Assembly: GCA_020441005.1 (NCBI GenBank)
Contig: JAGRNA010000012.1
Coordinates: 1 to 64,000 of the forward strand
Direction of reading: 5' to 3'
Length of the DNA stretch: 64,000 bases
Origin: Leptospiraceae bacterium
GTDB taxonomy: Bacteria; Spirochaetota; Leptospiria; Leptospirales; Leptonemataceae
Part shown: one piece after another, positions 1-64,000 of the stretch
Numbering within the stretch: position 1 is the stretch's first letter
How the letters are laid out: every line of letters starts with the position of its first letter
Position numbers and translations under genes: made by a program
The notes under the pieces: generated by a model
Told to the model about the DNA's origin: nothing
The model's database searches: none
What the model saw: only the letters and a program-made list of their open reading frames with translations

Positions 1-336
1 TACACGCGCAAGCACGTGGAACCCTATTTACGTGAAGACAGTATGGCGATCCCCCTGCGCTGGAATGAATTGCACGATATTGAAACCCCGCGCAAGGATC
101 ACATCTATGTATCGCGCGAGCCCTATGTCAGTCACGGTTCCTTTACGATTCAAATCCCGGCCAAGGGACGTTTTGTGTATTATCTGTTCAACCACGCTCA
201 CATTGACGAGTATGCCTGCGAATTTGTCAGCAAGGTCCTGACCCAGGATTTTCAGTTACAAAAGGGTGTTTTGGAAGAATTGCTGGTCCACTATCGCAGT
301 AACCTGGAGTTTTTTCAACGCGCAATCAGCACTTGA
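1..336 (+). CDS. C-terminal part of an unknown protein (5' end outside window)
   Basis: The reading frame is open from the first base and stops at TGA 334-336, so at least 111 C-terminal residues are present. The fragment is soluble, rich in aromatic and charged residues, and has no membrane segment. The end of the frame (residues about 75-110) looks helical. The in-frame GTG and ATG codons inside it are not needed as starts because the frame continues upstream. I do not recognise the family. A hairpin terminator follows about 50 bp downstream. Confidence 0.7.
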   Translation, partial: YTRKHVEPYLREDSMAIPLRWNELHDIETPRKDHIYVSREPYVSHGSFTIQIPAKGRFVYYLFNHAHIDEYACEFVSKVLTQDFQLQKGVLEELLVHYRSNLEFFQRAIST

Positions 337-962
337 CTGGATTCGGGCGGCTGCACGCCGGCTCCTGTCCGGGAGCATAACCAAATAAAAAAGCCGGCTG
401 TTAACCGGCTTTTGCTGAACACTACTTTTATTTTTTTTACGATTGCGTCGACCGCCTGTATTTCGCGGTCGTGAACACTCTTTATTTTTTTTGTGCATGA
501 ACCTCATCCCTGTTCCGGAATTACTGTTCTTTGAGTATATATATGCAGGGTTCGTGCCAGTTCCAAAAATGATTGAAAATTTATGTAAAAATCGTCCCAA
601 AAAAATACTTTTCGGGTTTTGACTATGATTCAGGTCCAAAAATACACCAAATGGTTTAGTAAAGGCTTCTTGCTGGCCGATCTCGTGGATTGGCCGTAAT
701 TATTGCACCTATGTGGTGCTAAATACCAGCCCATGCCTGGAGTAAAATTAATCCATGCAACATTATGGTGCATAAATGCTGGGCCGGCAGTAATATGAGT
801 CTTTGCGGTAGTCATCCCGAGATAAAAACGTGGCATCTCAGGGCTGCCTTTCAACTCAATTTGTCAGCTGAAATCAGCCGACCGGCGGCAAGCGATGTTC
901 CACTGACCCTGAAAGGCGGTTTTACTTGTCAAGCTGCGTCCACGGTCGGATGGTGTCAGGCT
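337..962. other. Long intergenic region with a T-tract direct repeat
   Basis: This 626-bp stretch has no convincing gene. It holds the terminator at 389-413 and then an AT-rich part. Two near-identical tracts, TGAACACT followed by a T-rich run, start at 416 and 472. Between them lies an inverted repeat (CGACCGC 449-455 with GCGGTCG 465-471). The 3' part (765-962) is open in the frame of the downstream gene, but its translation has no resemblance to the cysteine synthase family, so I treat it as untranslated leader. Confidence 0.5.
389..413 (+). terminator. Rho-independent terminator
   Basis: A 9-bp perfect stem (AAAAGCCGG at 389-397 and CCGGCTTTT at 405-413) encloses a 7-nt loop and ends in T residues. 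It lies 52 bp after the stop of the partial gene and most likely ends its transcript. A further T-rich tract lies at 424-438. Confidence 0.75.
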
Positions 963-1955
963 ATGCAAAAAGCAGCTTCATTATGGGATAGCGTTGGATC
1001 GACTCCCTTGATTCGTATCCGATCGCTCAGCGAACTTAGCGGATGCGAGGTGTACGGCAAAGCGGAGTATCTGAATCCTGGCGGTAGTGTGAAAGATCGG
1101 GCCGCCCGGGGTATTATCGCCGCTGCCGAACAGGCTGGTCATTTGGGCCCTGGCGCCGTTATTGTGGAGGGGACAGCTGGCAATACCGGTATTGGGCTGG
1201 CCACTCTGGCGATGGAGCGCGGTTACAAGGTAATTGTGTCGATGCCGAATAATCAAGCGGCCGAAAAATACAGTCTGTTGACTGCGATTGGCGCGGATGT
1301 ACGCCAGTTTGCTCCCTGTCCCTTCAAGGACCCCAATCATTTTTATCATCAAGCCAAAAAGATTGCCGCCGAAACGCCGCAGGCCTATTGGGCCGATCAA
1401 TTCGAAAACGTCGCTAATGCCGAGGCGCACTACCAGACCACCGCCCCCGAGATTTTTCAGCAGCTAGACAGCCGGCTGGATGCCTTTGTCAGTGCGGTCG
1501 GCACGGGAGGCACCTTTGGCGGTATTTCTGCCTGGCTAAAAGAGCAAGTCAAATCCATTCAGACCATTGTCGCAGATCCGGACGGCTCCGGGGTTTATAG
1601 CTTTATCAAAGACGGTGAATTCAAGGGACCGGGCAGTAGTATTACAGAGGGCATTGGAATTATGCGCCAGACGGCCAATTTTGCCCGCGGTCAGGCGGAC
1701 GATGCGCTGAAGATTTCGGATCAGCAAATGATCAATATGCTCTTTCATGTGGCCCGCAAGGACGGACTCTTTGTGGGGACCAGCAGCGCTATCAACTTGT
1801 ACGGCGCCTGGCAGTGGGCCATGCGGCCAGAAAACAAGGATTCTGGCAAGCGGGTGGTTACAATCCTTTGCGATCATGGCAGTCGCTACACCAGCAAGCT
1901 TTTAAATCCCGAATGGCTGCGGGAACGAGAATTGGAGCCAGCCGCACTGGTGTAA
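963..1955 (+). CDS. Cysteine synthase family PLP enzyme (O-acetylserine sulfhydrylase / CBS-like)
   Basis: 330 residues of the fold-type II PLP family, which makes cysteine from O-acetylserine and sulfide, or cystathionine in the CBS branch. The opening GSTPLIRI is the family N-terminus. The Schiff-base lysine is K44 in NPGGSVKDRAA, the asparagine loop is EGTAGNTGIGLA, and the glycine-rich phosphate loop is VGTGGTFGG. The start is the ATG at 963 because the family sequence begins there, although the frame stays open to 765. The ribosome-binding site is weak. It converges with the glycosidase-like gene. The exact substrate cannot be fixed by reading alone; cysK is the likeliest name. Confidence 0.85.
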   Translation: MQKAASLWDSVGSTPLIRIRSLSELSGCEVYGKAEYLNPGGSVKDRAARGIIAAAEQAGHLGPGAVIVEGTAGNTGIGLATLAMERGYKVIVSMPNNQAAEKYSLLTAIGADVRQFAPCPFKDPNHFYHQAKKIAAETPQAYWADQFENVANAEAHYQTTAPEIFQQLDSRLDAFVSAVGTGGTFGGISAWLKEQVKSIQTIVADPDGSGVYSFIKDGEFKGPGSSITEGIGIMRQTANFARGQADDALKISDQQMINMLFHVARKDGLFVGTSSAINLYGAWQWAMRPENKDSGKRVVTILCDHGSRYTSKLLNPEWLRERELEPAALV

Positions 1956-2018
1956 AGTACAGGCGGGCTGCTTTTTACAGCGGGCCCGCTCTGGAACCGG
2001 ATGTAATCGGCCGCTAAA

Positions 2019-3539
2019 TTACTGCTGCTCTTCGGTCAATGTCAGCCGCTTTTGGCTGGTAGTGTCCAGTTGGCCTTCGGGGTGACCCTTACGCAGGGCC
2101 TGGTAGACCAGATCGTACTGGTTGCCGGCGTTCCACATGAGCCAGCCCGAGCCGCCGCCCAGGTAACTGCCGCGGATTTGATCATTAATGTACTCGGCGT
2201 TGTAATTCTTGACCCGCCATTTGAAAGCCTGGATCCAGGGACGCACGATTAAATGCGGATTGCTGGTTGAGTGAGCCAGCACCTTGCGGACACCTTGCTC
2301 ATAAAAATGCAAGCCCTCATCGGCCGGATTCTCGAAACCGTCAAAGCCGCGGTTGAAGTGCGAGGGATACAGCATCGGTGAAATGATATCAACCCAGGGA
2401 GCCAGTTTGGAAATACGCTGACCGGTGGCGCGTATATCGACTTCCTCACCCCAGGCGACTATGCCAAAGATATCAATGCTCAGCCGGACTCGGGTGGGCC
2501 GGGTTTTCAGCCATGCTGTTTGCAGGAACTCTACCAGATGCCTGGTCTTGTCGGTGTGATCCTTTACATTACGGTAGGTGACCTGCTTTAAATTACCCTC
2601 AGCCGGATAGCGCACATAATCAAACTGGATTTCATCCACGCCCAGGCTGATCAGTTCGTCCACAATTTCCAGATTGTACTGCCGCACAGCCGGGTGACCG
2701 GGGTCGACCCACAACGGCTTGCCCTTTACCAAAAGCGATCCATTTGGACTGGCACCGTCCTTGATGGCCAGCTCAGGCCGGGTGATGGCCAGGTTTTCGT
2801 CCTGAAAAAGAGCCATGCGGGCAATCACATAGATTTCATTTTGATGCAGATAATGAATCAGTTTGGCAATATTATAAATGGGCGGACTGTGCCGGCGCAG
2901 ACGTTCGACCTCGGGTATACGGGAGCGATAGTTGATCACCCCCAGAATGTCCTTGACATCGAAGACCACGCTATTCACTCCGCGGCGCTGCATTTGGCTC
3001 AGTTCGCGTTGCATACGGTTTGGGCGGGCATTTTCGCCGCGGATGTAGACTGCCTTGATCGCCTTTGAACGTGGCCAGGCCAGCGGTTCGTTGTGGATAG
3101 TCTCCAGCAGCGGCTGCGGGATCTCGATCGCGGAACCGCTGATGCAGCGTCCCTTTTTAATTTTGTCCGGGTTCAGCTGGCTTAAATGCGTTTTGAAATC
3201 ATCCAGGCTGAAAATGCTGCTGTAATCATAGTATTCCCGGGCAATTTGCTTGAGTGAGCGGGCTTGATCGCACTCGTAAAACAGCTTGCGGCCCTTAACG
3301 CGGGCGGAGGAGGGCAACTGCAGAGCGGTCTGGTCGGGCACGCTTGCCTGGGCAGTCGAATTGTCAGCAGCGGATTGGCGGGCATTGTGAATCTGCAGGA
3401 CTCCCAGGCCGGCCAAAAGCAGTACTGATCCGCTGACAATCAAACCAGTGCGGCGTCTGCGGTTCCAGTTGGGATAAATTTCACTGGCGATCCGGTGGCG
3501 GGGCTCATCCGGCTGGTTTTGCGTTGTTTCTTCTATCAT
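2019..3539 (-). CDS. Membrane-anchored LysM plus DUF4015 glycoside hydrolase-like protein
   Basis: 506 residues. One N-terminal membrane anchor (about 33-50) follows an arginine-rich stretch. A LysM-like segment (about 85-141) comes next, then a TIM-barrel-like domain (about 160-480). The motif LGVDEIQFDYVRYP and the ending GWLMWNAGNQYD are typical of the DUF4015 putative glycosyl hydrolase family. The likely role is binding and trimming cell-wall or surface glycan on the periplasmic side, but no substrate is established for the family. The start at 3539 (MIEETT) was chosen because upstream in-frame residues are atypical. It is divergent from the AftB-like glycosyltransferase, sharing a ~180-bp promoter region. 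Confidence 0.8.
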   Translation of the reverse strand: MIEETTQNQPDEPRHRIASEIYPNWNRRRRTGLIVSGSVLLLAGLGVLQIHNARQSAADNSTAQASVPDQTALQLPSSARVKGRKLFYECDQARSLKQIAREYYDYSSIFSLDDFKTHLSQLNPDKIKKGRCISGSAIEIPQPLLETIHNEPLAWPRSKAIKAVYIRGENARPNRMQRELSQMQRRGVNSVVFDVKDILGVINYRSRIPEVERLRRHSPPIYNIAKLIHYLHQNEIYVIARMALFQDENLAITRPELAIKDGASPNGSLLVKGKPLWVDPGHPAVRQYNLEIVDELISLGVDEIQFDYVRYPAEGNLKQVTYRNVKDHTDKTRHLVEFLQTAWLKTRPTRVRLSIDIFGIVAWGEEVDIRATGQRISKLAPWVDIISPMLYPSHFNRGFDGFENPADEGLHFYEQGVRKVLAHSTSNPHLIVRPWIQAFKWRVKNYNAEYINDQIRGSYLGGGSGWLMWNAGNQYDLVYQALRKGHPEGQLDTTSQKRLTLTEEQQ

Positions 3540-3719
3540 ATAACATTTCCTGTGCACGCTAGCGCTTTGCCGGCTGGATGACATAATCCAGTTGTCGGGC
3601 GCATTGCACCAGCGCATGACACAAAATCCGGGGCAGTATTTGTGCGCCGCACAAACTGTCAAGCAAAACCAGTTCATTTTGCTTGCTTTGCCGTTCTGTC
3701 TGGCCATGCTGACTCTCCG

Positions 3720-5582
3720 ATGAATTCTCTGCTGTCTTCCAATCGGTTCCGTGCCTGGGCCTATCCTCTGAGCGGCATGGCGGTCGCATTGTTGGTTGGC
3801 AGCCGTATTTGGGTCGCTGAAGATGCCTACATTACTTTTCGCAGTGTGCTGAATTTTTTCGACGGTTTTGGCCTGGTTTTTAATCCCGGTGAACACATTG
3901 AAGCTTCGACGCATCCCTTATGGACCATCATTCTGATTCTAGTGCACTCCTGCGGAGTGCCCTTGCACCAGGCTGCGATCGGTATTGGTCTGGCTGCCAG
4001 TCTGCTAACATTGAGTATTCTGCTCAACCGCGACCACCAGAGTGGTCTCGTCTTGCCCTGGACAGCCCTCCTGTTATTTACAAACTCTGGTATCCGGGAT
4101 TTTAGTACTGCCGGCATGGAATACTCGCTGGTGATTGCTATGTTGGCATTACTGCTATTGGCTCTGGAGCGCCGTCGTTTGAGTGATCATCCCTTTGCCT
4201 TTGCCAGTTTGAATGGACTGCTTTATTTGGCTCGCCCGGAAATGGGACTTTTAGCCTTGTGGTACAGTTTAATGCTTTTGCTGGAGCTTCTGGCTGCAGT
4301 TTCCGCTGCTCGTCCCACTGGCAGTTTGAATGGCGGTCGTGTCAGTGCCGCCTGGCGTCTGTGGCAATTGATCCTGCTCAGTTTGCAGCGCCGGCAAACC
4401 TGGGCCGTCATTGGGCTGTGGATGCTGGGGCTACTGGCAGCCGCGGGCCCCTGGCATGTTTTTCGCTGGCTGTATTACAATGAAATCTTCCCGAATACCT
4501 ATTATGCCAAAGCCGGATTATCCAGCTACTACTCTCAGGGCTGGCGCTATTTGGTCTATACCGTGCTTTGGAGCCCGGGCTGGATGCTGGCGGGAGTTAT
4601 GATTTTACTGGCCCTGCTGTGGCGTCCTGTGCGGCGTCATCTAGACGGGCCGCATTTGCGCAGCATATTGCGCGAGCTGGGTGCTGTTGCTCTATTGACC
4701 TTTTATGTGGTCAGGGTTGGCGGAGACTTTATGTCCTTTCGATTCCTCCTGGCTGAATTGGCCATGACAATCATAATCTGGACCCGCATCCTGCCGGCCT
4801 GGAAGCTATGGCTTCAGGAGCAGTTTGATCGTCCGGAGTCTACGGGATTACACCGGGCCCTGGCGCACCTGCAGGGCACATGGGCCGTGGTTGTTTTGGT
4901 AGTCGTGGGTTTCCTGGTGTTGTGGTTGTGGCCGGTGCCCTATTACCAGGGTTATGTGGCCGATGAAAGGCGGACCTTTACCAGGCATGGTCAGATTACC
5001 GTACCCCAGCTTCTGGTTGGCAGTCAGCATGAATGGGGCCGCGAGGGGGAACGCTTTCGTGCATTGAGTAATTGTCTGGATCTGCCCAGCCTGCGGATCA
5101 CGAACAGCATCACCCAGGCTCACTGTATGCCAGACGGGTATGGACTGGGTTATTTCGGTGTCGCCGCCGGGCCGCGGGTCTGGATTCTGGATGAGCAGGC
5201 GCTGCCAAACCGCAGTGTAGCTGATTTACCGGTCTTGTGGCGCTGGCGGCCGGGACATGAGCACTATGTAGACCTCGGTTTCGTTTTGGATCAAAGAGTG
5301 CTCTTTTGCAGTAGCGGTGAACCGGAGTATGATGCCATTATGCAGACGCAGTATGGCACCATTGTGAGCTGGGACCCGGCAGTTTTGGCCAGCCTGCCGC
5401 AGATCCAAAGGCGGCTGCAGCTGTTACAGCAGTACCAGCGGCGCAATCCTTCACCCGTGATTGCGAGGCTGGAACAGATTTGGCAGATCCGGCTGGATGA
5501 ACTGGCAGCCCGGTCAGCCGGGTGGCAGCAGGATAGCCTGGCTCGCAGCCGGCAGCTATGCTGGCAGGCAATCAACAACTGA
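3720..5582 (+). CDS. AftB-like GT-C integral membrane glycosyltransferase
   Basis: 620 residues with many hydrophobic segments over the first ~430 residues and a soluble C-terminal part (about 430-620). The N-terminal loop reads EDAYITFRSVLNFFDGFGLV and then a GEHIEASTHPLW motif. This matches the acidic loop of GT-C enzymes such as mycobacterial AftB, which transfers arabinofuranose from a polyprenyl phosphate donor. RVGGDFMSFRF is a second shared motif. By inference it adds a sugar to a surface glycan or LPS on the periplasmic face. The sugar is unknown. The start at ATG 3720 is preferred over in-frame codons further upstream. Confidence 0.7.
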   Translation: MNSLLSSNRFRAWAYPLSGMAVALLVGSRIWVAEDAYITFRSVLNFFDGFGLVFNPGEHIEASTHPLWTIILILVHSCGVPLHQAAIGIGLAASLLTLSILLNRDHQSGLVLPWTALLLFTNSGIRDFSTAGMEYSLVIAMLALLLLALERRRLSDHPFAFASLNGLLYLARPEMGLLALWYSLMLLLELLAAVSAARPTGSLNGGRVSAAWRLWQLILLSLQRRQTWAVIGLWMLGLLAAAGPWHVFRWLYYNEIFPNTYYAKAGLSSYYSQGWRYLVYTVLWSPGWMLAGVMILLALLWRPVRRHLDGPHLRSILRELGAVALLTFYVVRVGGDFMSFRFLLAELAMTIIIWTRILPAWKLWLQEQFDRPESTGLHRALAHLQGTWAVVVLVVVGFLVLWLWPVPYYQGYVADERRTFTRHGQITVPQLLVGSQHEWGREGERFRALSNCLDLPSLRITNSITQAHCMPDGYGLGYFGVAAGPRVWILDEQALPNRSVADLPVLWRWRPGHEHYVDLGFVLDQRVLFCSSGEPEYDAIMQTQYGTIVSWDPAVLASLPQIQRRLQLLQQYQRRNPSPVIARLEQIWQIRLDELAARSAGWQQDSLARSRQLCWQAINN

Positions 5583-5801
5583 CAAGATAGAGAATTCCGG
5601 GTCTTCAAAATAATTTGTTGTAAAATTGACTCCTGGGATCAACTTGGGCAGCACATAATTGAAGTGTAGCTGTCTTTGGCTGGCGAATTTTGGCAGAATG
5701 CCTGGCACCAGCAGCCAGCGGTTTGCCTGGACAAAGTTATTTCATTGATAACAGTGTGCCGGCGGACCAGTAAAAGAAATAAAACCGGGAGAGTATAATC
5801 C

Positions 5802-8162
5802 ATGGCAAAATATAAAAAGGGAGCCTATAGCTGGGCCATGTATGACTGGGCCAATTCGGCCTGGGCCACAACCGTATTAGCTGGATTTTACCCGGTATTC
5901 TTTACCAAATTTTGGGCTGCCGACCTGCCTTCATATGACAAGGTGGCTTATCTGGGTTATGCGAATTCGGCCGCGGCCTTGAGTGTGTTTTTACTGGCCG
6001 CTTTTGTGGGCGCGATTTCGGACAAGGGCAACCGAAAAAAACGGATGATCGCGACCTTTGCCGGTATGGGTATAGTTTTGACCGGTTGCCTGTTTTGGGT
6101 CGCACGCGGTGAATGGCTGCTAGCGGCGGTGATCTACTCGTTATCCTATGTTTTCTGGCTGCTGGCCAATATTTCCTACGACTCTTTGATTGTCAGTGTT
6201 AGCGACGAACAGGATGTCGACCGGGTTTCGGGCCTGGGTTATGCCCTTGGCTATCTGGGAGGCGGATTACTCTTTTTTATCAATGTGATGATGGTTCAGC
6301 AGCCGCAGCTGTTTAATCTCGTCGATGCCCAGATCGCCAACCTCAGCTCGCAAATTGAAGGCCAGCAGCTGGTAATGCGTGCTGATCTCAAAGGCAGTCT
6401 GGACTCACCCGGTTTTGCCGCTGATAAAGTCGAAAAAAGTCATGACGCCGCTATGCAGCGTGCGGCCCTTTTGGAAGCCAATCAAGCCTATGACGAAGCC
6501 TTCCTGTTATACCGGCAGCTGCAATTGAAACTGAATCCGCAAGATGAAAACTACGCTCTTGATAAAGGGCGTCTGGACCTGCTGATGGCCCGTACTTTAG
6601 AGCGTAATGGTCAATCAGAGCTGGTCAGTGAGAGGTACAACGCGGCTGTTAATTCCTATGCGTCGGCCGCGGGTATTGAACGAGCCCCGCTACTCGAAGC
6701 CGATGCACGGGTGGCTTACGCCCGGTGGCTGCTGGTATCTGGTCAAAGAGAAGCTGCCGTCAGTCAGTTGGAGAACTCGATGGAATTGCGGCGCAAGGTA
6801 CAGGGTGAAAATGCGGATTGGGATGCAAAAATGATTCCGGCTCTGCAAATGCTTGTTCAAATCGAGATGCAGCAATCCAGTTTAGAGCAGGCTGAAGTCT
6901 ACCAAAACAAGATTAATCAGATTCGGATTGGTAAAGAGCAAGAGAATTTAAACAGTCCCGATTTGGCCGACAGCGACTTCGAAATGGCCCGCTTGCTAGT
7001 TGCCAAAGGGCAGCCGGCAGAAGCTGAAAAATTGCTCAAGAATCGGCTGGCACTGTTGTTAGACGGATTCGATGCCGGTCATGAGCGGGTCCAGGCCGCC
7101 CGTTTTGAGCTGGCTAACTTTTATATTCGCCAGGGCCGTTTTCAAAATGCCCGCGAGGTTGCTCGCGAAATCTATGATCTGGCAGTCACAGGGCTGCCGG
7201 ATGATTATAAGGCCGCGGAGCAGCCTCAGCTGCGGCCGGCACTGGCACTACTGGTCAAGGTAGAAGACCTGGATCGAGCACCGGCTGAGGCCGCACCCTG
7301 GCGGACCAAACTGACCGAGATCGATGCGCAGTGGCAGTCACTGCCAGCGGATGTGGGCGAGGAGATCACTGATTTTTTTGCAGTCGCCTCCGGACTGGCG
7401 GTTCGCTTATCGTTCTTGACCGTAGCGATCTGGTGGGCCTTGTTCAGCCTGCCGCTCATGATTCGAGTCAAGGATCAGCATGCCTCCGATAATGTGCCCA
7501 TTTTACAGGCAATCAGGGAAGGGGCAGGCGAGGTCGTAAGTACTTTTAAAGAAATTCGTAAACTACGTGTTGCCTTTTTATTCCTGCTGGCGTACTGGTT
7601 TTACATTGATGGGGTGGACACCATCATCGCGATGGCTGTTGGTTACGGATCGTCAATCGGCATCGGCACCGGCGCTCTAATTGGATCGCTTTTGATGGTG
7701 CAATTTATTGCGATCCCTTTCGCGCTGCTATTTGGCTGGGGCGGTCAAAAACACGGTCCAAAAACCTGGATTCTGATCGGGATCGGTATTTATGTTCTGA
7801 TCACCTTTTACGCCTCCTTTTATCTGGATGCGCGTTCATTCTTTGGCATCGTACCCAAATTTCTGGTGCTGGCAGCGATGGTCGGGATGGCCCAGGGTGG
7901 AGTGCAGGCTTTAAGCCGCTCTTTGTTTGCCCGGCTGATACCGGAAGACCGTTCGGCTGAGTTCTTCGGATTTTATAACATGATCGGCAAATTTGCAGCG
8001 TTTATTGGTCCGGCCTTGATGGGGTATGTCGGTCAGCTGGCTAAAGATCCACGCATGGGGATCCTGGCAATAGTGATTCTATTTGCGATCGGCGGCACAC
8101 TGCTATTGTTCGTAGATACGAAGGCCGGTCACAAGCTAGCCGAAGAACTGGAAGGCGAGTAG
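5802..8162 (+). CDS. UMF1/Atg22-type MFS transporter with large TPR-like insertion
   Basis: 786 residues. Residues 1-165 give five membrane segments and the family start (SWAMYDWANSAWATTV, then SDKGNRKKRM, then a DRVSGLGYALGYLGGG motif). Residues about 528-786 give the remaining segments (RLSFLTVAIWWALFSLP; SLFARLIPEDRSAEFFGFYN; GPALMG). Between segments 5 and 6 sits a helical, soluble block of ~360 residues (about 166-525). It contains A/L/Y-rich repeats resembling tetratricopeptides, such as ANQAYDEAFLLYRQLQL and YIRQGRFQNAREVAREIYDL. Known family members have only a short loop here and are about 400-450 residues long. With usual MFS topology the insert would be periplasmic. Substrate unknown. 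RBS GGGAGAG lies before the ATG. Confidence 0.85.
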   Translation: MAKYKKGAYSWAMYDWANSAWATTVLAGFYPVFFTKFWAADLPSYDKVAYLGYANSAAALSVFLLAAFVGAISDKGNRKKRMIATFAGMGIVLTGCLFWVARGEWLLAAVIYSLSYVFWLLANISYDSLIVSVSDEQDVDRVSGLGYALGYLGGGLLFFINVMMVQQPQLFNLVDAQIANLSSQIEGQQLVMRADLKGSLDSPGFAADKVEKSHDAAMQRAALLEANQAYDEAFLLYRQLQLKLNPQDENYALDKGRLDLLMARTLERNGQSELVSERYNAAVNSYASAAGIERAPLLEADARVAYARWLLVSGQREAAVSQLENSMELRRKVQGENADWDAKMIPALQMLVQIEMQQSSLEQAEVYQNKINQIRIGKEQENLNSPDLADSDFEMARLLVAKGQPAEAEKLLKNRLALLLDGFDAGHERVQAARFELANFYIRQGRFQNAREVAREIYDLAVTGLPDDYKAAEQPQLRPALALLVKVEDLDRAPAEAAPWRTKLTEIDAQWQSLPADVGEEITDFFAVASGLAVRLSFLTVAIWWALFSLPLMIRVKDQHASDNVPILQAIREGAGEVVSTFKEIRKLRVAFLFLLAYWFYIDGVDTIIAMAVGYGSSIGIGTGALIGSLLMVQFIAIPFALLFGWGGQKHGPKTWILIGIGIYVLITFYASFYLDARSFFGIVPKFLVLAAMVGMAQGGVQALSRSLFARLIPEDRSAEFFGFYNMIGKFAAFIGPALMGYVGQLAKDPRMGILAIVILFAIGGTLLLFVDTKAGHKLAEELEGE

Positions 8163-8570
8163 GGCAATGGATTAAGAGTGGCGGGCGATCAGCCCGTCCT
8201 CTGCTGTTCATGTTCAGTTTGGTCGGGCAAGGGCACTCAGCAGCGGATTTCTGAGTATTGTCAGGCTTCAGTTTTACAGCCAGCCGATTTGCAGCCTGGC
8301 GCCAACCGAGCCTATAGCTACTCCCCCGATGTGGGTGGGTGGTTCTGGTGGCCGGGCTTTCTATAGTCTCGCGAAGAGAGCGTGGCGGTGCCATTGGCTG
8401 CTGACAGCCATGGCGGGCACTTATCATATGCTTGCCAATTTGTCAAGCTGATTTTGCGGCTAAAAATTTCGGAAAATTGGAATCCTTGTCGCACCCCTAT
8501 GTTATGATAGAATCGGAGCCATTGTTTTACAAATTGATTTACTGCTAGTCAGGGCCAGTATTTTTGCCTT
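8163..8570. other. Intergenic region upstream of serS
   Basis: 408 bp without a supported gene. The only structured part is an imperfect inverted repeat near 8390-8412 (GCCATTGGCT ... AGCCATGGC) with no T-tract. A TATGAT box near 8504 could be a -10 element for serS, but I cannot pair it with a good -35 box. No T-box-like leader was recognised. Confidence 0.4.
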
Positions 8571-9833
8571 ATGCTCGAACTGAAACGGATAACTGCAAAC
8601 CCGGACGAACTGCAGTCAATGCTCATCAGACGCGGAATAAAGGACTTTGACACCATCAATTTGGCCAAATTAATTCAGGCCACAAATACAGCACAGCAAT
8701 CCCTCGATGAGCTGCGTAGTCAGCGTAACACTGCCAGCAAAGAAATCGGTGTGTTAATTGGTAAGGGTGACAAAGAAGCTGCAGAGAGCCAAAAAGCCGC
8801 CGTCTCTCACCTGGGTGATGAGATCAATCGTCTGGAAACGGATTATAATACCCAAAAAGCAGACCTGGATGAATTTATCAGTGGTCTACCGAACTGGATC
8901 GCCGATGGCGTTCCGGATGGCCTGGATGAAACCAGTAATCAGGAATTGAAAGTTGTCGGTCAGAAGCCCGAGTTTGATTTTAAGCCCCGTACGCATTATG
9001 AAATCGGGGAAGGGATGGGCATCCTTGATTTTGAGCGTGGTGTCAAGCTGGCTGGTTCGCGCTATTATACCTATCGCGGTTTGTTGGCCCGCCTGGAGCG
9101 CGCTCTGATCAGCTTCATGCTGGATACGCATGCAAAGAACGGCTACACTGAGGTTTTTGTACCGCAACTAATCAATGATGCAGGCATGTTCACTACGGGC
9201 CAGTTTCCCAAGTTCAGGGGGGAGTACTACAACCTGGAACGGGATGGTTTGAATCTGATACCCACAGCCGAGGTTCCGCTGGTAAATCTGTATCGCGATG
9301 ATATAATCGCCGAGTCGGATCTGCCGGTAGCACTGACGGCCGCCAGTTCCTGCTTTCGCCGGGAGGCTGGAGCAGCCGGCAAGGACACCCGTGGTCTGGT
9401 GCGCGTACATCAATTTCAAAAAGTGGAATTAGTGCAGCTGGTCCACCCGGATGAGTCAGAGCGGATTCATACGGAGATGCTGGCTCACGCTGAATCGATC
9501 CTGCAAGCTTTGGGGTTGCCGTATCGGGTTGTGCTTTTGTGCGCCGGAGATATGGGCGCAACAGCGGTCAAGACCTACGATATAGAGGTATGGATGCCGG
9601 GACTAAACCGCTGGCTTGAAATTTCTTCGGTATCAAACTGTCTGGATTACCAGGCCCGCCGCGGGATGATTCGTTACAAGGGTAACGAAAAAAAGGCCCG
9701 GGCCAGTTATGTGCATACCTTGAATGGATCCGGTGTGGCCGCGGGGCGCTGCATGATCGCCATCATGGAGAACTATCAAAACAAGGATGGCGCTTTTGAT
9801 ATACCGGATGTGCTGCAAACATATTTGCGTTGA
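8571..9833 (+). CDS. serS: Seryl-tRNA synthetase
   Basis: 420 residues, the normal length for class II SerRS, which charges tRNA-Ser in the cytoplasm. Residues 1-105 form the N-terminal coiled-coil arm that binds the tRNA long variable arm. The catalytic core follows. Motif 2 is seen as SSCFRREAGAAGKDTRGLVRVHQF, interrupted here only for clarity, and motif 3 as LNGSGVAAGRCMIAIMENYQ. The ATG at 8571 gives the family N-terminus MLELKRI. A strong terminator lies 22 bp after the stop. Confidence 0.97.
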   Translation: MLELKRITANPDELQSMLIRRGIKDFDTINLAKLIQATNTAQQSLDELRSQRNTASKEIGVLIGKGDKEAAESQKAAVSHLGDEINRLETDYNTQKADLDEFISGLPNWIADGVPDGLDETSNQELKVVGQKPEFDFKPRTHYEIGEGMGILDFERGVKLAGSRYYTYRGLLARLERALISFMLDTHAKNGYTEVFVPQLINDAGMFTTGQFPKFRGEYYNLERDGLNLIPTAEVPLVNLYRDDIIAESDLPVALTAASSCFRREAGAAGKDTRGLVRVHQFQKVELVQLVHPDESERIHTEMLAHAESILQALGLPYRVVLLCAGDMGATAVKTYDIEVWMPGLNRWLEISSVSNCLDYQARRGMIRYKGNEKKARASYVHTLNGSGVAAGRCMIAIMENYQNKDGAFDIPDVLQTYLR

Positions 9834-9854
9834 GGCATAGCTTTGTTCTGTCTA

Positions 9855-9890
9855 CCAAAAAGGCTCGCAAATTAAAGCGAGCCTTTTTGG
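9855..9890. terminator. Bidirectional rho-independent terminator between serS and sodB
   Basis: A perfect 14-bp stem, CCAAAAAGGCTCGC at 9855-9868 and GCGAGCCTTTTTGG at 9877-9890, has an 8-nt AT loop. T-runs occur on both strands. It sits between two convergent genes and can end both transcripts. Confidence 0.9.
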
Positions 9891-9946
9891 TGTGCGATTG
9901 AATCAGAACGTCGAGCGCGTTCGAATAAAAATGCCGGAGGCCAGCA

Positions 9947-10537
9947 TTACAGATTCGAGGCTACAAATTCCCAGTTCACCAGCTTGTCTAGAAAGTCGGC
10001 GATGTAGTCGGGGCGGCGATTCTGGAAGTCCAGATAATAGGCGTGCTCCCAAACATCGATTGTCAGCAGTGCTTTTTTGCCGTGAGCCAGGGGCGTATCG
10101 GCGTTGGCGGTTTTCATGATGGACAGTTTGTCACCATCAGCAATTAGCCAGGCCCAGCCGCTGCCAAATTGCGTGGCCGCAGCTTTGGCGAATTCTTCCT
10201 TGAATGCGGCAAAGGAGCCAAAACTGGCATTGATTTTTTCAGCCAGCGCACCGCCGGGCTCACCGCCCCCCCCCGCCTGCATGCATTTCCAATAGAAGCT
10301 GTGATTCCAGACCTGGGCGGCGTTGTTAAACACACCGGCCTGTGAGGCGTCACCGGCTGTTTTTTTGATGATGGACTCCAGGTCTTCCTTGTCGAGCGCG
10401 GTCCCCTCTATGAGTTTATTCAGGTTGGTGACATAGGCATTATGGTGCTTGCCATGATGGAATTCCAGGGTTTTGGCTGATATTACCGGCTCCAGCGCGT
10501 TTTTGGCGAAGGGTAATTCGGGTAGGGTTACGGACAT
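9947..10537 (-). CDS. sodB: Superoxide dismutase (Fe/Mn family, Fe-type)
   Basis: 196 residues, full length for the family. It converts superoxide to oxygen and peroxide. Metal ligands fall in the motifs [22 protein letters not shown] and [11 protein letters not shown]. The sequence [11 protein letters not shown] and the overall resemblance to E. coli SodB argue for the iron form, although metal choice cannot be proven from motifs. A CTGGAG Shine-Dalgarno precedes the ATG. With tpx nearby it is part of the window's oxidative-stress set. Confidence 0.95.
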
Positions 10538-10672
10538 TTTTTACTCCAGTAAAAGTTGTTAATTTATAGTTGGCGTACCTGCCAGGTACAGATGGCGCGT
10601 GGGCCAGGGTCCTGATCAGATCCAATTACCAACGCGTCTTACAAATCTAAGTAAAGAAATTTTCAAGTTGCG

Positions 10673-11656
10673 TCAAGCAAAATGGCTTTCATGAAACCGC
10701 CAGGCGTGTGTAACGATCGACTCCAGGTCGGCAAACTCGGGCTGCCAGCCCAATTGTTTGCGAGCCTTGTCTGCTGCAGCGACCAACACAGGCGGATCGC
10801 CGGCTCGTCGCTCAGTTGCTTCTGTTTGAATAGGACGACCGCTAACTTCCCGACAGGTTTCAATTACTTCCTTTACCGAGTAACCGTTGCCATTGCCCAG
10901 GTTATAGATTGCGCTTGCATTTTGATTGATCGCCTGTTCAAGGCCCAATATATGCGCCTGCGCCAGATCATTTACATGAATATAATCGCGGATACAAGTG
11001 CCGTCAGGCGTGTCATAGTCTGTGCCGAAAATCTTGATCGAATCGCGCCGTCCAAGAGCAGCGTCCAGTACTAACGGAATCAAATGGGTCTCCGGGTCAT
11101 GACGCTCACCGATCCTGGCCTTTGGATCCGCCCCGGCAGCATTAAAGTAACGCAGGATGACATGCCGCAGGTCGTAGGCTCGTTCATAATCGCGCAGAAT
11201 ATGTTCTACCATCAGTTTGCTTTGACCATAGGGGTTGATCGGGTTCTGGGGATGGTCCTCGCTGATGCGATCGCTCCGAGCCATGCCATAGGTCGCGCAG
11301 GTCGAAGAAAACACAAAAGCCTTGACTCCGGCCTCCACGCAGCGATCCAGCAGGGTCACTGTGCGGACAACGTTATTATTGTAATATATATCAGGTTTGG
11401 TAACTGACTCGCCCACATAGGCAAAGGCCGAAAAATGCATTACCGCCTCAAAGCGATGCTCCTGAAAGATGCGCCGCAACAAATTCGGGTCGCCGATATC
11501 GCCAATATAATAATCCTTGATTCCCAGCGTTGTTAGTACATCGCGATGGCCATAGACCAGGTTGTCGAGGGCCACGACCTGATGTCCCTGCTCAATTAAG
11601 CGTAGGGCAGTATGACTGCCAATATAACCGGCTGCGCCGGTAACCAGAATTTTCAT
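10673..11656 (-). CDS. galE: UDP-glucose 4-epimerase
   Basis: 327 residues, an extended short-chain dehydrogenase/reductase that interconverts UDP-glucose and UDP-galactose. The NAD-binding motif GAAGYIGSH is at the N-terminus. The catalytic Ser/Tyr/Lys group is visible in FSSTCATYG and NPYGQSKLMVE. The family signature RYFNAAGAD and the C-terminal RRAGDPP are present. It provides sugar nucleotides for the envelope glycans that several neighbouring genes appear to build. It stands alone on the minus strand, downstream of a 399-bp gap. Confidence 0.95.
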   Translation of the reverse strand: MKILVTGAAGYIGSHTALRLIEQGHQVVALDNLVYGHRDVLTTLGIKDYYIGDIGDPNLLRRIFQEHRFEAVMHFSAFAYVGESVTKPDIYYNNNVVRTVTLLDRCVEAGVKAFVFSSTCATYGMARSDRISEDHPQNPINPYGQSKLMVEHILRDYERAYDLRHVILRYFNAAGADPKARIGERHDPETHLIPLVLDAALGRRDSIKIFGTDYDTPDGTCIRDYIHVNDLAQAHILGLEQAINQNASAIYNLGNGNGYSVKEVIETCREVSGRPIQTEATERRAGDPPVLVAAADKARKQLGWQPEFADLESIVTHAWRFHESHFA

Positions 11657-12055
11657 AATACAACAATGCAGTGCGGGATATGCCCGACGTCAAGCATCCC
11701 TTTCCCGGGTGCTCGCTGAATGCAAGCAACCAGCCAGATGGCCGTCAGCATTTCGCTCGACTCTGTTTTGTGGATCTGTCCGCTGCATTCGCAAACGCGC
11801 CTGCGATTTGAATGTTTGTTTGTCGAACTGGGAGTAATCCTCGCGGAGCGGGTTGGCCAGATTACGATCGTAACCAGGCCGCCTGCTACCATTTGCTTCC
11901 TGCGCATGGTCTGGCCTGTCGGCGGTAGCGTATAAAGGAGGCCCCTGCCCAAAACCGACAGATAATAGGGCCTTTTGAAATGTCCCTCCTTTGGGCGCAG
12001 TCAGCCTAAAAATGATTGGAGATCACAGCAAGCAGCAAAATTATGGTAGCAGGCT
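11657..12055. other. Intergenic region between galE and trkA
   Basis: 399 bp between divergent genes. An open frame of 99 codons on the minus strand (11653-11952) has no signal, domain or natural composition and is rejected. No clear promoter, hairpin or RNA gene was recognised. It presumably holds both promoters. Confidence 0.4.
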
Positions 12056-13396
12056 ATGAAAATTGTAATCGCAGGAGCGGGCAGTGTCGGCCTTTACCTG
12101 GCCAAAGGACTGGCGGATGAACATCTCATTACCATGATTGATGTGAATGAGAGTACCTTGAACTATGCGGAAAGCGTCGCTGAGGTCATGACCATTAATG
12201 GTTCGGCAACCTCCTTTGCCACCCTGAAGGAAGCCAATATCGCTCAGGCGGATCTGTTTTTAGCAGTAACATCGGTCGAGCAGACCAATTTGGTAACGGC
12301 CATGCTGGCTAAAAAAATGGGCGCCGGTATGTGTCTGGCTCGCGTTAAGAATCCGGAGTATGTCGCGGATAATCCGCCCTTCGATTTGGCCGAGCTGGGT
12401 ATCGATCATATTATTTATCCGGAGGGCCTGGTCGCCAAGGAAATCAGCAATCTGATTCGCCGGGCTTCGGCTACCGATATCCATGAGTTCGAGGATGGCA
12501 AGCTAACCTTGCTGGGCATTCGCATGGACGACGATGGCGAGATTTTGAACAAGGCATTACAGGAAGTCATGCGCACGGTAGAAAACGTTCGTTTCCGCAT
12601 TGTTTTGATCAAACGCAAGGGCAATACGATTATCCCCACACGCGATGTGAAATTGCTGGCCGGCGACCAGGTGATCGTCGTCGCCAAGCCGGATGGAATT
12701 GGCCGCATACTGGAATTGACTGGCAAGTCGCGAACGCGTTACAAGAACATCATGATTTTAGGCGGCGGAAAGATTGGTAAGGCCTGCGCCTGCGACCTGG
12801 AAAACGAATTCAATGTGAAACTGATCGAGTCCGATATTAAAGTGGCGTATAGCCTGGCTGATGATCTGGACAAGACCCTCATTTTACAGGGTGATGGCAG
12901 GGATATGCAGCTGCTGGAAGATGAAGCCATCTCGGAAATGGATGTATTCGTGGCCGTGACCGGGGATGCTGAAACAAATATTATCGCATCATTAATGGCG
13001 CGTCAGTCCGGGGTCAAAAAAACCATTGCACATGTGGAAAACACCGATTACAACAAGATCACAAATATCATTGGCATCGATGCCCTATTGAACAAAAAAA
13101 GAATCGCCGCCGGCAGCATCCAGCGCCTGGTGCACAAGGCAAACGTAGTCGAGTTGTTTCAGATCCATGGAATGGACGCCGAGGTGCTAGAGTATATTGT
13201 CGAACCCGGCAGCCCAATCACAAAAGAACTGGTCAAAGACCTGAAGTTTCCCAAGGGGGCGATACTGGGCGGATATGTGCGCGGCAAGGAAGTGGAAATC
13301 ATTGTGGGCAATACCCAAATACAGGCGAATGACCGCGTTGTGGTATTTACCCTGCACAATTGCGTTCAAAACGTAGAAAACTTTTTTAGAAAATGA
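12056..13396 (+). CDS. trkA: Trk potassium uptake regulatory protein TrkA
   Basis: 446 residues with two tandem RCK units. Each begins with a Rossmann motif: IVIAGAGSVGLYLA at residue 3 and MILGGGKIGKACA near 233. Each is followed by a TrkA-C part. TrkA is the cytoplasmic NAD(H)/ATP-sensing ring that gates TrkH. The gene overlaps trkH by 4 bp (ATGA), so the two are translationally coupled. Confidence 0.95.
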   Translation: MKIVIAGAGSVGLYLAKGLADEHLITMIDVNESTLNYAESVAEVMTINGSATSFATLKEANIAQADLFLAVTSVEQTNLVTAMLAKKMGAGMCLARVKNPEYVADNPPFDLAELGIDHIIYPEGLVAKEISNLIRRASATDIHEFEDGKLTLLGIRMDDDGEILNKALQEVMRTVENVRFRIVLIKRKGNTIIPTRDVKLLAGDQVIVVAKPDGIGRILELTGKSRTRYKNIMILGGGKIGKACACDLENEFNVKLIESDIKVAYSLADDLDKTLILQGDGRDMQLLEDEAISEMDVFVAVTGDAETNIIASLMARQSGVKKTIAHVENTDYNKITNIIGIDALLNKKRIAAGSIQRLVHKANVVELFQIHGMDAEVLEYIVEPGSPITKELVKDLKFPKGAILGGYVRGKEVEIIVGNTQIQANDRVVVFTLHNCVQNVENFFRK

Positions 13397-14862
13397 TACG
13401 ACTCACTTTGGTTATTAACATCACCGGCTTTTTGTTGATTTTGTTGTCCTTCTTTATGCCGATGGGCATCATTTTTTCCCTGTACTACGGTGATCAGGAT
13501 ATAGTGGCTTTGTTGGCTTCGTCTGTTATCACTGCTTTAAGCGGGTTCATCATGTGGCTGGTGACCGGCGGCAAACGGCATGACTTTAACCAGGTTCGGA
13601 AACGCGATGGTTATGTGATCGTGTTTCTGAGCTGGATTCTGATTTCAGCCTTTGGCGCCTTGCCTTATATTGTGTATGGCAGCATACCTTCCTTCACCGA
13701 CGCCTTCTTTGAAACCATGTCCGGATTCACCACAACCGGCGCCTCGATCCTGAATAATATTGAAAACATGCCGCATGGTCTATTGTTTTGGCGCAGCATG
13801 ACGCACTGGCTGGGCGGTATGGGTATTATTGTGCTGACCCTCGCCGTCTTGCCCTTGTTGGGTGTGAGCGGGGCCCAGCTTTTCGGCGCCGAGTCATCTG
13901 CAGCTTCAACAGACAAGATCCACCCGCATGTCCAGGGGACGGCCAAGCGCCTGTGGGGCATTTATGCCCTATTGACCATTTTGCAGGCCCTGTTGTTATT
14001 TTGCGGCGGTATGTCGGTCTTTGATGCGATTTGCCATGCCTTTGGAACCTTGTCTACCGGCGGCTTCTCTACCCGACAGGACAGTATCGCAGCATGGGAT
14101 TCGGCCTATATACAATATGTAATTATTATTTTCATGTTTTTGGGCGGCACCAACTTTTCCATGCATTACTTCATCATCCATGGGCGCTTGCGACAGGTTT
14201 TTCGCGATGAAGAGTTTCGATTCTATTTCAGCACCACGGCAATTGTCTCCATCCTCATGGCCGTCGTGGTTTTTAGCTATACACCGGCCGGCGTGGAGCA
14301 GTCCTTTCGGGATGCCAGTTTTCAGGTGGTATCCCTGATTACCTCAACCGGTTTTGTCTCCGCCAATTATGAAACCTGGGCGCCCTTTACGCCCTATATC
14401 TTTTTACTACTGATGTTTACCGGTGCCAGCGCCGGTTCCACCACGGGCGCGATAAAAATGATTCGTTTGCTGCTGCTGGTGAAAGCCAGTTTCGCGGAAC
14501 TGAAACGACTGATTCATCCCAACGCAATTGTATCTGTGCGTATCAACGGGCGGGCCGTTGCCAGATCGGTGATAGACAACGTGTTTTCTTTCTTTATTCT
14601 TTATATCCTGATCTTCATAGCCGCTTCCATCATTATGTCTTTTGAACCGGCCTTTGCCGAGAGTCCCTTGCATTCTGCTCTGAGCGCGGTTGCATCGACT
14701 TTAGGCTGTATGGGACCAGGCCTGGGCGTAGTGGGCCCGGTCAATAACTATGCGCTGGTTTCAGACGGCGGGAAATGGTTGCTGAGTCTGATGATGATGC
14801 TGGGTCGTCTTGAGATTTATACTGTTTTCATAATATTCACCCCCTCTTTTTGGCGCGTATAA
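13393..14862 (+). CDS. trkH: Trk potassium transporter membrane subunit
   Basis: 489 residues with the four-repeat TrkH/KtrB layout. The selectivity-filter loops are visible as SGFTTTGAS, LSTGGFST, TSTGFVSAN and a fourth degenerate one at STLGCMGPG. The C-terminal end (GRLEIYTVFIIFTPSFW) is the usual one. It forms the inner-membrane K+ pathway gated by TrkA. Its start lies inside the trkA stop. Confidence 0.95.
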   Translation: MIRLTLVINITGFLLILLSFFMPMGIIFSLYYGDQDIVALLASSVITALSGFIMWLVTGGKRHDFNQVRKRDGYVIVFLSWILISAFGALPYIVYGSIPSFTDAFFETMSGFTTTGASILNNIENMPHGLLFWRSMTHWLGGMGIIVLTLAVLPLLGVSGAQLFGAESSAASTDKIHPHVQGTAKRLWGIYALLTILQALLLFCGGMSVFDAICHAFGTLSTGGFSTRQDSIAAWDSAYIQYVIIIFMFLGGTNFSMHYFIIHGRLRQVFRDEEFRFYFSTTAIVSILMAVVVFSYTPAGVEQSFRDASFQVVSLITSTGFVSANYETWAPFTPYIFLLLMFTGASAGSTTGAIKMIRLLLLVKASFAELKRLIHPNAIVSVRINGRAVARSVIDNVFSFFILYILIFIAASIIMSFEPAFAESPLHSALSAVASTLGCMGPGLGVVGPVNNYALVSDGGKWLLSLMMMLGRLEIYTVFIIFTPSFWRV

Positions 14863-14916
14863 TTCGATTCAGCGAGCGTCGCTTTCAACGGAATCTCTTG
14901 ACGGCAGACGACCGGC

Positions 14917-15603
14917 ATGCATCACAGTTCCATGAATGCCAGTATCCGCGGCCTGTGGGAGTTAAAAAACGAGCGCAATAAAGCCGTCGTGCGGTGGCTT
15001 CTAATCCTGCTAGTCAGTGTATATCTGGCCTGGCTTTTGGAAAAACAGCAAGGAATTGAAATCGGTGCCCGGCATCTATTTAACTGGTACTATGTGGGCG
15101 CACTATCCGGTGCGGCAGCCATTTTGAACCTTGTCTTTTCCATATACATCGCCCGTCGTAAAAAAAGTGGCGTGCATCCTGCACTGAAATACATCAGCAT
15201 GGGGCTGGACTTTGCCATTATTTCTCTGATGCTGATCCCAACTGGCGGCGATAAAAGCATTTTTTTCCTGCTCTATTTCATTGTGATTATTTCTAACAGT
15301 TTGCGCTACGGAATGCGTCTGGCGCTGACTGGCTTGCTGGTCTTCACCATTATGTATTTCAGCGTACTGGCCTGGCAATACCCGCAGCGTCTGGTGCTAA
15401 ACAATGCCGGTATACCATTAATGGCGGATGGCTTTCAGATTCAGGCCGAAGCACTCAAGCTGGCAGTCTTTTGGTTGGTCGGTATTTATTGCGGTTACAT
15501 GGCGCGTCGTTATGAGAACTTGCAGGGCGAGGTGGAGAAATACCAACGCCTGGTACAGCGCCTGATGCAACAGGAGGATACGAATGTCCTCGGAAATGGA
15601 TAA
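14917..15603 (+). CDS. Six-segment membrane protein of unknown function
   Basis: 228 residues with about six hydrophobic segments between residues 20 and 205, then a charged helical tail (about 205-228). It resembles the membrane-sensor part of histidine kinases or cyclases, but no output domain follows. ATG 14917 gives MHHSS; ATG 14932 (MNASIRG) is an equally possible start. It lies 54 bp after trkH and overlaps the next gene by 20 bp. It is likely co-transcribed with trkAH and may affect potassium uptake, which is inference from position only. Confidence 0.7.
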   Translation: MHHSSMNASIRGLWELKNERNKAVVRWLLILLVSVYLAWLLEKQQGIEIGARHLFNWYYVGALSGAAAILNLVFSIYIARRKKSGVHPALKYISMGLDFAIISLMLIPTGGDKSIFFLLYFIVIISNSLRYGMRLALTGLLVFTIMYFSVLAWQYPQRLVLNNAGIPLMADGFQIQAEALKLAVFWLVGIYCGYMARRYENLQGEVEKYQRLVQRLMQQEDTNVLGNG

Positions 15604-15964
15604 TCAAAATCCGCACATAACAGCCGACAAGGTCCGCGAATTTCGACGGGGCAATATCAACTTTGATTTCTTGCAACCCGACGGCGCCTCGCTGGAATAT
15701 GAGCAGACGGAACCGGCCCTGGATCGTCGCACCAGACAGCGGGAGGGCAAGCGTGGTCTTTTTAATCGCGGACGCCGCTTGCACCGCATCGGTCCCCTGG
15801 TGAAGTATTTTTGGCTGCTTGGTTGCTTGTTGTGTTTGGGTGGCATCATCGTCAGTCTGGTGCTGCATCTGAGTCTCTGGCCGCTCGTAACGATACCGGT
15901 TTTTGGACTGGGTGCTCTTTTTAGCCTGATGATGTTTGTCCTGATTCAGGCCCGTCCGTCTTGA
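15584..15964 (+). CDS. Small two-segment membrane protein, unknown
   Basis: 126 residues. A hydrophilic, arginine-rich N-terminal half (1-70) is followed by two membrane helices (about 74-95 and 99-122). A strong AGGAGG lies upstream of ATG 15584, inside the end of the previous gene. The overlap of 20 bp indicates coupling. No family was recognised. The positively charged front suggests the N-terminus is cytoplasmic. Confidence 0.65.
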   Translation: MSSEMDNQNPHITADKVREFRRGNINFDFLQPDGASLEYEQTEPALDRRTRQREGKRGLFNRGRRLHRIGPLVKYFWLLGCLLCLGGIIVSLVLHLSLWPLVTIPVFGLGALFSLMMFVLIQARPS

Positions 15965-16086
15965 AAGCAATCACGGTCGTCTACACCAGGCGCCACTATG
16001 CCCGATGGGACAGGCATTGATCTGTTCGGAAAGCGGGGCGCGCTAAAACTCTCTTTACGACTGCTTGCCTGCTTTTGCTTTGGCAT

Positions 16087-16971
16087 ATGAAGTGGAGCCT
16101 GCTGGATCGGATCACATTGCAACAAACACTGGTCGGAACGCCGGTCGAGCATCGTTTAGGGCCGGTCGAGCAGGCCCCGTATGTCATGCTGCGCGATTCC
16201 GATCAGAACGAAACCTTCCTCTTGCTCTATCCCTGTCAAAGCGGCCCGCCGGATACGGGAGCGTGGCCGGTACTGGAGTGCAGTCCGGCTGATTTGCTGG
16301 ACAGGGAACTTTGGCGCCAGATCCAGGCGTGGCACAAGCTGAACCTTTGGGATCTCGCTCGCTTTTGCCTGGGCCAAAAGCGCTATGCGGTGGCGGATTT
16401 GATGCAGGCGATGGGCCATCAGCCTAATTATAAGAAAATTGAGGAGTGGCAAGACTATGCCCGTCTGGACCAGGAGAGCTGTGAATTCGCCGGGCGCTAT
16501 CAGTTTACGATCCATACCCTGCGCTTGTGGAATCGTCTGGAGCGGGCGCAGCGCGAGAGTTGGCGGCAGATATTTACCGGTCGCCAAATTAAAAAAAACC
16601 TGGTTCGGGAAATGATACATGATTATTACGATTTGGACAGTAGCACGCGTCAGGAGGCTCTGGCGGCGGCCCATGAATTTTCATTGGGCTGGGGCGATAG
16701 CAAAGCCGTCTTTCCGGCGGATCAATTGCGGGATTTGGTGCGCAGCTTTCGATCCAGAGAATACATGCAACAGCTGACCCTGGCCGCCAATGCGAAGCGG
16801 GCCTTGCAGCTACCTCGTCATATCCAGCTGGACCTGCCGGCCGATCTGGAGCTGCATGCAATGGAGTTGCGCATCCGCTTTCAAAGCAGTGCGCAACTAC
16901 AGGAGAGTCTGACTTTTCTCAATCAGGCGGACTGGCAGGATCGTTTGCGCGCATTGCTACAGCTGCTTTGA
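16087..16971 (+). CDS. Hypothetical soluble protein
   Basis: 294 residues, soluble, rich in Leu, Gln, Arg and Trp, and largely helical after residue 75. The first ~70 residues look like a small beta-rich domain. I do not recognise the family; a loose similarity of the middle part to helix-turn-helix proteins of the ParB type is too weak to name. ATG 16087 was chosen; an in-frame TTG 12 bp upstream is possible. No good Shine-Dalgarno is seen. It follows the trkAH group after a 122-bp gap. Confidence 0.6.
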   Translation: MKWSLLDRITLQQTLVGTPVEHRLGPVEQAPYVMLRDSDQNETFLLLYPCQSGPPDTGAWPVLECSPADLLDRELWRQIQAWHKLNLWDLARFCLGQKRYAVADLMQAMGHQPNYKKIEEWQDYARLDQESCEFAGRYQFTIHTLRLWNRLERAQRESWRQIFTGRQIKKNLVREMIHDYYDLDSSTRQEALAAAHEFSLGWGDSKAVFPADQLRDLVRSFRSREYMQQLTLAANAKRALQLPRHIQLDLPADLELHAMELRIRFQSSAQLQESLTFLNQADWQDRLRALLQLL

Positions 16972-17000
16972 TTTTGCAAAATGTGTGCGACAGTGAAATC

Positions 17001-17067
17001 CCGGCCAGAAGAGTGGCCGGGGGCCGGAATGCTGACTGGATCATGATGCCGGTAGAGCTCCGGCCCC
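17001..17067 (+). promoter_or_regulatory. Candidate structured leader of tpx with alternative pairings
   Basis: Two hairpins can form (CCGGCCA 17001-17007 with TGGCCGG 17014-17020; GCCGG 17048-17052 with CCGGC 17060-17064). Alternatively GGGGCCGG at 17020-17027 pairs perfectly with CCGGCCCC at 17060-17067. The two arrangements exclude one another. This could be a regulatory switch or simply the terminator of the preceding gene; no T-tract is present. Confidence 0.35.
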
Positions 17068-17095
17068 GCGAAATCAGTATCTGGAGCATTCAAAA

Positions 17096-17593
17096 ATGGC
17101 TAATATCACATTAAAAGGAAACCCGGTAGAAACCAGCGGCAGCCTGCCCGGGGTTGGCAGCGCAGCGAGTGAATTTACCCTGGTGGATCAAGGTCTAGCC
17201 GAAGTCAAACTGGCTAGTTATGCCGGTAAGCGCAAAATCCTGAACATAGTGCCCAGCCTGGATACGGGCGTTTGTGCTGCCTCGGCGCGGCGCTTCAATG
17301 AAGCCGCCGGCAGCCTGGCCAATACGGTCGTGCTTGTCATCTCAAAGGATTTGCCCTTTGCGATGAAGCGATTTTGCGAAACGGAGGGCATCCAAAATGT
17401 GGTCACTCTTTCTGATTTTCGCGGCGATTTTGGCAAGCAATACCAGGTTGAGATTGCAACCGGTCCCATGAAAGGACTTCTGTCGCGCGCGATTGTCGTG
17501 TTGGACGAAAACAACTCCGTTATTTACACCGAACAGGTGCCTGAAATTACGCAAGAGCCCGATTACGATTCAGCCCTGGGCAGTCTGGGGTAG
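17096..17593 (+). CDS. tpx: Thiol peroxidase (Tpx-type peroxiredoxin)
   Basis: 165 residues, the full length of the family. It reduces hydrogen peroxide and alkyl peroxides with thioredoxin. The peroxidatic cysteine is C60 in [11 protein letters not shown], and the resolving cysteine is C94 in [17 protein letters not shown] Shine-Dalgarno lies 9 nt before the ATG. It stands as a single gene with structured flanks on both sides and faces the prsW-like gene. Confidence 0.95.
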
Positions 17594-17607
17594 GCGACCT
17601 GAAATTG

Positions 17608-17645
17608 CTGGAATGCGGACGGCCAGCATACTGTTCGCATTCCAG
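17608..17645. terminator. Hairpin between convergent tpx and prsW-like genes
   Basis: CTGGAATGCG (17608-17617) pairs perfectly with CGCATTCCAG (17636-17645) over an 18-nt loop. No strong T-tract follows. The position between two stop codons suggests a shared transcription end. Confidence 0.5.
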
Positions 17646-17659
17646 GTTATGCAACCTGG

Positions 17660-18361
17660 TTATCGTCTGGAAAGGCGACCGGTTTGTGAGCGGCGCTCTT
17701 GCCAGACGAGAGCAAAGACCAGGCCGGCCAGGCTGATTGCCAAAAGCATGGCCAGGGCGAAAGCGATCGGACCGGTAAAGGCCAGGCAGTAATTATACAT
17801 GCCATGCGCAACAGACGCAATCAAGAGTCCGCCCGGCAGTATTTCCATACGGGCTTGTTCCATTAGCGTTGCTCCCAGCGCGTAAGCCCAGAACATGGCA
17901 TAGGCGATGTGACCCAGGTTGCCGCTCAGCAAACGTAGCCAGGTTCGCGACCAACCGTATTGCCACAAGTAAAGCAGATTTTCACCGCCGGCGAAACCCG
18001 CCGCGCAGGCAATCCCCAGTAACACAATATCGCTGCGTCGATCAAATTGACGGCTGCGCAGGGCGAAGGGAATTACGACCAGGAACTTGGCAAACTCCTC
18101 CACCGGACCGACGATTACGAAGAAGAGCAGCATATCTGACCATCGAATTGTGCGTAGGACCGGATCCGGGCCATTCGCTGCCAGGGGCAGCAAATTTTGT
18201 TGCAAAACATGACTGACAAATCCGGCCAGCGGACCGACCAAAAAGCCGCAGCCGAATACCAGCCAGCCAATTCTTTGCCAGCGTCCAAGCAGGGCCTGAA
18301 AAAAAATCAGCCAGCCAATGCTGACTAGCAAAAAAGCCAGTGCATATCCGCCTGGCTGCAT
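17660..18361 (-). CDS. PrsW-type intramembrane glutamic/metalloprotease
   Basis: 233 residues with about seven membrane helices. It has the family motifs of PrsW proteases: PVEEFAK (E88, E89), AGFAGGENLLY (E127), GHIAYAMFWAY (H151) and ASVAHGMYNY (H186). PrsW cleaves anti-sigma factors within the membrane in Bacillus; no anti-sigma gene is visible here. The ATG shares one base with the stop of the NIF3-like gene. It is the last gene of the five-gene minus-strand operon, so it may process a product of that operon. Confidence 0.8.
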   Translation of the reverse strand: MQPGGYALAFLLVSIGWLIFFQALLGRWQRIGWLVFGCGFLVGPLAGFVSHVLQQNLLPLAANGPDPVLRTIRWSDMLLFFVIVGPVEEFAKFLVVIPFALRSRQFDRRSDIVLLGIACAAGFAGGENLLYLWQYGWSRTWLRLLSGNLGHIAYAMFWAYALGATLMEQARMEILPGGLLIASVAHGMYNYCLAFTGPIAFALAMLLAISLAGLVFALVWQERRSQTGRLSRR

Positions 18362-18699
18362 CAGGTCTCATCCAGGGGCAGATCGTCCCACTGCAAACAG
18401 GGCCACACCTGCCAGGCGGGCTCTTCATAGGGATGCGCGTCTAACAGGGCAGCGACCGCGGCGCGTACATGGCCAGGCTGGCAAACCAGTTCCACTTTCC
18501 ATTCTGCTTCCTGATGAATCTGACCAATTTGTCCCACGGCTGGATTGGCTCCGCTCAGCGCCCTGAATTGACCCTGACCGCTCGTCTGCCATGCACAGGA
18601 ATCGTAACGCCCGATGCGGCCGGCCCCGGTGGCAAAGATCGCTTCCTTAACCGCCTCGGCTGCATCCAGCGGCACATAAAAACATAGCTTGTACACCAT
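18361..18699 (-). CDS. NIF3-like C-terminal domain protein (COG3323 type)
   Basis: 112 residues. The motifs YKLCFYVPLDAAEAVKEAIF, GAGRIGRYDSCAW, GQGQFRAL and AHPYEEPAW are those of the small ferredoxin-like domain also found inside NIF3/YqfO proteins. The molecular role of stand-alone versions is not established; a trimeric, CutA-like fold is the family expectation. Three bases separate it from the PLD gene, and it overlaps the prsW-like start. Confidence 0.8.
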   Translation of the reverse strand: MVYKLCFYVPLDAAEAVKEAIFATGAGRIGRYDSCAWQTSGQGQFRALSGANPAVGQIGQIHQEAEWKVELVCQPGHVRAAVAALLDAHPYEEPAWQVWPCLQWDDLPLDET

Positions 18700-18702
18700 G
18701 AG

Positions 18703-20577
18703 TCAATCCAGATGGAGACAGTTGATAAAGCGACCTTTTTCCTGTAAAATGTAGCGTTGTACATTATGCAAATTACTGGCTAACTCGCTACCGCTCTGCA
18801 GGCAGGCTAGTCCGCTGCTGCCATCTGCCAGTTCCAAAAAAACAAAGGCGTCGCCGCCGCTATATAGCCCGGGTGGCAGGGGATAGATGCCGGCACCGGT
18901 CTGTGTGAGGCTGGCCTGCGTCCAGCCAGTGCGACCCCATAGATGGATGGTTTTGACCGTCGGTGTAGTGGGTTCCAGCCAGAGCGTACCGGCCACAAAG
19001 GCGCTTGTGTCCGGATGGATAGCTTGCAACGGTTGCTGGAATAGAAGATCCAGTTGTTCGGCTGGAGTGCCAGCCATTCCAGGCGTAACTCTGTGCGGTA
19101 CTATTGCCCCGGGCAAATTGACCCAAATAGCCTGGCTCTGCTCGTTTGTTTGCAGCGTCGACTCTGCCCCCGGCGCCCACACCAGGGGATACTGCCTGCT
19201 TTGGACGAGTCCGGCGGAGCTGCTCTGCCAGTCGTCTGCATTCAGGCAACTCTGGCCCGATTCGTCCTGGAGGGCAGGGTCAAACTGATAATGATAGCTG
19301 AAAATCAGTGCCGGATAAACTGCAAACAGAGTGGCCCGGGGTGCACTATCTCCAATCGCTTTCGCTGTGGTGCAAATGCGGCCCGACTCGGTGGCGCCTT
19401 TTGGCAAGGGAACCATACTTGCCTGGCTGATCCAGTCCGGAAGCGGATCACGGGCCATCAGCAGGCTTTCCTGCCGCACGCGCCTGAATTCGGCTTCGAA
19501 AAGATCTGCAATGGCGGGATCGTCAAATTCAAAATAGATCTCCAGGTTGCGATCGCGCGCGCTGGCGCTCCAGTTCCAGGATCCGGTCCAGACGCGATTT
19601 TGATCAACAATCAGGGTTTTGTGATGGAGATGGCCCCCATGATACACCGGCATGCCTGCGGCGTCCAGTTCGGAGTAGACCCTGCGATTGCCTTCCAGAA
19701 ATATGCGGGCTGTACTCAAGCCCAGTGACGAGTTCAAAGCCAGGGCTTCGCTGCTCGTATCGATTTGATTATCATTATTGGCATCATCATAGATGCCCTC
19801 CAGGTCGATGTTGCCGGAGCGCGATCGAGCCAGCAGGGCCGCGCTGATACTTTGGTCGGTATGACTAAAGATCATGTAGTGCAAGCTGCGCTCGGCTTGC
19901 CATATGTCGCGCAGCAAGCGTTGCTGGATATAGCGTCCATCGCCGGGCGCTATCAAAATGCGCGCCCGCCAGCGCGGCAGGTACAACGCCTCGGTGGCCA
20001 GACCCTCGGCGGCCAGACTCTTCCGGATCAGTGCGGCTTGTTGGCGATCCACTTCTAAAAATATAAAAACATTATGATTATACTCCAGGCCGCTGCGCGT
20101 AAAATTTCCGGTGCCCGAGACAAGCAGGCGCTCATCAATCAGAATCACCTTGGCATGCTGTAATCCACTGCGATTGCGTATGGCAGGCTGGATGCCCAGG
20201 GAGCGCAGTGCGGTATAGGGATCTGCGGGTGTGCCGATCACTTCAATGCTCACACCGCGCTGTTGAGCACGCGCCAGCGCTGCGATCAGTTCCGGGTGCG
20301 AAAAACTATAGCACCAGATAGAAATCTGCTGCTTCGCGCCGTCGATCGCTTGCACCAGTTTCCTTTCTACTTCCAGGCGCAGTTCAGGAGCCACATACGC
20401 TTGCGGCCGCGTAAATAAAAAACGTTGCTCCAGTTCATTCCGGCGGGATAAATCCAGCAACGAGTCTGTGTCCTTTGTCTGGCAAGCTGCCATCAATAGC
20501 AGGCAAGGGCAGAGCATGGAATTAATGATCCAGGTAGCAGGCTTTGTCAACCAGCGGACGGGATGTTTACCACTCAC
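18703..20577 (-). CDS. Phospholipase D-like lipoprotein with unknown C-terminal domain
   Basis: 624 residues. A signal with K/R-rich front ends in LLLMAAC, lipidated at C32. Two HKD half-sites are complete (H141-K143-D148 and H318-K320-D325), so it should be an active PLD-superfamily phosphodiesterase acting on phospholipid or nucleic acid. An acidic DDANNDNQID stretch (about 264-273) looks like a calcium loop. The C-terminal ~220 residues are beta-rich and unrecognised. The start is the GTG at 20577, which overlaps the barrel gene by 11 bp and gives a full lipoprotein signal; the later ATG (20517) leaves no charged N-region. Confidence 0.8.
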   Translation of the reverse strand: MSGKHPVRWLTKPATWIINSMLCPCLLLMAACQTKDTDSLLDLSRRNELEQRFLFTRPQAYVAPELRLEVERKLVQAIDGAKQQISIWCYSFSHPELIAALARAQQRGVSIEVIGTPADPYTALRSLGIQPAIRNRSGLQHAKVILIDERLLVSGTGNFTRSGLEYNHNVFIFLEVDRQQAALIRKSLAAEGLATEALYLPRWRARILIAPGDGRYIQQRLLRDIWQAERSLHYMIFSHTDQSISAALLARSRSGNIDLEGIYDDANNDNQIDTSSEALALNSSLGLSTARIFLEGNRRVYSELDAAGMPVYHGGHLHHKTLIVDQNRVWTGSWNWSASARDRNLEIYFEFDDPAIADLFEAEFRRVRQESLLMARDPLPDWISQASMVPLPKGATESGRICTTAKAIGDSAPRATLFAVYPALIFSYHYQFDPALQDESGQSCLNADDWQSSSAGLVQSRQYPLVWAPGAESTLQTNEQSQAIWVNLPGAIVPHRVTPGMAGTPAEQLDLLFQQPLQAIHPDTSAFVAGTLWLEPTTPTVKTIHLWGRTGWTQASLTQTGAGIYPLPPGLYSGGDAFVFLELADGSSGLACLQSGSELASNLHNVQRYILQEKGRFINCLHLD

Positions 20578-22399
20578 TTTGCAGCTCCAGATAAAAGCGT
20601 TCGGCAACTAATTGACTATGGGTCGCACTTCTACCCGGCATTTGTTCTCGATCGCCGGGATTGGAATCGCTCAGAACAGTCTGATCCGGTCCCGAATAAT
20701 CGGCGCCCGGTTTACGATACAATCGCTGATAGCGCGCAAGGAATTTACTGCCCGTTCCGGTTTGCCAACCAAGGTCCAGGCCCACTTCGCGATACTGATG
20801 AGCGGCTGTATCTTTCTTTAGACGGCCAAAGGGCTGGGAACCGGGGTCCCGGTCCAGCAGAGCCAGAGGCTGGATGACGGTTGTTTGCAATCGCACCAGC
20901 CAGGGACGGCCTTCATATTGCAGACGGGATTGCCAGATGAAGCCGGGTCGACGTTGGCCGATCTCGGCGTGATTGCGATTGAGTCCCCGGCAGTCGGCAT
21001 CATTGTTTGCGCGCGTATCGGCATGACACAGCTCGTACCAGGGTTTGGAATCCAGCAGGCTGGCGGCCAGCGTGTCTGCCACCGGACTCGATCCCAGACC
21101 GACGTATCCGCTTAGTTCGTCTGCTGCTGCAGCGGAGCCACGCTGGTAATGACCGCTCTGGGGGATGAAAAAGGAATTTTGCCAGGACCAGACTCGATGC
21201 CAATGCAGACCCAGGCCAATTGACAATGCCTGACCCTCCACATGCCGTCGCCGCCGACCGTTTGTGTCTTTCAGGATGCTATAGTACTCGCCATCCACGC
21301 GATTCCAGTGCAACCAAAAGACCAAACCGGCTCCCTGATCGGGAATCTGGCGGTACCCCAGACCACCGCCGAGCCAGGCCAGCTTTTCATTTTGCCATTC
21401 CAGATTAGAGAGTACATCACTTGCGTTTTGCTCTACCTGATCATAAAACCATGCCGCATACCATGCTCCGGCGTGGAATGCATAACGCGTCGCCAATCCC
21501 AGACTACGATCGTTGCGCGCGTGTTGCAGCCAGTTGTCCCGGGCTGGAAAGGCTGCCAGGCTGTGATCTGCATTCAGATATTGAGCGTTGAGAGCCGGTC
21601 GATAGAGACTCAGCGTCAGGGAGCCGTAATCGGCATTGGCGCCGGTTAGATGGACCCCGCTCAGAAAAGAGCGCCGACCAAAGAGTTCGGTTAGCAAAGC
21701 ATCGCTTTCAGAATAGCGCCCCACCAACAGGCTGGCAATAGTATCGTTATCTAATGCACCTTCCATTCCAATGAACAGATTGTGTCCGGGCATGAATTGA
21801 AGATCCGATTGGCTGTTTGTGTTTTGCGTTTCGAGCGCCTCAGCGCTTGCCCCGGCGGAGTTGATCTGACGCGCCAGGTCGGTATTACTGCCGCCGACAT
21901 TATACATGAGGCGTCCATCCAGCTGATAAACGAACCAAAAGCGCTGCATTGCCCCATGCTCCTGTGGCTCGCCTGTAGTTGCCTGGTTTACAGTTTGCGT
22001 GTTGTCTGCCGCCTGGAAAGCGTCTGCCGGGGGCGCTGGATTCTCCTGGCCGGGCAAGCCCGGCAGGCAGACACGGCTGCGGCATAAATCGAAATCCAGC
22101 CCTAGCCAAAGCTGACTGGCGCTGTACACCTGGCGTTGCCAGGCGTTTTTTTGGTCATTCGTTGGGCTTGCGCCCGACAGCCTGGCTTCGCTGCGGTAGC
22201 GCCAGAAACTGGCTGCGGCAACTGGAGCCCAATGCCGGCGCTGCTCAAGGCCCTGGGCTGCGAGTGGTAGATTGCCGCATAGCAGCCAACCCATACTGCT
22301 TATAAGCAGTACAGCGTTTCGCATGGCGGGCGAGCCGCTCAGGTTGAACGGTGATCGCTCTTGTTTGTATTGTTGATGAATGAACCTTGTTATTGACAT
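20567..22399 (-). CDS. Outer-membrane beta-barrel protein, unknown
   Basis: 610 residues. A signal peptide is evident (MRNAVLLISS... ending PLAAQ) inside an N-terminal extension. The rest alternates hydrophobic and polar residues with many Tyr/Trp/Gly strands and ends in ...YLELQSEW, an aromatic last residue typical of outer-membrane barrels. The start at 22399 has a clear GAGG 7 nt upstream and overlaps the lipoprotein stop by 10 bp; ATG 22324 would give a plain 24-residue signal. The middle gene of the lipoprotein-barrel-PLD set; probably the pore or anchor of that machine, by inference. Confidence 0.75.
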   Translation of the reverse strand: MSITRFIHQQYKQERSPFNLSGSPAMRNAVLLISSMGWLLCGNLPLAAQGLEQRRHWAPVAAASFWRYRSEARLSGASPTNDQKNAWQRQVYSASQLWLGLDFDLCRSRVCLPGLPGQENPAPPADAFQAADNTQTVNQATTGEPQEHGAMQRFWFVYQLDGRLMYNVGGSNTDLARQINSAGASAEALETQNTNSQSDLQFMPGHNLFIGMEGALDNDTIASLLVGRYSESDALLTELFGRRSFLSGVHLTGANADYGSLTLSLYRPALNAQYLNADHSLAAFPARDNWLQHARNDRSLGLATRYAFHAGAWYAAWFYDQVEQNASDVLSNLEWQNEKLAWLGGGLGYRQIPDQGAGLVFWLHWNRVDGEYYSILKDTNGRRRRHVEGQALSIGLGLHWHRVWSWQNSFFIPQSGHYQRGSAAAADELSGYVGLGSSPVADTLAASLLDSKPWYELCHADTRANNDADCRGLNRNHAEIGQRRPGFIWQSRLQYEGRPWLVRLQTTVIQPLALLDRDPGSQPFGRLKKDTAAHQYREVGLDLGWQTGTGSKFLARYQRLYRKPGADYSGPDQTVLSDSNPGDREQMPGRSATHSQLVAERFYLELQSEW

Positions 22400-25300
22400 G
22401 CTAGTACCTCAAAGCTTGATTTGCGATCCAGTAGAGAGCTGGCGCGACGCTGTAAGCACTCGCCGCTAGCAGTGCTGATTTGCCAGGCGGATCCCAGACC
22501 GGGTAGACCCAGGCTGGCCAGCCGGATCCAGATCTGGTCGCTTTGTTGCATCAGATATAGACTCTCTTTGTCGCTGATGCCGTTGCCCAGGGTCTGACTG
22601 CTGGCCGCGGTCCAGACGAGCCGATCACGCAATTGTGGAACAAGGGGCAGGTGGGTGGTGTCCGGATCCAGCACCAGGGCGCATTCCCCTGCCCGTAGAA
22701 CACGGCTGCGGCCATTCAGTGCAGTGGCTGCCTGGGGTAGTTCACCAAAGCGCTCTAGCCAGGGTATCAGTTGATCAGAGTTGCTAGTGTCAAAGAGCCA
22801 CAAAATGGTATTCGGGTCCGGATTCCAGTCGCGAGCGCTACAGATCCGCAGCCATTCGTGCTGCCCCGTCGGTGGAACTGCCGCCACTGTTTCGAAATAC
22901 AGGCGCGGACTGGCGGCGTAGGCATCGCCGCTGAGCAGTTCGGTGTCGCTAATGTCAAGAATGCGCCAGAATTGTTGGCCGCTGATTGGCGCCGCCTGAA
23001 AAACCAGGCGTTCGCCTGGATGGAGCGAATGCCAGCGATCACTGACTAGTTGATCGAGACTATCACTTGTTTGTAAGCGCAGCTGAGCGGATGTAGTGGC
23101 AATCCACTGCCATTCCATCTGACGATGGTCGCCGCCCGTCTCAACCAGAGTGCCGTTGAAGACAGCCGGTCGACCGGGACTATATTGATTGCCTGTTGCG
23201 CAGGATTGAATGCCTGGATCAAAAGCAGAGGCCAGCCAGAGCTCGGGCAAATCCGGATGGCCAGCGTTGATCTTTTGCCAGCTTTGCCGGGGGCTACTGG
23301 CCGCCCCGGGGACAAGAACCTGTTCCTGGATTTGCGCATTTGCGTCCAGCAGTCGCAATTGAAATGCCTGGTCCGGCAATCGCAGCTCTGGCAGAGTCGC
23401 TTGATCAGGCCATTCTGCCGAACAAGGGGTCTTGTCTCGCGAGAGAAGAGCGTAACTGTTTTGTTCGGGCAGGGGCGGCAGATGAATTTGCTGCTGCATT
23501 TGATTGTTTTGCCAGATCTGGAGCGTCGCTCGAAAGTCCGCACCGACCGCAGTACTGCCGGAGTGCAATTCAATGAATTCACTGGCCGGCCAGGAGCGAT
23601 GATTATCATCCAGTGCGCCGCGTGAAAAAACCTCGGAAAGCTCGAACTTGAACAGGTCGCTGGCGGCCTCTTCCCTCCCAGGACAGCCGGGCGTCATCCG
23701 ATTGCGATCTGCCAGGTCCGGACGCAGTCCGCATGATTGGCCCACTGTATAATACCACCCCTTGTCCTGGCGGGACAGCGAGTGCAGGGGTCCATCGGCG
23801 CCCCAGCTTGCAATCCAGTATTCCTTTTGGGTCGGCTGATATAAAATGCGTTCGTTAGCACGCCATAAATCAGCAAGTATGAATCCCTGGGTCGAATTTA
23901 AATAACGAATAACGGAGTTTTCTATAAATACTCGCCCGGGCTCTTTTACAAAATAGGCCCGGTCGCTAGTCAAAATCAGATGCTCGTCACGTCTCAGGTT
24001 TGTTTGTCCCAGTTCCATCCGGCGCCAGTCGGCCAGCAGAACCAGGTTTTGAGGGTTGCAATCCCGTTTGACCAAAAGATCGATAAAACTGCCATCTCGA
24101 TCGGTTGTGCCATCTGTCAGGCGCAAGCCGTTCAAATTGAGTTCCTGGATGCGCAGATCATCTATGGTGCACAGGTTTTGTCCGGATGCATAAGCGAGCA
24201 AGGGCTGGATCGTGTCCGGGATGCCCGCGCGGCTGCAAGTACCGCGCCAGGATACCAGGCACAATCCGTTGGGTGTAAAGACCTGTTCATTGCGATCCCA
24301 TTGCCAGGCGCGACGATCCGCATGCGTGCCAGGATCAAGCAGTTGACGATCAAAACGCAGCGGAAATTGCAACTGGCGCAAAGTCGGCCCCGAACCGAGC
24401 GGCGTTGTTGGCGGCCAATTTGTTTCGTCCAGGATATAGCTGGAATCGGCGGTCAAGTACACCTGCAGGGAAACGCGCGCGTCGCTCGCATCGCTTAGTT
24501 CAACCGTAAAGAGGCCGGCCGGGCCTGGATTGCGGATTTCCAGGAAGCGGCTACTCGCGCTGGCAGCGGCAAAGCTGGCCATGTGGAGTTGGCTCGCATC
24601 GGCCTTGCTTTGTTGCGCTTGTTCCAGGCGAGTCTTTAATGATCGCAGTGCAACGAGGGCCTGCGCGCGGATGACCGGATCCAGAAACTCGATGACCAGG
24701 GCTTCATCATCACGTTCCCAGTCCGGATAGATCAGCGTTAGAGAATCGGTCGTCAAGAGCAGTCCAAACTGCGTTTGGGCAAAGCGTCGTCCGATGCGCA
24801 AGGCCGGGTCGGTGCCGTCCAAAAGATTACGCGGCCGATAGGCGGCGCTAAATTCGAGCGGCCCGGTTGGCAGTGACTCCAGCAATGTCTGGCGCGTATT
24901 CTGCCATCCGTCCACCGCCACCAGCACCGTGGCCTGTTTGGGTAGCCAGGTACGCCAGCGGACATAGTTGATCCGCAAGTCGGGACTCTGATAGGCCGGG
25001 TCAGCGGTTTCGCGGACGAGGCCAGCCTGGATCAGCTTGCGCAAGATCAAAGCCTCAGGACCCAGGGACAAGGCGCAGTAGCGTAAGCGCAGACCGTTCT
25101 CGCGCCAGAACCACTCGGCTGGTTGACTAAAGATACACCAGCCCTGATCCGCGCTCCAGCGCAGCTCCGGCCGGCCGGCGTTATCCGGGGGACTGGCAAA
25201 GGCGGCCATTTCCTGGCGCAGGCGTTGACCGCTTAAAACAAAGTCCTGGTACTGTAGATCCAGCTGCGCTGGATGGCCCAGCGTGGGTCCCAGAGGAAGC

Positions 25301-25437
25301 TGCGGATCCTCAGCAGACCCACACGCTCCCAGGAAGGCTGTAACTACGATCGCCAGGCAGCTCAGGATCCCGGGGGCGGTTTTCAACTTGCTTTGCCGTC
25401 GTTCTATGGAAGACTGGTATGAGCAGTTTGCATTCAT
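22390..25437 (-). CDS. Giant lipoprotein with repeated lamin-tail-like domains
   Basis: 1015 residues. The signal ends in TAFLGAC with lipidated C39. The body is beta-rich and contains several segments with lamin-tail (LTD) character: SRFLEIRNPGPAG (around 315), SEFIELHSGST (around 620), then LRLPDQAFQLRLLDANAQI (around 690) and HEWLRICSARDW (around 850). Bacterial LTDs are known as extracellular adaptor domains attached to membrane-associated hydrolases, which fits the PLD gene two places downstream. ATG 25437 was chosen for the signal peptide. It is first in the operon and faces the GT4 gene across 131 bp. Confidence 0.75.
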   Translation of the reverse strand: MNANCSYQSSIERRQSKLKTAPGILSCLAIVVTAFLGACGSAEDPQLPLGPTLGHPAQLDLQYQDFVLSGQRLRQEMAAFASPPDNAGRPELRWSADQGWCIFSQPAEWFWRENGLRLRYCALSLGPEALILRKLIQAGLVRETADPAYQSPDLRINYVRWRTWLPKQATVLVAVDGWQNTRQTLLESLPTGPLEFSAAYRPRNLLDGTDPALRIGRRFAQTQFGLLLTTDSLTLIYPDWERDDEALVIEFLDPVIRAQALVALRSLKTRLEQAQQSKADASQLHMASFAAASASSRFLEIRNPGPAGLFTVELSDASDARVSLQVYLTADSSYILDETNWPPTTPLGSGPTLRQLQFPLRFDRQLLDPGTHADRRAWQWDRNEQVFTPNGLCLVSWRGTCSRAGIPDTIQPLLAYASGQNLCTIDDLRIQELNLNGLRLTDGTTDRDGSFIDLLVKRDCNPQNLVLLADWRRMELGQTNLRRDEHLILTSDRAYFVKEPGRVFIENSVIRYLNSTQGFILADLWRANERILYQPTQKEYWIASWGADGPLHSLSRQDKGWYYTVGQSCGLRPDLADRNRMTPGCPGREEAASDLFKFELSEVFSRGALDDNHRSWPASEFIELHSGSTAVGADFRATLQIWQNNQMQQQIHLPPLPEQNSYALLSRDKTPCSAEWPDQATLPELRLPDQAFQLRLLDANAQIQEQVLVPGAASSPRQSWQKINAGHPDLPELWLASAFDPGIQSCATGNQYSPGRPAVFNGTLVETGGDHRQMEWQWIATTSAQLRLQTSDSLDQLVSDRWHSLHPGERLVFQAAPISGQQFWRILDISDTELLSGDAYAASPRLYFETVAAVPPTGQHEWLRICSARDWNPDPNTILWLFDTSNSDQLIPWLERFGELPQAATALNGRSRVLRAGECALVLDPDTTHLPLVPQLRDRLVWTAASSQTLGNGISDKESLYLMQQSDQIWIRLASLGLPGLGSAWQISTASGECLQRRASSLLDRKSSFEVLACQ

Positions 25438-25568
25438 ACCTTGAAAGGTCGCCGGGTTCCATTTTGTTGCGCGTTCGCGGTTTTTTTTCGCTGTCATACG
25501 GAAAAAAAATGGCAAGCCTGGACAAGTTTCGGTCGGTTCTTCAGGTTGGTGCTTCTGTAGCGCTGCAC

Positions 25569-26714
25569 ATGAAACGGGTCTTGCTTGTTACCGATTATTT
25601 CCGGCCAGACCCGGGCGGTCTGGAGGCGCTTTTCACGGGTGTGGCCCGCGCATGGCAGGCTGGTGCTCTGGAAGTAATCGCCAACCGGGTCTCTCGCCAG
25701 AGCCGCAGCACACCGTCCGACCTGGCTGCTTTTGACAAAGGCGAGGATTACAAGATCATCCGCCCTGATTATAGTCAGTCCTGGCAAGAGTCCCTAAAGT
25801 TCAAGGCCCGGATGCAAGAATTGTTAGAACAGCGTCTGACCCTGTTTGGACCGGAACACGTTTTATTTGGGGATTTACACCGCGCCACCCGGGTCTCTGT
25901 TCCGGTTTTGAAGACTCATCAAATTCCTTACTCCATCTTTTTAAACGGCAATGATCTGAAAAACCGGCTTGGCTTTCTGCACCGTGCCAGTCGCCGGATT
26001 GTGATGGAGGCTGAAAACGTCTTTACCTTGTCGCGCTACCTTGCGCGTGAAGCGCGCGGTTATGGTATTGCAGAGGATCGCATTACAGTACTGCCTCCTT
26101 TTTTTGAGTCTCGTTGGCCCCGACGCAGCACTAACCGCCTGCCGCAATTTTTGCAGAAAAGAATCAATAAAAAAATATTATTACTTTCATTGGGGCCTTT
26201 TGTGCCGCGTAAGGGCCAGGACATTCTGATCGAATCCTTCGCCCGTTTACAGGACTTGCATCATGAAACGCATCTTCTATTAGCCGGCTCCGGACCGGAG
26301 TTCCCTTTTTTACAGGAGTTGATCCGTTTACATCATCTGGACGAGCATGTCAGTCTGACCGGTTTTCTCGATGATGCCACTCTGGCAGGCGTCTGGAAAC
26401 GGGCCGACATCTATGTGCAACCCGGTCGGGATCGGGAGGATGATGTGGAAAGTCTGGGCATGGTTTTTCTGGAAGCTGCCTGGTTCGGCGTGCCGATGCT
26501 GGCTGGTCGCGTGGGCGGAGTCGACGAAATTGTGCGCCATGGCGTTTCCGGCTTTGTGATAGAACCCGGCAATCGCGATGATTTGAGCGACAAACTGCGT
26601 CAAATGATTGTATCCGATCAGCTGCGCTTGCGCTTTGGAAAAAATGCCCGTGATATAGCGCGGCGTGATCTGGATCCGGATCGTATTTGCGCCTTTATCC
26701 ATACCCGCTTGTAG
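25569..26714 (+). CDS. GT4-family glycosyltransferase
   Basis: 381 residues, GT-B fold. The N-terminal Rossmann half begins MKRVLLVTDYFRPDPGGLE. The C-terminal half contains LLSLGPFVPRKGQDILIESFARL, whose family role is nucleotide-sugar binding, and the E-x7-E region (ESLGMVFLEAAWFGVP), followed by GGVDEIVRHGVSGF. It transfers a sugar from a nucleotide donor in the cytoplasm to a lipid or glycan acceptor. The start at 25569 matches the family; upstream in-frame codons overlap the divergent promoter. Confidence 0.88.
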   Translation: MKRVLLVTDYFRPDPGGLEALFTGVARAWQAGALEVIANRVSRQSRSTPSDLAAFDKGEDYKIIRPDYSQSWQESLKFKARMQELLEQRLTLFGPEHVLFGDLHRATRVSVPVLKTHQIPYSIFLNGNDLKNRLGFLHRASRRIVMEAENVFTLSRYLAREARGYGIAEDRITVLPPFFESRWPRRSTNRLPQFLQKRINKKILLLSLGPFVPRKGQDILIESFARLQDLHHETHLLLAGSGPEFPFLQELIRLHHLDEHVSLTGFLDDATLAGVWKRADIYVQPGRDREDDVESLGMVFLEAAWFGVPMLAGRVGGVDEIVRHGVSGFVIEPGNRDDLSDKLRQMIVSDQLRLRFGKNARDIARRDLDPDRICAFIHTRL

Positions 26715-26729
26715 TCGAGCTGTTGGTCA

Positions 26730-28001
26730 ATGTCTGCCCGGGAAACAGCTGCCGATGCGATTGTAATCGGCGCCGGTCTGGCCGGCAGCGCTCTGGCCTT
26801 TGAACTGCAAAAGCGCGGGTTAACAGTTATCGTCCTGGAGGCTCTCAGCGCGCACGCTCTGGCAGCATCGGGCAACCCGGCCGGGATCTGGATGCCGCAT
26901 GCCACAGCGCAGTTGACGAGCACTACTCAATTTTATTTACGATCTTTACGGGAACTGCTGAGCGATCCGCTGCTCGCCGAGTGCCGGCTGCCGCAGAGAC
27001 AGAACGGAGCAATTCAACTGGCGCATAGTCCGGCCAGCGAAAAACGTTTGCGATCCGCCCTTGAGTATTTGCCGTCGGACCTGGCGCGCTGGTGCTCTGC
27101 CGCAGAGCTAAGCGCAATCGCCGGAACGCATATGGCCTGCGGCGGCCTGTTTTTCCCGCAGGCCGGCATGCTCTATCCGCGGCGGCTGACCGAACTAAGA
27201 CTGCAAGGGCCGCGTATTAATGTAATTTATGAACAGATCGTCCATAGTGCCCGGTGGCAACCAGACGCCAAAACCTGGCGCCTGGGCTGTCAAAATGGAA
27301 AGCACTATGAATCCCGCTATGTACTGCTGGCCCAGGCGAGTGCCGTGCGCTCAATATCCGCGGCAGCCTGGTTACCGGTGATTCCGGTGCGTGGACAACT
27401 GCTGTATTTGCAGGCCGGGCAGGCTTTGACCGAGTTGAACTGTCCCGTTAGTTACGAAGGCTACATCAGTCCCTGCCTGCCGCCATCTGCCGAGCGCTTT
27501 CAGAGCCCGGGTGACGCAGCCGTTTGCCAGGTGATCGGGGCCACCTTTGAGCACTGGAATACCCGGACTGAATTGATTCCAGCCCAGCACCAGCGCCTGT
27601 ATGAGATGGCGCGTCGAACCTTGCCGGCCTTGCCAAAAGCAAACGTGGAGACCAACCCAGGGCGAGTATCCTTTCGATCTTCCTCCCCGGACCGCTTTCT
27701 ATTAGCCGGTCGCTTGCCGCATTTGGAGAGCCTGCAGACCAGCCTGGATCAGAATCCCCACCAGATGCATGCCTGGCTGCAGCGGTGGCCCCGGGTGCAG
27801 GCCTGGCCGCAAACAGGCATCAGCCTGGCCCATGCTTCCAGAGGAATCCTGACAAGCGGCTTGACTGCCCGTCTGGTTGTGGCCGATCTTTTAGATGAGC
27901 AGTTGAGTCCGGCAGATCAGCAATATCTGGCCGCCGGTCAACCGACACGTTATTTGCAGCGTAATCTGCGGCGCCATGGTAAACTGTTACCCGTAGAATG
28001 A
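26730..28001 (+). CDS. FAD-dependent oxidoreductase, MnmC C-terminal (oxidase) type
   Basis: 423 residues, DAO fold. The FAD motif is AIVIGAGLAGSALAFEL, followed by ASGNPAGIWMPHA. Family landmarks IPVRGQLLY, YEGYISPCLP, GATFEHWNTRTE and a final HASRGILTSG match the oxidase half of MnmC, which removes the carboxymethyl group from cmnm5s2U34 in tRNA. The methyltransferase half of E. coli MnmC is absent here, as is common outside Enterobacteria. It follows the GT4 gene by 15 bp. Other DAO-family functions are possible. Confidence 0.75.
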   Translation: MSARETAADAIVIGAGLAGSALAFELQKRGLTVIVLEALSAHALAASGNPAGIWMPHATAQLTSTTQFYLRSLRELLSDPLLAECRLPQRQNGAIQLAHSPASEKRLRSALEYLPSDLARWCSAAELSAIAGTHMACGGLFFPQAGMLYPRRLTELRLQGPRINVIYEQIVHSARWQPDAKTWRLGCQNGKHYESRYVLLAQASAVRSISAAAWLPVIPVRGQLLYLQAGQALTELNCPVSYEGYISPCLPPSAERFQSPGDAAVCQVIGATFEHWNTRTELIPAQHQRLYEMARRTLPALPKANVETNPGRVSFRSSSPDRFLLAGRLPHLESLQTSLDQNPHQMHAWLQRWPRVQAWPQTGISLAHASRGILTSGLTARLVVADLLDEQLSPADQQYLAAGQPTRYLQRNLRRHGKLLPVE

Positions 28002-28213
28002 AGGCGGCTCTTTGGCGCTACGCATTCGTGCTGCCCTTTCTTCCGACCAGGCACCGCCCGTCAGGCTTTGGACCAGGGCGCTTACAGTCTAGTACAGAAT
28101 CATCTATGGGCCCTGCGGCAAGGGAAAAGCTTTTTTAGCGGGAAAATTCATTTGTAAGCAGATGGCAAGGGCAAATTCTGGAGTATTCCAGGCCAACTGG
28201 AACCTGGATTACG

Positions 28214-29143
28214 ATGCGTCACCTGATTGTCCGGATACTCCTGTTCGCAATGCCCGGTCTGGCTTTGCTTGCGCCGTGCGGTTGCCGACAAACAGCCCCC
28301 CAGGTCCTGTTTTATCAACCGGAGGGTACCCGCCAAATTGTATATGCCACCCAGCCGGAACGACTGCACATTACCGTCTACCCCCGCCCGGAGGCGGCCG
28401 CACGCGGCGCGGTGATCTTTATTCATGGCGGCGGCTGGCAGGCTGGTGGATCCGCCTTGCCGATCTATAGCGATTGGCATTATCCCCTGCAGGAAGCCGG
28501 ATTACGGGCCTTCTCTATCGAACACCGCACCGCACCCCGGTATCGCGGGCAGCAGTTGCTGGATGACTGCCTGACGGCGATTCGAACCATCCATCAACGA
28601 GCCGCCGAGTTTGGCTTTCCGGCCGACGAAATTGCGCTCGTCGGTTATTCCTCTGGCGGTCATCTGGCTGTGCTCTCTGCCCTGGAATTATCGCGCGCGC
28701 ATAGCATTCCGATCAAGAGCGTTGTAGCCTATTATGCCCCGCTTGATCCGGCCAATCTGGTTTACTATAAAGATAACCGCTTGATGGAGCTGTTTCGAAA
28801 TTATGTGCCCGAGATCAATGATGATGATCCCCGCCTGGACTCCGGGCAACGTGGTCTGAATCCAATGGATCGCTTTATTCAGTCCTTGCGGTATTATGCG
28901 CCAATTGAAAAAATTCACCCAGCCATGCCGCCCATGCTGTTGATTCACGGCAAAGACGATAATCTGGTGCCTTTTAGTCAAAGCGTTAATTTTGCCATGC
29001 AGGCTGATCGGATCGTACCCGGTCGTGTACAATTGCGCCTGATTGAAAAGGCGGATCATAACTTTATCCGTTCACGCGGGCGCTGGGCGCGCTTAATCGA
29101 CCAGGAGGCGCTGCTCTTTTTGTTGCAGCATATGTCCAAATAA
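28214..29143 (+). CDS. Alpha/beta-hydrolase lipoprotein (carboxylesterase-like)
   Basis: 309 residues. The signal ends in LLAPCGC, so it is probably a lipoprotein. The oxyanion motif is FIHGGGWQAGG, the nucleophile elbow VGYSSGGH carries the serine, and LLIHGKDDNLVP and KADHNF hold the acid and histidine. This is the HSL/BD-FAE type of esterase that removes acyl groups from small esters or sugars. The stop overlaps the next start by one base, and it heads a five-gene coupled operon. Substrate unknown. Confidence 0.82.
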   Translation: MRHLIVRILLFAMPGLALLAPCGCRQTAPQVLFYQPEGTRQIVYATQPERLHITVYPRPEAAARGAVIFIHGGGWQAGGSALPIYSDWHYPLQEAGLRAFSIEHRTAPRYRGQQLLDDCLTAIRTIHQRAAEFGFPADEIALVGYSSGGHLAVLSALELSRAHSIPIKSVVAYYAPLDPANLVYYKDNRLMELFRNYVPEINDDDPRLDSGQRGLNPMDRFIQSLRYYAPIEKIHPAMPPMLLIHGKDDNLVPFSQSVNFAMQADRIVPGRVQLRLIEKADHNFIRSRGRWARLIDQEALLFLLQHMSK

Positions 29144-30060
29144 TGAGTCTGGATCCCGATAATAGCCTGCTGAATTCGATTCTGACGACTCGTTTGGGCA
29201 AACCGTTCCAGCCGCAGTGTAAAGCGTGTCAGGACCTGGGAATTGTTTTCGAAAGTAACCTGAATCCGGGGCAAGGCGGGCGTGATGCCGGAACTTATGA
29301 GCTTTGCGGCTGTCAGGAACGTTTGACGCGCTGCGATGGTCAGGCGCCCTGGATGTACAGCGACCGGTCGGGCCGTACAATGCGGGCTTGTCCCTCGCGA
29401 CCAGCGCGCGTCAAACTGGAACGTCTGCGCCATTTATACAAGCGCTCCGACATCCCCCGGCGCTACCAGGGCAGTTTCTTTAGTTCCATTCGCCCGGATC
29501 AGGTCCATACCGATTTGATGCTGGCCGTGGAGCAATCCATCGAGCTGATTGCGCATATGGATCATCCCGATTCGGTCAAGGGTCTCTATTTGTACGGTCC
29601 CACGGGCTGCGGCAAAACATTGCTATCCTGCGCGATTTTAAACGAAATCCTGCGGGTCTTCGTGCTGCCGGTAAAATATGCCAAGATCAGTCGGGACATT
29701 CTGGGCCGCTTACAGTCCACTTTCAATCCCAACTCTGATATCTATGGCGCCGGCAAGAAAATCGAGGCCGAGCTAGGCAGCGTCCCAGCGCTGGTGATTG
29801 ATGATCTGGGCGTGCAACGAGAGACGGAATGGGCCAACCAGGTATTGTACGATCTGATTGATACGCGCTACGAGAACGATTTATTGACTGTGTTTACCTC
29901 CAATGAACCCATGGAATCGTGGCGCGGCATTGCCGGTGGACGGGTGCTCAGCCGTCTGCGCGAGATGTGCCGCGAGTTTCCGATCCAGATGCCCGACTAT
30001 CGCGAACAGATTCACGCCGATATTCAAAGCCGCAACCTGGGACCATGGGGGCCGGCTTGA
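29143..30060 (+). CDS. DnaC/IstB-like AAA+ ATPase with N-terminal cysteine cluster
   Basis: 305 residues. Walker A is GPTGCGKT (about 152) and Walker B is LVIDDLG. The order of motifs is that of DnaC/DnaI helicase loaders and IstB. The N-terminal region contains paired cysteines (CKAC at about 26 and CGCQ at about 51) that may bind zinc. No istA-type transposase lies nearby, so a helicase-loading role is likelier than transposition. It is embedded between an esterase and folK with 1-bp overlaps on both sides. Confidence 0.82.
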   Translation: MSLDPDNSLLNSILTTRLGKPFQPQCKACQDLGIVFESNLNPGQGGRDAGTYELCGCQERLTRCDGQAPWMYSDRSGRTMRACPSRPARVKLERLRHLYKRSDIPRRYQGSFFSSIRPDQVHTDLMLAVEQSIELIAHMDHPDSVKGLYLYGPTGCGKTLLSCAILNEILRVFVLPVKYAKISRDILGRLQSTFNPNSDIYGAGKKIEAELGSVPALVIDDLGVQRETEWANQVLYDLIDTRYENDLLTVFTSNEPMESWRGIAGGRVLSRLREMCREFPIQMPDYREQIHADIQSRNLGPWGPA

Positions 30061-30575
30061 TGCAGTCCGGACTCGAGGTGTCGGTCTGGCTTTCCCTGGG
30101 AAGCAACCTGGGGGACCGATCGCTGATGCTGGCACAAGCGCGCCAGGCCCTGGATGCATTGCCGCATTTTGCTATCAAGCGCATCTCCCGGGAGCTGCCA
30201 AATCCGCCTTTGCTCGAACCCTGCCAGGGTGAATTTCTGAACCAGATTGTTGTTGGAGCCAGCCGCGCTGCAGCGCCGGCCCTGCTGCAGCAAATCAAGG
30301 ATCTGGAGCGTCAATTAGGCCGCAAAAAACGCGCCCGCTATGGACCCCGCGAAATCGATATAGATATTTTAGTATTTGGTGATCATTGCCAAAACCATCC
30401 AGAACTCTGTCTGCCGCATCCCGGGCTGGTAGACCGGCCCTATTTGCATCAGCTTTGTGCCCAGATGGGTCTGGACTGGAAGGCGGTCCTGGCAGATGCT
30501 CGCCGGCGCGGCTGGTCTGTTCCCGAGGCAGCGGTGCGAACCGATCGATCGACAATGGCAGGAGTGCTGCAATGA
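30060..30575 (+). CDS. folK: HPPK, 6-hydroxymethyl-7,8-dihydropterin pyrophosphokinase
   Basis: 171 residues, family length. It transfers pyrophosphate from ATP to the pterin in folate synthesis. LSLGSNLGDR starts the protein, NQIV holds the usual N-x-V, and the signature RYGPREIDIDIL carries the metal-binding aspartates. HPGLVDRPYL is typical of the C-terminal part. ATG 30060 overlaps the previous stop by one base, and its stop overlaps the acyltransferase start by 4 bp. No other folate gene is in the window. Confidence 0.93.
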   Translation: MQSGLEVSVWLSLGSNLGDRSLMLAQARQALDALPHFAIKRISRELPNPPLLEPCQGEFLNQIVVGASRAAAPALLQQIKDLERQLGRKKRARYGPREIDIDILVFGDHCQNHPELCLPHPGLVDRPYLHQLCAQMGLDWKAVLADARRRGWSVPEAAVRTDRSTMAGVLQ

Positions 30576-32203
30576 ACCCAGTCAAACGCATATGGCATAA
30601 ATTCAAGCGCGAAACCGGCAGTCACCGGGCCCGGGTCTATCACGGCATCAGTTCTGTGCGACGCAAGGCCCATCCGATTTACTATATGTTCCGCAGTTTC
30701 TTTCGCCTGGTTTTGCATACCCAGCATACCGAGATCCAGGCGATTGGTCTGGAAAACATTCCGCCGGACGGTTCGGTAATGCTGGTCGGTAATCATCCCA
30801 ATTCGTACCTCGATTACCTGCATTTGCTCAATGCGGTGCGTCATCCGGTGGCCTCGGCCGCGAAGGACGTGATTACCAATTGGCCTTTTTTAGGTCAGCT
30901 TCTGCGGCAGTACATGATGTTGATTCCCATCGCCCGCAGACAGGACCAGGATATAACCGGCTCGACCGAAGAAGAACGGCGGCAAGCCAACGCGGAGGCA
31001 GTGCGTGAAACGGTCGAGCTTTTGGTGCAGGGCCGATTGTATAATATCTTTGGTGAGGGTCGCTCGACGGACAGTCGCAAGCTAAACAAGATCAAACTGG
31101 GTTTCATGCACATCGCCTTGCAGGCGGAGCGAGAATTTAATTACAAACTGAATTTGCGCATCGTACCTTTTGGATTCTTTTACGACCGGATCAACAAGTT
31201 TCAAAGTTCGGCTGTGATTATCTTTGGCAAACCTTTCAAACTCAATAACCTGGACAAAATACCGGATGACTTTTTGAGCCTTAGTTTGTCTGAACAGATC
31301 AAAGTGGAAAAGAAGCTGCTGGTCAGGGGCAAGGAGCGCATGCAGCGGGAAATCGAGAGTATCATTATCTCTATTAGTGATCGGGACTTGATTAGTCTGA
31401 TTGATGACGCTACCGCTTTATATGTGCTGACCCCTTCCAAGTTCATGGGCGCCTACAAGAACATCAGGGAAAAATATCACCTGAGCAAAATGCTGGCCGA
31501 TTGCTTTCAAAAAGCCAGCCTGACGACAGCCGGCCGAACGCGTCTCGAAGAATTGAAACTCAAACTGGATACCTATCGCAAGGAGCTCAAGCGCTTGCGA
31601 CTGGTTGATGGCCTGGTGCGCCGTGAACATGGCTGGGCCGAGTTTGGCTTTCATTTAGGAGCTGTGCTGCGATCGCTCATCAATCTGCCCTTCATCATCT
31701 ATGGCAAACTATTCAATTTTTTACCGCATCGTATGGGACGCCTGGCGCGTTATTATACCATCAAGGTTAAAAAGAAGCCCAAGGTGGACGGCGACGAATC
31801 AGCCCTGATTGCCGCGATTATCACAGCCTTTAGCACCTATCCTGTCTTTGGCGCTTTGTTGGGCTGTCTGATCTATGTGTATGGCCTGCCCTGGCTGCTA
31901 GCATGGACGACGGCCTTTTGCGCGACTCACGGATTTGCCTGGCTGGCAGGCTTTGTAGCTGCGCTGCAAGGTTACCTCGCGCTCTTGACCGTCGGACTGG
32001 CACTGCTTTCCATCTACCTGATGGCTCGCTTGTGGCGGGTGGCCAACCGCCATTTCATGGGACTGCGGGCCGCCGCTTTATGGTTGCGTGATTCCGTAAT
32101 CGAAATTACGCGCCAGCGGGATGTGGAACTTGTGCGCCAACAGCGCTATGAGATTCTGGATTGCATTGATTTTATTATCGGGGAGTATGACAGCGATGAA
32201 TGA
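30572..32203 (+). CDS. PlsC-type acyltransferase with C-terminal membrane region
   Basis: 543 residues. The acyltransferase domain (about 50-260) has the catalytic histidine H75 in NHPNSYLD, with five residues between H and D as in the NHPNSFLD branch, and a phosphate-binding FGEGRST (about 160). Residues about 300-400 are helical; two or three membrane segments lie near 415-505. It probably acylates glycerol-3-phosphate or lyso-phosphatidate at the inner membrane. The coupling to a thioesterase downstream supports a role in acyl-chain handling. Confidence 0.82.
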   Translation: MNPVKRIWHKFKRETGSHRARVYHGISSVRRKAHPIYYMFRSFFRLVLHTQHTEIQAIGLENIPPDGSVMLVGNHPNSYLDYLHLLNAVRHPVASAAKDVITNWPFLGQLLRQYMMLIPIARRQDQDITGSTEEERRQANAEAVRETVELLVQGRLYNIFGEGRSTDSRKLNKIKLGFMHIALQAEREFNYKLNLRIVPFGFFYDRINKFQSSAVIIFGKPFKLNNLDKIPDDFLSLSLSEQIKVEKKLLVRGKERMQREIESIIISISDRDLISLIDDATALYVLTPSKFMGAYKNIREKYHLSKMLADCFQKASLTTAGRTRLEELKLKLDTYRKELKRLRLVDGLVRREHGWAEFGFHLGAVLRSLINLPFIIYGKLFNFLPHRMGRLARYYTIKVKKKPKVDGDESALIAAIITAFSTYPVFGALLGCLIYVYGLPWLLAWTTAFCATHGFAWLAGFVAALQGYLALLTVGLALLSIYLMARLWRVANRHFMGLRAAALWLRDSVIEITRQRDVELVRQQRYEILDCIDFIIGEYDSDE

Positions 32204-32675
32204 TTCCATGCAACTTGACGCGCAAAAAGGCGATCTGACCGTAATCCAGGAGGGCTACGAACTGGCCACGCGTCATCTGGTAATGGAAAAGGATTTGAAT
32301 TATTTTGGGAACCTGTTTGGCGGCGCAATGCTTGCCTGGTTAGACGAGGCCTCGGCGGCCTATTTAATGGACAAGATCGGATATGCGAACTTTGTGACCC
32401 TGAAGCTGGAAGACGTTTTCTTCAAGGCGCCAGCTAAACGGGGCGACGCGCTGGCGATCTACTGCAAAATCCTGAATACGGGTCGCTCTTCGATATCTAT
32501 CCGTACGCGGGCATGGGTGCACATTCCGGTTAGCGGCGCCAAGCGCGAGATTATTGATTGCAAGATTACCTTCGTCTGTCTGCAAGAGGGCAAGCCTTAC
32601 GCTTACTTTCGTTCCCCGGAATACTCTAGCTGGCTGGCCAGGACCGGCCAAAGTCCCGTTATTTCAGGCGATTAG
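32196..32675 (+). CDS. Acyl-CoA thioesterase, hotdog fold
   Basis: 159 residues, one hotdog domain. The motif NYFGNLFGGAMLAWLDEAS is the helix of the YciA/BFIT-type thioesterases, with the catalytic Asp in WLDEA. It hydrolyses acyl-CoA to free acid and CoA in the cytoplasm. ATG 32196 lies within the end of the acyltransferase gene (8-bp overlap). The 3' end overlaps the convergent unknown gene by 12 bp. Confidence 0.88.
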   Translation: MNDSMQLDAQKGDLTVIQEGYELATRHLVMEKDLNYFGNLFGGAMLAWLDEASAAYLMDKIGYANFVTLKLEDVFFKAPAKRGDALAIYCKILNTGRSSISIRTRAWVHIPVSGAKREIIDCKITFVCLQEGKPYAYFRSPEYSSWLARTGQSPVISGD

Positions 32676-33167
32676 CATGGATTGATACAGCAGGTCCGGG
32701 TGGTGGCGATGCGCGAATTCCCGGTAGCGATCCCAGGTGAGAATCATGCAATTCATACTGCGGGTCAGCTCCAGGGCTCCCAGAATATATTCGGTGATTT
32801 CGATCGCGTCCTGCGACTGGCGATAGCTGTTATGGCGCATGATGCGGCGAATTACTTTGCAAAACACCTTTTGATTGTATTGGCGGTATTCCGGATTCAG
32901 GTGATTGGTCGGCAACAATTCCTTGATAAAACCGGAGGCGTAATGCAAAAACAATTCGGAATCGCGGTGCATGGACTGACGCTCGGCGGTGTCGAACGTA
33001 CTCAAGTATAAATGTAAAAGACAGATCTGACCGGCTTCGCGCGGTAAATAGACCTGGCGCAACTGGTCGTAGATTGAAGTCTCAAGCCCGGTGCGCACAA
33101 ACAGGTTCCAGGCCTCGGCGCTGGCATCTACAATGGCTTGCATTTCCTGTGGTGTGTGCGCTGACAT
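32664..33167 (-). CDS. Hypothetical soluble protein
   Basis: 167 residues, all-helical by appearance, with many Tyr, His and Met and no membrane segment or known motif. The ATG at 33167 (MSAHTPQEMQ) is preferred to an upstream TTG. I do not recognise the family. It converges on and slightly overlaps the thioesterase gene, and the next minus-strand gene upstream is 116 bp away. Confidence 0.65.
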   Translation of the reverse strand: MSAHTPQEMQAIVDASAEAWNLFVRTGLETSIYDQLRQVYLPREAGQICLLHLYLSTFDTAERQSMHRDSELFLHYASGFIKELLPTNHLNPEYRQYNQKVFCKVIRRIMRHNSYRQSQDAIEITEYILGALELTRSMNCMILTWDRYREFAHRHHPDLLYQSMLIA

Positions 33168-33283
33168 GTCGGTGATCAAATCCAGGCGATCATTTGATGG
33201 CTAAGGAGAACACATATTTGGGCTCTGTCCACCCTTTTTTAATAAAGGGTATAAAAACGGTCGAAATGGTTCAATTCTGTCAT

Positions 33284-33946
33284 TTAATGGCAACGAAATA
33301 TCCAATGGCATACCCGGCGCTCGAGTTCACCGACCGGTCTGCGTTCCAGAAAGCCCAATTCGACGCGCTCAAAGTGCTGTCCCAGGACAGCGCGGCATTC
33401 GCGCTCGCTAAAAAACTGAATCGGCGCTGTGTTGATGTCCATGTTGCCCTGGTAGTGGGTGTCCTGATCGCTGCGCAGGGTGCCGAGCAAGGTTCCTCCG
33501 CCCTGCAGGGCGTTGCGGGCTGCAGCAAGCATCGTGTGCTGCAGGGCAGCGGTATTATAGTGTAGTACGCCCCATAGTACAATCACTTGAAAGCGGGACT
33601 GATCAAAGGGCAGGCGCAGGTCGCCTGGACTGGATTCGGACGGGGGCCTGAATTGCCGCACAATGGCGCCAGGAAAACGTTCCCGACAAATTTGAATCGA
33701 TGCGGCGCTGCTGTCCAGGCCGCAAACCGGCCCAAAACCCAATTCATGCAACAGTTGCAGGTGACGACCGCTACCGCAGCCCCAATCAAGGGCGGCGCCG
33801 GGTTCAATGCCGCGCAAAAGGCGCACCAGATTCTCATCAGGGTAGGATTGACGGGCCCGGTCGCGTCGATAATGACGATCCCATGACTCGACATTGGCCT
33901 GGAATGGTTCCGTTGGATGTGGCTGGTCTCTGGATTCGCTTTGCAT
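33284..33946 (-). CDS. SAM-dependent class I methyltransferase
   Basis: 220 residues. Motif I is ALDWGCGSGRHL (SAM binding), with an acidic strand-2 end at CGLDSSAAS and motif IV-like VIVLWGVLHY. The substrate cannot be read from the sequence. It sits 27 bp after the ATP-grasp gene in a group with a polysaccharide deacetylase, which suggests modification of a glycan or small metabolite. Confidence 0.85.
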   Translation of the reverse strand: MQSESRDQPHPTEPFQANVESWDRHYRRDRARQSYPDENLVRLLRGIEPGAALDWGCGSGRHLQLLHELGFGPVCGLDSSAASIQICRERFPGAIVRQFRPPSESSPGDLRLPFDQSRFQVIVLWGVLHYNTAALQHTMLAAARNALQGGGTLLGTLRSDQDTHYQGNMDINTAPIQFFSERECRAVLGQHFERVELGFLERRPVGELERRVCHWIFRCH

Positions 33947-33973
33947 CAGGTTACAAGAAAGGATCTATCCGGG

Positions 33974-35245
33974 TCAGTGGGGGTCCAGCAGAATCAGGCG
34001 GCTGGCAGCCTGCATGCGGTCGGCCCAATGAAAGAGTTCCCGGGCCCGGCTGCGTTCGTCCGCGACCACAAAAGCCGCCGGTCGGGCCCGGTTGCCGTCT
34101 TTAAAATCCAGCTGTTGGCCGACAGCATGGAACTCGGTGCGGTACAGCAGCCGGCGGTCAGCGAGTAATTCCGGGGGCCACTGGATGCCCTGGTACAGGC
34201 CCGCCTGGGGCGCCACATAGCGCACACAGGCCGCTCGCTGGCTATCGGTCCAGGGAGTGCGTCTGAAATCTGACGGTCGATAGCGCCGCCAGGCTGGCAG
34301 CAAATGCAGATCCAGCAAGCGATCGAAGTAATGGTAGCCCGGATCGAGGGCCGCCAGGAGCTGATCTACTAGCAGTTCGCCGCCGCTTTCAGCGGCCCAC
34401 TCAACCAGCCAAAGCGAATCCTCCGCCGGCGGATCGTCATATAGAAATTCGGCTACCAGGGGCGTATTGTCCAGACCGGCTGCCTGGGCCATGCGCTGCA
34501 ATAGCGATTCAATGTGCCTGGCCACTGCCAGACTGACCGGCAAGGGAAAATCATGGCCCAGTTCAATAAACCGGGGGGGGCTGGCGGAGGTGATTTTAGC
34601 GCTGATACTGATCAGAATGACTTCCCCCTGCACGACCCAGGCCAGCACGGTCAATTCGCGGCGGGCTGCCAGCAGCTCCTCGACCAGCCAGTCTTTTGCG
34701 TGCGCTTGATGGGCTTCCAGAAAGCGCCGGCGCTGGTCCTTGTCGTTCAGGATATGCATGTCCTGTTTGGCATGGCCGGCGACAGGGCGGGCCAACAGCG
34801 GAGAGGGCCAATCCAGCAACTGCTGGCGAGCCGGCGGATCCGACCAGTTGAACTGGCGCGGAACAGGGATGCCCAGGTCGCCAAAAAACTGTTTGTAAGC
34901 GCGTTTATCGGTCAGCAAAGCCCAGTTGGGTGCCTGGTCTGGTGCGGCAGTCATGCCGGGCAGTTCCAGTCGGGTTGTCAATTCCTGCTGCGCCTGGCGC
35001 ACTGCGCCAAAGGAACGGCTGGTGACTCCAATCAAGCGCTGGCGGATCGCAGGCGCTAGCCGCCGCAAGATGCCGCGCACATCCGTCAAATCCGAGTGTA
35101 GCGGCGTCACCGCCTCGCTAAAGCCAACGGCTGCCGGGTTGCGATCCACGGCCAGGCAATCAAAGCCGCGCGCCAAAATCGCTGCAATCAGCTCCAATTG
35201 ATGCGTTCCCGCGCCGAGGCACATCACGATCGGGCGTTCAGGCAT
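33974..35245 (-). CDS. ATP-grasp family protein
   Basis: 423 residues. An N-terminal Rossmann-like part (MPERPIVMCLGAGTHQLELI) is followed by an ATP-grasp region (about 110-300). LLTDKRAYKQFFGDLGIPVP, then PLLARPVAGHAKQ and WLVEELL correspond to the ATP-binding strands, and LVAEFLYDD to the metal site. Such enzymes ligate a carboxylate to an amine or thiol. The last ~110 residues are unlike the common purine or carbamoyl-phosphate enzymes. It may modify an amino sugar or peptide, by context only. Confidence 0.78.
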   Translation of the reverse strand: MPERPIVMCLGAGTHQLELIAAILARGFDCLAVDRNPAAVGFSEAVTPLHSDLTDVRGILRRLAPAIRQRLIGVTSRSFGAVRQAQQELTTRLELPGMTAAPDQAPNWALLTDKRAYKQFFGDLGIPVPRQFNWSDPPARQQLLDWPSPLLARPVAGHAKQDMHILNDKDQRRRFLEAHQAHAKDWLVEELLAARRELTVLAWVVQGEVILISISAKITSASPPRFIELGHDFPLPVSLAVARHIESLLQRMAQAAGLDNTPLVAEFLYDDPPAEDSLWLVEWAAESGGELLVDQLLAALDPGYHYFDRLLDLHLLPAWRRYRPSDFRRTPWTDSQRAACVRYVAPQAGLYQGIQWPPELLADRRLLYRTEFHAVGQQLDFKDGNRARPAAFVVADERSRARELFHWADRMQAASRLILLDPH

Positions 35246-35322
35246 GGGTCGCCCCGTTGCGGTTATCCGTTACTGCGTTGCTAGCGGGCGTGAACAGGCA
35301 GCTCACAGCAGCAGAGGTGTTG

Positions 35323-36825
35323 CTAGAGTCGCTTGTCATCCAGGTATAACACTTCCTGATACACGCTGTGGTTTTGCGCATCGCGCAAGCGTAGACTCAG
35401 CGGCAGGTAGCCCAGGCTGGATTTAATGCGCGGCAGGTGTGCTGTCAGAATGCCATTCTGGATGCGATAGGCCACTGGTTGCTGGCCTAAACGCACGGAC
35501 ACTGGCTGGAAGTCACCCAGCGGCAAGCGGATCTGTTGCCCGGTTGCGACTCGCGATCCGGGAGGCGGATCCAGACGGACCAAAGGCGCGCCGCGCATTT
35601 GCAGCCCGGCCAAAATCTGCTGCTGGCTATGAAATTGACGCACCATAAAGCGATTCAAGGTCAGGGGATTGCTATGGGCAGCATTGCCGCCCGGATGAAT
35701 GGTAAAGGCCAGCTCGTAGCCGCTGGCAGCTGCCAGTCGAATGACGCGTTGATCATATACCCCAAAGGGGTAGGCCAGGGCGCGCACCGATATGCCCAGT
35801 TTCTCTTCCAGAATGCGCCGCGATTGCAAGAGCTGCCGTCGAATTTCTGTTTCTGAATGCTCCGGCAGGCGGGGATGGTTGAGGGTGTGCGATCCGATTT
35901 CAAAATGACCGCTTTTTTGCAGTGCTTCTAACTCTGTCCAGCTCAGATAATTCCGCTTGCCCTTGCCGATGATGCCCGGATACACAAAAGCCACTGCCTG
36001 CATGCCCAGACCTCGCAGAATGGGCAGCACACTGGTGTAGTTGGAGCGCGATCCGTCATCAAAGCTGAGCACAAAAGGCCGCTCGGGCAACTGCACGGTT
36101 CGTCCTTGAACAAACTGCTGTAACTGGTAGAGTGATATCGTGCGATAGCCCTGGGACTTCAAGAATTGCAGCTCGCGTCGTAGCCGCGTCGGCGGAATAT
36201 TGAAGTCCTTTGGTCCCTGGCCGGGTTCATAGCTGTGATGATAGCATAGCACCGGTATTTGCAGAGCGACCGAGTCGCCAGGCCGGTCTCGGGACGGAGC
36301 AGAGCTGGTTTCGTTAGCGGACCGCCGCCTTGTCGACCGCTCAGGGCTTAAGGCGTCCGCGGGCCGGTCTATGAGCACGGCGGTATCATTGTTCCGCAGG
36401 GCTGGATTGTGCTCTGCGACCACGTCGGTTGGAGTGCTGTTTTTTGATCGCCATTCGGGATTTTCCCAGATCGAGGAACCGGTTGCCGGCCTTGATGGCG
36501 GGTTTGTGCGTCCCGGATCGGCTTCATCGAATCCGCTGGTCTGTCGGGAGGCCGGGACGTCGCGGGTGTTGGTTGTTGATGCACCGCCATGCAGGCTCGG
36601 ATCCGCCTGGTCTGGGGGCGCAGATTCGCTGGCCGGGTCGTCTGCCTGGCGGGCCGGCGCCAGAAATCGCGCCTCATCGACTAGCAGGGGCGGGTAATTT
36701 ACATTGCTGACTGGTTGATCGATAACCTGGCGCTGATCGGAGCCGTGACAGGCATATGCCAGAATCGCGCTGCCCAGCAGGGTCAAGCCGATTCCGGATG
36801 TGAGCAGATAGCGAGTGTGGGCCAT
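35323..36825 (-). CDS. Polysaccharide deacetylase (NodB/CE4) lipoprotein
   Basis: 500 residues. A signal with AILAYAC suggests lipidation at the cysteine. A Ser/Pro/Arg-rich linker (about 35-195) leads to the NodB domain (about 200-400). FVLSFDDGSRSN holds the catalytic aspartates, SHTLNHP the two zinc histidines and ALAYPFGVY the third motif. A beta domain follows at the C-terminus. It would remove N-acetyl groups from peptidoglycan or another glycan in the periplasm. ATG 36825 was chosen over an upstream TTG. Confidence 0.88.
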   Translation of the reverse strand: MAHTRYLLTSGIGLTLLGSAILAYACHGSDQRQVIDQPVSNVNYPPLLVDEARFLAPARQADDPASESAPPDQADPSLHGGASTTNTRDVPASRQTSGFDEADPGRTNPPSRPATGSSIWENPEWRSKNSTPTDVVAEHNPALRNNDTAVLIDRPADALSPERSTRRRSANETSSAPSRDRPGDSVALQIPVLCYHHSYEPGQGPKDFNIPPTRLRRELQFLKSQGYRTISLYQLQQFVQGRTVQLPERPFVLSFDDGSRSNYTSVLPILRGLGMQAVAFVYPGIIGKGKRNYLSWTELEALQKSGHFEIGSHTLNHPRLPEHSETEIRRQLLQSRRILEEKLGISVRALAYPFGVYDQRVIRLAAASGYELAFTIHPGGNAAHSNPLTLNRFMVRQFHSQQQILAGLQMRGAPLVRLDPPPGSRVATGQQIRLPLGDFQPVSVRLGQQPVAYRIQNGILTAHLPRIKSSLGYLPLSLRLRDAQNHSVYQEVLYLDDKRL

Positions 36826-36953
36826 GATACCAATCCTGTTCACAGGATCGGTCAATTTGGCTCAAAGCCGCATCCTGTTTTGCTGATGGATGGTTTGATC
36901 CCGTCCGGAAAAGCGGCCCATGGGCCCGCCCGGGTCCCCAGGCCAGCAAGGCA

Positions 36954-36987
36954 CAAAAAAGGGCCGCCTGCTCAGCAGACAGCCCTT
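36954..36987 (-). terminator. Rho-independent terminator of the porin gene
   Basis: Read on the minus strand, AAGGGCTGTCTGCT pairs with AGCAGGCGGCCCTT and is followed by a run of six T. It lies 27 bp beyond the stop of the porin-like gene. Confidence 0.85.
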
Positions 36988-37014
36988 CCCTGAATCGGGG
37001 TTTGGTATCAACAA

Positions 37015-38229
37015 TTAGATGCTGAAACCGTATCCCAGTTCTACCCAGTAAACATAACGGGGCAGTTTTTGACGCGGAGTGTAAGTGTAGCTGTAACCTA
37101 ATGTGTTGGTTGGTACATAGCTGCTTACTCCATTAATACCTGGAATCTGACCGGAGATAGCACGATTAATCCAATCATTCACAGGCCCGCTATTTTGCGA
37201 CTGGTCTATGATCAGCCCGTCGCCACGTTTATCGCTGCCCATCCACTCCAGTGGCAGGTTTTCAGTGCCTGCGGTCGATGTTGCTTCATGAAAGCGTACA
37301 TCCGGGCGCATGGTTACATTCAGGTTAGCGAAGAAACCTTGCACGTCGATACCAATAGAAGCGTCAACGGACTGCACACCTTGCAAGTAGGACTTCCAGG
37401 CATATAATCCGGACAAGCCCCAGTTCAAGGCCACGCCGTCAGCAATGTCCATACCATCACCATAGGCGATTTCCAGATAATTGCTTGAGTTGCCTCCAGT
37501 GGAGGAACCAGAGCCCCCAACATCAGTTATGAATGAGAAACTGATTGGCAGGTTTGGCAGACCGTAGCTGACATAGACTTCCTGGTCCGCACTGGCTTTG
37601 GCAGTTACGTTGGGATAGGTGTAATAGTAAGCACCAACACCCAAGGTACCAATGGAAGTCTCACGCTCGTATGCGATAGTGTAGTCCACCTCGTCAAGGC
37701 GCTTTAGACCGTTTTGCTCCTTGTAAAAACCCGGAACGCAAGTAGTAGTGGCAGCACAAGCTGGATATTGTAAGCTAGGTGTTCCGCCACTTCCCAGGGA
37801 AGTAAACGGAGTTGCCCGTAGCGACTCTAAGACCCGTAAAGCGTCCGTAGAAGAGACTGATTCATTAAATGTCAGTGTATTGCTTGACGCAGAACTGATA
37901 TTCTTTGGACCTTGCTGTAAAAAACCAGTTGTGTCTGTGTCCTCGCGATTGCTAATCGCAAAGTTGCCCCACAAGCCAAAACTCAGTCCTTCGACAGGGG
38001 TGTTAAAGGTCAGATCAGGCTGGAAAACCCAGGCTTCGGTGCGACCCTTGTCCTTTTGAGCCCTTTGGTTGTTGATACTTGCCGCATTCAAATCTTTTCC
38101 ACGGAACATGTAGGTTGATGCAAATCCGAGGGTAACGTCAACGCTGGCTTCTGGCAGTTCTTCTGCCATCAGGGCCGGTGCGCTGGTGAACACTACACCC
38201 AGAACAACCCATTTGATATGTTTACGCAT
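37015..38229 (-). CDS. TorF-family-like outer-membrane porin
   Basis: 404 residues. The signal peptide ends PALMA. The mature start ASVDVTLGFASTYMFRGKDL is typical of TorF/Gcw_chp putative porins, and the chain ends YVYWVELGYGFSI, a barrel strand. Internal strands alternate as expected for an outer-membrane barrel. A Ser/Thr/Gly-rich loop (about 230-245) may be exposed. It is a single gene with a GGAGG site 12 nt before the ATG, a hairpin-rich upstream region and its own terminator, the pattern of a strongly expressed surface protein. Confidence 0.8.
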   Translation of the reverse strand: MRKHIKWVVLGVVFTSAPALMAEELPEASVDVTLGFASTYMFRGKDLNAASINNQRAQKDKGRTEAWVFQPDLTFNTPVEGLSFGLWGNFAISNREDTDTTGFLQQGPKNISSASSNTLTFNESVSSTDALRVLESLRATPFTSLGSGGTPSLQYPACAATTTCVPGFYKEQNGLKRLDEVDYTIAYERETSIGTLGVGAYYYTYPNVTAKASADQEVYVSYGLPNLPISFSFITDVGGSGSSTGGNSSNYLEIAYGDGMDIADGVALNWGLSGLYAWKSYLQGVQSVDASIGIDVQGFFANLNVTMRPDVRFHEATSTAGTENLPLEWMGSDKRGDGLIIDQSQNSGPVNDWINRAISGQIPGINGVSSYVPTNTLGYSYTYTPRQKLPRYVYWVELGYGFSI

Positions 38230-38303
38230 ATACTATGCCTCCATTTATTTTTTGCAAATGTCTATGCTTTGCAATTATATGCAATTATGATGCCAGAGTA
38301 TGG

Positions 38304-38338
38304 GCGCCAAAATTACAGTGTACGCCGAATTTTGGGGC
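38304..38338. promoter_or_regulatory. Inverted repeat upstream of the porin gene
   Basis: GCGCCAAAATT (38304-38314) faces AATTTTGGGGC (38328-38338): eleven bp with one mismatch over a 13-nt spacer. Next to it, TGCAATTAT occurs twice (around 38271 and 38280). It is a candidate operator or 5'-UTR hairpin for the porin gene starting at 38229. Confidence 0.4.
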
Positions 38339-38444
38339 ACTGCAAAATAAAAGCAAGTACCTTTTGCCTTACTATTCAGCATTATTGATAAAAAATGGGC
38401 GACCGCTCGGAACTCCGGGATCCTTTATAATAAGTACAGATACC

Positions 38445-38849
38445 CTAGGTGCGGCGGTATAAAAGCATCCAGGTGAGCGTACTGCTAATAATCCCGATCA
38501 GCACTGTCAAGAACCAGCCAGCCAGGCTAACGCTCAGGATTCCGTCATAATTCCAGGGCATGATCAAGGCCGCGAATTTGCGGCTGTAAGCGCTTTGCAA
38601 GGCGGCATAGTTGCCCAACCAGTAGCTAGACCCGCTCAGGATCCAGTAGAGGACTATTTTGGCCAATGCGGGCAACTCAGCCTTGCTCTGGCGCCAGGGG
38701 GCGAGCCAGGCGACCGTCAAAAGGGCGATACAGGCGAGTAACAAGAGACCGGTCGGCAGGGAGGCCAAAAGGCCGGCCAGCAGCGCTATTGTTGTGCTGC
38801 AAAGCCAGGCACAACCGATCGTGGCTATGAGCAGTAGGCGCGGTTTCAT
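38445..38849 (-). CDS. Small integral membrane protein, unknown
   Basis: 134 residues with about four membrane helices and almost no soluble part. It resembles polytopic proteins of the AtpI or DUF-type only in composition. ATG 38849 (MKPRLLLIATIG) gives a natural positively charged start; upstream in-frame residues are unlikely protein. No family was recognised. Confidence 0.6.
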   Translation of the reverse strand: MKPRLLLIATIGCAWLCSTTIALLAGLLASLPTGLLLLACIALLTVAWLAPWRQSKAELPALAKIVLYWILSGSSYWLGNYAALQSAYSRKFAALIMPWNYDGILSVSLAGWFLTVLIGIISSTLTWMLLYRRT

Positions 38850-38916
38850 GGGCAATGCCTTTGCTGACCGCGCCCTTGGATCCTGGTCGCGGGCCAACAC
38901 GCGGCAGTCGTCAAAG

Positions 38917-38949
38917 GAAAAGGGCTGCCGACGGATGGGCAACCCCTTT
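38917..38949 (-). terminator. Probable terminator of the HEAT-like lipoprotein gene
   Basis: On the minus strand AAGGGGTTGCC pairs with GGCAGCCCTTTT with one bulge, leaving a T-run. It is about 25 bp after the stop at 38973. Confidence 0.6.
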
Positions 38950-38972
38950 CTGTGCCATTCTCGGGCCGCGAT

Positions 38973-39899
38973 CTACTTGCTGATTTTGGCTTTTAGCTCT
39001 TCCTTGCGCTTGCACTGTTCTGCGCTGCCGGTTGGTTTGGATCCGAGGAAACCCTCGCAGGAGAAGGTAAAGTTGGTCAAAACGCTGGCAAAGGGTTGCT
39101 TCAGGCCATCCGCACCGGCGCGCTTTTCGGCTTCGTCCAGCACCTTGTCAATGTACTCGCCCTTGCAGCGCAAGGCCAGGATTTGAGCGGCGCGGGCAGC
39201 TATGTTTTCATTGCTGTTGCTCATCATTGGCGCGGCCCAATCACAGATTTCGGAGCGCTCCTGCTCATTGTATTTGTACATGTCGCGCGGGGCAGTAACC
39301 GCTGCCAGAGCGATTTTGTCGTCCGAGCTGCCGGCCAATTCCTTGATTTTCGGGAAAGCGGTCATGCGGCCATAGCGCATCAGGTTGCGGTAGGCTTCGG
39401 TTTTGGCGGCTTCATTGGGATGCTTGTCCAGCATGGCATACAAGGCGCTCTCTTTGCCAGTCATCATGGCCAGCCAGGTGGTGGAGCGGGCGGCGTAAAA
39501 TGATGCATACTCGCTGAACTTGCCCAGGTTTGCAATTAGCAGATCCACGGCAGCGCCATCAATGGCCTGCGGATTTTTTTCCAGTTCGCTGATGGAGCGG
39601 TAGTTATCGTATAGTCGATCAGCAGCAACAGCGCGGGTTTTCAAATCTTCTGATCCCAGGGCGGTTGCCAGGCTGCCGAGCGAAGCTGCCTGGCCCTTGT
39701 CTTCAATCAGCTTTTTCAGGGTCTCTTTTTCGTTATTTTTACAGTCTTTGGCCCAGCCATAGCGCTCTTCGATTTTGCAATTTTGCACGGTGGCCTCGAT
39801 TGCTTTCATAATGTCCGGGTCAGTCTTGACGCTGGAGCAAGCGGCGATGATCGCAACTCCCGCCAGAGCCAAAAGGGGTTTCTGTAATTTCGTATGCAT
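38973..39899 (-). CDS. Lipoprotein with HEAT-like helical repeats
   Basis: 308 residues. The signal ends in AIIAACSS, lipidated at the first cysteine. The mature chain is alpha-helical with repeat-like units such as AVAADRLYDNYRS, EAAKTEAYRNLMRYGRMTAF and IAARAAQILALRC, typical of HEAT/armadillo solenoids that bind other proteins. Six cysteines in the mature region suggest disulfides. It is a single gene with its own terminator. Partner unknown. Confidence 0.75.
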   Translation of the reverse strand: MHTKLQKPLLALAGVAIIAACSSVKTDPDIMKAIEATVQNCKIEERYGWAKDCKNNEKETLKKLIEDKGQAASLGSLATALGSEDLKTRAVAADRLYDNYRSISELEKNPQAIDGAAVDLLIANLGKFSEYASFYAARSTTWLAMMTGKESALYAMLDKHPNEAAKTEAYRNLMRYGRMTAFPKIKELAGSSDDKIALAAVTAPRDMYKYNEQERSEICDWAAPMMSNSNENIAARAAQILALRCKGEYIDKVLDEAEKRAGADGLKQPFASVLTNFTFSCEGFLGSKPTGSAEQCKRKEELKAKISK

Positions 39900-40046
39900 T
39901 CAGGATTCTCCTAGTTTCTATAATATGTCGCCCCGCCTTCCGATAGCCGGTCAACGGAAGCGGCGGTCATTCTGCCGGATTTGTCCCTGGATTGCCATCA
40001 TTTTTTATTTAGAATAGTTCAATCTGGCAAATTATGCAATTCCGGG

Positions 40047-41492
40047 TTAGTATTTCGTGCGCAAAAAGATGAAATACAGAATCATCAGGACGGTCAGGAT
40101 GTATTTTAGCCAATGAGCCTCTTTGTAGCGTCCGCTCACCAGCTTGGTGATCGGGTAGGTGATAAACCCCAGCGCGATCCCGTCAGCGATACTGTAAGAA
40201 AGAGGAATTCCCAGAATAACAACAAAGGCCGGTAGAAATTCGCTGAAATCGCCCAGTTCCAGGGCGCTGATATTTTTGAGCATCATACCGCCCACAATGA
40301 CCAGCGCCGGCGCTGTGATCGGCGGATAGCTGCCCACCATGATAATCAGCGGGCTTAAAAACAGGGCCCCCAAAAAACACAGGGCAATGACCACCGCCGT
40401 CAGGCCGGTTCGTCCGCCTTGCTCTACTCCGGCGGCGCTTTCGATATAGGCTGTCACCGTGCTGGTTCCAAAAAGGGCTCCGATCACCGTGCCAAATGCA
40501 TCTGCTAAAAAGGCGCGGTTGGCGCGCGGCAGTTGGCCGTTTTTGAGAAAGCCCCCGGCTTGACCAACGGCGAGTAGCGTTCCCATAGTATCGAAGATAT
40601 CGACGAACAGAAACATGATGATAAACGGTACCATACTGCTGCTCAGGGCCGACCACCAATCGACGGCCAGGAAAGTCGGCGCGACCGAGGGCGGCCAGGA
40701 AAGGATGTGGCTGCTCATGCTAAAGCGCTGCAACAGCATGGACTCCTGCACTACTTTACTGTTGACATAACTTGCGGGCAGATAGGGGATTAGCTCGTCC
40801 AGTCCAATAGTCAGGGCGGTCGCGAAGAGCATGCCGATCAAAATAGCGCCTTTGCGGTTGTGTACAATCAAGGCCGAGCTGAGAATCAGACCGGCAAAAA
40901 AAACCAGAATATCCGGGGAGGCAAAGCTGGAATTAAGTCTGACCCCGGTGCCTGGATCGGCCTCGATCAGGCCGGCGTTTTGAAATCCGATGAAAGCAAT
41001 GAACAGGCCAATGCCGACCGCAATCGCGTGCTTCAGATTGGGGCTGATGGCATCCATTAATAGCTGGCGCAGTCCGCTCACCGAAACCAGCACAAACAGG
41101 ACACCCGCGATCAGAATCACACCCAGGGCTACATTCCAGGCGTTTTGAAATCCGGCGGCCAGGGCGCCGGGGATAACGGTGATCACGAAGAAGAAGTTGG
41201 CCCCCATGCCGGGTGCCAGAGCGATCGGATAGCGGGCCATCAAGGCCATGATCAGGGTCGCTACGGCGGCTGAAAGGCAGGTGGCCGTCATCACCGAGCC
41301 GAAGTCCATCCCGGTCGGCTGGTTGGTGAATTGACCCGATAATACGGCGGGTTGCACCACAATAATATAAGCCATGGTCAGAAAGGTGGTGATTCCGGCG
41401 ATGATTTCGACTTTGATACTGGAACCCGCCGCGCTGATGCCAAAGTAGCGGTCTAGCCAGTTCTGTTTGCTGGTTGGTTGGTTTGAGAGCAT
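40047..41492 (-). CDS. NCS2-family purine permease (AzgA/PbuG-like)
   Basis: 481 residues, about 12-14 membrane segments. The opening DRYFGISAAGSSIKVEIIAGITTFLTMAYI is, in its first half, the hallmark of the AzgA/PbuG hypoxanthine-guanine permeases (split here by family convention, not by a gap). GMGANFFF, NRKGAILIGML, FVDIFDTMGTL and GTSTVTAYIESAAGVEQGGRTG follow, the last being the second substrate helix. It imports purines with protons. Single gene, divergent from the cyclase. Confidence 0.9.
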   Translation of the reverse strand: MLSNQPTSKQNWLDRYFGISAAGSSIKVEIIAGITTFLTMAYIIVVQPAVLSGQFTNQPTGMDFGSVMTATCLSAAVATLIMALMARYPIALAPGMGANFFFVITVIPGALAAGFQNAWNVALGVILIAGVLFVLVSVSGLRQLLMDAISPNLKHAIAVGIGLFIAFIGFQNAGLIEADPGTGVRLNSSFASPDILVFFAGLILSSALIVHNRKGAILIGMLFATALTIGLDELIPYLPASYVNSKVVQESMLLQRFSMSSHILSWPPSVAPTFLAVDWWSALSSSMVPFIIMFLFVDIFDTMGTLLAVGQAGGFLKNGQLPRANRAFLADAFGTVIGALFGTSTVTAYIESAAGVEQGGRTGLTAVVIALCFLGALFLSPLIIMVGSYPPITAPALVIVGGMMLKNISALELGDFSEFLPAFVVILGIPLSYSIADGIALGFITYPITKLVSGRYKEAHWLKYILTVLMILYFIFLRTKY

Positions 41493-41757
41493 TCAGGCAA
41501 GCCTCTGTTTAGATACTAGTCAGAATTCCATGATTGCGGCAGTCCCGGGACTAACCGGCATGGTCAGCGATATTTTGCACAATTCATGCCATCGCGATGC
41601 AGGCAAAGGAAAAATCCGGCGATCCAGACAAAAGCAGTCTGAATCTGCAGGATCCTGGTTTTCAGGCCGGTGTCGTTTGTAAATATGGACCATTCGTGGT
41701 CGGCAGCAGATCCGGGATGGCGCTGCGGCGTGGCCGGGAAACAGGCCTGGGAGCAAC

Positions 41758-43119
41758 ATGGACAGGAATTGGCAAAGAGAGTTAGACGGCTATGAAGAGC
41801 TGCTCAATAATGAAATACATTCAACTCTGGAAAAGGGCGGAATTTTGGCCGGTGTACTCGGCGTGGCCGGGGGATTGATGTTATGGCTGATGGGTCAGAC
41901 CGGTTTGATGCCGTACTATGAAATCCCGGCGATCTGGGGCAGCAGCTGCGGACTGTACGGGTTTTTTGTCTATGCAATGGCCAGGCTGGGTTTCATCAGG
42001 GGATTGTATAAATACATCATTTTTGTTCCAGCCATCTCCCTGCCAATGGCCGCTTACGCTGCCAGTTATCTGCTGCTGCCTTCTGGCACAGCAACCTATA
42101 TTACCGGAGTTCCATCTTATTTATATATATTTACCATTATAATGACCGGTTTCCTGTTTGAACGCAATTTTTCAATTTTGGCCGGCTTTCTGGCCGGCCT
42201 TGAATACTTTGCAGCCTATTGGGCCGGTCGTGATTTTCTGCTGCAAATCAGCTCTCCGGACGACATATTGTTCCAGGATATTACCGGCCTGCCGATTTAT
42301 GCCATCAAGGCCGGCATTATGATTTTTTCCGGCTTTTTAGTGGGCGTGCTTTCTGATAAGGCCCGGCAACTGATTATCAAAATTATGCGCGAAGAAAAAG
42401 AAAAGCACCACCTGGACCGCCTGTTCGGGCAATTTGTCAGCAACGAGATCAAGGACAAAATCATCAGCGCTAGATCCGAAAATTTCGCCGAAAACAAGGA
42501 GGTGGCGGTCTTGTTTGCGGATATCAGATCTTTTACCGAATACAGTGAAAGCACAAAGCCGGAAGTTGTCGCCGCGCAGTTAAACGAATACTTCGACAAA
42601 ATGGTGAATTGTATTACACAGCATGGCGGGGTCGTAGATAAGTTCATCGGTGATGCTATCATGGCTGTGTTTGGCGGTTTAATCGACCTTGCGGATCCTT
42701 GCGGAGCGGCTGCCGCCGCCGGGCTGGATATGAAGGCCGAACTGCTGCTTTTGAACAGGGAATGGCAAAAAGCCGGCCGGCAGAGTTTTACCAACGGTAT
42801 CGGCATTAGCTTTGGTCCGGTCACCATGGGAACCCTGGGCAGCCGCGATCGCAAGGAGTTCACCGTGATCGGCGATACGGTCAACACGGCAGCCCGCCTG
42901 GAAAGCCTGTGCAAATCTTATACCGAATCAGCGCTGGTTTGTTCCGCGACTGTCTACAATCGTTTGCCGGCCAACCTGCAGGGGCAGTCTGTCATGCTGG
43001 ATGCAGTGCAGCTGGCAGGCAAATCCAAAGCGGAAATTGTCTATGGTCTGAATCTGCCCAGGCCAGTCCTCACATCTGACAGATCAGAATCTCCGGATCA
43101 AACACCTGACTCACAATGA
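41758..43119 (+). CDS. Membrane-bound class III adenylate/guanylate cyclase
   Basis: 453 residues. Six membrane segments (about 25-205) form a sensor-like region. A short linker leads to the cyclase domain (about 245-430). VLFADIRSFTEY holds the first metal aspartate and FIGDAIMAVFGG the second. KEFTVIGDTVNTAARLE carries substrate-selecting and transition-state residues; the lysine suggests ATP as substrate, giving cAMP, though this is not certain. Its last 50 bp overlap the end of the convergent paraoxonase-like gene. Confidence 0.88.
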   Translation: MDRNWQRELDGYEELLNNEIHSTLEKGGILAGVLGVAGGLMLWLMGQTGLMPYYEIPAIWGSSCGLYGFFVYAMARLGFIRGLYKYIIFVPAISLPMAAYAASYLLLPSGTATYITGVPSYLYIFTIIMTGFLFERNFSILAGFLAGLEYFAAYWAGRDFLLQISSPDDILFQDITGLPIYAIKAGIMIFSGFLVGVLSDKARQLIIKIMREEKEKHHLDRLFGQFVSNEIKDKIISARSENFAENKEVAVLFADIRSFTEYSESTKPEVVAAQLNEYFDKMVNCITQHGGVVDKFIGDAIMAVFGGLIDLADPCGAAAAAGLDMKAELLLLNREWQKAGRQSFTNGIGISFGPVTMGTLGSRDRKEFTVIGDTVNTAARLESLCKSYTESALVCSATVYNRLPANLQGQSVMLDAVQLAGKSKAEIVYGLNLPRPVLTSDRSESPDQTPDSQ

Positions 43120-44137
43120 GCTGGCCTTTAGTAACCAGGGCTGTGGATGATGCATCCAGCAGGTTGCCGTCATCGGACCAGATACGTTCCACGGAGCGAG
43201 ACTGATCCACATAAACGCGGTAGGCCTCGGAGGGGGAATGGCTGGTCGGGTCATCGATGTGATCCAGAAAAGCAAAAATGTCCGGATGAGCGGCAACGTT
43301 TAGAACGCCCGGTCGTTCCCAAAGCAGATTATCGAGTCCGCTATTAACATCAATTTCGAATTGTTCAGGTCCGATCGTGCCGTCGCTGCGCCGTTCAAAA
43401 GCCAGCAAGGACTGACCGCGGGTGGTGGCCACGTACAGATGATTCTGGTCCAGCTCGACACCGTTTGGAAAGGCGAGTCCGCTGGCGGCCACTTCCCATC
43501 GATTGCGGTCAAGATCCAGATGAATTACATTGGATGTGCCCACCCGCAGCAAATCGCCCAACATGCCGAGGAAACCCTTGTGCAGCCGGTCATTGCTGAT
43601 ATAAATGTGCCGCCCATCATTGCTTGTGACCAGATCATTGGGTGAAACCAGCATTGCGCTGCGATAGCGTTCGATAAACTGGAGGGTGTCATTTTTCAAG
43701 CGGAACTGCTCGATGCTGTGCTGCTGCAAGGTTGCATGATTGATGACGTATAGAAATTCGGTCGATCCCTGGCGGCGTAGGTAGATGCCGTGCGGCTTAA
43801 AGGGATAATCATCGCGGCCCTTGAATTCCAGCGGGATCACCTGGCCCTTGTTGGATCCTGCCAGGTAGTAGCTGTAAATCGCACCCTGGTAAGCGAATTC
43901 GCCCTTTGCATCCCGCTTGCGCCGTTCCTGGCTGGAAATAATCAGCCGATCGTTGCCGTTCTGTGACAGAGCGAAGTCTTCCGGTCCCGGTAGACCAGAG
44001 ACCGTTCGGCAGTTGGATCGGGTAATGATCTGGAACTGACTACAGGTCGCTAGTACCGCGAGCGACCCGATCAACAGCACGATCCAGAACAAAAGCAATC
44101 GCCTGGAGGGTCTTTTTTTCAAGGATCGGTCCTGCAT
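43070..44137 (-). CDS. Paraoxonase/SMP-30-like beta-propeller protein
   Basis: 355 residues. An uncleaved-looking N-terminal helix (about 15-35) is followed by a six-blade propeller. PGPEDFAL, FKPHGIYL, VSPNDLVTSNDGRHIYISND and LAFPNGVEL match calcium-binding positions of serum paraoxonase/arylesterases, which hydrolyse lactones and aryl esters. It would be anchored facing the periplasm. ATG 44137 gives a proper N-terminus. The 3' end overlaps the cyclase gene by 50 bp in the antisense direction. Confidence 0.75.
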   Translation of the reverse strand: MQDRSLKKRPSRRLLLFWIVLLIGSLAVLATCSQFQIITRSNCRTVSGLPGPEDFALSQNGNDRLIISSQERRKRDAKGEFAYQGAIYSYYLAGSNKGQVIPLEFKGRDDYPFKPHGIYLRRQGSTEFLYVINHATLQQHSIEQFRLKNDTLQFIERYRSAMLVSPNDLVTSNDGRHIYISNDRLHKGFLGMLGDLLRVGTSNVIHLDLDRNRWEVAASGLAFPNGVELDQNHLYVATTRGQSLLAFERRSDGTIGPEQFEIDVNSGLDNLLWERPGVLNVAAHPDIFAFLDHIDDPTSHSPSEAYRVYVDQSRSVERIWSDDGNLLDASSTALVTKGQLIVSQVFDPEILICQM

Positions 44138-44370
44138 GCGACCAGGTTTACAGTCGGAAAGGCCGTGTAAACCAGTAAGACTCTTGCTGCCTGCAGCGAA
44201 TCGTCCACCCCGCCGGTGGCGCAGAGCCATCCGGACCGGGCTACCAGATGCATTCGCTCCCTTGCCCACGCTCGGCGTGCAACTTGATCGCGCATTGCAC
44301 AGTCGGGAGTGCGGAACTTCGGTTGACAAAGGGCTGCCGGAGTTCAAGCTATGTTTCGGGGTGCACACTG

Positions 44371-45657
44371 ATGATGAAAAAATGGGAAGAACGCTACAAC
44401 GCGATAAAAACCAGCGCAGATGAGGCCATGCGAAATATTCAAAACGGCCACCGGGTCTTTTTGGACGGCAACGCGGCTGCGCCGGAAACCCTGGTGCAGG
44501 CGCTGATTCGGCGTTCCGACGCATTGGAGCGCATAGAACTCAATCACCTGCTTATTTTCGGCAACAATCCATTCGGCGGCCATGAAGGAGTATATAACAA
44601 TGCCTGGTTTTTGGGACCCGGTGTTCGCGAGGCGGTCGAAAAAGGCAACGCCGATTATATACCCATCTTCCTGAGCGAGATTACCAACCTGGTTCGGCAT
44701 CGTAACTGGCCGATTGATGTCGCGCTGATCAATGTATCTCCGCCGGATCGCTACGGCTACATGAGCTACGGTATCGAGGTCTCGATTACCAAGCCCTGCA
44801 CCGAGATGGCCAAATTTGTGATTGCGCAGGTGAATCCATCCATGCCGCGCAGCCTGGGAGACAGCTTTATCCATGTCAGTCAGGTCAACTGCATTGTGGA
44901 AGCGGATGACGCGCCGCTCAACTTTGACAAAAAGCCCTGCTCGGATGTCGAGTTACAGATCGGTCGCAATGTAGCTGCATTAATCGAAGACGGGGCCACC
45001 CTGCAAATGGGCATTGGCGGGATCCCCAACGCGGTGCTCGAAGCGCTGACAGATAAAAACGACCTGGGGATCCATACGGAGATGTTTAGCGACGGGGTGC
45101 TGCCGTTGCTCGAAAGCGGTGTCATCACCAACCAGAAGAAGGGGCTGCATCGGGGTAAAATTGTTTCCAGCTTTGCAATGGGCAGCAGCGATTTGTACAC
45201 ATACATTGATAACAACCCCCTGTTTGAATTCCGGCCCAGTCATTATGTGAACGATCCATTTGTCATTGCCCAAAATAATCGTATGACCGCCATCAATTCG
45301 GCTCTGGAAGTCGATCTGACCGGTCAGGTCTGCGCTGATTCCATCGGGGACCGGATCTATAGCGGTATTGGCGGCCAGGTAGATTTTATCCGCGGCGCCT
45401 CGCGCAGCGCCGGCGGTGTACCGGTGATTGCTTTGCCGGCAACGGCGGCCAAGGGCAAGTTGTCCCGCATCAAGACCCATCTAACGCCCGGTGCGGGAGT
45501 GGTGACCAGTCGCGGTGACGTGCACTATGTGGTGACCGAGTTTGGCGCCGTTAATCTGCACGGCAAGAATCTACGCGAACGAGCTGAACTGTTAATCAGT
45601 ATTGCCCATCCGGATTTCAGAGATCAGCTGCGCGCCGAATCTCCCTGGGTCGGTTAG
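44371..45657 (+). CDS. Acetyl-CoA hydrolase/CoA-transferase family protein
   Basis: 428 residues, the normal length of the Cat1/4-hydroxybutyrate CoA-transferase group. Landmarks are INVSPPDRYGYMSYG, GIGGIPNAVL, the glutamate motif HTEMFSDG (CoA-thioester intermediate) and IGGQVDFIRGASRSAGG. It moves CoA between acetyl-CoA and a carboxylic acid in the cytoplasm. The true acceptor is unknown. ATG 44371 or 44374 may start it. The DJ-1 gene follows after 10 bp. Confidence 0.85.
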   Translation: MMKKWEERYNAIKTSADEAMRNIQNGHRVFLDGNAAAPETLVQALIRRSDALERIELNHLLIFGNNPFGGHEGVYNNAWFLGPGVREAVEKGNADYIPIFLSEITNLVRHRNWPIDVALINVSPPDRYGYMSYGIEVSITKPCTEMAKFVIAQVNPSMPRSLGDSFIHVSQVNCIVEADDAPLNFDKKPCSDVELQIGRNVAALIEDGATLQMGIGGIPNAVLEALTDKNDLGIHTEMFSDGVLPLLESGVITNQKKGLHRGKIVSSFAMGSSDLYTYIDNNPLFEFRPSHYVNDPFVIAQNNRMTAINSALEVDLTGQVCADSIGDRIYSGIGGQVDFIRGASRSAGGVPVIALPATAAKGKLSRIKTHLTPGAGVVTSRGDVHYVVTEFGAVNLHGKNLRERAELLISIAHPDFRDQLRAESPWVG

Positions 45658-45667
45658 GAGTCGAACA

Positions 45668-46228
45668 GTGCCGAAGGTGCTAACGATCCTGGCCGAGGGC
45701 TTTGAGGAGATTGAAGCAGTTACAATTATTGATGTGCTGCGGCGGGCCGGAGTGGATGTAGTTGCAGCTGGCATGGATTCCATCCGTGTAACCGGCTCGC
45801 ATGCCATTCAACTACAAACCGATTGTACTCTGGCCGATGCAATTCAGGAGCAGGACAGCTTTGACATGCTTGTGCTGCCTGGCGGTTTGCCAGGGGCGCA
45901 CAATTTGCGCGATAATGCCGCCGTGATCGAGCTCGTGCAGTATTTCCATCGTTGTGCCAAAATAACAGCCGCAATCTGTGCTGCACCGGTCGTGCTGGCC
46001 AAAGCGGGGGTCCTGGAGGGTCGTCAGGCAACCAGTTATCCCGGGCATCTGGAAGGGCTAAAAGACCCCGCAATCCGGATACTGCCAGCGGCAGTTGTTA
46101 CCGATGATACGGTTGTGACTTCGCGAGGGCCGGCAACAGCGATCGCTTTTAGTCTTGAGCTGGTTGCCTTGTTAGAGGGTCAGGACGCGGCCCAGGATCT
46201 GGCCGCCAAAATGCTTGTACTAAAGTAA
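45668..46228 (+). CDS. DJ-1/PfpI (YajL-type) family protein
   Basis: 186 residues. The nucleophile C104 is in AAICAAPVVLAKAG, with the supporting glutamate E16 in EGFEEIEAV. It belongs to the DJ-1/YajL branch, described as chaperone or glyoxalase/deglycase with disputed activity. The GTG at 45668 was chosen because TAGGAG lies 7 nt upstream and MPKVLTILAEG is the family start. It is co-transcribed with the CoA-transferase. Confidence 0.85.
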   Translation: MPKVLTILAEGFEEIEAVTIIDVLRRAGVDVVAAGMDSIRVTGSHAIQLQTDCTLADAIQEQDSFDMLVLPGGLPGAHNLRDNAAVIELVQYFHRCAKITAAICAAPVVLAKAGVLEGRQATSYPGHLEGLKDPAIRILPAAVVTDDTVVTSRGPATAIAFSLELVALLEGQDAAQDLAAKMLVLK

Positions 46229-46229
46229 A

Positions 46230-46244
46230 GCCGCTATAAGCGGC
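46230..46244 (+). terminator. Short hairpin after the DJ-1 gene
   Basis: GCCGCT and AGCGGC pair over a 3-nt loop directly after the stop codon. There is no T-tract, so termination is uncertain. Confidence 0.35.
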
Positions 46245-46282
46245 CTTACCGGAAGTCACAGTAGAAGTGCTTTGAGTCAGAG

Positions 46283-47035
46283 TTAGAGATCAATCTGCCA
46301 GTAGTTCAATTTGTTGCGGCGGTCATAAAAAGCCGCGATCATCATATCCATGCGGTACAGTGCCGTGCGTAGTTGCAGGAACACAAAACGCAGGGCGCGC
46401 AGCTGGACTTCCGGGCTGGTATGATCCAGGGTGCCGCCTTCCTCATAATTGTGGCGGATGGTCTCCATTTCCATGGTCTGGACATTGGGGTAGTACAGGC
46501 GCAGCAATTTGCGGGTATAGTCGTTGTCGTTGTGAATATTGCGTACAAAGGAATCTAGCACAACGCATTCCAGTTTCTTCTCAGTATCATAATGAAATAC
46601 AATCAATTTCTTGGAATTCACATACAGGTTGTTGCGCCACACGCCCGGCACATCTTCCAATACGATCACCTGCTTGGAAGAAAGGGATGGATACAAATTG
46701 ATCAGGGCTTCGTGCTTTTTTTCAATGTCAGCTACGGCGCGCTTGACATTCGAGATTTCAATGCGCAGCAGGCGCTCCATTTCCTGGCGGTATTGGCCTT
46801 CCTGCGGGTTGTTGCCCCAGGTTGTTTTGTAAAATACGGGCACGTCGCTGTCGCCGATATTGGGCTGGTTTTTACGGTTCAGGCAGAGCCGCTTTTTATC
46901 GACTCGCTTGCTTTCGTCACTGGTGTTGGTTGTTGAGTCGCTGGGATCTTCCTGGGCACGCAGCGGGATGATCAGTGTGCCTGCCAGCAGGGCGATCAAA
47001 AGACTGACGGCAATAGTAACTCGCGATGATTTCAT
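46283..47035 (-). CDS. Secreted protein of unknown function
   Basis: 250 residues. The signal peptide (MKSSRVTIAVSLLIALL ... PLRAQ) predicts export. The mature part starts with a Ser/Thr/Asp-rich linker (25-50) and continues with long helices (about 80-115 and 180-245) flanking a beta segment. Two cysteines lie at about 52 and 154. I do not recognise the family. GAGGAG lies before ATG 47035. The upstream region holds an unusual A/T homopolymer palindrome. Confidence 0.7.
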   Translation of the reverse strand: MKSSRVTIAVSLLIALLAGTLIIPLRAQEDPSDSTTNTSDESKRVDKKRLCLNRKNQPNIGDSDVPVFYKTTWGNNPQEGQYRQEMERLLRIEISNVKRAVADIEKKHEALINLYPSLSSKQVIVLEDVPGVWRNNLYVNSKKLIVFHYDTEKKLECVVLDSFVRNIHNDNDYTRKLLRLYYPNVQTMEMETIRHNYEEGGTLDHTSPEVQLRALRFVFLQLRTALYRMDMMIAAFYDRRNKLNYWQIDL

Positions 47036-47160
47036 TGCATGTGACTCCTCTGCGTAATAATCGGAAACTGTGACTATATAAATTGAAGTGTCACCAAAAA
47101 AAAACCGGTTTTTTCGAAAAAAAACAACAGAAAAAAGCCCTGATTGCCGACAGCCATTTC

Positions 47161-47571
47161 TCAAGAGCCGGTTGGATCATAGGTTTGCAGGCCGCAATTG
47201 CGCAGCACAGTGGCATAGAGCCCAATAAACCAGGAGGGATTGCTGCTTGAGTTCAGGTCCAGATTGCAGGGTACGGCCATCAACAAAAGCGAGCAGACTT
47301 CCACGCTGCTCTGCGTGTACATGGGCTGATCTAGCAGGGTGGGGATGGTGTAATTGATGCCGTAGAGCATGGCATAATAGTTGCCTGGGCAAACGGAGCT
47401 GTTGATCAAAAGACCGTTTTGCAACTGGGCAATAGCAGCCTTGCGATCAATCAGGGTCTCGCCGGACACCAGGCTATTGACTTCCTCTCCCATCCAGGAA
47501 CATTGCAGTCCGGCTAAAACTAATACGGCGAACAGGCCTGTGGCCCGGATCCTTGCACCCCAAAAACGCAT
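47161..47571 (-). CDS. Small lipoprotein of unknown function
   Basis: 136 residues. The signal ends in VLAGLQCS, a loose lipobox of the spirochaete type. The mature chain has four further cysteines (in SSVCPGN, VEVCSLL, AVPCNL and RNCGLQ), probably two disulfides. The ATG at 47571 has AAAGGTG upstream; a GTG three codons earlier is possible. It may be co-transcribed with the secreted gene 125 bp downstream. It looks like a lineage-specific surface lipoprotein. Confidence 0.65.
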   Translation of the reverse strand: MRFWGARIRATGLFAVLVLAGLQCSWMGEEVNSLVSGETLIDRKAAIAQLQNGLLINSSVCPGNYYAMLYGINYTIPTLLDQPMYTQSSVEVCSLLLMAVPCNLDLNSSSNPSWFIGLYATVLRNCGLQTYDPTGS

Positions 47572-47788
47572 CAGGTTCACCTTTCCGGTTGCAGAATCGC
47601 TGTCGACCGACTTTTAACGGATCCTGGCTGGATCGTACGGTGCCTCGACAGGTCCGCGATCCATGCACAGGGGCCCCGGCCTGGTGCGACCTGGCGCCGC
47701 ACTGCCAGCCAGTTTGCTTTTGAATCGGGGTATGGTGCTGAACGATTGGGGCTATGCGGCGTAAGCAGTCCAACCTGGCCGGTCACCA

Positions 47789-48766
47789 TTAGAAAGCACT
47801 TAAAAAGCTGGCTGCATCAAAGTAGAGGATCAGAATCAGCGATCCGATTCCAATAAACAACCACAGGCCGATTGCGGCCAACAAGGGCCGGAATCCGACC
47901 GTTTGCAGGTCTTCAATCGTCAGCCCGAGTCCGACCAAAAACAGGATGCCGATCATTAGATGCTTGCCAGTCAATGCTAGCCACGCCCACAACTCGTGCC
48001 AGGCGGGCAGGTAGCTGGCCAGCAGGGATGCCGCCACAAATCCGGCTAAAAAATAGGGCAACCGCGCTTTGCCGGCGGATTTGTGCATACGGGCCATCAC
48101 AAAGGCGAGCGGTAAAATCCACAGAGCGCGGGTCAGTTTGACAGTTGTACCAATGGCGGCCGCTTCCTGGCCATAGCTGACAGTTGCCCCGACCACGCTA
48201 CTAGTGTCATGAATGGCGATGGCGGCCCATAGGCCAAATTGCTGCTGGCTCATGTGTAGCATTTTGCCCAAAGGTGGAAAAATCAAAAGGGCGACCGCGT
48301 TCAGGATAAAGACAATGCCCATTGAAACCGCTATCTGGGTAGCACTGGCCTGGATTGCCGGAGCGATGGCTGCGATGGCGCTCCCGCCGCAGATCGCGGT
48401 GCCGCTGCTGATCAGAGTAGACAACTTTTGGTCCAGGCGAAAAAGCCGGCCGAGCAAAAAACCGAATAGCAGTACTGCGCTGATCGTTACCGCGGTCAGA
48501 GGAATGGAGCTGCGGCCGACCTTGAAGACGGTTGCAATTTGTAATTGAAAGCCCAGTAGCACAACGGCGATCTGGAGCAGAAACTTGCCGGCCTTGACCG
48601 CTCCCTTTTTGTCCGATTGGCGGAAAAGCAGCGCGAGCGCCAAACCGGCCACTAGACCGATTGCGGGCGATATGGCGGTCATGGACAGACCCAACGCAGT
48701 CGCCACCCAAAGTACGGTGGCTGGTTGGCGCTGAAGGGAACGGAGTTGATCTAGGCACCAATGCAT
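47789..48766 (-). CDS. YeiH/UPF0324-family exporter
   Basis: 325 residues with about ten membrane segments. VVLLGFQLQIATV, SSGTAICGGSAIAAIAPA, AAIAIHDTSSVVGAT and LTRALWILPLAF are the conserved helices of YeiH-type proteins, which are annotated as putative sulfate exporters with little direct evidence. It starts 18 bp after the ferredoxin gene, so the two are one transcript. Confidence 0.85.
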   Translation of the reverse strand: MHWCLDQLRSLQRQPATVLWVATALGLSMTAISPAIGLVAGLALALLFRQSDKKGAVKAGKFLLQIAVVLLGFQLQIATVFKVGRSSIPLTAVTISAVLLFGFLLGRLFRLDQKLSTLISSGTAICGGSAIAAIAPAIQASATQIAVSMGIVFILNAVALLIFPPLGKMLHMSQQQFGLWAAIAIHDTSSVVGATVSYGQEAAAIGTTVKLTRALWILPLAFVMARMHKSAGKARLPYFLAGFVAASLLASYLPAWHELWAWLALTGKHLMIGILFLVGLGLTIEDLQTVGFRPLLAAIGLWLFIGIGSLILILYFDAASFLSAF

Positions 48767-48784
48767 TGGATCTGACCGGGCGCC

Positions 48785-49492
48785 TCAGGCATCCTGGATT
48801 TCAATGGCCGGCACAAAGGCCGGACAGACTGCCACACATTGACCGCAACCGATGCAATCAGCCGTAATCTGCGGCAGCTGACCGCGTGGATGATGAACTG
48901 CGCCGGGCACTGGACAGACTTGTTGACACTCCCTGCAGGTTACCGGTTTGCCCGCCGAACTGTGGCGGCGTTGATGGTGATTGGCTGCTGTGTTGACACA
49001 GTTCGCAGCAATTACATGCGCCTGGCCCAATACAGGCCATTCGTCCTCTGGAAAAGCCAGCAGGGCTCCGTCCTTACAGGCCTGTACGCAAGGGTAATCA
49101 ACGCAGAGGTGGCAGGCGATCTGCGCGGTTTGCAGGACTGGCCCGTAGCTGGACTCGGTCCGGAAAATGGACCCGTATGGACAGGCCGTTATACAATCAC
49201 CGCAATTCGTACAGGATGACTGGAAGTCGGCCGGATCGGCCAACGCACCGGGCGGGCGCTGGAATGGAGTGTCCAAAGTCCCATCCGGCGGCACTTCCGC
49301 AGCTGGCAAAATCGTGTTCAGTCCGCGCGGATCCAATAGATTGGCCAGGCCGCTCAGTTGGCGGTCGATGATCGCGCCCACTGGTGACTGGTAGAATTCG
49401 CGCGCCAAATCCCGGACTCCCTTGCTGAAAAAATTTTTGCGGTCCATGAACTTGGTAGATAGCCTGAAAAACCGGAGCCCAATGTCGAGCAT
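48785..49492 (-). CDS. NapG/MauM-like polyferredoxin
   Basis: 235 residues. Iron-sulfur cysteine groups appear as CTNCGDCITACP (about 92), CHLCVDYPCVQAC (about 127), CRECQQVCP (about 185) and CIGCGQCVAVCP (about 215), enough for up to four 4Fe-4S clusters. No Tat signal is visible, so it is probably cytoplasmic. Its redox partner is not in the window. It is divergent from tetR, sharing the palindrome at 49558. Confidence 0.82.
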   Translation of the reverse strand: MLDIGLRFFRLSTKFMDRKNFFSKGVRDLAREFYQSPVGAIIDRQLSGLANLLDPRGLNTILPAAEVPPDGTLDTPFQRPPGALADPADFQSSCTNCGDCITACPYGSIFRTESSYGPVLQTAQIACHLCVDYPCVQACKDGALLAFPEDEWPVLGQAHVIAANCVNTAANHHQRRHSSAGKPVTCRECQQVCPVPGAVHHPRGQLPQITADCIGCGQCVAVCPAFVPAIEIQDA

Positions 49493-49557
49493 TTTGCTCC
49501 CAGGACACGGTGCCTACTGTGATCCGGGTCGGGCACCTGGCACTGCACTTTTTTATT

Positions 49558-49573
49558 GACCGTACGGTCGGTC
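49558..49573. promoter_or_regulatory. TetR-type operator
   Basis: A perfect 12-bp palindrome GACCGTACGGTC (49558-49569) extended by a further GGTC lies 16-31 bp before the tetR start and 66 bp before the divergent ferredoxin start. GACC-N-GGTC palindromes are common sites of TetR/AcrR regulators, so self-control and control of both transcripts is likely. Confidence 0.7.
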
Positions 49574-49588
49574 ATAATTAAATCGACT

Positions 49589-50254
49589 ATGGCCCCAAGG
49601 GTGGTTGACAAGCAACAAAAAAAGCAGGCCATCTTGATGGCGGCAGCAACTGTATTTGCCCAAAATGGCTATCATGCCAGTAGAATGCAGCAAATTGCCA
49701 GCGCGGCCGGTATCGGCAAGGGCACAGTCTATGAATATTATAAAAGCAAGGATGAGCTGTTAATCGGTCTGTATGAGCTGGTCTTTCTGGGATTTGATAA
49801 ACAAATTCACGCCCCTGATCTTGATCGTTTGCCTGCGCGGGAACAGATACTGGCGAGTCTGGAAAAGCTGGTTGCTGATCTGGATGAGTTCATCGGCCTG
49901 TTGCCCGTGTTCCTGGAAACCTTTATCAATCAGGATCTGCGCCAGCGCTTGCAACTGGACACCTATCTAAAGACCTGGCTGGATCACTTTACGAAATTTT
50001 TTATGACTTTGATGGAAAGAGGTCAGCAGGAAGGCAGTATTCGTACGGATATTCATCCACGGGCCCTGAGTCGAGTCATCATCAGTATGTTGGATGGCTT
50101 TGGTTTGCACTACTACCTTTTTCAGCCGGATGCCAGGTTGTTGCAAGCGCAACAAAAAGAGCTGTTGGGAATGATCGCAGACCGATTGCGCCCGCCTGGC
50201 GCCAGGCAGGAACGATCCGGGCCGGGGGTTGTCCGGGACAGGAGGAATCAATGA
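49589..50254 (+). CDS. TetR/AcrR-family transcriptional regulator
   Basis: 221 residues. The N-terminal helix-turn-helix is clear (AILMAAATVFAQNGYHASRMQ ... GKGTVYEYYKSKDELL), and the C-terminal ~150 residues form the ligand pocket and dimer part. It is first in a cassette of envelope transport genes, with its stop overlapping the next start (ATGA). It probably represses the cassette until it binds a lipid-like or hydrophobic ligand, which is inference. Confidence 0.92.
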   Translation: MAPRVVDKQQKKQAILMAAATVFAQNGYHASRMQQIASAAGIGKGTVYEYYKSKDELLIGLYELVFLGFDKQIHAPDLDRLPAREQILASLEKLVADLDEFIGLLPVFLETFINQDLRQRLQLDTYLKTWLDHFTKFFMTLMERGQQEGSIRTDIHPRALSRVIISMLDGFGLHYYLFQPDARLLQAQQKELLGMIADRLRPPGARQERSGPGVVRDRRNQ

Positions 50255-51033
50255 AATCCATGGTCCAAAAGAGACAGATACCGATTACGAGCCCGCTCCG
50301 GTGGACGCTGGTCTGCGCTATCGCCTGGTTACCTGTTGCCGGGCTACAGGCCGAGGTGTCGGCCAAAGAGATTATTAAAAAGGTAGAAGAGAATTTAAGG
50401 GGCAAGGCCTCCGTCGGGGAAATGCTGCTGGTTGTGCAGAAGGACTTTGTGCGTAAAATGCTGATTCAAAGCTGGGATGATCGGGCGGGGGATCGATTTT
50501 TCTTAAAGATTGTCAAACCGCAAAAAGACGCCGGCATACGCTTTCTAAAGGATAAGGGCAACATGTGGCAGTACTTGCCGCGGCTAGGCAAAGAAATCCA
50601 GATCGAAGGATCCTTGATGCAGAATGCGTGGATGGGCTCGGATTTTTCGAATGATGATTTGATGAAAAGCTCCTCTTTGACAGACGACTACAACCATAGC
50701 TTTCAAAAGGCAGCCCACGCGGATGAATGGAATATTCGCCTGGTGCCCCGGCCGGCGGCGGCTGTTATTTGGAAGCACATTGATGCCCGTATACGCCAGA
50801 GCGACGGAATGCCTCTGGAATATCGCTTTTACGATCAGCAAAATCGCTTGAAGAAACTGCAAGAGTTTTCCAGTTTTGAAGTCATGGGCGGTCGCAAAAT
50901 TCCCACCCTGATGAAAATGACCACCCTGATCAAAGGAAATGTGCAATCCACCACCTATCTCAAGTTTGTGCGGATTGAATTCAGGGAAGCGCTGGATTCG
51001 GCTATTTTTTCGAAAGCCAATCTGAAACGTTAG
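50251..51033 (+). CDS. Periplasmic outer-membrane lipoprotein-sorting-like protein (COG2834 type)
   Basis: 260 residues. The signal peptide ends GLQAE. The mature chain matches LolA/LolB-fold proteins of the lipoprotein-sorting type: MLLVVQKDFVRKMLIQSWD, KDAGIRFLKDKGNMWQYLP, and RKIPTLMKMT. The fold has a half-barrel that carries an acyl chain. It likely receives cargo from the ABC permeases and hands it to the barrel. ATG overlaps the tetR stop; the first permease follows by 7 bp. Confidence 0.82.
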   Translation: MKSMVQKRQIPITSPLRWTLVCAIAWLPVAGLQAEVSAKEIIKKVEENLRGKASVGEMLLVVQKDFVRKMLIQSWDDRAGDRFFLKIVKPQKDAGIRFLKDKGNMWQYLPRLGKEIQIEGSLMQNAWMGSDFSNDDLMKSSSLTDDYNHSFQKAAHADEWNIRLVPRPAAAVIWKHIDARIRQSDGMPLEYRFYDQQNRLKKLQEFSSFEVMGGRKIPTLMKMTTLIKGNVQSTTYLKFVRIEFREALDSAIFSKANLKR

Positions 51034-51040
51034 AGCAATT

Positions 51041-52405
51041 ATGATCCGGCTGGCTCTTCGCAATGTATGGCGCAACCGGCGCCGAACCATGGTGACATTG
51101 CTGCTGTTTGTAATCGGCAGCTTTCTGGTGGTTGTATTTCGCTTTGTCGCCTTTGGCGTGCATCAGGATATGATCTGGCATACCGTGGGCCTCAAAACCG
51201 GCTATCTAGAACTGGCCGCGTATGGCTGGCCCGTCAATCACGATTTGACGCGGGCCATGACGGTCGAACCCGGCTTGCTAAGAGAACTGGCCGATACTAG
51301 CGGTGTCCGGATTCTGGCGCGACGTCTGCAAGGGCCGGGGTTAGTGAATCATCGTCAAAGTTCGCGGCTGGTAAATATTCGCGGGTATGACTGGTCAGTG
51401 GAACGGCAAATCACCACCCTGGACTCAAAAATCAGGCAAGGCCGTTATGGTCGTTTGCCCGCGGACGCCCTGGTTGGCCAGCAATTGGCCCGTCAGCTGG
51501 GATTGGAAATCGGTTCCGAATTGGCATTGATCGCATCGCAACTGGATGGCTCCATCGGGTCTGTCCAGGTCCAGGTGAGCGGAATCTACCGGGCGGCGGA
51601 TATGGAACTGGATACAGCTACGGTTGTCATCTCCCTGGAAAGAGCGCGCGAGTTGTTTGCACCAGACGTGAAACTGGCGGCGAACAATACGGATTTATCG
51701 TTCCTGCAGTCTCATGATTTAAGTGCAGCGGACATTGACCAATTGTTCGATGTGACTACAAGTGCGGCCCAGGTAGAGCGCTATACATCGATCGGCCTCG
51801 GCGTGGGCGACTATCGGCAGGCTGAAAAAGTGTATCAAGAGCTAAGGCGCTCTTATGCTCCGCCGGTCCGGGATGGAGCCGTTGCGGCAGAAGATTCCAA
51901 AATCTATGCTCCGGTAATTTATTTTTGGGATCAGTTAAATCCCGGTATTGTTCAGCTGGTATGGCTGGATCAGGTGCAGGGTGAAATGCTGATCGGTTTT
52001 TTACTTCTGATTCTGGCTGCCGGCGTTTTCAATAATGTGCAAATGTCCATCCAGGAACGCCAGCGCGAGTTTGGTATTATGCTGGCAATGGGAACGCGCC
52101 AATGGACCATTGTGCTGCAGTTATTTGCCGAAATGCTGTTTGTGCTGGTGCCTGCCACCGCACTGGGCCTGCTGCTGGGTTCCCTCTTGAGTCAATACTG
52201 GCATGTTCACCCGATTGTATTTAGTGGCGAATATGCCGAGGCGTATCTGGATATGGGTTTTCAGCCGCGCATTACCGCCATTGTGGATCCCGGTGAGTTG
52301 TGGATAGCGCTTGCCAGCCTGCTCGTCCCCGCCTGGATTTTTACCGGTCTGGCTTGCCGACGCGTCTTTCGCTTGAGTCCGGTACAAATTATTAACACAA
52401 TTTAG
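51041..52405 (+). CDS. FtsX/LolC-type ABC permease, first copy
   Basis: 454 residues. One helix near 15-40, a periplasmic MacB-like domain (about 45-300), and three C-terminal helices (about 310-335, 360-385, 420-440) form the standard FtsX layout. LAMGTRQWTIVLQLFAEM is the conserved coupling region. It transfers substrate mechanically from inner membrane to periplasm. It starts 7 bp after the sorting protein gene and ends 4 bp before the second permease. Confidence 0.88.
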   Translation: MIRLALRNVWRNRRRTMVTLLLFVIGSFLVVVFRFVAFGVHQDMIWHTVGLKTGYLELAAYGWPVNHDLTRAMTVEPGLLRELADTSGVRILARRLQGPGLVNHRQSSRLVNIRGYDWSVERQITTLDSKIRQGRYGRLPADALVGQQLARQLGLEIGSELALIASQLDGSIGSVQVQVSGIYRAADMELDTATVVISLERARELFAPDVKLAANNTDLSFLQSHDLSAADIDQLFDVTTSAAQVERYTSIGLGVGDYRQAEKVYQELRRSYAPPVRDGAVAAEDSKIYAPVIYFWDQLNPGIVQLVWLDQVQGEMLIGFLLLILAAGVFNNVQMSIQERQREFGIMLAMGTRQWTIVLQLFAEMLFVLVPATALGLLLGSLLSQYWHVHPIVFSGEYAEAYLDMGFQPRITAIVDPGELWIALASLLVPAWIFTGLACRRVFRLSPVQIINTI

Positions 52406-52409
52406 GGAT

Positions 52410-53699
52410 ATGAGTAATCTGAATCGTCTATATGAACTGATTGTCAAACCGGTCTGGCGTAATGTGCTCCGACAGCCTGGCCGATCCTTGTTGGTTGTTT
52501 CGGCTGCCTTCTTTGGCAGCCTGGGGATCCTGTTTATGCTGGCTACGATCAACGCGTTCTTCTATTCGATGGTGCACCTGACGATTGATGCCGGTATTGG
52601 TCATGTGCAATTGCGCCCGGCCGGGTATGCCCGAAGTCGTCAAAACGGCCTTTTCTTGTCCAGCGCTGGAATGCCTGCTTTACAAGCCCGATTTAGCGCT
52701 CTGGATCCAGGTGTGCATTACGCCCCCCGGCTGGAGCGCGAAGGTCTGCTGCAGAGCGGCAGTGCCAGTCAGGGGGTTCAACTGATCGGTATAGATCCAG
52801 AGCGCGAGAATCGTGTCAGCATCTTTCACGAATGGGTTCAGCAGGGTTCATTGCTGGATGAGCGCCAATTGCAAGCAAATGCGCCATTGTATCGCTTCGG
52901 GATTCCGCTTGTGATTGGACGCGAAAATGCTCGCAAGCTGGAGGTTGATCCAGGAGATAGTCTGGTCGTCAGTATTACTGATGAGCGCGGCAATTTCAAA
53001 TCAAAACGGGCGATTGTCGCCGGCATTTTTGCATCCCCCTCGCTGGACATGGACAAATCCATTGCGTTAGTAAGGCAGCAGGATTTGAGCCAGCTTTACA
53101 ATCGAACCGATACACTCCTGAGTTACCTGGTTTTTCGGACTGTTTCTCTGGATGATGCTGCCCGACTCAAGTCAAGCCTGCAAAAAGCTGTCAAGGGCAA
53201 CAATAATGTAGAAGTATTATCTTTTAAGGAATTGGAGCCCGGCATCGTTCAAATCTTTGATATGGCGAATCAATTTCGATTTATCGCCCATTTCATTATG
53301 CTGATCGGGTTTGTGTTGATCCTGTTTGATTCTGTCAGCATGTCCGTTTTTGATCGCATTCGTGAAATAGGCGTGATACGCGCAATCGGCGGTAAAAGAG
53401 CGCACTTGTTCGGTATGGTTCTCCTGGAGGCCTTATTATTGTCTGCCGGGGGGGCCTTGCTGGGGATTGTGGCCGGGTCCGCGCTCTGCGCCTGGTTCTA
53501 TTTCAGTGGTCTGGATTTGGGTAGTATGGCCAGCGGACTGGCGACAATGGGCATGGGTAGTGTGATTTATCCTTATTTAACCCTGGGAGATATTCTGGAG
53601 ACCCTGGGCGTTACAGCGCTGGTTTCTGGGCTGGCTGCAATCTATCCTGGAGTGAAAGCCGTGCGCATCCAGCCGGTCCGGGCAATTTATAATCGTTAA
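52410..53699 (+). CDS. FtsX/LolC-type ABC permease, second copy
   Basis: 429 residues with the same plan: helix near 22-45, periplasmic domain (about 50-290), three helices at the end. SVFDRIREIGVIRAIGGKRAHLFGMVLLEAL is, in its middle, the usual coupling motif (EIGVIRAIGGKR). Together with the first copy it would make a LolC/LolE-like heterodimer. It is followed by the ATPase after 16 bp. Confidence 0.88.
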   Translation: MSNLNRLYELIVKPVWRNVLRQPGRSLLVVSAAFFGSLGILFMLATINAFFYSMVHLTIDAGIGHVQLRPAGYARSRQNGLFLSSAGMPALQARFSALDPGVHYAPRLEREGLLQSGSASQGVQLIGIDPERENRVSIFHEWVQQGSLLDERQLQANAPLYRFGIPLVIGRENARKLEVDPGDSLVVSITDERGNFKSKRAIVAGIFASPSLDMDKSIALVRQQDLSQLYNRTDTLLSYLVFRTVSLDDAARLKSSLQKAVKGNNNVEVLSFKELEPGIVQIFDMANQFRFIAHFIMLIGFVLILFDSVSMSVFDRIREIGVIRAIGGKRAHLFGMVLLEALLLSAGGALLGIVAGSALCAWFYFSGLDLGSMASGLATMGMGSVIYPYLTLGDILETLGVTALVSGLAAIYPGVKAVRIQPVRAIYNR

Positions 53700-53715
53700 C
53701 CAGGGAGTCTTGTAT

Positions 53716-54384
53716 ATGAAACTTGTTCAAATAATTGATTTATTCAAAAGTTTTCAACAGGGTGAGCTGCAAATTCAGGCTTTACGGGGCTTGAGCATGG
53801 ATATGGAAGAGGGAGAATTCAGCGCCCTGGTGGGGCCATCCGGATCCGGTAAAACCACGCTGATGAATTGCCTTGGTGCGCTGGATCGGCCAGACCGCGG
53901 CAGCATTCAGGTGGGCATACAGAGGCTGGGCGAACTTAAACAGAATGAATTGAGCGATTTTCGTTTACATCAGATTGGTTTTGTCTTTCAGGCCTACAAC
54001 CTGCTGCCGGTTCTGACGGCCCTGGAGAATGTGGAGTACGTATTAATCTTGCAAGGGGTGCAGAAAAAAGAAAGAATGCAGCGTGCAAAGCAGATCCTGA
54101 GCGATGTTGGTCTCGCGGATCTAGGCGATCGTTTTCCGCGTCAACTCTCAGGCGGGCAGCAGCAACGGGTAGCGGTGGCGCGCGCACTGGTTTCCCGGCC
54201 CCGGATCGTCCTGGCTGATGAACCCACCGCGAACCTGGATAGCGAGAATACAGGTCGCTTGCTCGATATTATGGAAGAAATGTGCGATCGCTATCAAACG
54301 GCTTTCCTGTTCAGTACGCATGACGATCGAGTGGTGCAGCGGGCCAGACGGGTGATATTACTCAAGGATGGCCAGGTCCAGTAA
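53716..54384 (+). CDS. LolD/MacB-type ABC ATPase
   Basis: 222 residues. Walker A GPSGSGKTT, Q-loop FVFQAYNLLP, signature LSGGQQQR, Walker B VLADEPTANLD and H-loop STHDD are all intact. It powers the two permeases. The ATG at 53716 is preferred to a TTG two codons before; GGGAG lies upstream. Its end sits 7 bp before the barrel start. Confidence 0.92.
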   Translation: MKLVQIIDLFKSFQQGELQIQALRGLSMDMEEGEFSALVGPSGSGKTTLMNCLGALDRPDRGSIQVGIQRLGELKQNELSDFRLHQIGFVFQAYNLLPVLTALENVEYVLILQGVQKKERMQRAKQILSDVGLADLGDRFPRQLSGGQQQRVAVARALVSRPRIVLADEPTANLDSENTGRLLDIMEEMCDRYQTAFLFSTHDDRVVQRARRVILLKDGQVQ

Positions 54385-54391
54385 TACTTGT

Positions 54392-55906
54392 ATGTCCAGG
54401 TCAGCCAGACCATTGGCAAGAGCGGTCCTGTTTTTGTTAGCGCTAGTCATCGTTGCTGGAGGTGGCCGGGCGCAGGAGAGTTATTTTGACTCTGAAAAAA
54501 CGCAGCCGGATGCCAATTCCAGCGGCAGGACAACTCGCCAGAACGAGCGCTTCCGACTGCCGAAGCAAAAAGGCCCAGAAGATCAAATAAATCCGACTCC
54601 CGGCTCCGAAACCCGGCAAAGGGAAGCCGACCTGGCAATTCCGGATTTATCCACTGAATTCACAGAAGAATCAGGACCGGGTCTGGAATGGGGCGGATTT
54701 TTGCGACAGGCCGTGTATGGCTACCAATCAGCGCTGCCGGCCGATCAACGTACGCGCAAGGAATTAATTTCATCCTGGACGCGTGCGCGCCTTTTTGCCA
54801 ACTACGATGCGACCGATAGCGACTGGAAGGCCCGTATCAGTGCCAATCTGGATGGTGTCTTTGCCAATTACTCTGACTCGTATGAATTTGATTTTCATTA
54901 TAAACGACAAATCCGCAATCGCCTGTTCAGTCTGGAGGGTATGCGAGATGAAGATGAATTTCTGCTCAAGGCTGATGTGCACAAGCTGTGGTGGGCGGGC
55001 CATTATGGCAAGTGGGATATTAAACTGGGTCGCCAGTCACTTAGTTGGGGGCAGGGTCGATTGATCAATCCTCTTGATTTAGTCACCCCGGCAGGACCCT
55101 TTGTTCAGGATCTGGAAGATGTGCCGGGCGCGGATTTTGCTCATAGCGTTTATTCAATCAGCAATTATCAGACTCTGGAGTTGGTATTGCAGCCTGTGCG
55201 ACGCGCCAGTCAAAGCAATCTGCGGCAGCTTCACTATCAAGACCTGAATGCGCTGATTCGATATAAGGGCAGTTTTGGTGCTACCGACTGGAGTTTACTC
55301 GGGGGACGTCATTTCCATTCCTGGGTCTTTGGCTCCGAAGTGAGTCATACCCGCTGGGGCGCAGCACTGCGAGCTGCCTGGCTGGCGCGCCATGAGGCCA
55401 GGCTGACCGATTATGATTTCTATGACAATGATCAATTGCCACCAGTGGTCAGTCATCAGTTGAATCTGGGCATCAGCTATGCCTTTTGGGGCACCTTGCG
55501 TACTAATTTGGAAGTGTTGATCAATACAGCCTGCCTTTTGAAAGACCCGGCCTATGCCAGTCACGTTGAGCGCGCTCATGAGCAGGAGCTAACATACGAT
55601 GATCAAAGGTACAGCGACGACCAGAGTTTTTTTAGAAGCAGCGGCAGAGTGATTACAAAGCAGCCTTACCTGATTCAGAGCTCGATCGACTACGAACTGA
55701 AAGATGTGTACAGGCCCGGGCTGGTTGTGATTTTCGATCCGGAAGGGGAAAGCCTGTTTCTCGGGCCGGCCTTTAGCTGGGATTTCGCCGATGAAGGCGT
55801 ATGGACAATTGGTGCCAGTTTGTTTGAGGAGTATCAGGCAAACAAGGACGGCGAATTCAAGGATTTACCGCCCATGGCATACACCTTTATCCGGTTTCAT
55901 TTTTAA
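54392..55906 (+). CDS. Outer-membrane beta-barrel protein (DUF1302/alginate-export-like)
   Basis: 504 residues. The signal peptide ends GGGRAQ. A disordered stretch (about 30-100) precedes a barrel whose motif KLGRQSLSWGQGRLINPLDL is seen in DUF1302-type and related export barrels. The C-terminus AYTFIRFHF ends in phenylalanine. It closes the TetR cassette and probably provides the outer-membrane end of the route. An in-frame ATG at 54368 overlaps the ATPase and is less likely. Confidence 0.78.
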   Translation: MSRSARPLARAVLFLLALVIVAGGGRAQESYFDSEKTQPDANSSGRTTRQNERFRLPKQKGPEDQINPTPGSETRQREADLAIPDLSTEFTEESGPGLEWGGFLRQAVYGYQSALPADQRTRKELISSWTRARLFANYDATDSDWKARISANLDGVFANYSDSYEFDFHYKRQIRNRLFSLEGMRDEDEFLLKADVHKLWWAGHYGKWDIKLGRQSLSWGQGRLINPLDLVTPAGPFVQDLEDVPGADFAHSVYSISNYQTLELVLQPVRRASQSNLRQLHYQDLNALIRYKGSFGATDWSLLGGRHFHSWVFGSEVSHTRWGAALRAAWLARHEARLTDYDFYDNDQLPPVVSHQLNLGISYAFWGTLRTNLEVLINTACLLKDPAYASHVERAHEQELTYDDQRYSDDQSFFRSSGRVITKQPYLIQSSIDYELKDVYRPGLVVIFDPEGESLFLGPAFSWDFADEGVWTIGASLFEEYQANKDGEFKDLPPMAYTFIRFHF

Positions 55907-56054
55907 GGTTCGCAGCCAGGTCGGCTTTGGCTGGAAGGACCCGGCCTGGCTGCTCGCGCGTCATCAGATTGACGATCCGGCCAGGGTTGCCAAACTCAAC
56001 AGTGTTTTACGCTCACTGGTTCAAGAGGTCGGGGGCCGGCTGCCGCCAGAGTAA
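55907..56054 (+). other. Coding-like stretch without a start
   Basis: An open frame ending TAA 56052-56054 shows protein-like codon use (for example GFGWKDPAWLLARHQI, DDPARVAKLNSVL) but no ATG, GTG or TTG after the barrel stop. In-frame starts exist only inside the barrel gene (55791 onward). It may be a gene remnant or a small overlapping gene. No family recognised. Confidence 0.3.
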
Positions 56055-56112
56055 AGCCGGCTGCTGGCAGGGCGCGGCTTGACCGGGAGTTGGCCTTGGA
56101 AATCCTGTTACC

Positions 56113-57249
56113 GTGAGCCGATTTAAACTGATCGAGGAACTGGAACTCAAGCGAGTCGTAATAAAAATCGGTAGCAGCCTTCTGGCCGATCCCGCTCAGC
56201 AGAACGGGTTGAATCCTCATACCTTGAAGATGCTGGTCAGTGAAATCAGCGCATTGCGGAACCAGGGTATCGCGGTGCTGCTGGTTTCCAGCGGTGCTGT
56301 CACAACAGGCCGCCATATCATTCAAAAGCAATTTGGGCGATCTCCCCGGACTGAGCCCGGTCTGGCGCGACGTCAGGCGCTTTCGGCCATCGGTCAAAGC
56401 CCTCTGATTGCAGCTCTGTCAGCGGCATTCAAGGCCGTTGCTATTCCTGTGGCGCAGATACTGATTACGGCGCATGACCTGCATCAGCGCCGGTCCTATT
56501 TGAACATTGGCCATACATTGCATGAGTTAATGGAGCTAGGGGCCCTGCCGATTATCAATGAAAATGATACCGTCGCCACGGATGAACTACAGTTTGGCGA
56601 AAACGATCTTTTGAGCGCGGCCTGCGCGGCATTATTTGATGCGCAGCTTTTGATTATTCTAACATCTGTGGACGGTTTCTTGTTGAATGGGAAGCGGATT
56701 GCAGAGATAAAACAGATTACATCTGATTTACGCAAAGCAGCCGGTGGACCGGCCGGTCCTGGCAGCGGTGGTATGCAGACCAAGCTGCGAGCCGGTGAGT
56801 TGTGTCAGTTGAGCGGTCAGAGTCTCGCAATTTTGCCAGGTCGCCATCCGAGTCCAGTTAGCGCATTACTGGCCGGCCAGGACATTGGCACTGTGATTCA
56901 TACCCGTGGTCAGGCAGTTCAGGTCAGGGCGCGCAAGAAGTGGCTGCTTTTTGTGCAGACACAGGGAGCTGTGTGCATCGATGACGGGGCTTTGGAGGCC
57001 TTGCAAAATCAGGGTTCCTCACTACTCCCGGGTGGTATCGCAGCTGTACCGGCAGATTTCTATGCCGGAGAGGTAATTGCCATCCTGGACGGGCAGGGGC
57101 AGATTGTTGGCCGGGGGATCAGTAATTATAGCAGTCGGGAGCTGCGGCTGATTCTGGAGCAGCGTAGTACGGCCGCTGCACAAAAAATTTTCCGTCATCG
57201 GGATGAGGTAATTCACCGTGATAATCTCGTGATGGAAATACGTCTTTAG
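56113..57249 (+). CDS. proB: Glutamate 5-kinase
   Basis: 378 residues: an amino-acid kinase domain (1-260) and a C-terminal PUA domain (about 280-360). VVIKIGSSLLAD, LLVSSGAVTTG and PIINENDTVATDEL with FGENDLLSA are catalytic motifs; GSGGMQTKLRAG is also typical. It makes glutamyl-5-phosphate, the first step to proline. GTG 56113 is the start. proA and obg, frequent neighbours, are not in the window. Confidence 0.95.
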   Translation: MSRFKLIEELELKRVVIKIGSSLLADPAQQNGLNPHTLKMLVSEISALRNQGIAVLLVSSGAVTTGRHIIQKQFGRSPRTEPGLARRQALSAIGQSPLIAALSAAFKAVAIPVAQILITAHDLHQRRSYLNIGHTLHELMELGALPIINENDTVATDELQFGENDLLSAACAALFDAQLLIILTSVDGFLLNGKRIAEIKQITSDLRKAAGGPAGPGSGGMQTKLRAGELCQLSGQSLAILPGRHPSPVSALLAGQDIGTVIHTRGQAVQVRARKKWLLFVQTQGAVCIDDGALEALQNQGSSLLPGGIAAVPADFYAGEVIAILDGQGQIVGRGISNYSSRELRLILEQRSTAAAQKIFRHRDEVIHRDNLVMEIRL

Positions 57250-57278
57250 CCCATTGTCTCTGTAAAAATACCAGATGC

Positions 57279-57830
57279 TTAATTGTATGGATTATTGTCG
57301 GGTCCGGATGATCCCGATTTTCCCGCTGGGCCATAATCCGTTTGCGGGCGTGGGAAATCAGGCGCGCTGGTAGTGCCCTGGGGGGCAGAATTCTGGTGGG
57401 CCGGGCTACTTTCACCTGTTGAACTGGTGTTGGTGCCAGCCATGGCAATCCGGATTTTATTGAGCTGGTCTTGCTGGATCATACTGGTCACCAGGTTGGT
57501 CAAGCCGACAAAGAATGCCGCCAAATCGAGCAGGATCGCCGCCGTGGTAGTATCATTCGGAGCCATACCGTGCCGCTCCTGGATGATATTCAGTTTTTCA
57601 CTGATCGCATAGTCCACGTACACTCCCCAAAGTCCACAGGTGATGATTACGAGTAAAAGGTCGACAAAGTAGCCGTTCCCGGTAGGTGAAACCCCATGGA
57701 CATCCTGCAGTTCTGCGTAGACCTGATAGTACCAAAAAAACAGATAAATCCCGCAAGTGATCAGACTCATAACCAGGATGAATGCCGGCGACCGGTCGCC
57801 GCGAGAGTAGATTTGATCTTCAGGTTGCAT
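57279..57830 (-). CDS. DUF4234 membrane protein
   Basis: 183 residues with three to four membrane helices (about 15-120). The motif SLITCGIYLFFWYYQVYAEL marks the DUF4234 family; function is unknown. The C-terminal ~50 residues are Ser/Pro/Gly-rich and disordered. It lies 69 bp after the crotonase on the same strand, so may share its transcript. Confidence 0.8.
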   Translation of the reverse strand: MQPEDQIYSRGDRSPAFILVMSLITCGIYLFFWYYQVYAELQDVHGVSPTGNGYFVDLLLVIITCGLWGVYVDYAISEKLNIIQERHGMAPNDTTTAAILLDLAAFFVGLTNLVTSMIQQDQLNKIRIAMAGTNTSSTGESSPAHQNSAPQGTTSAPDFPRPQTDYGPAGKSGSSGPDNNPYN

Positions 57831-57899
57831 AAGAATTATCTCGATAGTGTTGGGCCTTGATCAAGCCGGGTTGTTGTTTGTTTGGTTATATAATGCATG

Positions 57900-58682
57900 T
57901 CAGCTTTCAAACTCTGCCTTGCTTTTGTTTAAAAAAGCGGTGATGCCGGCTTTGGGGTCGGTTCCCTTGAACAGCTCGCCAAAAGTGGTTACTTCCTTGG
58001 CCAATGCCGCAGGCAGGGGCTGATCCAATCCGTAATTGACGACCCAGCGAGCAGCCCGTTGTGCCTGTCCGGATTTCGCATCCAGAATCCGCTCGACAAA
58101 ATCTGCGGTCCGGGACAGTAAATCTGCGGCTGGATGGACAGCATTGACCAGGCCGATTTGATAGGCCCTTTCGGCATTGATCATGCCGGCACCGAGAATC
58201 ATCTCCAGGGCGATCCCTTTGCCCACCAGCCGGCTCAGCCGCTGGGTACCGCCGAATCCGGGGATCAGGCCGAGAGTTACCTCCGGCAAGCCCAGTCGGG
58301 CAGTATCAGCAGCCAACCGCATGTCGCAGGCCAGCGCCAATTCCAGGCCACCGCCTAACGCAAATCCGTTAATGGCGGCAACGGATATCAGCTCGGATTG
58401 ACTGATTGCATTCATGGTTCGATGACCCAGGTGCGCAAATTCGGCCGCTTCGTTCTCGCTCATGTTTTGCATAACGGCGACATCCGCACCGGCCACAAAA
58501 GACTTCGGTCCCTGGCCTGTAAGAATAATAGCGCGGGTGCTCTTGTCCTTGCCAAGCTGGTCAACAGTCTCATATAATTCGTTTAATACGGTACTATTGA
58601 GGGCATTCAGGGCATCCGGTCGGTTGATTGTGATAACTGCATAGTTTGCTTTTTTTTCCAGCTGAATAACTGTTGCGCTCAT
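57900..58682 (-). CDS. Enoyl-CoA hydratase/isomerase (crotonase)
   Basis: 260 residues. KSFVAGADVAVM forms part of the oxyanion hole, GGGLELALACD and GLPEVTLGLIPGFGGTQRL carry the two catalytic glutamates. It hydrates trans-2-enoyl-CoA in fatty acid or butyrate-type metabolism. It lies 107 bp after a CaiB-type CoA-transferase on the same strand, which suggests a shared acyl-CoA pathway. Confidence 0.92.
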   Translation of the reverse strand: MSATVIQLEKKANYAVITINRPDALNALNSTVLNELYETVDQLGKDKSTRAIILTGQGPKSFVAGADVAVMQNMSENEAAEFAHLGHRTMNAISQSELISVAAINGFALGGGLELALACDMRLAADTARLGLPEVTLGLIPGFGGTQRLSRLVGKGIALEMILGAGMINAERAYQIGLVNAVHPAADLLSRTADFVERILDAKSGQAQRAARWVVNYGLDQPLPAALAKEVTTFGELFKGTDPKAGITAFLNKSKAEFES

Positions 58683-58789
58683 GCCGACATGTTAGCGCCT
58701 CGAAAACAGGTGGCAAGTTAAAAAACACCTGGCCTGGCAGCGGCAGTTCAGCGGCCGATTGATTACGGTCAATAGTCTGTCCGGCCGAA

Positions 58790-60016
58790 CTAAATGACTC
58801 TTTTGGCGCGCAGATTCTGAATTTGTTCCTGATCCAGGCCCAGTTGTTTTAAAACCTGATCTGTGTGTTCGCCGTGAGCGGGCGGCAGACTGCGAATACT
58901 ACAGGGTGTCTGTGAAAACTGGAAGGGGCTGCCAATCAGTCTGATTGCACCAAGCTCGGGGTGTTCGACGGTCTGGACCAAACCCCTTGCCTGGATCTGC
59001 GGATCATTGATGGCTTCAGCAAGGTTATTCACCGGGGACAAGCAGGTGTCGGAATGAGTAAAAAGCTCCTGCCAATCACTGCGGTTTTTGCTTTTCAGAA
59101 TTGAAGCCAGGGCCGGCCGCAGTATTTCTGGATCATCCTTTTTGAAATCAAAATTTTCCAGTAAATCTGACCGGCCCGCTTGTTTTAAAAAAACACGCAG
59201 GAATCGCTCTTCCAGGGCAGCCAGCATTACATATTTCCCATCACGGCAGGCGTAGATATCATAATTAGGCAGGCCGCCACTCAGGAGGCCCTTGCCGCGC
59301 TCCGTTGTTTGTCCGTCTGCCAGAACCTCAGCCAGCTGCAGGGGCTGAGCACAAAAAGCCCCATCCATCATGCTGACATCGAGGAATTGACCGTAACCGG
59401 TTTTTTCACGGGCATAAAGAGCCGCCAATATTGCACTCAGCGCCTGAAAGGATCCGCCGATCGTATCGGCAAACTGAACGGCCGGCACGACCGGCGCTTG
59501 CCCAGCCTTTCCATTTTGATCTAGAATACCGCTGATGGCGATATAATTACCATCGTGGCCCGCCATGTCACGATAAGGACCGGTTGCACCATATCCGGAT
59601 ATTGCACAGTAAACCAACCGGGGAAAGTCTGCTTTCAGATCTGAGTAACCAATACCCAGATTGTCCATTGTGCCGGGGCGAAAACCTTCAAGCAGTACAT
59701 CAGCATCGGCTAACAGTTCCCGTAAAACTTGACGGCCCTCTGGCCGTTTGATATTCAAAGTAACTGATTCTTTATTGCGGTTCAAAGCCAGAAACATGCT
59801 GCTTTCGGAGCTTTCTTTGTTGAGAGCGGAATGAATTCTTTTGCCGCTATAGCGTATTAGATCCGGCACCCTGGGGTTCTCGATTTTTATAACACTGGCT
59901 CCCATATCACCCAGGTGTTGTGAACAAAGTGGACCTGGTAACAGCATTGATAAATCAATTACTCTGATCCCTGCAAGAGGACCTGGTGTACGATCTTGTT
60001 CTGGTGTATTCATCAT
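58790..60016 (-). CDS. Class III CoA-transferase (CaiB/BaiF family)
   Basis: 408 residues. GIRVIDLSMLLPGPLCSQHL opens the family fold, GASVIKIENP binds CoA, DVLLEGFRPGTMDNLGI and the aspartate in DVSMMDGAF are conserved. It moves CoA between carboxylic acids, as in carnitine or branched-acid racemase pathways. Two adjacent ATGs (60016, 60013) can start it. A 33-bp palindrome lies just upstream. Confidence 0.9.
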   Translation of the reverse strand: MMNTPEQDRTPGPLAGIRVIDLSMLLPGPLCSQHLGDMGASVIKIENPRVPDLIRYSGKRIHSALNKESSESSMFLALNRNKESVTLNIKRPEGRQVLRELLADADVLLEGFRPGTMDNLGIGYSDLKADFPRLVYCAISGYGATGPYRDMAGHDGNYIAISGILDQNGKAGQAPVVPAVQFADTIGGSFQALSAILAALYAREKTGYGQFLDVSMMDGAFCAQPLQLAEVLADGQTTERGKGLLSGGLPNYDIYACRDGKYVMLAALEERFLRVFLKQAGRSDLLENFDFKKDDPEILRPALASILKSKNRSDWQELFTHSDTCLSPVNNLAEAINDPQIQARGLVQTVEHPELGAIRLIGSPFQFSQTPCSIRSLPPAHGEHTDQVLKQLGLDQEQIQNLRAKRVI

Positions 60017-60052
60017 TAATGGACTGCTCTGGCCTGATTTGGATCGCTCTGG

Positions 60053-60085
60053 ACTGCAGTGTGATCGATACGATCAAACTGCAGT
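60053..60085. promoter_or_regulatory. 33-bp palindrome upstream of the CaiB-type gene
   Basis: Two 15-bp arms with one mismatch flank ATA (centre 60069). The outer parts are ACTGCAGT and ACTGCAGT, the inner parts GATCG and CGATC. It begins 37 bp before the CoA-transferase start on the minus strand and is a strong candidate operator; no T-tract is present. Confidence 0.5.
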
Positions 60086-60555
60086 GGTCAGACACAGCAA
60101 CTAGATATTGCTAATTATCGCCCTGGTGCTGTCCGGCTAGAAGCGGACTCTATCTGGTCCATGTGACCAATTATTTAGTCTTTTAATTCATTACAGCTGA
60201 ATTTGGCCGAATCGGAGCATTTTGCGGTGCTGCTGGTCCACTAATCGGACCTGCAGGGTGAAATTGGAGGCCTCACGCAGCGCCCGGCGCAGCAATTTGC
60301 AGGCTGCAGCGCTGGTTTGCGCGGAGTTCCGTGCAAACTCGGCCGCCCCCGATAGACCGGCTGCACCTGGCGGCCAATCCGTCGGGGAGTTTGCTGGTAG
60401 CGGTTGCGATCGGGGGCCATGCTCCCCGGGGCATGCTACGATCTTTCCAGGTTCGGCGGCAGGAGCTCATACCTGGTAAGGTCACTCCAATTGAATTTGT
60501 TGCGCCTAAAACCTGTTTGTCCGGGGCATATTTTTGGCCGCGTCAGGGACCGATC

Positions 60556-60664
60556 CTTCGACGAAGCTCAGGAACCGCGTGTCTACGAGCGGCTGAGCCC
60601 GGCCACCGGTTAGCGATTCTGGATTCAGTCAGCGAGTGCACTTCGACTCAGCTCAGTGACCGCC
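60556..60664. repeat. Two direct copies of a CTTCGAC...GCTCAG element
   Basis: CTTCGACGAAGCTCAGGAAC (from 60557) and CTTCGACTCAGCTCAGTGAC (from 60641) match at all but four positions over about 23 nt. The core TTCGAC-N-GCTCAG is a known motif of short interspersed palindromic repeats found in many bacterial genomes. Confidence 0.55.
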
Positions 60665-60765
60665 GGAGGGCCTGGTGCCGGCCTCGCCGGCAGGCGCCCG
60701 GAAACCAGCGAATTTTAAGGCTGCTTTCGACTGGACTTTAGTCCGGCCTCGTTTCCATTGGGTAC

Positions 60766-61119
60766 GTGTCTTTGAATAAATCTAGAAAACGCCTGGATTC
60801 ACCAGGCCTGGAGTGGACCGGAATCGGGTTTGAATTTGCGGGGATTTTTCTTGGTTGTGTAGCCTTTGGGTGGTGGATTGACCAGCAATTCTGGCCCAGC
60901 TACCATTGGGCTTTGCTTCTGTTTTTATTTATTGGCTTTTTTGCCGCTTTACTGCACATTTTACTGCGCGCCCGGGAAATGGAGGACCGCGAATCACAAT
61001 TCGATGCTGCGGAAACTCCAGAGGCTGCAAAATCTGAATCTATCAGTGAATCGGTGGATCGATTAGAGGCTGAGATCAATACAGTTGAAAAAAAATACAA
61101 AGATTTCTTCAAGGAGTAG
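60766..61119 (+). CDS. atpZ: AtpZ/AtpI-like F1F0 assembly subunit
   Basis: 117 residues with two membrane helices (about 17-38 and 46-67) and a charged coiled tail (70-117). GIGFEFAGIFLGCVAFGWWIDQ is the pattern of the small AtpZ/F0F1 subunit that precedes AtpI and is linked to magnesium or c-ring assembly. GTG 60766 or TTG 60772 can start it. The next gene is 18 bp away. The gene symbol is by analogy. Confidence 0.75.
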   Translation: MSLNKSRKRLDSPGLEWTGIGFEFAGIFLGCVAFGWWIDQQFWPSYHWALLLFLFIGFFAALLHILLRAREMEDRESQFDAAETPEAAKSESISESVDRLEAEINTVEKKYKDFFKE

Positions 61120-61137
61120 GGCAGAGTTTCGATCATT

Positions 61138-61557
61138 GTGGTGCCTGTAGCCGTCAAGAGTCATTCTGCTATCCGAATGGGCTGCTGCTTGCAGGCCGGT
61201 ATGGTCCTTTTAGCTGCACCACTCGCTGCCGGAGTGTTTACCATACTTTGGCCCACCAGGCTGATTAACTGGCATACACTAGCCGGGATTACGGCGATCT
61301 GGTTTAGTAGTGTATGCCTGCCGCATTTTATTTTCGTTCACCAGAATCGAAGAGACACGATCAGGGCTGCATGGGTCTTTTTGGTGTCCCAGGTGTTGCA
61401 TTTTTTTACGGTATTCGTTGTCGCCTTTTATCTGTACTGGCTGAAGCCCGCGAATCTGATTGGTGGGATGGTGTTTTTTTTGATCCTGATGGGGGCCTTT
61501 TTGGTTTTTCAACTTGCCAGCCTCGGCCTTGCCAGATTCTGTGTAAACCGGCTGTAG
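61138..61557 (+). CDS. atpI: AtpI-like ATP synthase accessory membrane protein
   Basis: 139 residues with four membrane helices. The place between the AtpZ-like gene and atpB and the size fit AtpI, a chaperone for c-ring assembly; sequence match is loose, as usual for AtpI. The start is uncertain: GTG 61138 or 61141. It is followed after 38 bp by atpB. Confidence 0.7.
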   Translation: MVPVAVKSHSAIRMGCCLQAGMVLLAAPLAAGVFTILWPTRLINWHTLAGITAIWFSSVCLPHFIFVHQNRRDTIRAAWVFLVSQVLHFFTVFVVAFYLYWLKPANLIGGMVFFLILMGAFLVFQLASLGLARFCVNRL

Positions 61558-61595
61558 GGCAGCTTGCCTTGCCACAACAGGTTTGAAGAATAAAG

Positions 61596-62735
61596 ATGCA
61601 TCTCCGGCTGTATACAAGACTGCGTAGTCTGTTTTCCACCTTACCAGTGTTCAGGATGACCAGAAAAAATCTGAGTCTGGCCATCCTGGTCGGTGTTATT
61701 GGAGCGGTTCCAATAATGGCTGAAGAGACGCATGGGGAAAAGCAGGCGGAGGGCGGAAATCTGAACTCTGCTCTTGTACATCACTTGATGGACTCGGTCA
61801 TCTTTGAATTGAATATCGGCGGTCAAAAAGTGTACCAGGGCGAGCCGGGCTTTGAAAACATTCAGTTTCTCCGCCGCTATACCTTTAAATCCGCTGATGG
61901 TCGTCTCTATCGTTATCAGGGCGGTCTGCCCATGCATATAACCCGCCGAGTTATGATGTTGTTTATTGTCGGCAGTTTTTTGAGCCTGGTTTTGATTCTG
62001 ACAGCCAGCTCAATATCCCGGAATCCCTTGCAGATCAAGGGCCGCCTCGCTGGTATTGTTGAAGTTCTGGTGCAATGGGTCCGTAATGATGTCGCGGATG
62101 AAAGTATGGATGGCCACTCGAAGGGTTTTCAGCCATATATTTTGACTTTGTTTTTCTTTATATTGGCTTTGAATCTGGCCGGGCTGATGCCGCCGGTCGG
62201 AGAGGCAGTGGAGCTTTTGTCTGGTCATCATGCCGAGCATGGCGCCGGGGCGCTGACAAGTGGCCTGGTGGCTATTTGGCCGGGTATGACTGCTACCGGC
62301 GATGTCTCGGTGACATTTGCATTTTCTATTATTACAGTGTTGATGATTTGGGTGACCGGTTTTCGCTACCAGGGATTCAAATTTCTGTGGCATGTAGTGC
62401 CAAACGGCGTTCCGCTCGGTTTGTATCCCATCATGTGGCCCCTTGAGTTTTTAGTTGGTCCGATCATCAAGGGTGTGGCGTTAACGATTCGTCTGCTGGC
62501 CAATATGACCGGCGGTCATGTGATCATTTTGGCGCTGATGAGTTTTATTTTCCAGGTCAAGGTGCTTTTCCTGAGCGGGTTCGGCGGAGCCCTGGGTGGT
62601 GCCGGAATTACGGCGGCCGCGCTTTCAGGTGTGATCGCCATTTATTTCCTGGAAATCATGGTCGCTTTCTTGCAGGCTTTTATTTTCTCCCTGCTGACAT
62701 CGCTCTTCGTCGGGTCCATGATGCACAGGCATTAA
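61596..62735 (+). CDS. atpB: ATP synthase F0 subunit a
   Basis: 379 residues, longer than the ~270 of E. coli. Residues 20-45 look like a cleavable signal (SLAILVGVIGAVPIMA), then a soluble region (45-115) precedes the membrane part. The essential arginine is in IRLLANMTGGHVI. Such extended a subunits are known in Bacteroidetes and Leptospira. It forms the proton half-channels. ATG 61656 is a possible later start. Confidence 0.9.
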   Translation: MHLRLYTRLRSLFSTLPVFRMTRKNLSLAILVGVIGAVPIMAEETHGEKQAEGGNLNSALVHHLMDSVIFELNIGGQKVYQGEPGFENIQFLRRYTFKSADGRLYRYQGGLPMHITRRVMMLFIVGSFLSLVLILTASSISRNPLQIKGRLAGIVEVLVQWVRNDVADESMDGHSKGFQPYILTLFFFILALNLAGLMPPVGEAVELLSGHHAEHGAGALTSGLVAIWPGMTATGDVSVTFAFSIITVLMIWVTGFRYQGFKFLWHVVPNGVPLGLYPIMWPLEFLVGPIIKGVALTIRLLANMTGGHVIILALMSFIFQVKVLFLSGFGGALGGAGITAAALSGVIAIYFLEIMVAFLQAFIFSLLTSLFVGSMMHRH

Positions 62736-62814
62736 TGTCTTTATTTATTATGATAAAGGAATGTTTTAGATTAAAAAATGCGGCAATCGCGAAAGAAATA
62801 ATTTGGAGGAACAG

Positions 62815-63099
62815 ATGATTGCATTAGCTTATGTTGGAGTTGGCCTTGGCGCCGGATTGGTGGTTCTGGGAGCAGCTCTTGGAATTGGTCGCATCGGTGG
62901 TCAGGCTGTTGAAGGAATGAGCCGTCAGCCGGAAGTGGCCACCAAGATTCAAACTGGTATGATTATTGCTGCTGCTCTGATTGAAGGTGTGGCTCTGTTT
63001 GCACTGGTAATCGTATTGCTGTCCGGTCTGACGATCACACCAGATTTGATTTCCAAGTTTGCGCCTCAGGCACCTACTCAGCACTCAGCTGCCGAGTAG
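62815..63099 (+). CDS. atpE: ATP synthase F0 subunit c
   Basis: 94 residues, two helices joined by the polar loop (SRQPEV). The ion-binding carboxylate is E57 in ALIEGVALF; the lack of the Gln and Ser/Thr ligands of sodium-type rings suggests a proton ring. A perfect GGAGG lies 6 nt before the ATG, within an A/T-rich leader, which fits the high copy number of c. A hairpin follows the stop. Confidence 0.93.
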   Translation: MIALAYVGVGLGAGLVVLGAALGIGRIGGQAVEGMSRQPEVATKIQTGMIIAAALIEGVALFALVIVLLSGLTITPDLISKFAPQAPTQHSAAE

Positions 63100-63119
63100 G
63101 AGAATTAAAACCTGGTATT

Positions 63120-63150
63120 GTTTTGCACCGGTGTGAGGCCGGTGCAAAAC
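63120..63150 (+). other. Stable hairpin between atpE and atpF
   Basis: GTTTTGCACCGG (63120-63131) and CCGGTGCAAAAC (63139-63150) form a perfect 12-bp stem over a 7-nt loop. There is no T-tract, and the operon continues. It may protect or process the atpE message and so raise subunit c relative to later subunits. Confidence 0.65.
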
Positions 63151-63184
63151 AGCACTGGCTTTGAAGTAGAAGGAGTAAACTCGT

Positions 63185-63712
63185 ATGATGTTGGAATATT
63201 TGGCTGGAGAGGGCGGACTGGCGCTGCTCGATATGAATCCTGGTTTGGTGATCTGGACCTTTATCGTATTTGGAATTGTACTGTTCTTGTTGTCCAGGTT
63301 TGCCTGGAAGCCGATTGCCTCGGCCCTGGATGAGCGGGCGAATCAGATTCATGCGGATATTCAAAAGGCATCCGACTTGAAAGATGACGCTGAGCGGAAG
63401 CTGGCTGAATACATGCAAAAGCTGGACAGTCTCAAGGAAGAAGGTCATGCCATCATCAACGAGGCCCAGGAAGATGCGCGCAAGCTAAAGGATCAGATGT
63501 TGGCCGAGGCGCGGACCGAGGCGGACGCCATAAAGGGCCGCGCCCTGCGTGAAGTAGGACTGGCTCGAGATGAGGCCCTGCGCAGCATTCATGATACAGT
63601 AGCTGAGGTGGCCACTGCCGTGGCGGCCCGTATACTGGATAAAAATCTGAAAGCCAGTGATCATGCCGACCTCGTGCAGGATACCTTGAAAAACATTAAT
63701 AGCCTGAACTAA
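63185..63712 (+). CDS. atpF: ATP synthase F0 subunit b
   Basis: 175 residues. One N-terminal membrane helix (about 20-42) leads into a long charged coiled coil (50-160). FAWKPIASALDERANQI is the usual junction of the b stalk. It links F0 and F1. ATG 63185 or 63188 starts it, after an AAGGAG. The delta gene follows by 35 bp. Confidence 0.92.
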   Translation: MMLEYLAGEGGLALLDMNPGLVIWTFIVFGIVLFLLSRFAWKPIASALDERANQIHADIQKASDLKDDAERKLAEYMQKLDSLKEEGHAIINEAQEDARKLKDQMLAEARTEADAIKGRALREVGLARDEALRSIHDTVAEVATAVAARILDKNLKASDHADLVQDTLKNINSLN

Positions 63713-63747
63713 AGCGGGCGAGCGACAGGAAGATACAGGTTATCCAA

Positions 63748-64000
63748 ATGCAGGTTGATGGAAAAATTGCCGCTGTTTACGCCAGCGCTTTGTTTGAGCT
63801 GGTTGCAGACCGGCAGTCACAACTGCTGGAAGTGGAAGAGACACTGACAAATATGCAAGCCGTTTTTGCGCAAGATGCGCATATCTGGAAGTTCTTTGCT
63901 TCCCCGGTTGTCAAGCCTGACCACAAGGTGCAGGTGATCCGAAAGGTGTTTGCCGCCGCAAATCTGGACAAGACCCTGGTGAACTACCTGTGTTTGCTCG
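63748..64000 (+). CDS. atpH: ATP synthase F1 subunit delta (3' end outside window)
   Basis: The first ~84 residues are present and the frame is open at the window edge. YASALFELVADRQ and FFASPVVKPDHKVQVI belong to the OSCP/delta N-terminal six-helix domain that caps F1 and binds subunit b. The remaining F1 genes (atpA, atpG, atpD, atpC) presumably follow beyond the window. Confidence 0.9.
   Translation, partial: MQVDGKIAAVYASALFELVADRQSQLLEVEETLTNMQAVFAQDAHIWKFFASPVVKPDHKVQVIRKVFAAANLDKTLVNYLCLL

Follow-up and report, generated by a model that had tools for sequence, protein, structure and literature searches.

What does it mean when five genes on one strand lie so close together that they overlap or nearly touch, and is the unit that one sees in a single genome also the unit that its relatives have kept? 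The question is raised by positions 17660-25437 of a 64,000-nucleotide stretch of DNA from a Leptospiraceae bacterium (positions 1 to 64,000 of contig JAGRNA010000012.1, assembly GCA_020441005.1), which at its full length we call the window. A preliminary description took the five genes for one envelope operon, in which a lamin-tail-domain (LTD) lipoprotein and an outer-membrane barrel would present or anchor a phospholipase D (PLD) type enzyme, with a PrsW protease as a processing or control step. The five minus-strand reading frames are there, with the coordinates and spacing that it gave (ORF list), and one transcript across all five is plausible as a prediction made on spacing alone. The features that concern us, including one divergent neighbor, are these:

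17660..18361, minus strand: PrsW-superfamily intramembrane protease-like protein; 1 bp overlap with the NIF3-like gene
18361..18699, minus strand: YqfO/NIF3 insert-like protein, 112 aa; 3 bp gap to the PLD gene
18703..20577, minus strand: two-HKD PLD-superfamily lipoprotein; GTG start, with ATG 20517 possible; 11 bp overlap with the barrel gene
19573..19626, minus strand: second HKD motif, HxK(x4)D...GSxN; PLD residues 298-315 counted from ATG 20517; invariant columns
20104..20157, minus strand: first HKD motif, HxK(x4)D...GTGN; PLD residues 121-138 counted from ATG 20517; invariant columns
20567..22399, minus strand: predicted outer-membrane beta-barrel, LA_2168-related; 10 bp overlap with the lipoprotein gene
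22390..25437, minus strand: LTD lipoprotein, ~1015 aa, first gene of the cassette; ATG start, with TTG at 25515 also possible
23317..23646, minus strand: lamin-tail domain, lipoprotein residues 598-707; hhalign 96.3 %, E 1.6e-9
23938..24168, minus strand: probable second lamin-tail domain, lipoprotein residues ~424-500; hhalign alternative match, E 6.2e-5, 64.7 %
25569..26714, plus strand: group-1 glycosyltransferase, divergent; start from orthologue comparison, the longest ORF beginning at 25419; PF00534 3.4e-37

The relatives answer the second half of the question, and their answer is three genes rather than five. A PLD-superfamily match is found in 30 of 30 genomes of the order (weak or partial only in G002, G003 and G020), and 26 loci could be examined with their flanks, which together with the window makes 27. 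In every one of these, as far as the contigs reach, the LTD lipoprotein, the barrel and the PLD protein follow one another in one order and on one strand; 24 loci show all three genes, and the remaining 3 end at contig edges. The spacing is mostly an overlap or a gap of a few bases, with 4-bp stop/start overlaps frequent. For these three genes, then, the order is kept throughout the loci examined in the order, which is what the preliminary description had asked of relatives, and because they are conserved together across the order, they probably work as one cell-surface machine. The near-full-length lipoprotein, and with it the complete three-gene set, is restricted to this order among 247 genomes of the phylum, and members of the class outside the order match it only around the LTD stretch. 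A scan of named genomes with four close PLD sequences returned six Leptospiraceae loci and no named Leptospira species; the same scan with the single PLD protein gave no match. To our knowledge, few conserved Leptospirales surface systems have an assigned enzyme, and a cassette present in nearly every searched genome of the order would offer a testable object both for the role of LTDs and for the surface enzymes of this group.

And the other two genes? In the 112-aa protein, similarity to NIF3/YqfO is confined to the insert domain (phmmer, 2gx8 residues 163-260, 2.8e-18); the protein does not have the full architecture of core plus insert, and it finds no match in 29 other genomes of the order. 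The PrsW-like protein is recognized by Pfam (PF13367, 1.2e-27), but we assign it to the superfamily only, since its 62.6 bits fall below the 225-bit cut-off of the NCBIfam PrsW equivalog. Its closest relatives (40-46 %) sit on contigs other than that of the PLD locus. One might still imagine that the PrsW and NIF3-like proteins regulate or process the surface complex, all five genes being closely spaced and possibly carried on one transcript in this genome; we consider this very improbable indeed, given that the NIF3-like gene is missing from the relatives, that the closest PrsW genes are scattered (the very outcome that the preliminary description had named as its own refutation) and that relatives have other genes downstream of PLD. 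As a conserved system, the five-gene reading is largely refuted: its lipoprotein, barrel and PLD portion is supported, and its protease and NIF3-like portion is not. To judge from their conservation, the latter two genes resemble local passengers in this single genome, outside the conserved cassette, although the window's genus is represented in the set by this genome alone, which bears on the age of the NIF3-PrsW arrangement.

What, then, are the three proteins that remain? In the lipoprotein, the lipobox cysteine (Cys39, LGA-C) is invariant across 22 orthologues; in both the lipoprotein and the PLD families such a cysteine follows a hydrophobic stretch, and lipid attachment is predicted. Its lamin-tail domain is harder to see. 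A Pfam search of the window lipoprotein yields no LTD match and indeed no match at all, but PF00932 (lamin tail) is matched in 7 of the 22 orthologues, and when an LTD profile built from the LTDs of a second cassette and from PLD+LTD fusions (both described below) was compared with the lipoprotein family by hhalign, the two domains listed above appeared. Residues ~424-500, the probable second domain, are also the better-modelled beta region of a low-confidence structure model (pLDDT 38, with 6-7 sequences in the alignment), from which Foldseek retrieves the Ig domains of lamin B1 and lamin A/C (probability ~1, E 6e-3) and zero matches at E < 0.001. The lipoprotein profile has no match among PDB sequences. 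The lamin-tail identification in the preliminary description is thereby borne out by profile-profile comparison, by Foldseek and by the 7 orthologues, though not by Pfam in the window protein itself. At the family level, the window protein resembles NCBIfam NF047473, lipo_LIC11755 (1.9e-6, 26.5 bits), which 16 of the 22 orthologues match; neither the window lipoprotein nor any in the searched genomes reaches the 300-bit cut-off.

The second protein carries a signal peptide and beta hairpins, and its kinship is similarly faint. It matches NF047476, the LA_2168 family, at 1.2e-5 and 24.4 bits, well below the 250-bit cut-off, which is passed by the barrel proteins of 7 syntenic relatives. Pfam finds nothing in it, the LTD profile finds no match in the barrel family (hhalign), and a C-terminal aromatic residue is present in the window barrel and in 12 of 27 barrels, against a background of 14 %. 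Barrels too divergent for pairwise search prove homologous across genera by leave-one-group-out profiles, the homology of those in genus g10 being visible only by profile-profile comparison (98 %, E 1.9e-13). From a low-confidence model (pLDDT 40, 6-7 sequences), the Foldseek top 50 are nearly all outer-membrane porins. These matches weigh against the idea that the locus serves envelope assembly, with the barrel and the LTD lipoprotein exporting lipoproteins or polysaccharide, the PLD protein as cargo or as trimmer of a phosphodiester glycan, and the glycosyltransferase as partner. The divergent glycosyltransferase gene, of ~370-410 aa, does adjoin the cassette on its upstream side in most loci of the same taxonomic family (f1 loci), but in f2 loci the glycosyltransferase is not adjoining; the barrel's structural matches are porins and not Slam or LptD, and its profile has no solved sequence relative in the PDB. 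We regard envelope assembly as rather unlikely.

The third protein is the one with a recognizable chemistry. It has two PLDc_2 domains (PF13091, 1.2e-35) with both HKD motifs intact, and the lipobox cysteine together with the key residues of HxK(x)4D, GTGN and GSxN is invariant in 27 orthologous sequences, in agreement with the preliminary description's assignment. Which phosphodiester does it cut? Among solved structures, the nearest relatives of its profile are NucT and MitoPLD/Zucchini, followed by Nuc, and for this reason a nuclease is favored over a lipase, as far as sequence comparison can say. From that branch, which shares its HKD motifs, the window protein differs in having two such motifs in one chain with a predicted lipid anchor and an extra C-terminal region of ~200 aa that contains cysteines; we considered whether this region might be a hidden LTD and rejected the idea, profile-profile comparison being negative. 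The best NCBIfam profiles, DrmC and NucT, both score below cut-off. A cytoplasmic defense nuclease, suggested by the DrmC/DpdK profiles (below cut-off), was set aside because the lipobox cysteine is invariant in the family.

The same surface complex could instead hold a lipid enzyme, that is, a phospholipase, a phosphatidyl-transfer enzyme or a cardiolipin hydrolase that remodels the cell's own outer membrane or foreign membranes. The superfamily permits it, MitoPLD relatives (among the nearest) carry the annotation cardiolipin hydrolase too, and there are weak matches to cardiolipin synthase profiles. NucT-type nucleases are described with a positively charged groove (PMC5714352). Computed over the whole PLD domain, the net charge here is -4 in the window and lies close to neutral or on the acidic side for most members, strongly basic domains being confined to g12 sequences, and since most members are not basic, the nuclease stays only favored. 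A possible counterpart in L. interrogans, LA_2170, is annotated “lipoprotein with phospholipase D domain” and rises in bacteria exposed to macrophages (log2 3.04 in RNA and 2.07 in protein; PMC10100824), which would suit an enzyme for membranes. The nuclease-type profiles are nonetheless far stronger (2.8e-19 and 3.1e-18, vs 1.5e-8 for cardiolipin synthase), and we find the lipid enzyme doubtful while giving it real weight. Another use for a surface nuclease would be natural transformation, the enzyme nicking DNA and the barrel admitting it, and a part in the transformation of H. pylori has been attributed to NucT (PMC5714352); yet porin-like barrels are not known as DNA channels, and no competence genes were recognized beside the cassette in the loci examined, so this use seems to us highly unlikely.

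The reading to which we lean, with slightly less than even confidence, is that of a three-gene outer-membrane cassette, an LTD lipoprotein, a porin-like barrel and a lipid-anchored phosphodiesterase, whose likeliest business is environmental nucleic acid. The three proteins would occupy the outer membrane side by side; the PLD enzyme would act outside the cytoplasm on a phosphodiester polymer, nucleic acid being the likeliest candidate; the LTD lipoprotein would hold the enzyme, the substrate or both; and the barrel would admit the products or anchor the enzyme. The likeliest purpose would be the scavenging or processing of nucleic acid from the environment.

Is such an assembly peculiar to this locus? 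It appears not. Contig C143 of this same genome encodes, one after another, a pair of LTD lipoproteins, a barrel-like protein and a lipoprotein in which PLD and LTD are joined (PLD+LTD), and LTD lipoprotein(s), barrel and PLD+LTD are kept together in G000 (this genome), G001, G004, G006, G019, G021 and G027. This second cassette (G000:C143; also L058 and L079) resembles that of the window in having LTD lipoproteins, a barrel and a PLD lipoprotein in the same order; it differs in that PLD is fused to LTD and in the presence of a further LTD lipoprotein whose N-terminal part is PLD-like. Such one-chain PLD+LTD fusions occur in the second cassette and across the class. Profile comparison detects no relatedness between the barrels of the two cassettes, and therefore the composition came together on two occasions, or one of the barrels is a replacement, or divergence has gone too far for homology to be recognized. 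Order-wide synteny and the second cassette together support the surface unit of the preliminary description so far as lipoprotein, barrel and PLD are concerned, and they lend nothing to the roles given to PrsW and the NIF3-like protein; the system is corrected from five genes to three, and a further cassette with matching composition joins it. One may go further and suppose a general class of surface machines in Leptospirales, two separately built cassettes to a genome, in which a platform of LTD lipoproteins and barrel carries a PLD nuclease and imports what the enzyme releases. We think this unlikely as it stands, but, if true, it would make the two-cassette class an outer-membrane system for nucleic-acid utilization, with a logic comparable to that of the Sus-type glycan systems.

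How new is all this? The preliminary description knew of no system with this composition, and we found none in open-access PubMed Central, a source in which a description from a subscription journal could be missed. Two of the cassette proteins do belong to or near already named Leptospira families: 16 of the 22 lipoproteins match LIC11755 and 7 barrels pass LA_2168, though the window proteins lie far below both cut-offs and the families carry no function. LIC11755 figures among predicted outer-membrane lipoproteins and vaccine candidates (PMC5406399), LA2168 among proteins predicted for the outer membrane (PMC2387172), and the literature searched describes no link of either family to a PLD gene. 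LA_2170 resembles the window PLD protein as a lipoprotein with a PLD domain, a comparison of annotation rather than of sequence, and would lie near LA_2168 if one goes by the locus numbers only, which are two apart. One counterpart that rises in macrophages and another that is a proposed vaccine candidate add interest to the cassette.

Bacterial LTDs have no settled role (PMC6085458). In ExeM, an extracellular nuclease, the LTD is required for full activity in vitro and is dispensable in vivo (PMC6085458), and DNA-degradation loci of Izemoplasmatales include an LTD protein (PMC8289736); the requirement in vitro and the Izemoplasmatales loci speak for the nucleic-acid reading, the in vivo result against it. 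ExeM, like the cassette, couples an LTD to a secreted phosphodiesterase, but it does so in a single polypeptide that also has EEP and OB-like domains, whereas in the cassette the two domains belong to different lipoproteins, whose genes flank that of the barrel. Also in favor of that reading, most loci of the same taxonomic family carry downstream of PLD a gene for a UshA-like protein (5'-nucleotidase fold); against it, the protein, by its sequence, seems to be without the usual metal ligands, and in this genome it is encoded away from the cassette, on contig C183.

The genome that holds the window (G000) carries a second cassette, which is larger than the window's three-gene unit and is strongly conserved across six relatives, and the family of that genome (f1) shows further recurring neighbours.

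G000:C143:30000-47000 (locus L058; also L059, L074-L079): second cassette, comprising a lamin-tail-domain (LTD) lipoprotein whose N-terminal part is PLD-like, an LTD lipoprotein, a barrel and a PLD+LTD lipoprotein.
L045:3133-7514 and equivalents in f1 loci: conserved block encoding, by sequence, CoaE-like and polyphosphate kinase-like proteins, together with a SPOR-domain protein and a 215-aa protein.
L045:7559-8743 and equivalents; G000:C183 (L080:8605-9732): UshA-like protein (5'-nucleotidase fold).

The block lies after the three-gene cassette in several f1 relatives; in the window it does not. The UshA-like protein, in which the customary metal ligands appear to be missing, is encoded next to the three-gene cassette in most f1 genomes and, in G000, away from it on C183.

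Elsewhere in the window, a 158-aa minus-strand ORF (40183-40659), for which a Pfam search returned nothing, was weakly matched (7e-4) by the NIF3-insert-like protein.
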